29,125 nucleotides of DNA from a virus. Within the stretch, counting starts at the first letter, position 1. Each line of letters starts with the position of its first letter. The notes under the pieces were generated by a model. The model was given only the letters and a program-made list of their open reading frames with translations. It did no database searches and had not been told where the DNA came from. Below, piece by piece: positions 1-29,125 of the stretch. The DNA is taken from the IMG/VR virus record IMGVR_UViG_3300009409_000031, positions 1 to 29,125 of that record; one strand, given 5' to 3'. Made by a program: the position numbers and the translations under genes.

Positions 1-1061
1 ATTTTACCGTCAACGGCTACATCGTCTACGGTAAGGGCCGTTAAAGTCCCTAAGCTCGTTACGCTTCCCTGAGCGGCTGTTGCTAAAGTGCCTGTCAATG
101 TCCCTGTTACAGTCAAATTATCTGCCACGGTTACTTCAGACGTACTATGGCCGATTGTTACGGCTATTCCAGATGTTTCCGTTGCTATCTTTAGGGCACC
201 TTCAGAATTGGTAATATAGGAATTGGTGCCGTCGTGATATACAGTTAGATCGCTGGACGCACCCCACATACCTTTAGCAGAATCTGGGAATAAAATATCA
301 TCTGTGCCTGTGGGGACTGTGAATACTGTCGTATCCGCATCATTTTTCAGGGTCACATCACTGGTAGAACCTTGTCCTGTTAAAATAAGCCCTTCTGCTG
401 ATGTATATCCTATTGCGGCGTTATCCCCTGAAGAGGTATCACCCGTTGCTTCAATTGTTGTTCCAGTGATTACGCCACTTGATGTAATAGCGCCGCTGGA
501 GAGGGTACCGCCTACCGTGGCCGCATCGGTAAATAAGTTGCTCCACCGATTGCCTGTCACGCCCAGGCTCACATCAGAGTCTGTGGTAGGCTGGAGGATC
601 CCGTCGGTAATCTGGATCTGTGACACAGCTCCACCCGAAGCAGCTACATAGAAATCGATGCGCCCGACTTCAGCCGTTGCGGTAGCAGTCGTCATGACGA
701 CATCGAGGTAACCGATATCGGACACGCCTCCACCGGCATCGTCAGCGTAGAACTCCAGACGCACACCGTCATTTGCTGCAGGTGTTCCCGAGGTAGGGTT
801 GAGGCCGAATTTGCCAGCCGTCCTGACTCCTCCTGCGGCTGCGGCTGTGTTCTCCATCGTCTTCAAGCCGGTAAATGTCTGTGCTGTGCTTACACCTGCC
901 AGCCCGTCAGCCGATACCAGATCTGCGTTGGCTTCGTCGAAGTTTGCTGCTTCATTCAGAAACGACAGCACGTTCGTGAACTGATTGGTAATCGGTTCGG
1001 CGTCCATGTCCGCACCGGCTACGGGCAAGACCAGTGGAGTGATACCAGCTACGGTTGCCAT
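1..1061 (-). CDS. Tail fibre/appendage protein, N-terminal part (runs off left edge)
   Basis: Open from an ATG at 1061 to the window edge (about 353 codons, no stop), with GGAG about 8 bases upstream and starting 3 bases after the stop of the nozzle-like gene. The first ~60 residues (MATVAGITPLVLPVAGAD...) are a probable virion-attachment segment. The rest is Gly/Ser/Thr/Ala-rich beta-repeat sequence such as LFTDAATVGGTLSSGAITSS, YHDGTNSYITN and DNLTVTGTLTGTLATAAQ, typical of phage trimeric fibres that bind the host surface. The C-terminal portion (positions ~1-500) is visibly richer in A/T than the N-terminal portion and the rest of the operon, as expected if distal fibre modules were exchanged between phages. 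The receptor-binding tip lies outside the window. Confidence 0.8.
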   Translation of the reverse strand, partial: MATVAGITPLVLPVAGADMDAEPITNQFTNVLSFLNEAANFDEANADLVSADGLAGVSTAQTFTGLKTMENTAAAAGGVRTAGKFGLNPTSGTPAANDGVRLEFYADDAGGGVSDIGYLDVVMTTATATAEVGRIDFYVAASGGAVSQIQITDGILQPTTDSDVSLGVTGNRWSNLFTDAATVGGTLSSGAITSSGVITGTTIEATGDTSSGDNAAIGYTSAEGLILTGQGSTSDVTLKNDADTTVFTVPTGTDDILFPDSAKGMWGASSDLTVYHDGTNSYITNSEGALKIATETSGIAVTIGHSTSEVTVADNLTVTGTLTGTLATAAQGSVTSLGTLTALTVDDVAVDGK

Positions 1062-1063
1062 CG

Positions 1064-2635
1064 TTATTGCTCCGTGACTTCGAAGTGAACGCGATAGCCA
1101 ATCAGGTCGATGTTTGCATCCCCGGTCCATCTCGCCTGAACGGTCTGCGCATTACGGTTAATGAAGGTTGTGACTACTGCCTCGGTGCCTCCCGGCCATT
1201 TCTCTCCAGAGTTCCATGTCAGACCAGAGTTCCATGTCAGGTCAATCGACGTATCCAGCGTGGCTGCGACGGGCTGGAGCTGTCCCTGATTACGGATCAG
1301 CTCGAAGGAGATGTCCTGCTGCCCCACCTGCGGTCTGTAGATCGTGTCTACCTTGATGATGTTCTTTTCGCGTCCTGGGAGCTGGAGGTCGTTGGGAGCT
1401 GTCCTTGCCTCCCAGTTGATGTCGGCTCCGTTGTCGTCAGCCAGCAGCGGGTCGTTTCCCCGGTACGTATACCCTGTCGCTCCGCCGAGAATGTCATACT
1501 CGACATCGGAGAGAATCCAGCTGGCGGCGTAGTTGATGGAGATCGGAAGCTCGTCGATCCAGACGTCGTCCGTTTCCCAGTCCCACACCAGCACCCTGTC
1601 GTGCCCCGTGTTGTTCGCAGCTGAGGAGAGGAGGGTGCGTACCTGATGGTCTTTCTGCCTGACGAAGCTCACGGCATACTGGAGACGCGACTGATTCAGG
1701 TCGTTGAACCATGTCTGCTGTATGGGGAGGGTGACGTTGCGCGGTCGGAGGTCGTGTCCGAGGGCATATGCCCCATCCCGTGCGATGAAGAATGCGAAGT
1801 TGGGGTGCCCGATAATCGAGTGCTTGGCGATAGGCTGGAATCCCCGGCTCACCGACTCTTCGAAAATGCGCAGCTCGATGTAGCCCACGTTGACGAACAG
1901 CTGTGTCGGGTAGACGCCATCCTTCTTGATGATCAGGAGCTTGCTGTCGAAATCGACGCCGCCCAGGATGGCAGCTCCATCGTGATAAATCTCTGTCCTG
2001 TTGTTGGTCGGCCAGTTGGTCACATCGACGGTGAAGAATTCCGCGTCCACATCGCACCAGCGTGCCCGCGTGGTCTGGACCGTGCCTCCCTCCGTCGTGT
2101 TCAGCGCGACGAGGACGTTGCGATGCAGTACGAGATCTTCGCATGTCGTAAAGGGCACTCCGGCCAAGTTAGCTGCGACCGTGGGTGTTGCGAAGTCTCC
2201 GCCCCATGTCCACACCTGATTTGTGCCATTCGTCCCCAGGAGCGTGTCCTGCATGAAGGCGAACCGGACTCTGGCGTCCGCTGAATCCGTCTGCGCTGTG
2301 CCGGTGATGTCCTTGCGCGTGGTCCCGTCGTTGGCATAGACCTTCGTCCCGGCTACTTCTACCTGTCGCTCTCCCGCCTTGAATTCAACCTGCTTCAGTC
2401 CTACGAGATCTTTGCCGTTGCCGCTTTCTGTGATCTGTGCGGCAATCCACTCGTCAAATCCAAAACGCTTCTTCATCGTCTGGCGCTCTGTGAAATTCAG
2501 GTTGACGAGCCTCTCCGTATCCTGCGGCGTCAGCCGTACGTCTGGATAGACATATGCGCTCTTCTGTCCACGAACCCGGTACGTCTGTGGGCTGGTGATT
2601 AGATTAGGTTCTATTGCTGGTATGGCTGATGCCAT
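1064..2635 (-). CDS. Phage tail hub/nozzle-like beta-rich structural protein
   Basis: 523 residues. The start ATG overlaps the stop of the upstream gene by one base (TAATG). The protein is beta-strand rich with regularly spaced Trp/Asp/Gly motifs (VWTWGGDF, RVLVWDWETDDVWIDEL, YDILGGATGYTYRG, WNSGLTWNSGEKWPGG), suggesting a beta-propeller like the nozzle/stabilisation proteins (P22 gp10 class) of short-tailed phages. It lies between a connector-like gene and the fibre, where a tail hub or nozzle is expected. No transmembrane or signal segment is seen. The family is inferred from fold-like pattern and position; another tail-hub type is possible. Confidence 0.6.
   Translation of the reverse strand: MASAIPAIEPNLITSPQTYRVRGQKSAYVYPDVRLTPQDTERLVNLNFTERQTMKKRFGFDEWIAAQITESGNGKDLVGLKQVEFKAGERQVEVAGTKVYANDGTTRKDITGTAQTDSADARVRFAFMQDTLLGTNGTNQVWTWGGDFATPTVAANLAGVPFTTCEDLVLHRNVLVALNTTEGGTVQTTRARWCDVDAEFFTVDVTNWPTNNRTEIYHDGAAILGGVDFDSKLLIIKKDGVYPTQLFVNVGYIELRIFEESVSRGFQPIAKHSIIGHPNFAFFIARDGAYALGHDLRPRNVTLPIQQTWFNDLNQSRLQYAVSFVRQKDHQVRTLLSSAANNTGHDRVLVWDWETDDVWIDELPISINYAASWILSDVEYDILGGATGYTYRGNDPLLADDNGADINWEARTAPNDLQLPGREKNIIKVDTIYRPQVGQQDISFELIRNQGQLQPVAATLDTSIDLTWNSGLTWNSGEKWPGGTEAVVTTFINRNAQTVQARWTGDANIDLIGYRVHFEVTEQ
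1206..1241 (-). repeat. 18-bp tandem repeat inside the nozzle-like gene
   Basis: Two adjacent 18-base units (1206-1223 and 1224-1241) differ at one base and encode a duplicated six-residue block, visible in the protein as TWNSGLTWNSG. The frame is kept. It looks like a recent slippage duplication of a Trp-Asn-Ser-Gly turn near the C-terminus. Confidence 0.8.
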
Positions 2636-3633
2636 TACACAACTCTCCCGAAGTCAATGCCCCGCACCGGCTGGCCGATACGACCTCCCGGTACCGTCAT
2701 CTGCACATTATCGAGGACGTGTGTGATATTGGGTTTTACGTCGAGATGGTTTTTGAATTCCTGCAAACGCTGGTTGCCCATCCCGAGATACTGGGTAGCC
2801 AGATCCTGCTTGCCGAACAGCGGCAGCACTTCGCCCGCACCCAGGAGGGTGAGGATGTCGTGATACTGGTCATCGAATTCCGGCCAGTCGTTGTCATTGA
2901 TCAGGTCAGGCTTGGTCACCATTGCCCTGATCTGCAGGTTGATAGCGGTGCTGGGGATCTGGTCGAACTCGATCCATGTATATGTAGGGGAGTCGTACGC
3001 CACGGGGATCCGAGCGACGACAACACCTGCAGTCACGTCTTTGCATATGACGTTGCCCGCAAAGGTTGCTCCCGAGGCATTGTATTTGGTAAAGCGTTCG
3101 ATCCCCCTGCTCTGGCTCGGGTCGGCGCTGCCGGTCGAAACTGCTGGGGTTGTGCCGTTGAGCGTAAGGTTCTCGGAAGTCCTCATGCCGTTGGCGTCGT
3201 AGAACGTCATTCTGACAAACAGGTTCGTGGAGTCTGATGCGGAGCTGGACTCCACGCTGATCGTGCTTGTTGCAGCAATGGGCACCTGAAGTCCGAAGCG
3301 ACCGATGCTGAAATACCGCAGCGGCCTACCCGTCTCCACGCGCCCAGGATCCAGCTTGTCGTGCTCTTCTACCGTCATCTCTTCGAGGTTGCTTCTGTCC
3401 GTGGTGTCCTGTATGTCGAGGATCGTGCGCACGTCCAGCGGCAGTCCGAGGGTCGCCTGTGAGGCTACCGTCGCTACCGTGAATGAGCGCTGCCTGAGAT
3501 CCTGAAACGTCTCCGCCAGCACCCGCTTGTAAGCGTTATTGATGCCGGTCTGGATGACGCTCTTTGCTTCGCCTCCGAGATCTACGGACCCACGTCGTGC
3601 CACTTCTTGTTGATGCTCGGTGTATGTCGCCAC
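2635..3633 (-). CDS. Probable head-tail connector / neck structural protein
   Basis: 332 residues, start ATG at 3633, overlapping the stop of the gene before it. The N-terminus (SVIQTGINNAYKRVLAETFQDLRQRSFTVATVASQATLGLP) is helical and resembles gp4/adaptor-like head-completion proteins. The middle is beta-rich (ISVESSSASDSTNLFVRMTFYDANGMRTSENLTLNG) and the C-terminal third again helical. It sits between virion genes upstream and the nozzle-like protein downstream, matching a portal-tail adaptor or neck role. I recognise no catalytic motif, and the specific family is not certain. Confidence 0.55.
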   Translation of the reverse strand: MATYTEHQQEVARRGSVDLGGEAKSVIQTGINNAYKRVLAETFQDLRQRSFTVATVASQATLGLPLDVRTILDIQDTTDRSNLEEMTVEEHDKLDPGRVETGRPLRYFSIGRFGLQVPIAATSTISVESSSASDSTNLFVRMTFYDANGMRTSENLTLNGTTPAVSTGSADPSQSRGIERFTKYNASGATFAGNVICKDVTAGVVVARIPVAYDSPTYTWIEFDQIPSTAINLQIRAMVTKPDLINDNDWPEFDDQYHDILTLLGAGEVLPLFGKQDLATQYLGMGNQRLQEFKNHLDVKPNITHVLDNVQMTVPGGRIGQPVRGIDFGRVV

Positions 3634-4322
3634 TACTTGCCCCCTTCTTCAGCCTCCTCCAGAGCAGCCTGGATCTTACTTGTCAGCTCATTCCCGGCGA
3701 CAACATCTTTAGCGGTAACTTCCTGCAGTTCAGCTTCTTCCAGTGTGGACGGTTCAGGTGTCCCGGCAATCGACCTGAAGGCATCCGCCACAGACTTGAA
3801 CATTCCTTCACGTTCCCGTGCTGCTTGCTGGTCCTGGCTCTCCATCAGGCGTCCGCGCAGATTCGGGCCGTCAGTAGCAACGACCTCCTTCAGCCGGAAC
3901 TGCCACAATGCGAAGGTTGGAATGTGTGTTCCCGCCTCCATCATTTCCTCGGCTTCATCCTGCCTGACGATGCGCCCACGGTCCACAAAACGCTCTCCGG
4001 CATACGTGCCTACGAACGTGAGGATCATGCCGTCATCGTCACCGACGGTTTTCTGTTCGCCGGTCTTCGTCTTGCGGAAGAGGCGATGCCGGAAGTTTGA
4101 ATTCTTACGCGCCAGATCCAGCAGTGTGCGGGGCATGCCTACCGTCTGCTCCGTCCAATCTTTGCCGATCTGCGGGATAAAGTCGTTCATCGGGTTGTTG
4201 CTGATAAATTTCCGGTAGATGACCTGTTCTTTATCTTCTTCGCTCAGATTGAGGCGGATGAACATGTCTGCTCTGTTGACGTCCTGCACACCTGCTCCGG
4301 TTGGGTCCAATACGATTGGCAT
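3633..4322 (-). CDS. Hypothetical virion-operon protein
   Basis: 229 residues, ATG at 4322 preceded by a good AAGGAG about 6 bases upstream. The protein is charged and mostly alpha-helical; the C-terminal ~60 residues are strongly acidic with coiled-coil character (PSTLEEAELQEVTAKDVVAG...IQAALEEAEEGGK). The N-terminal half contains a beta stretch (DDDGMILTFVGTYAGERFVDRGRIV). Its place, immediately before the connector-like gene and sharing the overlap at 3633, suggests a virion or assembly component. I do not recognise the family. Confidence 0.6.
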   Translation of the reverse strand: MPIVLDPTGAGVQDVNRADMFIRLNLSEEDKEQVIYRKFISNNPMNDFIPQIGKDWTEQTVGMPRTLLDLARKNSNFRHRLFRKTKTGEQKTVGDDDGMILTFVGTYAGERFVDRGRIVRQDEAEEMMEAGTHIPTFALWQFRLKEVVATDGPNLRGRLMESQDQQAAREREGMFKSVADAFRSIAGTPEPSTLEEAELQEVTAKDVVAGNELTSKIQAALEEAEEGGK

Positions 4323-4333
4323 TTAATTCTCCT

Positions 4334-4492
4334 TTAGCCTTGGTCTTTGAACATTTCTGCGATTGCGTCCGCCTCTTTCTGCGTCACGTTGCCACGCAGC
4401 TTGGCGATGAGGGCGTTCTGGTTTCTTATCAGGGTGTTGACTGCTACCACTAAAGCCGCAGAGGCTGGCTTTAATCTCAATTCCTGCAACAT
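4334..4492 (-). CDS. Small hypothetical protein (52 aa)
   Basis: ATG at 4492 with AAAGGAG about 6 bases upstream, stop 11 bases before the next gene. Sequence MLQELRLKPASAALVVAVNT followed by helical NALIAKLRGNVTQKEADAIAEMFKDQG. The strong ribosome site decides this start over the longer reading that begins at 4798 inside the glycosyltransferase. It has no signal peptide; a short hydrophobic patch (AALVVAV) is too short to span a membrane. Function unknown; it may be a small assembly or chaperone-like protein. Confidence 0.6.
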   Translation of the reverse strand: MLQELRLKPASAALVVAVNTLIRNQNALIAKLRGNVTQKEADAIAEMFKDQG

Positions 4493-4530
4493 TCCAATCT
4501 CCTTTGCGCAGTTTCTGCACAGCCATGGGT

Positions 4531-4579
4531 AAAAAAAGGGGGCAGGATCGTGGAGGTTGACGGCGTAGCCCACCCCCTT
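4531..4579 (-). terminator. Possible intrinsic terminator after the sugar-transfer genes
   Basis: On the minus strand, AAGGGGG and CCCCCTT can pair across a ~35-base loop (with a smaller GTGG/CCAC pairing inside) and are followed at once by seven T residues. It lies between the stop of the glycosyltransferase (4594) and the start of the next gene (4492). The long loop makes it a weak candidate; it may attenuate rather than stop transcription. Confidence 0.35.
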
Positions 4580-4593
4580 ATCTCGATAAACCC

Positions 4594-5481
4594 TTACGCC
4601 GCCAAATTGCAGACGTCGAACATCTCCTTCACCCGATCTACGTATGTGTGTTTCTCTCTTGCCAGCTTGTGTCCTGCTGCTGCGATAGTCTCTCTCTCTT
4701 CGTGATGCGTCAGGTAGTAATCGGCCTTCTCGATGGCTTCTTCCTCTCCCTCGTATCCGATGAAGTGGACGCCTTCCTCGAACCCCAGCTCCTGCCATCC
4801 GATGACGTTCCGGTTTGTCAGCAGCGCAGTCCCGGTGGACATCACTTCGAAAAATCTCATGTTCAGATCGTCTCGGATCGAGATATTGAAGCCCAGCCGA
4901 CCACGGATGTAGTGCGCCGCCATGAACTCATGGAAGCAGTCGGGGACGTACCAAAGCCTTCCCACACCCAAACGCATTCGCTCCAGCCATTCCAGCCTGT
5001 TGTTGCCCGTCTTGTCTTCGTTGATGAACCCCACGAATACGAGATCATGTTGCTTGTCGAGGCTGCGCCCCATCAGGATCTCGTCCTTGGTGTGGCTCGT
5101 CATGATCTCACCGTAGTTGGGGTGAGCTGGAGGGTGACAGGCCAGAGGCAACCAGTGTGCATTCAAGCCTTCTGCTGCCAGTCTCTCAGCTCCCGGTTTT
5201 TGTGCGGCGAAAATTGTGTCAAAATCTTCGGCCCACTTTCGCCGCATATCCCAGCCAAGGTGCGTATCGATGAGCCACGCAGCGTTGGGCTTGGGACAGT
5301 CCATTGGGATATCGTCTCTGCCGTCATCCACAAAAATGTAGAAGTCGCAGTCTTCTTCGTATCCCGCTCCACGGGTATACCATTTCGTCTCGATCCCCAT
5401 CTGGTGCTTTACTGCGTTTCTCACCAAACTGAAGGTGCCGTTGTCTCTTATTTCCGCGTTTACTACGAACCCGATTTTCAT
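4594..5481 (-). CDS. Glycosyltransferase, GT-B/CgeB-like
   Basis: 295 residues, ATG at 5481 in a four-base ATGA overlap with the preceding gene, so probably translationally coupled. The C-terminal segment (around residues 199-223: NISIRDDLNMRFFEVMSTGT followed by ALLTN) is the nucleotide-sugar-binding end seen in GT4/CgeB-like glycosyltransferases, including the Glu of the FFEVMSTG motif. The N-terminal half has Rossmann-like strands (MKIGFVVNAEI, CDFYIFVDDG, NAAWLIDTHLG). It probably transfers a sugar from an activated donor; the acceptor could be a virion protein, phage DNA or host envelope. It is the last of three consecutive sugar-transfer genes. Confidence 0.75.
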   Translation of the reverse strand: MKIGFVVNAEIRDNGTFSLVRNAVKHQMGIETKWYTRGAGYEEDCDFYIFVDDGRDDIPMDCPKPNAAWLIDTHLGWDMRRKWAEDFDTIFAAQKPGAERLAAEGLNAHWLPLACHPPAHPNYGEIMTSHTKDEILMGRSLDKQHDLVFVGFINEDKTGNNRLEWLERMRLGVGRLWYVPDCFHEFMAAHYIRGRLGFNISIRDDLNMRFFEVMSTGTALLTNRNVIGWQELGFEEGVHFIGYEGEEEAIEKADYYLTHHEERETIAAAGHKLAREKHTYVDRVKEMFDVCNLAA

Positions 5482-6710
5482 TCTACCCTCGCAATCACAC
5501 CGAACGCTCCCGAGTTGAACGACTGCGCCCCTTCGACAACGAATCCCTGTGATTCCATGAGACTCGTGAGTGTCGGAGCCGTATAGGCGTGGACATGTGA
5601 GTAATCGATAACCATTGTGTCGAGCTGCCCGTGTTCAGGAAGGACCGCGTATACCATCCCTTCCGGCTTCAACACTCTCTTCCATTCTTCCAGCGCAGCA
5701 ACAGGGTCTATCAGATGCTCGAACAGATGGATCGCGAAGATGTAGTCTTGCGAATGGTCAGCGACCGGGATGTTCATGGCGTCGCCCACCAGATGCGGCT
5801 TCGCTCCTGTGAACTTGCGTCCTCCGGCACCACGATCTCCCGGCTTTGCCATGTCTACCGGAACGCCCGCAATGTCTTCCCTGTCTCCACATCCCAGGTT
5901 GATGCCCTTGCTGCCCTCCACTGATTCAGAGAGACGATCCAGCCAGAGATCTTCTTCTGTCCTGCCTCCCTCGGGCTGCACCACAATCATAGTGGCTTGC
6001 ACTGTCTCGTACCACGCCCTGATTCCGTGTTTGTGGATGATCGCGTTTACCGTGTCCTCCTGATGCACCGTGCCGTCCCACTTGTTTCCGTGGACGCGGC
6101 GACCTGTCTGCTGCCCGAGGTGATGGAGGTATGCTGACCGGTCTACTATCAGGCGATATCCTGCTTTGCGTATCCTGATGCTCCAGTCGAAATCGTCGCC
6201 TCCTGGGAGCAGTTCGTCCAGCCCTCCGATTTCTTTGATCAGCTCCGTGCGCATCACCACACAGAACCCGATCAGCAGCGTTGTTTCGTAGATGTATGGC
6301 GCTCTGATATTCCAGAGACTCTGGGATCCCATGACGAAATTGCTTGTCGGTCCTACAGCTCCCACATTGGCGTGTCGAAACGGAGCACATAGCTTCCGCC
6401 AGAAATCCAGATGGTAAGGGAGGAACACCACATCGTCGTTGAGCAGCGCGACGTAGGGAGTGTTGCAGGATTTGAGAGCTAAATTGTGTGCTCCCATCCA
6501 GCCCGTGTTTCCACCGGCGTCGATAATCTCCACGTTTGGAACGTCGAAGCTTTCGACCAGCTCCTCGATGTGTGGCTGAGAGGGAGGGTCGTTGTTGATG
6601 ATCACGACCTTGAGCGGAAATTCTGTATGCATCAGCAGGGAGAGGACCGTGTCCTCAAGCTGCTGCAGGTTTTTGTATGTCGGGATCTGCACTGTCAGAA
6701 GAGGTTCCAT
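5478..6710 (-). CDS. GT2-family glycosyltransferase fused to a SAM-dependent methyltransferase
   Basis: 410 residues from the ATG at 6710, chosen because of the GGAGGGG ribosome site and the TAATG overlap with the upstream stop. Residues 1-~245 are a GT-A glycosyltransferase: LLTVQIPTYKNLQQLEDTVL, the NDD metal/nucleotide motif (91-93), GGDDFDWSIRIRKAGY (170-185). Residues ~265-410 are a class I methyltransferase: SAM-binding NLGCGDRED (271-279), acidic VGDAMNIPVADHSQDYI, then FAIHLFEHL and a VLKPEGMVYAVLPEHG strand. One protein could therefore add and methylate a sugar on the same acceptor. The fusion sits between two further glycosyltransferase genes in the virion operon. Confidence 0.85.
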   Translation of the reverse strand: MEPLLTVQIPTYKNLQQLEDTVLSLLMHTEFPLKVVIINNDPPSQPHIEELVESFDVPNVEIIDAGGNTGWMGAHNLALKSCNTPYVALLNDDVVFLPYHLDFWRKLCAPFRHANVGAVGPTSNFVMGSQSLWNIRAPYIYETTLLIGFCVVMRTELIKEIGGLDELLPGGDDFDWSIRIRKAGYRLIVDRSAYLHHLGQQTGRRVHGNKWDGTVHQEDTVNAIIHKHGIRAWYETVQATMIVVQPEGGRTEEDLWLDRLSESVEGSKGINLGCGDREDIAGVPVDMAKPGDRGAGGRKFTGAKPHLVGDAMNIPVADHSQDYIFAIHLFEHLIDPVAALEEWKRVLKPEGMVYAVLPEHGQLDTMVIDYSHVHAYTAPTLTSLMESQGFVVEGAQSFNSGAFGVIARVE

Positions 6711-7522
6711 TACATCCCCTCCGCTATCATTCGTGCATATTCCTCTGGCTGCGCCTTCCGGTTGGCATCGTATTCGGCTTCGCCGTGCCACTGTGGCTTG
6801 AAAACTTTGTGAACCGTCTTGAGGGAAGTGTCCACGTATCGAGGCACCCCGCTCTGCCAGCAGCGAACGCAGAACATCCAGTCTTCACCGCAAGCCGTAC
6901 TGTGAAACCACGGTTTCCCGATCTGCTTGAAGACGTTCATGTTGAACAGCACACACCCAGCTCCGAAGGCGATTGGCCCCCCGACATCGATGTCAGTGAT
7001 CAGCTGGTCCCGAGGGTAGTCGAAGACTGTTTCTGAGTGCCACTCCAGACCCTTGAGTCCGTGCTTTTCCTTGATCCTGTAGATAACCGGCTGAATGGGA
7101 TTGCGGGCCGTAAAGGCCAGCGCCCCCACCACAGGCTTCTGGTGTCGCCACAGCCTCAGGAAGGCTGACCATGGCATGAGCATGTCGTAGTCCCACATGA
7201 ACAGCCAGTCAGCGCCCCAAGCCATGGCATTCTCCACGACACGTTCCCGAGCCAGCCCTGGAAGGGAGAGTCCCCCTTCGTCGGAATACCCGAATTCGAA
7301 GATGCCGTCTTCTGCCGTGATCTCGGTGTGTTCGCCATCGGCTTTCATCGGATCGAGGGTGGGGATGTCGTACTCCCCTCCCGTGATCACCTGCTGCTGC
7401 AGCCAATGGCTCCGCTCCTGCATCCTGCCGAAGTAATGCATAATCTCGAAATACGTGGTATACGTGGACTTGTCGGGTCCGTTGTACCACGGAAATCCGA
7501 GGCATACTTTTGTAGTTTTCAA
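6710..7522 (-). CDS. Glycosyltransferase, GT-A fold
   Basis: 270 residues from a TTG start at 7522, supported by GGGAG about 6 bases upstream and the absence of a nearby ATG with a ribosome site. The protein shows a WDYDM motif (110-114), the DxD-type metal and nucleotide-sugar site, followed by a conserved-looking core (KPVVGALAFTARNP, DVGGPIAFGAGCVLFNMNVF) and a GEDWMFCVR acceptor-side motif. It is predicted to be cytoplasmic. It is first of the three sugar-transfer genes and overlaps the fusion gene by one base, so the three probably act in one pathway. Confidence 0.75.
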   Translation of the reverse strand: MKTTKVCLGFPWYNGPDKSTYTTYFEIMHYFGRMQERSHWLQQQVITGGEYDIPTLDPMKADGEHTEITAEDGIFEFGYSDEGGLSLPGLARERVVENAMAWGADWLFMWDYDMLMPWSAFLRLWRHQKPVVGALAFTARNPIQPVIYRIKEKHGLKGLEWHSETVFDYPRDQLITDIDVGGPIAFGAGCVLFNMNVFKQIGKPWFHSTACGEDWMFCVRCWQSGVPRYVDTSLKTVHKVFKPQWHGEAEYDANRKAQPEEYARMIAEGM

Positions 7523-7535
7523 AGAACGCTCCCGG

Positions 7536-7847
7536 TTATATCCAGCTCGGCAGATACCGAGCCTTGATGTAGATCCATACAGACGTCTCTATCGCCAGTC
7601 GATAGTGATGCCCCCGGTGTGTCGTGAACTCTGCCTTACTGTCCATCCAAAAGACTTTTCCGCAATCACATTGCATCAGTTCCCGGTTGTCGATCCCTGC
7701 GTCGAGCGGCCTGATGAACCAGTAAAACGGACTGCGACAAAACCTTTCGTAGAGAGGCTTGATTCGCTGCTGCTCCTGCATTGATTCCATGAGCCATTTG
7801 GCCTGTTCGTGTAACTTTGCCTCCAGCTCCTCGATTCTGTTTTCCAT
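7536..7847 (-). CDS. Hypothetical coiled-coil protein with a CxC motif
   Basis: 103 residues, ATG at 7847 after a GGGGG stretch. Residues 1-~30 form a heptad-like coiled coil (MENRIEELEAKLHEQAKWLM); the rest has aromatic residues and CDC (MQCDCGKVFWM) that could belong to a metal site but lacks a second Cys pair. It lies upstream of the glycosyltransferases and downstream of a 13-bp stem-loop. Function unknown. Confidence 0.6.
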   Translation of the reverse strand: MENRIEELEAKLHEQAKWLMESMQEQQRIKPLYERFCRSPFYWFIRPLDAGIDNRELMQCDCGKVFWMDSKAEFTTHRGHHYRLAIETSVWIYIKARYLPSWI

Positions 7848-7873
7848 GTCGCATCCCCCAATCCCAGTTTAGT

Positions 7874-7909
7874 GGTGGTGCGGACCAACCGGGATAGGTC
7901 CGCACCACC
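7874..7909. promoter_or_regulatory. Perfect 13-bp stem-loop between virion genes
   Basis: GGTGGTGCGGACC (7874-7886) and GGTCCGCACCACC (7897-7909) pair perfectly around a 10-base loop. It sits in the gap between the decoration-like gene (stop at 7935) and the coiled-coil gene (start 7847). No T run follows on either strand, so it is not a standard intrinsic terminator; it could protect the 3' end of the abundant capsid mRNA or pause polymerase. Confidence 0.7.
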
Positions 7910-7934
7910 GAAGGAGTCGACTCCAAAGCCTTCT

Positions 7935-8372
7935 TTACATGGCTCTCACAAACCCTGACGCATAACCACCGGGGCTGTTGATAGCAGCTCCGATAGCAGC
8001 GAGGGCATTGACAGGACCAAACGTGCCCTTGAGACCGGTACTGTTTACTCCGAAGGAACCTGCGACTCCCGGCCCGAGCATGTTGTCGATGGCCGTAGTC
8101 ACTGAAGTGCCCGTGCCGAAGATGTAGACAGACGCGGCATACCCGTATGCGATGTAGCGTCCGCTCTGCGTATCAGGTACGTCGCTGTTAGAGATCCCTG
8201 CAAACGTGCGAAGCTGGCCGACTGCAGGATGCACGGCACTGTTGCCGTCGAGCGATGCCGCTGTGGTCGTAAAAGCAACGGCGTGGCCGGTGGTGACTGT
8301 GGCTCCGGCAACATTGGTGAAGTTGCCGTACATCACCTCGGCATTCGTCTTGTTGGTTGTTGCGGTGGTCAT
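7935..8372 (-). CDS. Probable capsid decoration/virion surface protein
   Basis: 145 residues from the ATG at 8372, chosen for the AAGGAG directly upstream; the 12 codons before it lack a ribosome site. The protein is Ala/Gly/Thr/Val-rich and beta-like (VAGATVTTGHAVAFTTTAASLDGNSAVHPAVGQLRTFAGISNSDV...YIAYGYAASVYIFGTG) with no charge clusters, resembling small capsid cement or decoration proteins. It follows the two 95-residue paralogues downstream of the major capsid gene, the usual place for such proteins. Exact family not identified. Confidence 0.6.
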   Translation of the reverse strand: MTTATTNKTNAEVMYGNFTNVAGATVTTGHAVAFTTTAASLDGNSAVHPAVGQLRTFAGISNSDVPDTQSGRYIAYGYAASVYIFGTGTSVTTAIDNMLGPGVAGSFGVNSTGLKGTFGPVNALAAIGAAINSPGGYASGFVRAM

Positions 8373-8423
8373 TGGTTCTCCTTCCTCATCACCTTGGGCT
8401 TGCGCCACGGGGGTCCGAGTGGT

Positions 8424-8711
8424 TTAGATGAATTCGCAGGACCATGAGTAAGAGCTGACGTCCACCGTCGTGGACTGAAGCGCCACGGTACCGTTTGTGG
8501 CGGTACCGCTGGCGTCTTCGTTCGCATCCACCTCAACCGATCCGGCGTTATCCTTCCCGTAGATCTTGAAAGACCCAGGAACGATGTAGCCGGTCGGAAT
8601 GAGAGCGAATGCTGTCTTGGTCCCACTGACCTCAGCCGTGCCGGAGACCGCTGTGTGCGCTCCGGTCAGGCTGAGCAGATTTTGAGTTACTGTGAAATCT
8701 CCGAGCGCCAT
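8424..8711 (-). CDS. Small virion protein, decoration-like (paralogue 2)
   Basis: 95 residues from the ATG at 8711 preceded by GGAGGAG; a start five codons earlier (8726) lacks spacing. It begins MALGDFTVTQNLLSLTGAHT and is beta-rich. It aligns without gaps over its first ~38 residues with the neighbouring 95-residue protein (shared MAxGDxT, G17, H19, V22, G24, E27, T31, AF 34-35, L37) and again near the C-terminus (NGTVALQ versus SGSVAVQ). The pair arose by tandem duplication, and both follow the major capsid gene. A head decoration or cement role is inferred. Confidence 0.65.
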   Translation of the reverse strand: MALGDFTVTQNLLSLTGAHTAVSGTAEVSGTKTAFALIPTGYIVPGSFKIYGKDNAGSVEVDANEDASGTATNGTVALQSTTVDVSSYSWSCEFI

Positions 8712-8722
8712 GACTCCTCCTC

Positions 8723-9010
8723 TCAAACGTATCCAGCTGCGAACCGGAAGGAGTCTGCTGCCTCAGCTTGCACAGCCACAGATCCCGATGTCGAAGTGGA
8801 AAAGTCTGCCGCTACATTGACCACCACGCGGGCGTCATTCGTCGCATCGTCAGTCGTGCATTCCAGATTACAGAAGAGCAGCGACTGCTGAGAGTTGACG
8901 AGCTGAAACGCCCGTGCTGTGGTGTCAGCCTCGATCACTCCATTGACGACGTAGTGGTCGCCAGCAGAACGAACGGGAGCGGTGTCGTATGTGATATCTC
9001 CAACGGCCAT
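8723..9010 (-). CDS. Small virion protein, decoration-like (paralogue 1)
   Basis: 95 residues, ATG at 9010 with GGGAGG upstream, directly downstream of the major capsid gene. Sequence MAVGDITYDTAPVRSAGDHY then a beta-rich body ending SVAVQAEAADSFRFAAGYV. It has the same length and the same spaced residues as the next gene, so the two are paralogues. A likely role is binding the outer capsid surface or capsid vertices. No enzymatic motif is seen. Confidence 0.65.
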   Translation of the reverse strand: MAVGDITYDTAPVRSAGDHYVVNGVIEADTTARAFQLVNSQQSLLFCNLECTTDDATNDARVVVNVAADFSTSTSGSVAVQAEAADSFRFAAGYV

Positions 9011-9024
9011 CGTTCACCTCCCTC

Positions 9025-10014
9025 TTAGGTGATACCTGTGAGCTTGGTGAATTTTGCGCGGTTGTTCGTCAACCAGTTGCCCATGAAGAGGAGCTGACTC
9101 ACAAACGAGTCCTGGTTCACTGGGCGTTGCAGCCCGCCTTCAGCTTCTCCGAAGTTGGCATCTTCATGTGCGAAGAGCTTCCCTGCGGAAAGGTTCATTC
9201 CGTACATCGTTCCCGATGTGCAATCGGGATCCCAAACAACTTCGCCATCTTTGAAGGGAGGGTTCTGCACGGAGAGGTTTGCATCACCGGCACCGAAACG
9301 GATGTGCGGCTGGTGCAGCGCCTCGAAGGACTCCTGAATCGGCTGGGTCGTAACCCAGAGATCGATACCCATGTTGTCGCCAGATCCACCGACCTGAAGG
9401 ACGTTGTTGTACCCCGTGCGCATCTGCGGCAGAAGGTTCACTGCGGCTGCGCCTACTGAGGTAATGGAGTCATTCTGCCATGCGGTGTTTGCAACAGGCA
9501 CGCCCGCATACGAGACGGTCCCAGGAGCGGTCTCCATGGATGCTTCAAGTCCTGTGATGTTGAGGGATCCGTTTCCGGTTCCATCAGAGAACAGGTCTGT
9601 GGCAATACGCTTCTGGAGGGACTGGGCTGCGTCAAAAGTCTTCTGTTCGAGCAAGTTGAACAACTGTTGCTCGGAACCCTTATTAATCCTCAGCTCACGA
9701 CCAGTGATCACGATGGAAACCGAGTACTGCTTCCACTGGAAGAAGGCTGACGTCACGTTGTCCTGACGTGTAACGTCGAGCGTCTCGTCGTCGGTGTAAC
9801 TGTCCACGGTCGAGTTCGTATCATACTGGAACTGGACGCGCAGTCGTTCGCCACCGTTGACGACCATCAGGTTGCCGGACTCACGAAGTTTATTCAGGAG
9901 AGGGCGCATCTTGAAAATCGCGTCCTGCACAACACCTGTGTCCACGGCCCGTTCGAGCGTAGACGCCAGTAGCGACTGAATATTTCTTGTGTCCGTGGTA
10001 TATTGATTAGCCAC
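9025..10014 (-). CDS. Major capsid protein (HK97-fold type)
   Basis: 329 residues from a GTG start at 10014 with GGAGG upstream. The N-terminal region (ATLERAVDTGVVQDAIFKMR, PLLNKLRESGN, GGERLRVQFQYDTN) and the following DNVTSAFFQWKQYSVSIVIT-GRELRINKG block match the pattern of phage major capsid proteins with a long helix and E-loop. Later FGAGDANLSVQNPPFKDGEVVWDPDC is typical of the A-domain. It comes right after the scaffold gene and before decoration-like genes, the canonical head-gene order. It forms the icosahedral shell after scaffold-guided assembly. Confidence 0.85.
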   Translation of the reverse strand: MANQYTTDTRNIQSLLASTLERAVDTGVVQDAIFKMRPLLNKLRESGNLMVVNGGERLRVQFQYDTNSTVDSYTDDETLDVTRQDNVTSAFFQWKQYSVSIVITGRELRINKGSEQQLFNLLEQKTFDAAQSLQKRIATDLFSDGTGNGSLNITGLEASMETAPGTVSYAGVPVANTAWQNDSITSVGAAAVNLLPQMRTGYNNVLQVGGSGDNMGIDLWVTTQPIQESFEALHQPHIRFGAGDANLSVQNPPFKDGEVVWDPDCTSGTMYGMNLSAGKLFAHEDANFGEAEGGLQRPVNQDSFVSQLLFMGNWLTNNRAKFTKLTGIT

Positions 10015-10029
10015 GTTCTAAAACCTCCG

Positions 10030-10962
10030 TTATTCGGAAGCGGCGAGGGCCGACCGGATACGGCTAAACACAGCTCCGATATTTCCTGGCTCATTCTCTG
10101 AGTCATAAAGCACCGGTTCACTGGCTCCTGTTGCAGAGCGTCCAGCTACCCCCGTTCCATTGAGACGATTGCTCATCTCCGTGTCACGGACGTTTCTGGC
10201 GTTCTGCGTTTCACGACGTCCCTCTTCTTTCGATTTCTCCATAAGAGTTTCGAAAGATGAGAGGACGAACATATCTTCGAACGTCAATCCCTTCTGGTTC
10301 ACGATGCGGTCGAAGACCGGAGCCATCTTGTCCCGAGCTTCGGGGTTGATCAAGAATTTGCCAGCGCCATCGAAATGGCCGAAATCTTCACCCCACGTTT
10401 GTGATGCACGTTGGTTTGAAGTGTCGCTCATCTCCCGCAGTGCCCGCTCACGTTCGCGGGCTGTCAGCTCCTGCTGAGAGACGTAGCCGTTCTTGTTCAA
10501 CCACAGCTGCAGCAGCTCCTGTTGTTCTGTCGGAATCTTGTCCAGCTCATCCGGCTCAGGCTCCTGCTCGGGGGTCTGTTGTGTTACCTGTGTTCTCACC
10601 TTCTCCAGCTCGTCCAGGCCCGTGCGTAATTCTTGGCGCATGCGGTCAACTTCGTTGCGCTCCGACTGCGCACGGGTAAAGCCTCGCTGAAATTCAAGCA
10701 GCGTATTTGCTGCCTCTTCGCCTCCGTGTTCTTTGAGTATGCGAAGTGCTTGGTCTACACCGATCATTGGTCCCGAGTCCTCTGCTTCCGGCACAGCTGC
10801 TCCGTTCACAGGGGGCGTTTCCTCGATTACAGTGTTCCCGACCGGCTCCGTTCCGACCGAGACGTCTTCCCGCTCGTCCGCAGACCCACCTTCCAGACCA
10901 TCAGGAGCCACTTCCGTGGAATTCCTGATTTCATCTGCGATGGCTTGCATTCCGAGATTCAT
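10030..10962 (-). CDS. Capsid scaffolding protein
   Basis: 310 residues, ATG at 10962 with AGAAGGGA upstream. It is strongly acidic and helical: an acidic disordered N-terminus, a coiled-coil core (ALRILKEHGGEEAANTLLEF, SERNEVDRMRQELRTGLDEL, ending in QQTPEQEPEPDELDKIP), then basic/helical C-terminal segments (ETLMEKSKEEGRRETQNARN). This composition and its place immediately upstream of the major capsid gene are diagnostic of a scaffold that guides procapsid assembly and then leaves. No protease motif is seen in it or next to it. Confidence 0.8.
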   Translation of the reverse strand: MNLGMQAIADEIRNSTEVAPDGLEGGSADEREDVSVGTEPVGNTVIEETPPVNGAAVPEAEDSGPMIGVDQALRILKEHGGEEAANTLLEFQRGFTRAQSERNEVDRMRQELRTGLDELEKVRTQVTQQTPEQEPEPDELDKIPTEQQELLQLWLNKNGYVSQQELTARERERALREMSDTSNQRASQTWGEDFGHFDGAGKFLINPEARDKMAPVFDRIVNQKGLTFEDMFVLSSFETLMEKSKEEGRRETQNARNVRDTEMSNRLNGTGVAGRSATGASEPVLYDSENEPGNIGAVFSRIRSALAASE

Positions 10963-11001
10963 GCTTTTCCCTTCTGGTGACCAGCCGAACTGGACTCACC
11001 G

Positions 11002-11466
11002 CTAATCCTTGTTTGCCGTAAGGTGTCTTACCTTGACAGCGCTTTTCAGGGAGCTGGATTCTTTTACCGGAACCTCACCACCCTTGTTCTGGGCGTAGGA
11101 CTTCCAGTTTTCTTTCCGCTCCGCTTTCTCGTCTCGCCTCCGCAGCACATCGTCAAAACTCTTGCCCTGTGGAGGGGGTAGTTTTCCTGAAGATTCATCA
11201 TTCCTGGCTCCGCCGACCTTGTCGCCCGTCTGCATGTAGCCGAGGCGTTTTGCTTTCTCGATCATGTCCCTGTTGCCGGTCACGTCACAGCCCAGCGGCT
11301 CACAATAGAACCCTTCTCTCACCTGCAGCTTCGCCCCTACCGGAAACTGGTAGACGGCATTGCCTCCGCACAGTTCACAGGAGACAGGTTCGTTTCGCTC
11401 TTCGTATGGGACGAGGTGCGTCTTTCTTGATCCACACCCCATGCAGTCGTAATCGTAGTTAGGCAT
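11002..11466 (-). CDS. FmdB-type zinc-ribbon protein with charged tail
   Basis: 154 residues, ATG at 11466 after GAGGAG. The N-terminus PNYDYDCMGCG (C8, C11) and CELCGG (C30, C33) form a four-Cys zinc ribbon of the FmdB-like type (Tyr-x-Tyr-x-Cys-x2-Cys). The remainder is basic, low-complexity and helical (DDVLRRRDEKAERKENWKSY) with no further domain. It lies in the head operon between the DnaB-N-like gene and the scaffold. It may bind nucleic acid or a virion partner; the role is unknown. Confidence 0.7.
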   Translation of the reverse strand: MPNYDYDCMGCGSRKTHLVPYEERNEPVSCELCGGNAVYQFPVGAKLQVREGFYCEPLGCDVTGNRDMIEKAKRLGYMQTGDKVGGARNDESSGKLPPPQGKSFDDVLRRRDEKAERKENWKSYAQNKGGEVPVKESSSLKSAVKVRHLTANKD

Positions 11467-11469
11467 CTT

Positions 11470-11757
11470 CTATCTCCTCAACTCGTATCCGACGTAGGCT
11501 CCAGCTATCTCCGCTATCCCGTGCGGGCCTCCAGCCAGATCCAGCTCGTCGCGTTTCAACAGCTCCTCAACCACTGTCACCTGATCTATGGGCATACGCC
11601 TCAAGTGCAGACGGACAATGGCTGCGTAGATAAGCAGTCCTTCGACAGAGAAATTGGCCCAGCCCAGATTCAGCTCCCTGATGACATCCCTCATGTCGTA
11701 GCCGTCCACCATCATTCCACCCAGAACCATCCTCTCCCGCTCCATTTGCTCCGTCAA
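11470..11757 (-). CDS. Stand-alone DnaB N-terminal-domain-like protein
   Basis: 95 residues from a TTG at 11757 that overlaps the upstream stop (TTGA) and has GAGGAGG upstream; the longer reading to 11817 has no ribosome site. The sequence matches the helical N-terminal domain of replicative helicase DnaB from end to end: EQMERERMVLGGMMVDGYDM (EqaVLGsmL pattern), a central LIYAAIVRLHLRRMPIDQVT (Iy.ai..L...g.pvD.vT pattern), VVEELLKRDELDLAGGPHGIAEIAG (eeL...geLe..GG..yl.ela). The ATPase domain is absent. In DnaB this domain mediates ring assembly and primase contact. Its presence alone in a head-gene operon is unusual. Confidence 0.7.
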   Translation of the reverse strand: MTEQMERERMVLGGMMVDGYDMRDVIRELNLGWANFSVEGLLIYAAIVRLHLRRMPIDQVTVVEELLKRDELDLAGGPHGIAEIAGAYVGYELRR

Positions 11758-12527
11758 TCTTCCACCTCCTCGAACTCGGCTTCCCGAATCTGTCGTTCCT
11801 CTCGACGTGTCATCCATTCCTCATGGCTCTGCGGAGGTTCTGGCGGCACGTCGATACTGTCCTTCATTGTGTGGGTCGAGTTGATGTTCACTTCCTGAGT
11901 CTTCAGCCAGTGGTCGCGCTTGAAGGATTCCAGATGCCTGTATGCGCCCATCCACGTCGACTGATTCTTCTCGATCTTGTCTATCCCCATCTTTACAAGG
12001 TTGGCTTCAGCGATGGCTTGTGATTGCTCGACGCCCAGGTAGAGCCTTGAGAAGAGGGTGTCTTCCTCTTTCGCCCAGTCTCTCCTGCCCTTCTTCATCC
12101 ATTCCCCGAAGTATGGAGCCGGAATCCCTGAGGCTACTGCTGCCGTCACGGGGAAGTTGCCCTGCTCGATCAGCTCTGTGACTCGTGCGATATGAGCTTG
12201 AGTAAGGAGCGTCGGGTTCTTTCCGTTGAGTTTTACGAGCACCCTGTCTTCTTCTGGAATCCGTGCCCTCAGTCGCCGCTTTGCCGCTATCTGATACATC
12301 TTGTTTTTCTCTGGTCGGTAGACGGGTTTGCCGCATTTGGGACACGGCTTCTGGAGGATCCCACCATTCGTTTTGCGGATGAATGTCGTTGCCCTGTTGC
12401 CTTTCCAGCCGCAGCCGTCTTCGTCGGTGCAGCGGACCTTGAGGTATTTGCACTTCCTGCCGTCTCCGCGTGATCCGTTCTTCCCGCCGTCGGTGCGGGT
12501 TCCTGCACCCTTCCCACTGGCACCCAT
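11754..12527 (-). CDS. Terminase small-subunit-like DNA-binding protein with N-terminal zinc finger
   Basis: 257 residues, ATG at 12527 overlapping the previous stop (TAATG). Residues 1-30 are Gly/Lys/Arg-rich; Cys33, Cys39, Cys62 and Cys65 form a zinc-finger-like unit. Residues ~108-210 match the small-terminase/HTH pattern: HIARVTELIEQGNFPVTAAV-ASGIPAPYFGEWMKKGRRDW (helix-turn-helix) followed by FSRLYLGVEQSQAIAEANLV and TWMGAYRHLESFKRDHW. The C-terminus is acidic. It would recognise phage DNA and hand it to TerL. It is placed after the portal rather than before TerL, which is less common. Confidence 0.7.
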   Translation of the reverse strand: MGASGKGAGTRTDGGKNGSRGDGRKCKYLKVRCTDEDGCGWKGNRATTFIRKTNGGILQKPCPKCGKPVYRPEKNKMYQIAAKRRLRARIPEEDRVLVKLNGKNPTLLTQAHIARVTELIEQGNFPVTAAVASGIPAPYFGEWMKKGRRDWAKEEDTLFSRLYLGVEQSQAIAEANLVKMGIDKIEKNQSTWMGAYRHLESFKRDHWLKTQEVNINSTHTMKDSIDVPPEPPQSHEEWMTRREERQIREAEFEEVED

Positions 12528-12763
12528 TAGGGCACAGACTCCAAGAACTTCATATGCTCAATGAGTCTGGATGCTTCACCTGTTTCCTTGTCGCCGTTCA
12601 GGCCACGGGTCTTGTCCTTTGCGGCATCGATCTTCTCTTCCACCAGCTTGCCGAACTTCTTACGCGCCTTCTTGAATTCAGCTGAGAACTCCCTCTGAAT
12701 TTCCGGTGGCGGCTCGACCAGTACGACCGGCGGCTGATCCAGTGATATCCCAAAGTTTTCCAT
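12527..12763 (-). CDS. Small hypothetical protein in the packaging operon
   Basis: 78 residues, ATG at 12763 with GGAGGAC upstream, overlapping the TerS-like start by one base. Pro-rich N-terminus (ISLDQPPVVLVEPPPEIQRE) followed by a highly charged helix (FSAEFKKARKKFGKLVEEKI). It lies between portal and TerS-like genes; a packaging or head-assembly accessory role is plausible. Family not recognised. Confidence 0.6.
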   Translation of the reverse strand: MENFGISLDQPPVVLVEPPPEIQREFSAEFKKARKKFGKLVEEKIDAAKDKTRGLNGDKETGEASRLIEHMKFLESVP

Positions 12764-12765
12764 TA

Positions 12766-14880
12766 CTACTGTCCTCCTTCGTCCGCTTCTCCTGCTTGAG
12801 CGTTGGCTCTGGCGGGCGTGGCGGGGTTTGCTGCAAAAGACTGCGAATCGATAGGTCCGACTCCGCCTGAGGCGGCAGCGCCTCCCGGCGATTTTATCTG
12901 CTGGAGAGAAGCGAGGATCTCCATCCGCCGCTGCGGATCTTCCTTTATCTGCCTGTTCACTTCTTCTGTTACGTCGTCTGGATTTCCCGGCAGGTACCTG
13001 TCCACGTCCTTGATACCCGAAGCCCTGAAAACGTCTTCGAGCATTTGCGGCAGGTTGGGAACCATCTGGAAAGTCTGTGCCATAATCGGCAACAGCCCTG
13101 CGCTGAGGTTGAGCCTGTCCATGGCTTGCTTCTGCGCCACAGCCTGGGACTCACGGGATCCTGAGACTTGGATGTCGAACAAGTATTCACCCTGCGCGAT
13201 ATCTTTCGTCACCTGCTGGACAGCCCCGGTCCTCGGGTCAATGAGGTCGCCCGTATCCGGCATGAACTGCTGTTGCAGCTGCCAGAATTTTCTGGCTGTA
13301 TTGATCTGGAATTTTTCGAAGCGATCCTGACGCCGACCTTCACGCGCTGCAGTACGCCGCTCGATGATCGCTGCTTCTGTGGCGGTGTCTGGATCGTTGC
13401 CACGGAGAGGCTGCGCCGTCCCTGCCGTCTCGTCGAATAGGGCGCGAATCAGAGAGAGCATCTGCGTTTTGTCGGAGTTGATTTCGAGGAAGGGTGCTGC
13501 CTGGATGGCGCGACCGTTCGACGCTGCCAGTCCTTCTACAGGAATGATTGCGCCTTCAGGAGCTTCTTTGAGGTTGGTAATGGAGTTGTCGGCCCATGCG
13601 TCCTTGTCCACCAAGAGGACGTTCTTGGATTTGCGCATGGTGTAAAGCATCGAGTCGAGAAACTCGTTCACCAGCACCTGCATGTTGTCAGCGCCAGCAA
13701 GACTCAGGAGGGGCTTGTTCACCCACGTCTGCATATTCTGCTGGAAGTGCAGGATCTCACACGGGTAATCTTCGATGAACTTATACGGCCACTCTTCTTC
13801 GTGGCGCAGGAGCTTGTCGTGGTCAGGCACAAAACTCAGAACGACGTTGCGGCGCTTCCCTGGACCTACCGGGAAGTCACGCGCCCAGATCTCCCATCCT
13901 TCTGCGATACCAAACTGGCTAAAGCCTTCTTCGTCTTTGCCCAGCGCCGAGAACAGGCGACGGATTCCGCCTTTCTTGGCAGGATCCCCACCGGGGAGCT
14001 TGGCATTGGGCTTCAGGTCTTCTGTGTTCTTGAGGGCTTTGTCCGCTTGCCAGCGATAAACGGGCTGGCGTATGCGGAAGGCGATCCATCGAGCATCAGC
14101 CAAACCAGCCGAGGCCCACGGATCCATGAGGAAGTCGCCGGGATTCCACCGGATGCCGAACGGAGCTTGCCACTTTACTCTGGAGCTGGGGCGCGGCTGG
14201 ATACCTTCTCGGTATTCCTTGTGCCGTGCGATGTGCGGGGCCACGATGAGGTTGCGTATGTCGGGGTTAATCTGTTCGTCACTCATCAGATCTTCGTGAG
14301 CGGCGATGTGGAAAGCGTGGTCCTGTTCCCGTGTGATCTTGGTCGGCTCACCTTCAGACAGGAAACCGTTCTCTATCGTGGGGTCTTCGTGGACCTGCGT
14401 TGCCAGATCGAGAAGCACCAGCTCCTCGACTACTTCCTCTTCGAACTCCCAGCCAATTTTCTTTACGGCCCATGGCATGCAGTGGGCATCGAATGTGCAT
14501 TGCTCGTCTTCTGCGGGCTGGCCGGTTTCACCCCACCAGTAGTTGATGTTGTTCGCCACTACCGGTGCAAAAGTGGAGCTGGCTTTGCGCTTTGCCTTCA
14601 CGTCGAAAGACGGCTCACCGGCACCAACCATCGTTGATACGGACTGGTCGACCCACGCGAACACGAATGAAGCCTTCGTCCGCATCACGTTGTCGCCCTG
14701 GTCGAGCTGATCGAGGCGTTCTTCCCGGTTCGTCGTCGCCATGTTGTTATACATCTTGACGATTTCTGTACCGGCTTCGAAGAATGGCTGAAAGAATTTC
14801 TCTGCCACCTCGATCTGGTTAGTCCAGAACGCAATGCGCCCTTCGTCCGTTAGCGGGTAGTGCGTAGCTTCATCAGCCAT
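12766..14880 (-). CDS. Portal protein
   Basis: 704 residues, ATG at 14880. The size, the position directly after TerL and the sequence pattern fit a large P22-like portal: N-terminal helices (IEVAEKFFQPFFEAGTEIVK), beta wing region around FGIRWNPGDFLMDPWASAGL, then the stem/crown helices (NEFLDSMLYTMRKSKNVLLV, LIRALFDETAGTAQPLRGND, TATEAAIIERRTAAREGRRQ). The C-terminal ~40 residues are Gly/Ala/Pro-rich and flexible. The dodecameric portal forms the DNA-entry vertex, docking the terminase and later the tail. The ribosome site is weak (AAGGG about 13 bases upstream), suggesting coupling to TerL translation. Confidence 0.85.
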   Translation of the reverse strand: MADEATHYPLTDEGRIAFWTNQIEVAEKFFQPFFEAGTEIVKMYNNMATTNREERLDQLDQGDNVMRTKASFVFAWVDQSVSTMVGAGEPSFDVKAKRKASSTFAPVVANNINYWWGETGQPAEDEQCTFDAHCMPWAVKKIGWEFEEEVVEELVLLDLATQVHEDPTIENGFLSEGEPTKITREQDHAFHIAAHEDLMSDEQINPDIRNLIVAPHIARHKEYREGIQPRPSSRVKWQAPFGIRWNPGDFLMDPWASAGLADARWIAFRIRQPVYRWQADKALKNTEDLKPNAKLPGGDPAKKGGIRRLFSALGKDEEGFSQFGIAEGWEIWARDFPVGPGKRRNVVLSFVPDHDKLLRHEEEWPYKFIEDYPCEILHFQQNMQTWVNKPLLSLAGADNMQVLVNEFLDSMLYTMRKSKNVLLVDKDAWADNSITNLKEAPEGAIIPVEGLAASNGRAIQAAPFLEINSDKTQMLSLIRALFDETAGTAQPLRGNDPDTATEAAIIERRTAAREGRRQDRFEKFQINTARKFWQLQQQFMPDTGDLIDPRTGAVQQVTKDIAQGEYLFDIQVSGSRESQAVAQKQAMDRLNLSAGLLPIMAQTFQMVPNLPQMLEDVFRASGIKDVDRYLPGNPDDVTEEVNRQIKEDPQRRMEILASLQQIKSPGGAAASGGVGPIDSQSFAANPATPARANAQAGEADEGGQ

Positions 14881-14897
14881 AACTATGGGATGGCCCT

Positions 14898-16385
14898 TTA
14901 AAACGAGTTTGCCAGCTCCTCCAGATCAACTTTTTGTCGGGGTGGAGTCATAAAGCTGCCTTTTAGTTTGCCCTTCTGTTTCTGCTTCAGTCGTCCCCAC
15001 GTCGCGTATGAAGCTTCCGGCGGAGGGGGTGGCTTCGTTCCCCGTCGTGAAGCCATCAGTAGATATCGTGTCTCATCCAGCGCGTGGTCGGGGTTGTTCT
15101 TGTCTATGTCTTCTCTGTCGCCCTTGTCCGAAAACTGCGCGTTCTTCATCTCGTCTTCGAAATCGTGGCAGTCTTCGAAATACACCAGCTTGTCCTGGGC
15201 CAACATTTCCTTCATGTATCTCCAGCCGATAACTCTGGAGTTCGGACCCTTCATCGAGGGCCGGAGCTTCAGTCCTGCTTCGTTCTTGAAGATGTCTGCG
15301 ACCGTGCGGTTCAGTACGGCTCCGCCCTGATTTGAACGGGTGCTCCACAGGGCGCTGTCGGCCCACACTACCTGAGGCATTCTTCCTTGCGTGTATGGAT
15401 TCCCTGCGCACAGATCCTTGATTGCCCCGGCATGGTATCCAGCGAATTCTCCGCCCTTGTAGTATTCCGCCATGCGGACATTAAGACCTTCAGGGCTGAT
15501 CGCCCAGAGTCCGAAGGACGTCGGGCTGTTTTCTCCATAGTCGAGAGAGCCAAGGATCCGCCAGTTGTAAGGGACCAGACCGTCGGGCCAGAGGTCGTAG
15601 GGATCGACACAGTGTCTCTCCGAATCGAATACTTTGAAATACTGCCCGAACAGAGCGCTGAAGTCAGCGTCGATCCAAGCCTTCCTGAGTTCGGGATCCC
15701 CTTCCACGGAAGCTGCAAGTCGCTGCTGGTAGAACGGGTCTGCCTGAAGGAGGATCTTGTTCTCTATCAGTCTGGAGTAGATGAAGACCCTGTTGAGACC
15801 TGTCTCTGTATCTTCCACCAGTTTTCCAGATGCTTCCGCGCAGTCAACTGGAGAGTCGGGGATGCTGAACCGTTTCTTGATCCACCCTATTCCAGATCCA
15901 CCGGGGTTACCCGTGCTGCGCACCCTTACAAAAACTCCCTTACGTGCCGTCCTCAGTGAAGCAAGCATCATCAGGTAAGGTCTTGGGCGCGGCCACTGGG
16001 GCAGCTCGTCAAATCCAATCCACGTATATTCAAGTCCCAGGTGCTTGTCGACGTCGGTGTCATGTTCCATCATGGCGAACTGCAGGGAGCTGCCGTCCTT
16101 GAACACCCACCGCTGGTCACCTGCCAGGTACTTCGCTTCTCCGTCAGGAAAGTATCCGTAAAACACTTCCTTCGATCTTTCGAGCAGGGTTTCGAACTCA
16201 CCCAAGTGACGCCGGAAGAGGATCCCTTTGAAGTATTCTCCCTGCTCTATCTTCGCCAGTGCGGCATCGGCAATCAGCACCGCCGACTTCCCTCCGCCTC
16301 GGTCTCCAGCGATAATGGCTTCAGGGACACACTGCCGGAGATCTATGAAATCCAGCTGCGACCCAATCTGCGGGGACCATGGCAT
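14898..16385 (-). CDS. Terminase large subunit (ATPase and nuclease)
   Basis: 495 residues, ATG at 16385 immediately after the stop of the leader gene (TAAATG). The N-terminal ATPase has Walker A GDRGGGKS (27-34), Walker B TWIGFDE (121-127) and the STGNPGG coupling motif (157-163). The C-terminal RNase-H-like nuclease shows its acidic residues in GSLDYGE (Asp282), VVWADSA (Asp343) and the DHALDETRY block (from Asp433). The protein packages DNA through the portal and cuts concatemers. Its length is normal for the family and all key residues are present, so it should be active. Confidence 0.95.
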   Translation of the reverse strand: MPWSPQIGSQLDFIDLRQCVPEAIIAGDRGGGKSAVLIADAALAKIEQGEYFKGILFRRHLGEFETLLERSKEVFYGYFPDGEAKYLAGDQRWVFKDGSSLQFAMMEHDTDVDKHLGLEYTWIGFDELPQWPRPRPYLMMLASLRTARKGVFVRVRSTGNPGGSGIGWIKKRFSIPDSPVDCAEASGKLVEDTETGLNRVFIYSRLIENKILLQADPFYQQRLAASVEGDPELRKAWIDADFSALFGQYFKVFDSERHCVDPYDLWPDGLVPYNWRILGSLDYGENSPTSFGLWAISPEGLNVRMAEYYKGGEFAGYHAGAIKDLCAGNPYTQGRMPQVVWADSALWSTRSNQGGAVLNRTVADIFKNEAGLKLRPSMKGPNSRVIGWRYMKEMLAQDKLVYFEDCHDFEDEMKNAQFSDKGDREDIDKNNPDHALDETRYLLMASRRGTKPPPPPEASYATWGRLKQKQKGKLKGSFMTPPRQKVDLEELANSF

Positions 16386-16568
16386 TTACTTGGGTTCCTC
16401 GAAAGGTCTCCACAACATCCCGAGGAAATACTTGCAGCAGAACCGGACCACAAAATTCGGCATCGGTCCCGTGTGTGCGATGGTCAGATCCTCAGGAGAA
16501 TTCTTGTTGATACACAGCTGAGACTTGTATTCGGGTTCTTTGAATATTGTGACTGCCTGCTCTGTCAT
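16386..16568 (-). CDS. Small leader gene of the packaging operon (60 aa)
   Basis: The ATG at 16568 has GGAGGAC 4-5 bases upstream. A longer reading to 16604 would start inside the T run of the terminator and is rejected. Sequence MTEQAVTIFKEPEYKSQLCI then NKNSPEDLTIAHTGPMPNFVVRFCCKYFLGMLWRPFEEPK, with two Cys pairs of uncertain meaning and a hydrophobic stretch (FVVRFCCKYFLGMLW). Its stop touches the TerL start, so it may couple TerL translation. Function unknown. Confidence 0.65.
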   Translation of the reverse strand: MTEQAVTIFKEPEYKSQLCINKNSPEDLTIAHTGPMPNFVVRFCCKYFLGMLWRPFEEPK

Positions 16569-16585
16569 CCGGTCCTCCAGGGCAC

Positions 16586-16631
16586 AAAAAAAAAGCGGCC
16601 CCAACCCACATTTCTGTGGATCGGGGCCGCT
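16586..16631 (-). terminator. Strong intrinsic terminator before the terL operon
   Basis: On the minus strand AGCGGCCCC (16631-16623) pairs perfectly with GGGGCCGCT (16602-16594). A second CCACA/TGTGG stem with a GAAA loop sits inside, and the outer stem runs straight into a stretch of nine to ten T residues. It ends transcription from the early/middle minus-strand genes just 18 bases before the start of the packaging leader gene. Confidence 0.93.
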
Positions 16632-16653
16632 CTGGGCCTTTGGTATTACTTAT

Positions 16654-16797
16654 TTAGGTCCGCTCAGGGGACTCAATGTCTACCCGGTTGCGGTGCTTGC
16701 AATTCCGACAGGTGATTTCGACATGACTTCCCGGTGTTGCTTTAAACAGCCACCTGTGGCAGTTGCCGCATCGATAGTCTACCAGATCTGGTAGAAT
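16654..16797 (-). CDS. Com-like zinc-ribbon regulator (47 aa)
   Basis: Too short for ordinary gene finding. The frame encodes YRCGNCHRWLFKATPGSHVE then ITCRNCKHRNRVDIESPERT, with Cys at residues 10, 13, 30 and 33. This is the four-Cys pattern of Com-like proteins (phage Mu Com, an RNA-binding translational activator of mom): CxxC-x-(L/W)L...(V/I)x(I/C)xCxxC...N. No ATG, GTG or TTG occurs upstream in frame; the best start is ATT at 16797, with GGGAG in the preceding gene about 16 bases upstream, or CTG at 16785. The first codons lie under an 18-bp perfect palindrome. It is the last gene before the strong terminator. Confidence 0.6.
   Translation of the reverse strand: MLPDLVDYRCGNCHRWLFKATPGSHVEITCRNCKHRNRVDIESPERT
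16778..16795. promoter_or_regulatory. 18-bp perfect palindrome over the start of the Com-like gene
   Basis: TCTACCAGATCTGGTAGA is identical to its reverse complement. It covers codons 1-7 of the Com-like reading frame and follows the stop of the zinc-finger gene (16799). It could be a DNA operator or, in RNA, a hairpin/dimer site controlling a gene with a non-standard start. Confidence 0.6.
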
Positions 16798-16798
16798 T

Positions 16799-17110
16799 TT
16801 ACGTTTTATCGTCTCCCGTGTCAAGGGCTTCCCCTAACAGTCTCAGTACCGCAGCGGGCATACAGCGCCCACAGAGGTCTGGAGGATCTGGAATAAACGA
16901 GTTCAGGGAGACGTTGAAAACCACGGGAGACCCCTCGAACTCGGCTGTAAGCTTGAAGCCGTTTCCTTCTTGTGGATCTACAGTAAAAGAGCGCCCCCGG
17001 CAAGCGGAACAGTTACTGTCCCCGTCCATACCGGTCCCTTCGCATTCAGGGCACTCCACTTTGTGCGGAAACTCGTCACCGCACACATCACAGATGATCG
17101 TTTTAGACAT
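16799..17110 (-). CDS. DnaJ-like zinc-finger protein
   Basis: 103 residues, ATG at 17110 with GAGGAG upstream and overlapping the previous gene by eight bases. Cys pairs CDVC (7, 10), CPEC (20, 23) and CSAC (34, 37), with CEGTG and CRGRS around them, match the CxxCxGxG repeat of DnaJ central zinc fingers; a further CGRC lies near residues 79-82. The J domain is absent. Such fragments often bind proteins or nucleic acid in phages. The C-terminal LRLLGEALDTGDDKT is helical and acidic. Specific role unknown. Confidence 0.7.
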   Translation of the reverse strand: MSKTIICDVCGDEFPHKVECPECEGTGMDGDSNCSACRGRSFTVDPQEGNGFKLTAEFEGSPVVFNVSLNSFIPDPPDLCGRCMPAAVLRLLGEALDTGDDKT

Positions 17111-17219
17111 CCAGCTCCTCGACCAGGGCTTCTATCGCGTTCAAAAATGTCTGCATAGCCGCCAGATAGACCCCCTTCTTGATAGGCTTGTGGCAGAGGG
17201 CTATGGTTTTGCGGCTCAT
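17103..17219 (-). CDS. Very small hypothetical protein (38 aa)
   Basis: ATG at 17219 in an ATGA overlap with the previous reading frame, with GGGAG about 8 bases upstream; the stop overlaps the next start by eight bases. Sequence MSRKTIALCHKPIKKGVYLA then AMQTFLNAIEALVEELDV: a basic N-terminus and an acidic amphipathic helix. The tight overlaps on both sides are the main support. Function unknown. Confidence 0.55.
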   Translation of the reverse strand: MSRKTIALCHKPIKKGVYLAAMQTFLNAIEALVEELDV

Positions 17220-17398
17220 CGAAACGGCTCCCAGGACAGGATGATCGACCGGCCCAGCCAGTAAAAACAGACCATGGGGCCAAGGTTCTCCCAGCGGGGC
17301 TCCCAGCTAAATATAGGATACTGGGAGCGCCTTTTGAAGAACGGAGAAGCCCAGCCGATCCATGCACAGCGCCTCTTTCCCTTCCAAGGTAAAATCAT
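17216..17398 (-). CDS. Small Trp-rich hypothetical protein (60 aa)
   Basis: ATG at 17398; the end overlaps the next gene (ATGA). The protein is rich in Trp, Phe and Arg (WKGKRRCAWIGWASPFF, IFSWEPRWENLGPMVCFYWL, SIILSWEPF), with SWEP twice, and could associate with membrane. There is no clear ribosome site. A competing frame starting at ATG 17408 encodes a 34-residue protein beginning MNRYDFTLEGKEALCMDRLG, so which frame is used is uncertain. The 170 bases upstream (17399-17570) hold no convincing gene, only short inverted repeats. Confidence 0.4.
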   Translation of the reverse strand: MILPWKGKRRCAWIGWASPFFKRRSQYPIFSWEPRWENLGPMVCFYWLGRSIILSWEPFR

Positions 17399-17570
17399 AG
17401 CGGTTCATTTCTACGAAATGTTCTAAAGCGGCCTACGCAGGAAGCCAGTTGAGGGTGATGGCGGCAGCGCCAACTCAAATTCTGGATTATGGGAGATAGT
17501 CTCCCCTGATCCACTCTTTCGCACATGCGGCTTGATTCATTATGGGTCTTTCCGCTTGATTACTTTGCCT

Positions 17571-17927
17571 TTATGGCTTTCGTCGGGAAGGTGCGCCCCC
17601 CCCTTTATTCAATGCAGGATTCGAACCTGCTACACAAGAGTTTTCCAGACTCTTAAGATTTTCCGAGGTTGGTGGCTCTTTAGGGCAAAGCCGGTGCCCG
17701 CTGCCTGTTTCTCCTTTTACTCTACGCATCCGCTGTTCTTCGAGTGCCTCTTTTCGCTTCTCTTCTGTGCCGTTATAGACTTCACCTATTGCCTGTCCCA
17801 GCTTGAACCATGCGCTGCCCTCTTCTTCGCTGGTTGAGACATTGTTTTTCCGGTATGCGGTGGATGCCAGCGCCAGCGCCTCTTTCAGCGTCAGGGTCAG
17901 ATGAACTTCAGGCTGCTCCTTTTCCAA
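17571..17927 (-). CDS. Hypothetical protein whose C-terminus runs through a tRNA-like sequence
   Basis: 118 residues from a TTG at 17927, supported by GGAGGAG 6 bases upstream and overlap with the preceding gene. Residues 1-~72 look like a normal small helical protein (HLTLTLKEALALASTAYRKN, AWFKLGQAIGEVYNGTEEKR). The last ~45 residues (including CVAGSNPALNKGGG) are the translation of tRNA T-arm-like DNA, which normally does not encode protein. The gene may have lost its original 3' end to insertion of, or recombination with, a tRNA fragment. Function unknown. Confidence 0.55.
   Translation of the reverse strand: MEKEQPEVHLTLTLKEALALASTAYRKNNVSTSEEEGSAWFKLGQAIGEVYNGTEEKRKEALEEQRMRRVKGETGSGHRLCPKEPPTSENLKSLENSCVAGSNPALNKGGGAPSRRKP
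17606..17653 (-). other. tRNA-like element (anticodon arm and T arm only)
   Basis: On the minus strand AGAGT-CTGGAAA-ACTCT forms a 5-bp anticodon stem with a proper 7-base loop (U33, anticodon GGA for serine), followed by six bases, then GCAGG-TTCGAAT-CCTGC, a perfect T arm. The 3' acceptor strand would be ATTGAAT, but no matching 5' acceptor strand and no acceptable D arm are found upstream, and the serine-type long variable arm is missing. It is therefore a tRNA 3' half, not a complete gene: a decayed phage tRNA or an attachment-site core. Confidence 0.5.
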
Positions 17928-18156
17928 CTTTCTCCTCCAGCCACTTGAGCCGCTCCTCGATCTGAGCTTGTTTGTCCGCGTAGATATCGATGACCTCCGT
18001 GAACTTGTAGTAAGCCTTGAGCTGCGCGGCCCCCGTCTCCAGGGTCATCCCGGCATTCTTCCTCAGCGACTTGTTCGCCCTGCGCTGGGTGCAGACCATT
18101 ACAATGATCATTCCACACTGGGTCGCCCGAATAGCCAAATCAAACCATTCAATCAT
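17908..18156 (-). CDS. Small single-pass membrane protein with coiled coil
   Basis: 82 residues, ATG at 18156 with GAGG upstream, overlapping the preceding stop. Residues ~5-22 (FDLAIRATQCGMIIVMVC) are a likely membrane anchor, followed by a basic turn (TQRRANKSLRKN) and a C-terminal coiled coil (YADKQAQIEERLKWLEEKVG). By the positive-inside pattern the coiled coil would face the cytoplasm. It overlaps the next gene by 20 bases. Lysis-accessory proteins can look like this, but nothing else here is lysis-related. Confidence 0.6.
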   Translation of the reverse strand: MIEWFDLAIRATQCGMIIVMVCTQRRANKSLRKNAGMTLETGAAQLKAYYKFTEVIDIYADKQAQIEERLKWLEEKVGKGAA

Positions 18157-18352
18157 CTTGCCTCACAAACCTGACGATTTCAGGGTCATAGCCCGCTTTA
18201 AGAAAGGATTCCATGAGGTCATCTGCCGCGCCCTCCGGCACAAGATAGGGAGCTTTGCCTATATCGAAGTCCATGCAGATAAGCCCGCCATCGATCTCGA
18301 AGCCGATGATCACATCCACCTTTTCCTTATACTGACTGATCGTGACTTCCAT
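18149..18352 (-). CDS. Small hypothetical protein (67 aa)
   Basis: The start is the second ATG of an ATGATG at 18355-18350, placed 4 bases after GGAGG and overlapping the upstream stop (TGATG). The longer frame reaching 18631 is a shadow of the neighbours over its first half. Sequence MEVTISQYKEKVDVIIGFEI followed by DGGLICMDFDIGKAPYLVPE then a helical end. It is acidic and probably a compact alpha/beta fold. Function unknown. Confidence 0.6.
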   Translation of the reverse strand: MEVTISQYKEKVDVIIGFEIDGGLICMDFDIGKAPYLVPEGAADDLMESFLKAGYDPEIVRFVRQDD

Positions 18353-18597
18353 CATTCCTCCGTCTGGTCCGCGCAGTGCTGCAGGAATTCCTTCAGGCCA
18401 ACAAGGTCGTCCTTGTTGCTGATGGACAGAACCTTGCCATTCTTTTCGCCCTGCACCAAGAGCACGAACTTGCGCTCTTCGCCAAGGACTCTCTCGATCA
18501 CCCCCTTCAACCAGAGCTGCCAGCATCCGATCACTGAGGTTTTCTGGAAAATCTTCTTCGAGCCTACCATTGTTGGCGACCACGGACAGACCTCCAC
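18352..18597 (-). CDS. Small hypothetical protein (81 aa)
   Basis: ATG at 18597, overlapping the upstream membrane-protein gene by 34 bases; an alternative start is ATG 18570. The body (WLKGVIERVLGEERKFVLLV then QGEKNGKVLSISNKDDLVGL) has a beta-hairpin-like core and an acidic helical end (KEFLQHCADQTEE). Its end contains the ribosome site of the next gene, so the two are coupled. Family not recognised. Confidence 0.55.
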   Translation of the reverse strand: MEVCPWSPTMVGSKKIFQKTSVIGCWQLWLKGVIERVLGEERKFVLLVQGEKNGKVLSISNKDDLVGLKEFLQHCADQTEE

Positions 18598-18986
18598 ATA
18601 AACGTCCAGAACCCTGGAAGTGCCGCCTCAAATGCTTCCAGATGCAGCCTGTCCTTTTCCTGGCTGGACTTTACCTGAACCAGATGACGTCTCTGCGCCG
18701 CATCCACTTCCATTCTTGTGGTGCCGGGAGAGAGGTAGTCAGCATACGCCATGTTCTCCGATAGGAGGCGGGCATATTCTTCAACATAGGCACCCTTCAG
18801 CCGGTCGTGCCCTTCCTTCTGATGCAGCATCATCCTGTCGCAATTCAGCTGAATCATCAGCACGGCAGCACAGTAGATCGTGAAAGGAAAAGCAAAAACT
18901 CCGTCCACGGGCGTAAAAAGGAACAGCCCCCAGCCGAGAGCCATCCAAATACCAAACTGAACAAGACGGCTTTTTACGCTGACCAT
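18564..18986 (-). CDS. Two-pass membrane protein with charged cytoplasmic tail
   Basis: 140 residues, ATG at 18986 inside the end of the preceding gene (13-base overlap). Two hydrophobic segments lie at residues ~9-25 (VQFGIWMALGWGLFLFT) and ~30-47 (VFAFPFTIYCAAVLMIQL), with a short loop between, followed by a long charged helical tail (RMMLHQKEGHDRLKGAYVEE...). The topology is holin-like, but the long tail and early-gene location argue against a holin. It could be a membrane-associated exclusion or host-interaction factor. Unknown family. Confidence 0.6.
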   Translation of the reverse strand: MVSVKSRLVQFGIWMALGWGLFLFTPVDGVFAFPFTIYCAAVLMIQLNCDRMMLHQKEGHDRLKGAYVEEYARLLSENMAYADYLSPGTTRMEVDAAQRRHLVQVKSSQEKDRLHLEAFEAALPGFWTFMWRSVRGRQQW

Positions 18987-19558
18987 CGCTTGGAAAGCCC
19001 TTTCACCTCCGTGGTTGCATTTGCAATTTCAAGGGCGGAATCGATGGCTGTGACTTCTTCCTTGAGGGCTGAGACATTCTTGTCCCGCACCTCAGGATCG
19101 AAGTAGAGACGCCTCTTGGTAATAATCGGATTCCCGCCGCCATGCGGAGAATTCATGGTCGCCTCGGGTGCGATCCCCCTGTCTGACAGGGAGTCCCACG
19201 CCTGGATCTCCAGATCGATGAGGTTGTCTGTGCCCGCCGAAGACCTTCTCTGTGCCGATACTGTCCGTCTGGTCACCCAGTATGCAATGGGCTTCGAGAC
19301 AGGTTTGCCATCGAGCTTGATTGTGATCTTTTCCCTCAGGTTCGTTGAGGAGATCGCCAGCTGCAGTTCTATGACGTTCTGGATACAATCCGCATGAGAT
19401 TGCAGCCATTCCTCGACCTTGCCTCTCTGAGCCTCGGAGGAGCCATAGAACGGATCCTGCATATCCAGATCAGCGCAGTGCTCTTTAATCTTCGCACGTA
19501 AATCCGCAGCTTTCCTCAGCTGCGCTTTCTTATGTTTCATCGCCTCCACGATGGTCAT
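18974..19558 (-). CDS. Hypothetical protein resembling the DIP1984/DUF6847-type architecture
   Basis: 194 residues from the ATG at 19558, preceded by CAAGGA; the longer form starting at 19600 lacks a ribosome site. The N-terminal helix (MTIVEAMKHKKAQLRKAADL RAKI), the middle IELQLAISSTNL segment, IAYWVTRR and the C-terminal RRLYFDPEVRDKNVSALKEE then IDSALEIANATTEV pattern resemble DIP1984-like proteins (helix, IN-x-TN, R-D, Ala-x-R-D, terminal NatT). The match is by eye and tentative. No catalytic site is evident. It is predicted to be soluble and helical. Confidence 0.55.
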   Translation of the reverse strand: MTIVEAMKHKKAQLRKAADLRAKIKEHCADLDMQDPFYGSSEAQRGKVEEWLQSHADCIQNVIELQLAISSTNLREKITIKLDGKPVSKPIAYWVTRRTVSAQRRSSAGTDNLIDLEIQAWDSLSDRGIAPEATMNSPHGGGNPIITKRRLYFDPEVRDKNVSALKEEVTAIDSALEIANATTEVKGLSKRWSA

Positions 19559-19603
19559 AAAGAATTTCCTCAAGGGAGAGGGTGGGGAGCCGTGCCACAC
19601 GGC

Positions 19604-19825
19604 TTACTCAAGTTTTGCGGTTCTCATCATTGCTTCCCAAAATAAATCTCCATAAGGAGCAAACGCGTCAGCCATATCCTTTACAGTGGACAGTTTTAGC
19701 TCCGTGCGATTTCGTTCCCAGGAGGCAATAGCAGACGGAGTGCTTCCGATTTTATCCCCAAGCACATCCCGGGTCATACCACACAGCGTCCTGAACCCCC
19801 GCACAACATCGCCCGCGTTGGACAA
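19604..19825 (-). CDS. XRE-family HTH regulator (Cro-like, 73 aa)
   Basis: The TTG at 19825 is preceded by GAGGAG 9 bases upstream; an earlier TTG at 19888 gives 94 residues but has no ribosome site. The core VVRGFRTLCGMTRDVLGDKI then GSTPSAIASWERNRTELKLS is a complete XRE helix-turn-helix (recognition helix SAIASWERN), followed by a dimerising helix. A 170-base gap containing an inverted repeat (19956-19975) lies upstream, a likely operator/promoter site. It probably represses part of the minus-strand early operon. Confidence 0.75.
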   Translation of the reverse strand: MSNAGDVVRGFRTLCGMTRDVLGDKIGSTPSAIASWERNRTELKLSTVKDMADAFAPYGDLFWEAMMRTAKLE

Positions 19826-19955
19826 GATTGGCTTCTCCTCTTTGTCAGTTTCCTCAGTGACATGTGCAGAATTTAAGAAACAATGCAATCAGCAGCACGT
19901 TTAAAAACGCACTATGAACAAAAAACATACAAGGTGTACCTCTGGCGAGTACGTG

Positions 19956-19975
19956 GTGTAGCCTTGTTGCTACAC
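19956..19975. promoter_or_regulatory. Inverted repeat upstream of the Cro-like gene
   Basis: GTGTAGC and GCTACAC form a 7-bp inverted repeat separated by six bases in the 19826-19997 gap. It follows the stop of the HNH-like gene by about 22 bases and precedes the XRE gene. No T run follows, so it is either an operator for a dimeric repressor or a weak hairpin. Confidence 0.5.
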
Positions 19976-19997
19976 GCTTCTTGCAGGATATGAGAAC

Positions 19998-20462
19998 TTA
20001 CACGACATCTTTCCACGACTTTCGCAGAACAACCAGAGACATGGCGCTTCGGGTGACTTTTGTTCCGAACTCCTTTTCCACCATCCTGCACAGGGCTGTT
20101 GCCTCTACCTTCCCCTTGACATATCGCTCACGAACCCACCGGACAATGTCTTCGTTGAGCGCACGGTTACGGCCCTGAGCAACCTCGCTCATAGCCTCCG
20201 ATGTGGTCCTTTGATGCAAGTGTTCAGGGCATACGCATAACTCATTCTTGCAGCTGGACTTAACTACAATCACCTGCCTGTTATAGGACTTGACAGCGCC
20301 CTCGAACATGAGATCCCGCACAAGACGATTCTTCCCGCCCAGCCTGAAGACGGGTTTTTCGTCTGCGGTTTCCCCGGCCCAGGTATAGCAACCGTCCTCT
20401 TCAATTCGGATCTGCGACCACAGGCGCTGCAAGTCATCGAACGCCAAGTCCTTGTGCGTCAT
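19998..20462 (-). CDS. HNH-like protein with replaced catalytic residues plus C-terminal HTH
   Basis: 154 residues, ATG at 20462 in an ATGA overlap. Residues ~20-95 follow the HNH_3 phage homing-endonuclease layout: CYTWAG near the start, then VIVVKSSCKNELCVCPEHLH. In the family the core reads V-x-H-x-C-(D/N)-N-P-x-C-V-N-P-x-H-L. Here the catalytic first His is Ser69 and the Asn before Pro is Cys78, while the Cys residues and His81 remain. Residues ~100-150 (ALNEDIVRWVRERYVKGKVE ATALCRMVEKEFGTKVTR) form a helix-turn-helix. It is probably a nuclease-dead DNA-binding protein. Confidence 0.7.
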   Translation of the reverse strand: MTHKDLAFDDLQRLWSQIRIEEDGCYTWAGETADEKPVFRLGGKNRLVRDLMFEGAVKSYNRQVIVVKSSCKNELCVCPEHLHQRTTSEAMSEVAQGRNRALNEDIVRWVRERYVKGKVEATALCRMVEKEFGTKVTRSAMSLVVLRKSWKDVV

Positions 20463-20839
20463 TTCTTTTTCCTTGTCAAACCCTTGCCAGCCATCGGTCC
20501 GAGCTTCGCCCTTGCTGCGATGACATCAGACTTCCTGAACAGCTGTTTTTGTCCTGGGCTGCTGATTTCTTCAGGCTTCACGTGCTTCCTGACCGTCTCG
20601 GGTGCCTTCACCCCCAGGACTACCATAGCTTCCTTTAGGTCGATCAGGGGATTCTCGACACGGGTACCTAAGCGCCGGGGCTGTCTCTCGACCACAGCCG
20701 CTACCGTAGGCCTCTTCTTCTCTTCCTTGCCCTCCACATGCACGATCTCCGCGCCAGACTTCTCAACCATCCCCATCAGCGTAGACATCGCTTCTCCGTT
20801 GCCATCTGGAATCTCGAACTTCACGGTTACCTCAATCAC
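20459..20839 (-). CDS. Putative MerR/excisionase-type (HTH_17) DNA-binding protein
   Basis: 126 residues from a GTG at 20839 with an excellent AAAGGAGG. The N-terminal ~45 residues form a beta-alpha-beta element (MIEVTVKFEIPDGNGEAMST...). Residues ~66-112 fit the HTH_17 pattern: LIDLKEAMVVLGVKAPETVR KHVKPEE ... KQLFRKSDVIAAR. The C-terminus is very basic (KGLTRKKK). It could be an excisionase/architectural protein or regulator. It is coupled to the HNH-like gene by an ATGA overlap. Confidence 0.55.
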   Translation of the reverse strand: MIEVTVKFEIPDGNGEAMSTLMGMVEKSGAEIVHVEGKEEKKRPTVAAVVERQPRRLGTRVENPLIDLKEAMVVLGVKAPETVRKHVKPEEISSPGQKQLFRKSDVIAARAKLGPMAGKGLTRKKK

Positions 20840-20863
20840 GTTGACCTCCTTTAAGGCTTTCGT

Positions 20864-21214
20864 TTACTCCGCCATCGCAACGATTTCCTCGGGCGTCATG
20901 ATATTCAGACCAAAGACCTCTTCCAGCTCCTTTCGTTGGGCGACTATCGTGGGGTTCTGTGTCGTAAAAAGCATGTTCTCATCCTCTTGAAACGTCACGC
21001 AATACACGTATTCTGCCAGATCGAGCTGGCGGTATTTATCCGCCTGTTCCCTTGTGATCTTTTTCCTGCCCACAAGGACACTCAGATTCGATTTGAGCTG
21101 ACGCTCCATCTTCCGTATAGCCCGTCTCCCTGCTGCCTTCAGAAGGGCTGGCGGGATCTCTTCTGCCAGCTGAATAAACTCGGGATCGACCTTGAAAAAC
21201 TTACTTTTCTTCAT
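20864..21214 (-). CDS. Hypothetical early protein (116 aa)
   Basis: ATG at 21214 has a poor ribosome site but lies inside a 13-codon reading frame with an excellent one, so re-initiation is likely. The N-terminal half is helical and basic (LLKAAGRRAIRKMERQLKSN), the C-terminal half acidic (RKELEEVFGLNIMTPEEIVA). No domain recognised. It precedes the HTH_17 gene. Confidence 0.6.
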   Translation of the reverse strand: MKKSKFFKVDPEFIQLAEEIPPALLKAAGRRAIRKMERQLKSNLSVLVGRKKITREQADKYRQLDLAEYVYCVTFQEDENMLFTTQNPTIVAQRKELEEVFGLNIMTPEEIVAMAE

Positions 21215-21242
21215 CTTCGATTTCCACCGAGTGATACGTCAC
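21201..21242 (-). CDS. Possible 13-aa leader peptide
   Basis: GTG at 21242 is preceded by AAAGGAG at ideal distance and encodes MTYHSVEIEDEEK, stopping 13 bases inside the next gene, whose own ribosome site is weak. This looks like a translational-coupling device. Too short to be sure it is expressed. Confidence 0.35.
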   Translation of the reverse strand: MTYHSVEIEDEEK

Positions 21243-21279
21243 ACGGGTCTCCTTTCTTTAGTTAGTAACCGCCTTCGAA

Positions 21280-21870
21280 TCACCTTCTAAACACGCCAAC
21301 AATTAAATAACTGTGATTTTTTCTGGCCGTCTTTTGGTACGGCTCCCTCATACAAGGGACTGTTGCTTGCAACAGGACAAAGATGTCTGCTATTCGAAAC
21401 CCAAACGTCTCCATTAGAGTAATAGCCTCGACGTGCGTCAACCTCTGCTTGCCACTTTCTATTTCGTCTTGGCATTTCACATACAAAACGCCCTTCTTCT
21501 TCAGGCATCTTGCCGCTTCCAGTATACCTGCCGCATAGTTCCTGACCACAGATTCGTGACCTGTATTTTCATTCCTATAGCATTCGTTGATACTTTTCTT
21601 GACCGTCTTCCCTCCGTGCATATATGGAGGGTCGAAGACCAATCCGTCCAACGAATCATCCTCGTAAGGCAGGTTCCGAAAGTCCACGCCCGTCTGGATA
21701 TCCGTAAGCAGTAGGTTGTAGTTCTTTCTGTCAACGTCTTTCCAAAAGACACCCTTTCCATAGGTAACATCTGCTATGGTTGCCCCATGTTCCGAATGCA
21801 ACCCTAGTGCATCGGGGAAAATGTTTGCATTGGTTCCTACTTTTCCTGTAAGAATGACGCCGTCCGTCAT
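21280..21870 (-). CDS. Amino-group DNA methyltransferase (DPPY type)
   Basis: 196 residues, ATG at 21870 in an ATGA overlap with a tiny upstream gene. Motif I-like ADVTYGKGVFW (33-43) and motif IV DPPY (80-83, in GLVFDPPYMHGG) mark an N6-adenine or N4-cytosine DNA methyltransferase using SAM. The order (motif I then DPPY) indicates the gamma/beta-like arrangement, and the short length leaves little room for a separate target-recognition domain. The C-terminus LLQATVPCMREPYQKTARKN HSYLIVGVF is a typical terminal strand. No partner restriction enzyme is visible, so self-protection against host restriction is likely. Confidence 0.85.
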   Translation of the reverse strand: MTDGVILTGKVGTNANIFPDALGLHSEHGATIADVTYGKGVFWKDVDRKNYNLLLTDIQTGVDFRNLPYEDDSLDGLVFDPPYMHGGKTVKKSINECYRNENTGHESVVRNYAAGILEAARCLKKKGVLYVKCQDEIESGKQRLTHVEAITLMETFGFRIADIFVLLQATVPCMREPYQKTARKNHSYLIVGVFRR

Positions 21871-21980
21871 GCGCTATATCCCCTTCCGTAGCATTTCATC
21901 TGCCCCGGCTTGACGTGTTGCTGGATAGCTGCATGCAGGTTCTGCTCCAGAGTGAATTCGGGACACGGTTTTCCGTTCAT
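21867..21980 (-). CDS. Very small hypothetical protein (37 aa)
   Basis: ATG at 21980 overlaps the previous stop (ATGA) and its own stop overlaps the methyltransferase start (ATGA); GGGAG lies about 8 bases upstream. Sequence MNGKPCPEFTLEQNLHAAIQ then QHVKPGQMKCYGRGYSA. It contains two Cys and a short helix. The chain of overlaps is the main evidence that it is translated. Confidence 0.55.
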   Translation of the reverse strand: MNGKPCPEFTLEQNLHAAIQQHVKPGQMKCYGRGYSA

Positions 21981-22069
21981 GCGCTGCTCCCACTGGTCCG
22001 GTGGCACGGGACCGGTTCATGGGCTTCGTTCAGGATGTATTTGCCGAGTCGATTATCGGGGTCTATCAC
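21977..22069 (-). CDS. Very small hypothetical protein (30 aa)
   Basis: GTG at 22069 with GGAGG 5 bases upstream, overlapping both neighbours. Sequence MIDPDNRLGKYILNEAHEPV then PCHRTSGSSA. No recognised domain. It is supported by the ribosome site and by four-base overlap coupling. Confidence 0.45.
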   Translation of the reverse strand: MIDPDNRLGKYILNEAHEPVPCHRTSGSSA

Positions 22070-22199
22070 GATGCCTCCACAGCGTCCAGACACATGAACA
22101 AAACTTCATGACTGCAGCATACCCAGCGAACGTGGTCACGGCAAAACCCGCCATGTAGATAAACTTCCCGAACAGCTCGTTTGCCAGATCCCAGGTCAC
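22053..22199 (-). CDS. Small membrane protein (48 aa)
   Basis: GTG at 22199 overlaps the upstream stop (GTGA) and has GGAGGAG at good distance, which decides against the longer reading from 22253. One hydrophobic segment (residues ~10-38, GKFIYMAGFAVTTFAGYAAV then MKFCSCVWTLW) with a basic C-terminus (RHRDRPR), so the N-terminus probably faces out. It could be a small exclusion or lysis-regulating protein; no family recognised. Confidence 0.55.
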   Translation of the reverse strand: MTWDLANELFGKFIYMAGFAVTTFAGYAAVMKFCSCVWTLWRHRDRPR

Positions 22200-22429
22200 T
22201 CCAGCTCCTCCCTCAGCATATTCACGGCATTTGCCAGATCCGACGTCGGCCACATATCGATGACCCTTTGTGCAGCATTACGCAAACGCTTCTTCTCTCC
22301 CAGCGCTACGCGCAGTCGATCATCCACGATCCTTCGAGACAGGCGTTCACGTTCAAGATCCGTATTCAGATCCCTCACAAGCTCCGCAAGGCGCTCGTCC
22401 ACAGGACCGTCCTCCTTCACAGCCTCCAA
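22196..22429 (-). CDS. Small coiled-coil protein (77 aa)
   Basis: TTG at 22429, shortly downstream of the XRE regulator; a GTG at 22420 is an alternative. Highly charged and helical throughout (VDERLAELVRDLNTDLERER LSRRIVDDRLRVALGEKKRL), ending ANAVNMLREELE. It probably forms a coiled-coil dimer. Its end carries the ribosome site and overlapping start of the next gene. Confidence 0.6.
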   Translation of the reverse strand: MEAVKEDGPVDERLAELVRDLNTDLERERLSRRIVDDRLRVALGEKKRLRNAAQRVIDMWPTSDLANAVNMLREELE

Positions 22430-22446
22430 AACCTCAAGAGCCTTGC

Positions 22447-22740
22447 TTACACTTCGTTCCTCTTCCTGTGCTCTATAGTGGACTTGCTGATCTTGATCGC
22501 AGAAGGAGCGAATACCGCCGTTGGCTCACCTTCGAAGAAGACCCCTGGATCAATGTCAAAAGCCTTCGTGAACCTCAGGAAATACCGCATCGTCAACCCC
22601 CGAGCACCAGACTCCAGCTGCGTATAAAACGGTCTGGAGATCTTCATTACCTTTGCAACGTCCTGTGCTCTCAACCCCCGCTCGATACGAATCTTCCTCA
22701 ACGACTGCCTCACCGTTGCAACCGTCCATTCCTGCTCCAA
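22447..22740 (-). CDS. XRE-family transcription regulator (repressor-like)
   Basis: 97 residues from a TTG at 22740 with AAGGAG 7 bases upstream; the reading frame continues upstream to 22983 but only through non-coding control sequence. A complete helix-turn-helix lies at residues ~8-62: VRQSLRKIRIERGLRAQDVA KVMKISRPFYTQLESGARGLTMRYFLRFTKAFDIDPGVFF. The short C-terminus has no protease-type domain. It is the first gene of the leftward operon beside the divergent control region, the classic place for a CI/Cro-type regulator, and may bind the palindrome at 22968. Confidence 0.8.
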   Translation of the reverse strand: MEQEWTVATVRQSLRKIRIERGLRAQDVAKVMKISRPFYTQLESGARGLTMRYFLRFTKAFDIDPGVFFEGEPTAVFAPSAIKISKSTIEHRKRNEV

Positions 22741-22864
22741 AACAGCTCTCCTTATGAAGATGGGTCTATTATCCCCTCCAACCCCCCCTATTTCATCAGC
22801 CTTCCTGATATCGCAACTCCCACCTACTGCACATGGTAACACCAAAAAAATCAGATGCAACATA

Positions 22865-23231
22865 TTTTTGGGCTTTGAACCCAACGAAGAGGCAGGAAAA
22901 TTCTCAAAACATGAGAAAACCGGAAATATCCTGGGCTGTGAGCCGACGCCCTCAAGGGCCAGCGGAAGTACTGTACAGTACAAAGGCAGGGGAATCGGCA
23001 GACCAGGGCGGGAATAGTAGCGATATGCAAAAGGGAGCCCCTTTAAGGGCTAAAAAATATCTACGAGCGGGATGAATTATTAAATGGCAAGGGGGGCGGG
23101 ATACCCCACCCCCCCGCTGGCGTTCCAGGACTGAAATGGGCCGATTTGAGCCGGATTCGGGTTGCATATGGGTTGCGTTCCCGAAAAACCCGCCTCCAGA
23201 CTGGCTCTTCGTTGGGTTCAAAGCCCAAAAA
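22865..23231. repeat. Perfect 27-bp inverted repeat pair
   Basis: The 27 bases at 22865-22891 are the exact reverse complement of 23205-23231, with 313 bases between them. The core includes GGGCTTTGAACCCAACG. The match stops abruptly at both ends. It could loop control DNA by protein binding, form a long stem in RNA, or mark an inversion or insertion event. Confidence 0.9.
22968..22981. promoter_or_regulatory. 14-bp palindromic operator candidate
   Basis: GTACTGTACAGTAC is perfectly self-complementary and lies about 230 bases upstream of the XRE gene start. This symmetry suits a dimeric HTH repressor. It is not a LexA box, because the CTGT and ACAG halves have no 8-base spacer. Confidence 0.6.
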
Positions 23232-23376
23232 GAGGGAAAAACAGCCGATTTGGACCTTTTAAACAAGGGAAATCTGGCCAAAAAAAACCTATTTTTCTCC
23301 GGTCTATACCTTGCCTTGTCTCCCGCAGTATTACCCGCGCCCAAGGGGAGTTTCTCACCTATCCTTGAATAATAAC

Positions 23377-23405
23377 TTGACATTTATACAAGGATGTGGT
23401 ATACT
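23377..23405 (+). promoter_or_regulatory. Consensus sigma70 promoter for the rightward operon
   Basis: TTGACA (23377-23382), 17 bases, then TATACT (23400-23405), with a TGG extended -10. This is close to a perfect housekeeping promoter. It would drive the rightward genes with a leader of about 145 bases before the first ATG (23556). The leader contains AATCAGGACG twice (23408 and 23514 regions), each followed by a CACCACA or CCACCACA. Confidence 0.9.
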
Positions 23406-23555
23406 TAAATCAGGACGAAGAAGAGCACCACATAACATTTGAATAAACAATCACATACACGCATAAAGGAGACTGGACAGTACCCGCCTAATCGACACAA
23501 ATGATGTACCGCCGAATCAGGACGCAAATGGTTTGCCACCACAAGGAGATACAAA

Positions 23556-24326
23556 ATGCAGAAAATACCGATGTTTACGGGATTAGGTACGCCGAAATCG
23601 AAACTTTCCACTATCAAAATCCAGCAAGATGGAGATGTATTTACCAGCCTGTCGCACGTCAATTCCAAGCCTGAAAATCGCAAGATTGGCGATGTATGCC
23701 AAACGTGGCATTTAACGGTCCAGAAGCCTTCTGAGGCATACACAAGCGGAAATGATTCGAAGGTGTGTTTCGATTGCCCATTCAGGTCCAAGGCATCCGG
23801 TGGAAACGGTGGTTGTTACGTGGTCACAATCCACGGTCCGAATGGGGTTCATAGCTCACACCGAACACCTGAGGCGAATAGGCCAGTGAATCAGGATGTC
23901 CAGCCCTTGCCTGACGTTATCAACAAGCCGATCCGATTTGGTGCATACGGCGATCCTGTTGTGATGCCTGTCGAGTTGATGCGAGACCTTGCCAGCCGGG
24001 CCACCGGCCACCTTGGATATACCCATCAATGGCTGACTTGCGATCCCGCATACTCAGAATTTCTGATGGCGTCCATAGACGAAGCCACCGCGAAGCAGAA
24101 CGGTATGACGGTCACCGCATTGGCCGATAAAGCAAAATCGATGGGCTGGCGTACGTTTCGAGTAAAATCCCCCGGCGATCTGAATATGGTTGACGAAATC
24201 ACCTGCCCGAACACAACAAAAGGCGTCCAATGCGCCGATTGTGGACTATGCGCCGGGAACACAATAAGCGCGAAGTCGATCACCATTGACGCACACGGCA
24301 CCGGAGCCGCAAACATCGCAGAATAG
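23556..24326 (+). CDS. Conserved cysteine-rich phage protein (Gp88-like pattern)
   Basis: 256 residues, ATG at 23556 with AAGGAGAT upstream; first gene after the strong promoter. Conserved-looking blocks are CFDCP (71-75), GGCY (85-88), FGAYGDP (129-135), YTHQW (155-159) and a C-terminal Cys cluster (C217, C226, C229, C232) followed by ITIDAHGTG. The layout resembles the Gp88/DUF7227-type phage proteins of unknown activity, in which the Cys sets probably bind metal or an iron-sulfur cluster; this is from memory of the pattern. It is likely an enzyme, but the reaction is unknown. Confidence 0.65.
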   Translation: MQKIPMFTGLGTPKSKLSTIKIQQDGDVFTSLSHVNSKPENRKIGDVCQTWHLTVQKPSEAYTSGNDSKVCFDCPFRSKASGGNGGCYVVTIHGPNGVHSSHRTPEANRPVNQDVQPLPDVINKPIRFGAYGDPVVMPVELMRDLASRATGHLGYTHQWLTCDPAYSEFLMASIDEATAKQNGMTVTALADKAKSMGWRTFRVKSPGDLNMVDEITCPNTTKGVQCADCGLCAGNTISAKSITIDAHGTGAANIAE

Positions 24327-24338
24327 CACCACCACACC

Positions 24339-24360
24339 GCGCCGGGAATTGTCCCGGCGC
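24339..24360 (+). promoter_or_regulatory. Perfect stem-loop in an intergenic leader
   Basis: GCGCCGGGA (24339-24347) pairs perfectly with TCCCGGCGC (24352-24360) around ATTG. It lies between the ACCACCAC motif and the GGAGGAT ribosome site. No T run follows, so it is a leader hairpin rather than a normal terminator. Confidence 0.75.
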
Positions 24361-24512
24361 ACCGGAGGATACCACGTGACCACTATCGATTGACCCGTAC
24401 GAACGCCGTGAAACTGAGACCGATCTGAAAGCCGCATTCGTGACTGTTGGAGCCGCTGATTTGTTGCACTAAACCACCACCGCACCGGAGGATACAACGT
24501 GACCACTATCGA
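24359..24512 (+). repeat. 31-bp direct repeat covering two gene starts
   Basis: Positions 24359-24389 and 24482-24512 match over 31 bases with one difference (C/A). Each copy contains CACCGGAGGATAC and a GTGACCACTATCGA start. Copy 1 is followed by a stop at codon 6; copy 2 starts an intact gene. Confidence 0.85.
24376..24472 (+). pseudogene. Frameshifted small gene remnant
   Basis: GTG at 24376 has a perfect GGAGGA site but stops at codon 6 (TGA 24391). In the next frame, from 24389, the sequence reads IDPYERRETETDLKAAFVTV then GAADLLH and stops at 24472, just before the next ACCACCAC leader. A one-base change at 24390-24391 would join the two. It looks like a small gene broken by a frameshift, or one that uses an unusual ATT start. 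Confidence 0.45.
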
Positions 24513-24669
24513 CCGAATGAAAATGAATCTGATCAGGCAAATCGTCAGCGCATCTGGACTCTACAACCAGCGGGATATTGAGGATCTCAGGGGCCAGCTT
24601 TGGGAGGAGAATTTGCGAGGTCTCACGGTCTCGCTTCGAGAGGCAAATCTGGACAAAGGCTGGGCCTAA
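24499..24669 (+). CDS. Small hypothetical protein (56 aa)
   Basis: GTG at 24499 with GGAGGA upstream; stop TAA forms the first bases of the next leader. Sequence MTTIDRMKMNLIRQIVSASG then LYNQRDIEDLRGQLWEENLR, helical and basic. The first five codons are shared with the broken frame at 24376. Function unknown. Confidence 0.6.
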   Translation: MTTIDRMKMNLIRQIVSASGLYNQRDIEDLRGQLWEENLRGLTVSLREANLDKGWA

Positions 24670-24689
24670 CCACCACGGAGGATACCACG

Positions 24690-25835
24690 ATGAAAGCTTC
24701 GGAGATTCGCATCATTCGGGATTCGTTTTTCAACCCGACACACAAGCTTGATCGCAATGGATACGAGACCCCGGCGAACAAGCCCACGCATACGCTGATT
24801 TTCGATGGGACGCTGGCCTCCCTTGCGACTCTGGCAGGCTTGTATCGGGCCGGGATCGAGCCAGACGAGATCATCTGCTGGGATGGCAATGTCTCGCCTG
24901 AGTATGACGCAAACGATCAAGCCGTCAATCAATGGCTGGCCGAACGGATGTATCCAGCACTCACCGTGGTCGATTGGGTACTGCCTCACTACAGCCTCTG
25001 CAATGGCTGGGGATGGAGCGCAAAGCGTCAGGCGTCCGAGGTTCGGGCCGCTGGGCTTCCGGTCCCTGAGGAGGCTACACACAACCCTCACGGGCATCGG
25101 ACAATCCTGTCGCTGTTCGACCGAACTGGCAATTGGTCGAAGCCCTATGCCGAAGCAGGGTACGAGGTCATCACCATCGACATCGAGCCAGCGGCAACGG
25201 AGCGATTCAATCACGTCCAGATGGACATACTCGAACGGGTAGATTTTGAGGGCGAGGAGATGTCTGCCCTCGAAGCTCTGATGCGGGAATGGGCTGAGTC
25301 TGGCGTGGTTATCGATGGCATCCTTGCCGCTTGCCCCTGCACGAATTTCAGCGTGGCGAACAACAAAAAGATGATGCCCAAAAACAGACCCGCCGCACCT
25401 GAGGCATTAGCGGAGCTTGAGATCTCGAAACAGCTTGTGGAAATTGTGCTGGATCTGGTGGACTTCTGGCAACCCGAATTTTGGGTGGTCGAGAATCCAG
25501 CCAGCACCATCAAGCGGCACGTGCCGCAATTGGGTGAGCCGTCCTACTATGAACCGCACCATTTCGGGCATCCATACTCGAAGAAAACTGGCCTGTGGGG
25601 CAGTTACAATCGAGACCTTCCCACGAACCACGTGGTCCCTGTCGAGATGAGCGAGAATCCGGAGTGGGCCAAGCTGGGAGGGGGATCGAAGCGGACTCAG
25701 CAGTTGAGATCGATCACGCCAATGGGTATGGCGAGGGCATTCTACGAGGCAAACAACTTCGGGACGCAATCGGTTGAAACCCCGGTCCCGACTTACTACG
25801 AAGATGTGATGGATGCGCTGGAGCAGGGCGCATAA
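24690..25835 (+). CDS. C5-cytosine-methyltransferase-like protein with N-terminal PP-loop-like domain
   Basis: 381 residues from the ATG at 24690, chosen for the GGAGGATACCACG leader; the frame continues 30 codons upstream without a ribosome site. Residues ~137-381 are a class I methyltransferase of DNA-cytosine type: motif I SLFDRTGNWSKPYAEAGYEV (141-160), motif IV with the catalytic PC (216-217, in ILAACPCTNFS), motif VI VVENP (266-270), then KKTGLWGSYNRDLP and the SITPMGMARAFYEAN end. Residues ~33-120 resemble a PAPS-reductase/ATP-pyrophosphatase fold (THTLIFDGTLASLATLAGLY RAGIEPDEIICWDGN), but the SGGKDS loop reads DGTLAS (39-44). The N-domain is therefore probably inactive. Confidence 0.75.
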   Translation: MKASEIRIIRDSFFNPTHKLDRNGYETPANKPTHTLIFDGTLASLATLAGLYRAGIEPDEIICWDGNVSPEYDANDQAVNQWLAERMYPALTVVDWVLPHYSLCNGWGWSAKRQASEVRAAGLPVPEEATHNPHGHRTILSLFDRTGNWSKPYAEAGYEVITIDIEPAATERFNHVQMDILERVDFEGEEMSALEALMREWAESGVVIDGILAACPCTNFSVANNKKMMPKNRPAAPEALAELEISKQLVEIVLDLVDFWQPEFWVVENPASTIKRHVPQLGEPSYYEPHHFGHPYSKKTGLWGSYNRDLPTNHVVPVEMSENPEWAKLGGGSKRTQQLRSITPMGMARAFYEANNFGTQSVETPVPTYYEDVMDALEQGA

Positions 25836-25843
25836 ATAGAAAT

Positions 25844-25880
25844 GCGGCGGGGTGACCCACCACAGATCAGATCCCGCCGC
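25844..25880 (+). promoter_or_regulatory. Stem-loop displaying a CCACCAC motif
   Basis: GCGGCGGG (25844-25851) pairs with CCCGCCGC (25873-25880), extended by one G-T and one T-A pair; the 17-base loop contains CCCACCAC. No T run follows. It follows the methyltransferase-like stop and precedes the PAPS-reductase-like gene. Confidence 0.65.
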
Positions 25881-25911
25881 CAAACACACCACTAAATGGA
25901 GGATACCATAC

Positions 25912-26157
25912 GTGGATCTCAGAGTATATGACATAATCGCAGTCTCGTCAAGTGCTGGTATTTGTAGCCTCAACGCCATCCTGACTGCATACGAAGAGGC
26001 TGAGATGCAGGGAGTGCTGGACAGGATCGTTGTTGTCCACGCTGATCTGGGTCGGCTGGAATGGTCAGGCACCGTGGATCTCGTCAAGCAACAGGATACG
26101 ATTTCCAGCCTGGACTCAGCCTCACGGAGCTACGGGATGAGATCGACTCTGGGCTGA
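25912..26157 (+). CDS. Truncated PAPS-reductase-like protein, PP-loop lost (possible pseudogene)
   Basis: 81 residues from the GTG at 25912, placed after GGAGGATAC. The N-terminus closely follows phage PAPS-reductase-like proteins: VYDIIAVSSSAGICSLNAIL (loop SSAGKDS expected, SSAGICS found at 13-19), RIVVVHADLGRLEWSGT (39-54), the switch-like HADLGR-EW motif. These proteins usually continue for another 100-250 residues. Here the frame stops at 26157. A neighbouring frame stays open from about 26080 to TAG 26196 (GYDFQPGLSLTELRDEIDSG then LIEIEQAPAMSASY) and reaches the ribosome site of the next gene. It is either a decayed gene with a frameshift or a short non-catalytic derivative. Confidence 0.6.
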   Translation: MDLRVYDIIAVSSSAGICSLNAILTAYEEAEMQGVLDRIVVVHADLGRLEWSGTVDLVKQQDTISSLDSASRSYGMRSTLG

Positions 26158-26208
26158 TCGAGATCGAGCAAGCTCCCGCAATGTCCGCCTCATATTAGGA
26201 GAATCGCA

Positions 26209-26871
26209 ATGCAAGTCTACACTGGTGACACGCGAAAGCTGGACTTCATAAAAATCATTCAGGATCAGGGCTGGGGCAGGTTGTGGTCGTCACGGGTTCC
26301 CACGCAATATCAGCAGGATCTCACACCGAATTGGGTGATGGACAACAACGTGTATTCAGAGACCACGAATAAGAAGAAACACCCGAATGGGTGGAGTGGA
26401 ATCCGCTGGGATGAGAGGCTGCACCAGATCATCGAGCGCGACCTTGAGCCAGACTTCATCGTCCTACCCGACACAATGGGAAACGGCCCAGACACGATCA
26501 TCAGCGCGGACTACTACATCGAACAGTATGCTGTTCACGGTTTCTACAACGAGATCCAGACAAAATACGCATTCGCTTTGCAGGAAGGGATGACCCCAGA
26601 CACTGTCGCACGATGGCTCGATGTTTGGGATGAATACGACCATGTCCTCTGGATCGGCGTCCTGTTCCTGGGAGGTGGCGATGATTTCAAGAAACTGGCA
26701 CCAGCTTGGGCGAGGCTGGCTCACAGTCGGGGGATGCAGCTCCACTACGCCAGAGCAGGAACGCCAGCCAAAGTGAAACACGCCAGAGACTCTGGAGCTG
26801 ACAGTATCGATTCAGCCTTCCCCCTCTGGGAACAGAGCAGATTTGAGGAGTTCGTGAAAGCTGCCAGTTAA
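26209..26871 (+). CDS. TGT/DpdA-like deazapurine base-exchange family protein
   Basis: 220 residues, ATG at 26209 with TAGGAGA upstream, the only gene here without the ACCACCAC leader. The TIM-barrel blocks of phage DpdA/tRNA-guanine-transglycosylase-like proteins occur in order: WVMDNNVYS (43-50; DNGAF in relatives), FIVLPDTMGNGPDTI (83-97; PDVVGD), VLFLGGGDDFK (151-161; VFVGGs), LHYARAGTPAKVKHARDSGA DSID (178-201; H-GR-x-S-RR...GaDSvD). Such enzymes replace guanine by a 7-deazaguanine in DNA or tRNA. Some positions usually conserved (second Arg pair, Gly of DNGAF) are changed here, so activity is not assured. Confidence 0.7.
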   Translation: MQVYTGDTRKLDFIKIIQDQGWGRLWSSRVPTQYQQDLTPNWVMDNNVYSETTNKKKHPNGWSGIRWDERLHQIIERDLEPDFIVLPDTMGNGPDTIISADYYIEQYAVHGFYNEIQTKYAFALQEGMTPDTVARWLDVWDEYDHVLWIGVLFLGGGDDFKKLAPAWARLAHSRGMQLHYARAGTPAKVKHARDSGADSIDSAFPLWEQSRFEEFVKAAS

Positions 26872-26879
26872 AATATCAC

Positions 26880-26908
26880 TTGACATTCAGAATTAATTGT
26901 TGTATTAT
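26880..26908 (+). promoter_or_regulatory. Second sigma70 promoter
   Basis: TTGACA (26880-26885), a 17-base A/T-rich spacer and TATTAT (26903-26908). It lies 9 bases after the stop of the TGT-like gene and would drive the small genes from 26953. The operon is thus split into two transcription units. Confidence 0.85.
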
Positions 26909-26952
26909 TAAGTGAGCAATAGATAACACACACCACCACAGGAGGATACGAG

Positions 26953-27144
26953 ATGAACGCATTCAACTACAGCACCCAGACATGGCTCACTGGCGAGGAA
27001 GCACGAACCGTGAGGATTCAGCAGATTCGCGAAACGATTGAATTGATCGACTCTCCGCAGGGACCGAATTACCTCTACTCAGTCAATGCACCTTGGAATG
27101 CACGGCAACTGCTGAACGATGAGCTTGCCAGTCTGACGAGCTAA
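26953..27144 (+). CDS. Small hypothetical protein (63 aa)
   Basis: ATG at 26953 with GGAGGATACGAG upstream, first gene after the second promoter. Sequence MNAFNYSTQTWLTGEEARTV then RIQQIRETIELIDSPQGPNY, helical with an acidic/polar C-terminus. The stop TAA leads directly into the next leader. No family recognised. Confidence 0.7.
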   Translation: MNAFNYSTQTWLTGEEARTVRIQQIRETIELIDSPQGPNYLYSVNAPWNARQLLNDELASLTS

Positions 27145-27164
27145 CCACCACAGGAGGATACAAA

Positions 27165-27533
27165 ATGAGCAATCGACTGTTCGATCCTTTCACCTCTGCG
27201 TATCTGGAGTGCGCCCTCTGGTCTTCGACCGACTTTGCCGATGGCGAGGAGGTGGAGCTTGACAATTACAGTTTTGGAGACATCGCTGATGAAACCATCA
27301 CGAAGATCATTCAGGACTGTGCCACATTTCAGGAGCAGAACGCCGCAGACCTCAAGCTCCAGGGCGAGGCTTCGCAGAACGGCCACGACCTCTGGCTGAC
27401 CCGCAATATGCACGGGGTTGGATATTGGGACCGCAATACAGACGATGTCGGAGAGAGGCTCACAACAGCCGCAGAAGCGATTGGATATATGGACCTCTAC
27501 ATCGGGGACGATGGCAAAATCTACGGAGCGTAG
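27165..27533 (+). CDS. Conserved phage protein of unknown function (122 aa)
   Basis: ATG at 27165 with GGAGGATACAAA upstream. Blocks FTSAYLECALWSSTDFADGE, YSFGDIADETITKIIQDCAT, NGHDLWLTRNMHGVGYWDRN and MDLYIGDDGKIYG match a small family I recall from many phages (pattern ALWSSTD ... DIA.E ... GHDFWLTRN.HGaGFWDR ... DLY.GDDG.IY). The His/Asp/Trp/Arg-rich HDLWLTRN-HG-YWDR block is the most conserved-looking part and may form a binding or active site. Role unknown. Confidence 0.7.
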   Translation: MSNRLFDPFTSAYLECALWSSTDFADGEEVELDNYSFGDIADETITKIIQDCATFQEQNAADLKLQGEASQNGHDLWLTRNMHGVGYWDRNTDDVGERLTTAAEAIGYMDLYIGDDGKIYGA

Positions 27534-27562
27534 TCCAACCACCACACTGGAGGATTTAGAAA

Positions 27563-28087
27563 ATGAGAAACCTGTATACCAGCACTTGCCCTGACACTGG
27601 TCGAGTCTTCATCACAGAAGCTGGGATAGACGGCAACATCGCAGAGACATTCGCCCACGGTGGCCTGACGGCTGAGGAAAATGCCACCGAATTGTCCAGC
27701 ACGTATATGGACCTGAAGTGGAGCGGCGAAGGTGCCGTCCCTGCCATCGGCGATTCGGTCTACGTTAAAATAAATAACATCGGCCAAGGCGTAGTGACCT
27801 CCTATTTCACAGAGGGAGGATACCTGGGAGTGATGGTTCAGCCCGACAGTCCCCCCGAATGGTACGTGAAGCAGAATGGTGCCGATTCTCCTGCCCACAT
27901 ATTCGGGATCGAATTGGGGATGCCGGATACCGTGGCCGTCCTGCGAGGAGCTTACAATCTGGCCCGTGCCTTCGTCGGGATGCACACAGGCAATGGCGTC
28001 CCAGCGGATCTGGAAGGAATCTTCACCGAACAAGATCTCACGAACGCAGACGAAGTCCTTTCCACGCTTGAAGGAAACTTCTCTTAA
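27563..28087 (+). CDS. Hypothetical accessory protein (174 aa)
   Basis: ATG at 27563 after GGAGGATTTAGAAA. The N-terminal ~70 residues include CPDTGRVFITEAG; the middle (VPAIGDSVYVKINNIGQGVV TSYFTEGGYLGVMVQPDSPP) is a beta-barrel-like (SH3/KOW-like) stretch ending EWYVKQNG. The C-terminal part is helical and acidic. No known domain is certain. Confidence 0.65.
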   Translation: MRNLYTSTCPDTGRVFITEAGIDGNIAETFAHGGLTAEENATELSSTYMDLKWSGEGAVPAIGDSVYVKINNIGQGVVTSYFTEGGYLGVMVQPDSPPEWYVKQNGADSPAHIFGIELGMPDTVAVLRGAYNLARAFVGMHTGNGVPADLEGIFTEQDLTNADEVLSTLEGNFS

Positions 28088-28113
28088 CCACCACGCAGTC
28101 GGAGGATTTAGAA

Positions 28114-28320
28114 ATGATCATCGTCACAACAGACCGCCAAGGCAACAAGTGGTTCATAGCTTTCTACGGGGCAGGGAAAAGGATGCTCAGTGAGACCACG
28201 CAAGCTATGAGACGGCAGGGGAGGGAATGGGGTATGGTGCGGCACGGAGATGTTTACACGGTCTTTGCGAAGCATGAGCCAGAGAAAACCAACCTGTCTT
28301 TGTACGAACGTAGACGATAA
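28114..28320 (+). CDS. Small basic hypothetical protein (68 aa)
   Basis: ATG at 28114 after GGAGGATTTAGAA. Sequence MIIVTTDRQGNKWFIAFYGA then GKRMLSETTQAMRRQGREWG and VRHGDVYTVFAKHEPEK. Basic, compact alpha/beta pattern. Function unknown; it could bind nucleic acid. Confidence 0.65.
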   Translation: MIIVTTDRQGNKWFIAFYGAGKRMLSETTQAMRRQGREWGMVRHGDVYTVFAKHEPEKTNLSLYERRR

Positions 28321-28326
28321 GTCGAA

Positions 28327-28344
28327 ACCCCCGGCAACGGGGGT
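28327..28344 (+). promoter_or_regulatory. Intergenic stem-loop
   Basis: ACCCCCG (28327-28333) and CGGGGGT (28338-28344) around a GCAA tetraloop, in the 98-base gap after the 68-aa gene. No T run follows; a weaker second hairpin may follow at 28348-28366. Confidence 0.6.
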
Positions 28345-28418
28345 CTGACCGGGGCTGACCTCCCGGCACTGATGTGACAGGTCGACAACCACCACACGCA
28401 GGACAGGAGGATTTAGAA

Positions 28419-28610
28419 ATGTTCTATCACAACGCCAGTATCAAAATTGGCACCTGGACATTGACCGCAGTTGAGGACAACGACAACCACCTGACGCTGT
28501 ATGTCTCCAGGGATGATGACCCCTCTGATATAATCGAGGTCGAGGCTCCAGACGACACGGACCACACGATTAGGCTCAGTACCAAAGGCATCGAACTGGG
28601 CGTCTATTAA
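28419..28610 (+). CDS. Small acidic hypothetical protein (63 aa)
   Basis: ATG at 28419 chosen for GGAGGATTTAGAA; an upstream in-frame ATG at 28374 lies before the leader motif and is rejected. Sequence MFYHNASIKIGTWTLTAVED then NDNHLTLYVSRDDDPSDIIE, a regular series of short beta strands with many Asp. Possibly a DNA mimic or small beta-barrel, but unproven. Confidence 0.65.
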   Translation: MFYHNASIKIGTWTLTAVEDNDNHLTLYVSRDDDPSDIIEVEAPDDTDHTIRLSTKGIELGVY

Positions 28611-28621
28611 CTCCACCGGGG

Positions 28622-28643
28622 GGGCTGGTCAATCGACCAGCCC
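28622..28643 (+). promoter_or_regulatory. Intergenic stem-loop
   Basis: GGGCTGGTC (28622-28630) and GACCAGCCC (28635-28643) pair perfectly around AATC, just before the next ACCACCAC leader (28649). No T run follows. Confidence 0.7.
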
Positions 28644-28676
28644 AACACACCACCACAAGCAGTCGGAGGATTTATC

Positions 28677-29125
28677 ATGGCCGCAAACACACAGCAGATT
28701 TGGGTAGCCCACTACACCAACGCAGACGGTGACGGGTGCGACGATGCCTTCATCGCCTCATCGTATTGGGAAGCAAGGGCAACCTACGAGGCGAGGTATC
28801 GGAACGAATTCTGCGACGAGGAAGTCGAGCTTCCCAATTACGACCTGTTCCCGATTTACGCTGGGATGATACAGGACGGCAACGGACAGACCTACAGCTA
28901 CACGCTCCAGAATGAAACTGTCTGCCGCTACCACGCAGACAACCCAGGATGGGACGCTTGCTCCGATGACCATGAAGGACCGTGCAAGTTCAACCCGCCG
29001 CCCAGCGACGAGGTCAGCAAGTATCTGCCCGATGACAATAACGAAGCTCCGCTCACGGGTAGCCCGACCATCACCAAGGGTCACACCACTCTCCGCGTTT
29101 GCGACGAGTGCGATGGACTCGGCCA
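28677..29125 (+). CDS. Hypothetical protein with C-terminal CxxC motif (cut by window end)
   Basis: ATG at 28677 after GGAGGATTTATC; open for 149 codons to the right edge. It begins MAANTQQIWVAHYTNADGDG CDDAFIASSYWEARATYEAR, is acidic (DEEVELPNYDLFPIYAGMIQ), has several Cys/His residues in the middle (CRYHADNPGWDACSDDHEGPC) and near the edge reaches VCDECDGLG, the CxxCxGxG of a DnaJ-type zinc finger. The rest of the finger is outside the window. Role unknown. Confidence 0.75.
   Translation, partial: MAANTQQIWVAHYTNADGDGCDDAFIASSYWEARATYEARYRNEFCDEEVELPNYDLFPIYAGMIQDGNGQTYSYTLQNETVCRYHADNPGWDACSDDHEGPCKFNPPPSDEVSKYLPDDNNEAPLTGSPTITKGHTTLRVCDECDGLG

Follow-up and report, generated by a model that had tools for sequence, protein, structure and literature searches.

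Does this window, by which we mean the whole 29,125-bp stretch analysed here, carry a working nucleotide-modification cassette, and which of its steps would remain? The source contig is a fragment of an uncultured tailed phage, with no larger genome behind the record, and it is classed as linear and is therefore probably incomplete. Virion genes (terminases, major head protein, structural proteins) occupy the minus strand at 1-17 kb, and a plus-strand gene block runs from 23.5 kb onward. Within this block, a preliminary description had placed three genes in a row, cytosine-methyltransferase-like, PAPS-reductase-like and TGT/DpdA-like, and had read them as a possible cassette that modifies nucleotides. 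All three open reading frames (24690-25835, 25852-26157 and 26209-26871) are present on the plus strand, and the region resolves into the following features.

23556..24326, plus strand: DUF7227-like flanking gene (phrog_2554, 6e-50; Pfam DUF7227, 3e-5, below cut-off)
24690..25835, plus strand: C5-cytosine DNA methyltransferase with an N-terminal, in-frame PP-loop remnant (phrog_757, motifs, AF2, Foldseek)
24792..25070, plus strand: PAPSb PP-loop remnant inside the methyltransferase ORF (phmmer, alignment against shuffles, low pLDDT)
25911..26100, plus strand: N-terminal remnant of PAPSa, a second PAPS-reductase-like PP-loop gene (match to contig L101)
26094..26183, plus strand: candidate C-terminal remnant of PAPSa in a shifted frame (GYDFQPGLSLTEL...), resembling Gilgamesh gp116 residues 304-330
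26209..26871, plus strand: short TGT/DpdA-like base-exchange enzyme, 220 aa, putatively active (alignment, AF2, Foldseek, neighbourhoods)

The DUF7227-like gene upstream was considered as a cassette member and rejected, with a match in 0 of 16 related contigs. No DNA-level relatives of the whole region were found in phages. A 9-mer, GGAGGATAC, occurs seven times inside 3.5 kb, on the plus strand only (positions 24364, 24487, 24677, 25898, 26941, 27153 and 27815), mostly directly 5' of start codons; 0.13 copies would be expected, and no shuffle reached the observed number. It is a repeated translation-initiation signal of the plus-strand gene block, and the TGT-like gene stands without it. At 24364-24510, a tandem pair of near-identical starts (GGAGGATACnACGTGACCACTATCGA), the first of which meets a stop immediately, resembles a small gene that has been duplicated and broken. 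The stretch separating the gene blocks holds an inverted repeat (22865-22895 and 23201-23231; 31 nt, 97% complementary, 305 nt apart), perhaps a regulatory structure or a small mobile element. The contig also encodes a second DNA methyltransferase, apart from the cassette (21280-21870, minus strand; phrog_24333, E 1e-46), and, amid the virion genes, a 437-aa protein (5478-6791, minus strand) whose C-terminal part weakly matches phage methyltransferases (phrog_22502, 5.5e-5).

The first gene proved to be what it had been taken for. Its product matches phrog_757 with an E-value of 8.8e-42 and Pfam PF00145 with only 0.0098, below the cut-off. The methyltransferase domain, formed by the ~245 C-terminal residues (approximately 135-381; window 25092-25832), retains the catalytic PC (C217), ENP (268-270) and GHxxSKxTxLW motifs. 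The AF2 model has a pLDDT of ~90 for residues 141-220 and mostly 77-92 up to residue 310, and nearly all of its Foldseek matches in the PDB with E<=0.001 are C5-methyltransferases. Family, motifs and fold thus confirm the C-terminal part as a C5-cytosine methyltransferase.

The N-terminal ~125 residues of the same ORF are what is left of a cored-out PAPS-reductase-like PP-loop domain fused in frame. By phmmer, they match residues 81-139 and then 230-255 of PAPSb from contig L042; the start of the domain is joined straight to a WGW...AAGLPVP segment, and the intervening ~90 residues are gone. The two segments score 104 and 72 against shuffle maxima of 50 and 54, the PP-loop motif G-x-G-V-D-S-T of intact relatives reads D-G-T-L-A-S-L in the window, and the pLDDT over residues 1-130 is 31-56. 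Since the ORF is open throughout and has a good start signal (GGAGGATAC at 24677), the fusion is probably translated. Among the viral contigs searched, there was no second case of it and no close relative.

For the middle gene, the earlier assignment as PAPS-reductase-like holds for ~62 residues, which share 55% identity with an intact relative on L101 (alignment score 149 against a shuffle maximum of 59) and are preceded by a copy of GGAGGATAC at 25898. It fails beyond them: the PP-loop motif SGGKDS has become SAGICS, and the next gene follows ~110 nt after the homology stops, which leaves no room for the enzyme core. The score of the downstream scrap at 26094-26183 was equalled by 6 of 200 shuffles, which makes its reading as the PAPSa C-terminus suggestive at most. 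ORF 25852-26157 is therefore a truncated, frame-disrupted remnant and no working gene. Neither PP-loop copy in the window can be counted as a family member, as neither the SGG(K)DS / GxGVDST motif nor a complete domain is intact.

The 26209 protein is assigned to phrog_15826, a family of unknown function, and direct comparisons do not place it further. It matched no Pfam family at E<=1, the TGT profile (PF01702) gave no match at E<=10, and the phage DpdA profile PF23859, with which Gilgamesh gp114 scores 1e-78, gave none at E<=1. As a single sequence, it showed no significant hhalign match to E. coli Tgt, the family profile retrieved no TGT from the sequences of solved structures, and no close relatives were found in the viral contigs searched. 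More distant relatives were reached by tblastn, which led to Erythrobacter phages R6L and ZS04; R6L gp10 as query led in turn to actinophage proteins annotated as 'DpdA-like tRNA-guanine transglycosylase'. A scan of viral contigs for the family added 80 further loci.

Across a 60-sequence alignment of this family, the window protein, at 21-36% identity to its relatives, keeps 11 of 11 invariant residues (N46, D88, Q125, F153, G155, G156, K161, H179, R182, S199 and D201) and likewise D45; it departs from the consensus at residues 47 (G/D/A/S to N) and 126 (D/N to E). The AlphaFold2 model has a pLDDT of 92.2 and a pTM of 0.90. In Foldseek searches of the PDB, TGTs make up about 40 of the 50 best matches (E ~1e-4, TMq up to 0.60), with other TIM barrels reaching similar E-values (1e-4), and searches of viral models return phage 'queuine tRNA-ribosyltransferases' among the matches. 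In the model, D45, D88, Q125, G155-156 and D201 sit at the ends of barrel strands in the order known from TGT (for E. coli Tgt, DSGGF 89, FDEC 142, GG 213 and DMFDC 261).

Profile-profile comparison connects the short family with the phage DpdAs of Sonali and Vibrio R29Z (E 9e-7), with which the DpdA of CAjan also aligns; a smaller subclade shows a weaker hhalign match to DpdA (probability 59%). The relative on contig L166 hits the Pfam TGT model at 3.5e-4, which falls short of the cut-off; the TGT-like protein of contig L110 matches phrog_887, 'queuine tRNA-ribosyltransferase', at 3e-22. Conservation, fold, profile comparison and gene neighbourhoods support placing the 26209 protein in the TGT/DpdA superfamily, as a short and distant member. 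The preliminary description had made its proposal depend on this relationship, which the evidence upholds.

To place the family in its genomic context, neighbouring genes were clustered around 89 TGT-like relatives, and the QueC, YhhQ, QueD and QueE families were named from sequence. Genes of these families, among them that of the preQ0 transporter YhhQ, often directly adjoin the TGT-like gene. At least one of QueC, QueD, QueE or YhhQ lies within 4 kb at 34 of 67 non-redundant TGT-like loci and at 0 of 49 control loci (Fisher 6e-11), where the control loci are centred on a single gene family, PAPS-reductase-like, and are no random sample of phage genes, and where the Que/YhhQ profiles derive from the TGT-like neighbourhoods themselves; the contrast is nevertheless large. 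Pfam agrees with the assignments for QueC in L012 (4.8e-44), PTPS/QueD in L015 (9.8e-27) and Vut_1/YhhQ in ReqiPine5 (3.3e-9), and Pfam or the record annotation places QueC, QueD and QueE in the neighbourhood of Sonali. The idea that PAPS-like genes substitute for QueC was dropped: L004, L015, L048 and L067 have both PAPS-like genes and Que or YhhQ genes, so there is no mutual exclusion.

In two phages, the short TGT-like gene shares one preQ0 region with a gene for full-length DpdA, Sonali (4962-5576 and 7949-8836, respectively) and R29Z (4767-5351 and 2638-3588), and the short enzyme is therefore no simple replacement for DpdA. The genome of one bacterium, Desulfovirgula thermocuniculi, has a short TGT-like gene on each of three contigs (L336, L337 and L339), perhaps reflecting several prophages or a cellular role.

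The window itself offers no precursor pathway. No match to QueC or Tgt was found anywhere in the 29-kb contig, and no QueD, QueE or FolE among the window proteins scanned. The absence of preQ0 synthesis genes that had been remarked on earlier thus stands for these 29 kb, though in a linear fragment it is not decisive. It fits the relatives: the complete R6L genome and contigs L042 and L166 have TGT-like and PP-loop genes and no match to QueC, QueD or YhhQ.

The cassette recurs in other contigs, in loci that were retrieved independently. L110 (contig 3300043264_000003) has consecutive PAPSb, C5-methyltransferase, PAPSa and TGT-like genes and so agrees with the window in families and in order, with both PP-loop enzymes intact; its methyltransferase belongs to phrog_757, and its TGT-like protein to the longer phrog_887 branch, scoring weakly with the short family. 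In L166 and L042 the four kinds are arranged differently (PAPSa, short TGT, PAPSb and a Dcm-type C5-methyltransferase). The triplet PAPSb, C5-methyltransferase and PAPSa is found in L108, L109, L111 and L112, L325 has PAPSb, TGT-like and Dcm genes, and in Gilgamesh PAPSa lies two genes away from a bona fide Pfam DpdA. This recurrence bears out the reading of the region as a modification cassette, from which the window virus has lost both PP-loop enzymes. Neither C5-methyltransferase nor PAPS-like genes are significantly enriched near the TGT-like family relative to the control (dcm 10/67 vs 3/49), which makes the cassette a particular arrangement that recurs in the minority of loci. We found no description of it in the searchable literature.

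With moderate confidence, we favour the explanation that a host-derived 7-deazaguanine is exchanged into phage DNA and cytosine is methylated, in a partly decayed anti-restriction cassette. It builds on the family relationships, conservation, fold, remnants and recurrence described above; what we infer is that DNA is the substrate, which base is exchanged in and that the role is anti-restriction. In this view, the 26209 protein is a pared-down transglycosylase of the TGT/DpdA type. Its Asp201, which takes the place of the TGT nucleophile in the order of residues, would by homology displace guanine from DNA, while Asp45, Asp88, Gln125 and Gly155-156 would hold the incoming 7-deazaguanine, which would then be joined to the sugar. 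Given that the fragment shows no precursor gene, the phage would obtain its base (preQ0, preQ1 or a relative) from the medium or from queuosine synthesis in the host. Independently of base exchange, the adjacent methyltransferase would methylate cytosine C5, and both modifications would serve as anti-restriction marks. Both PP-loop enzymes are without core and ATP-binding motif, so their step would be lost, leaving base exchange and methylation.

Phage DpdA inserts 7-deazaguanines into DNA, and knockout of DpdA in CAjan abolishes dPreQ0 (PMC6884629). Phages with an orphan DpdA may depend on the host (PMC6884629). In one of them, Orion, modified bases are absent (PMC6884629); having DpdA is thus no proof of modification. 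Counting against the favoured explanation are the missing direct Pfam TGT/DpdA match of the TGT-like gene, the absence of a precursor gene from the fragment and the deviating residues 47 and 126.

A rather unlikely alternative starts from the intact order PAPSb-C5MT-PAPSa-TGT and takes it for an undescribed pathway of DNA hypermodification: a base, 7-deazaguanine or another, would be exchanged in by a minimal TGT and thiolated, amidated or conjugated by two PP-loop ATPases, with no Que gene; the window would be a version stripped to exchange and methylation. The preliminary description had likewise envisaged a new chemistry, as one of two possibilities. For the window virus this falls away as far as the PP-loop step is concerned: the middle gene is a remnant, and with that step lost it can contribute no new chemistry. 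Only relatives whose PP-loop genes are intact still leave room for the idea.

We think it unlikely that the short enzyme works on host or phage tRNA, inserting or swapping queuosine precursors during infection, and not on DNA. The TGT fold is compatible with such a role, and QueC, QueD and YhhQ neighbours would serve tRNA equally. However, 220 residues are too few for the ~100-residue C-terminal region with a CxC..C..H cluster that tRNA enzymes such as E. coli Tgt (375 aa) carry, the recurrent cassette partners are C5-methyltransferases, mostly DNA enzymes, and Sonali and Vibrio R29Z hold a full phage DpdA in addition to the short one in their preQ0 clusters.

That the genes are unrelated anti-restriction cargo, neighbours by chance and no functional cassette, seems quite improbable: phages commonly carry C5-methyltransferases and PAPS-like genes, and the enrichment near the TGT-like family is not significant, but L110 repeats the four families in unchanged order, L166 and L042 also have all four kinds, and further contigs carry the PAPSb-C5MT-PAPSa triplet. 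Least likely, in our judgement, is a cassette dying as a whole, its TGT-like gene an orphan that modifies nothing and its methyltransferase alone useful, for although two of four members are wrecked, a broken duplicate reading frame lies upstream, the enzyme is off consensus at 47 and 126 and Orion provides a precedent, neutral decay would not leave a full open frame with every invariant residue kept at 21-36% identity.

In returning to the favoured explanation, base exchange with cytosine methylation, we note that it ties a widespread and mostly unannotated short TGT-like phage family (phrog_15826) to 7-deazaguanine metabolism. The analysis also brings out a four-gene arrangement that recurs, in which PP-loop enzymes and cytosine methyltransferases take part, and that is amenable to testing in isolated phages. 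If intact cassettes make a new base, they extend the DNA-modification repertoire; if they make none, they help to account for orphan DpdA-like genes.

Among known systems, phage DpdA (CAjan, Dp-1, Sonali gp87; PF23859, phrog_1279, phrog_887) resembles the short family in its TGT-type barrel, in the succession of its D-x-G-A-F, PD/LD and GG motifs, in its preQ0-gene neighbourhoods and by the profile match. It differs in length (~300 aa, against ~200-220 aa) and, as to sequence, the short family forms a separate group, phrog_15826, unmatched by the DpdA Pfam model, and can coexist with full DpdA. The actinophage proteins annotated as DpdA-like (Majeke gp54, Aoka gp40, Sonali gp81), reached via R6L gp10, belong to the same short family; their genes adjoin YhhQ or Que genes, whereas the window gene adjoins a C5-methyltransferase and PP-loop remnants. 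Bacterial Tgt (PF01702) shares fold and catalytic-residue order with the window protein, which lacks its C-terminal zinc/tRNA-binding region and any direct sequence match to it. Phage PAPS-reductase-like proteins (phrog_424; Gilgamesh gp116) resemble the middle ORF over its N-terminal 62 residues and the methyltransferase over its N-terminal extension, with core and PP-loop motif missing from the window copies. Finally, the phage C5-methyltransferases of phrog_757 share the catalytic PC, ENP and GHxxSKxTxLW motifs with the window enzyme, which is set apart by its fused PAPSb remnant.
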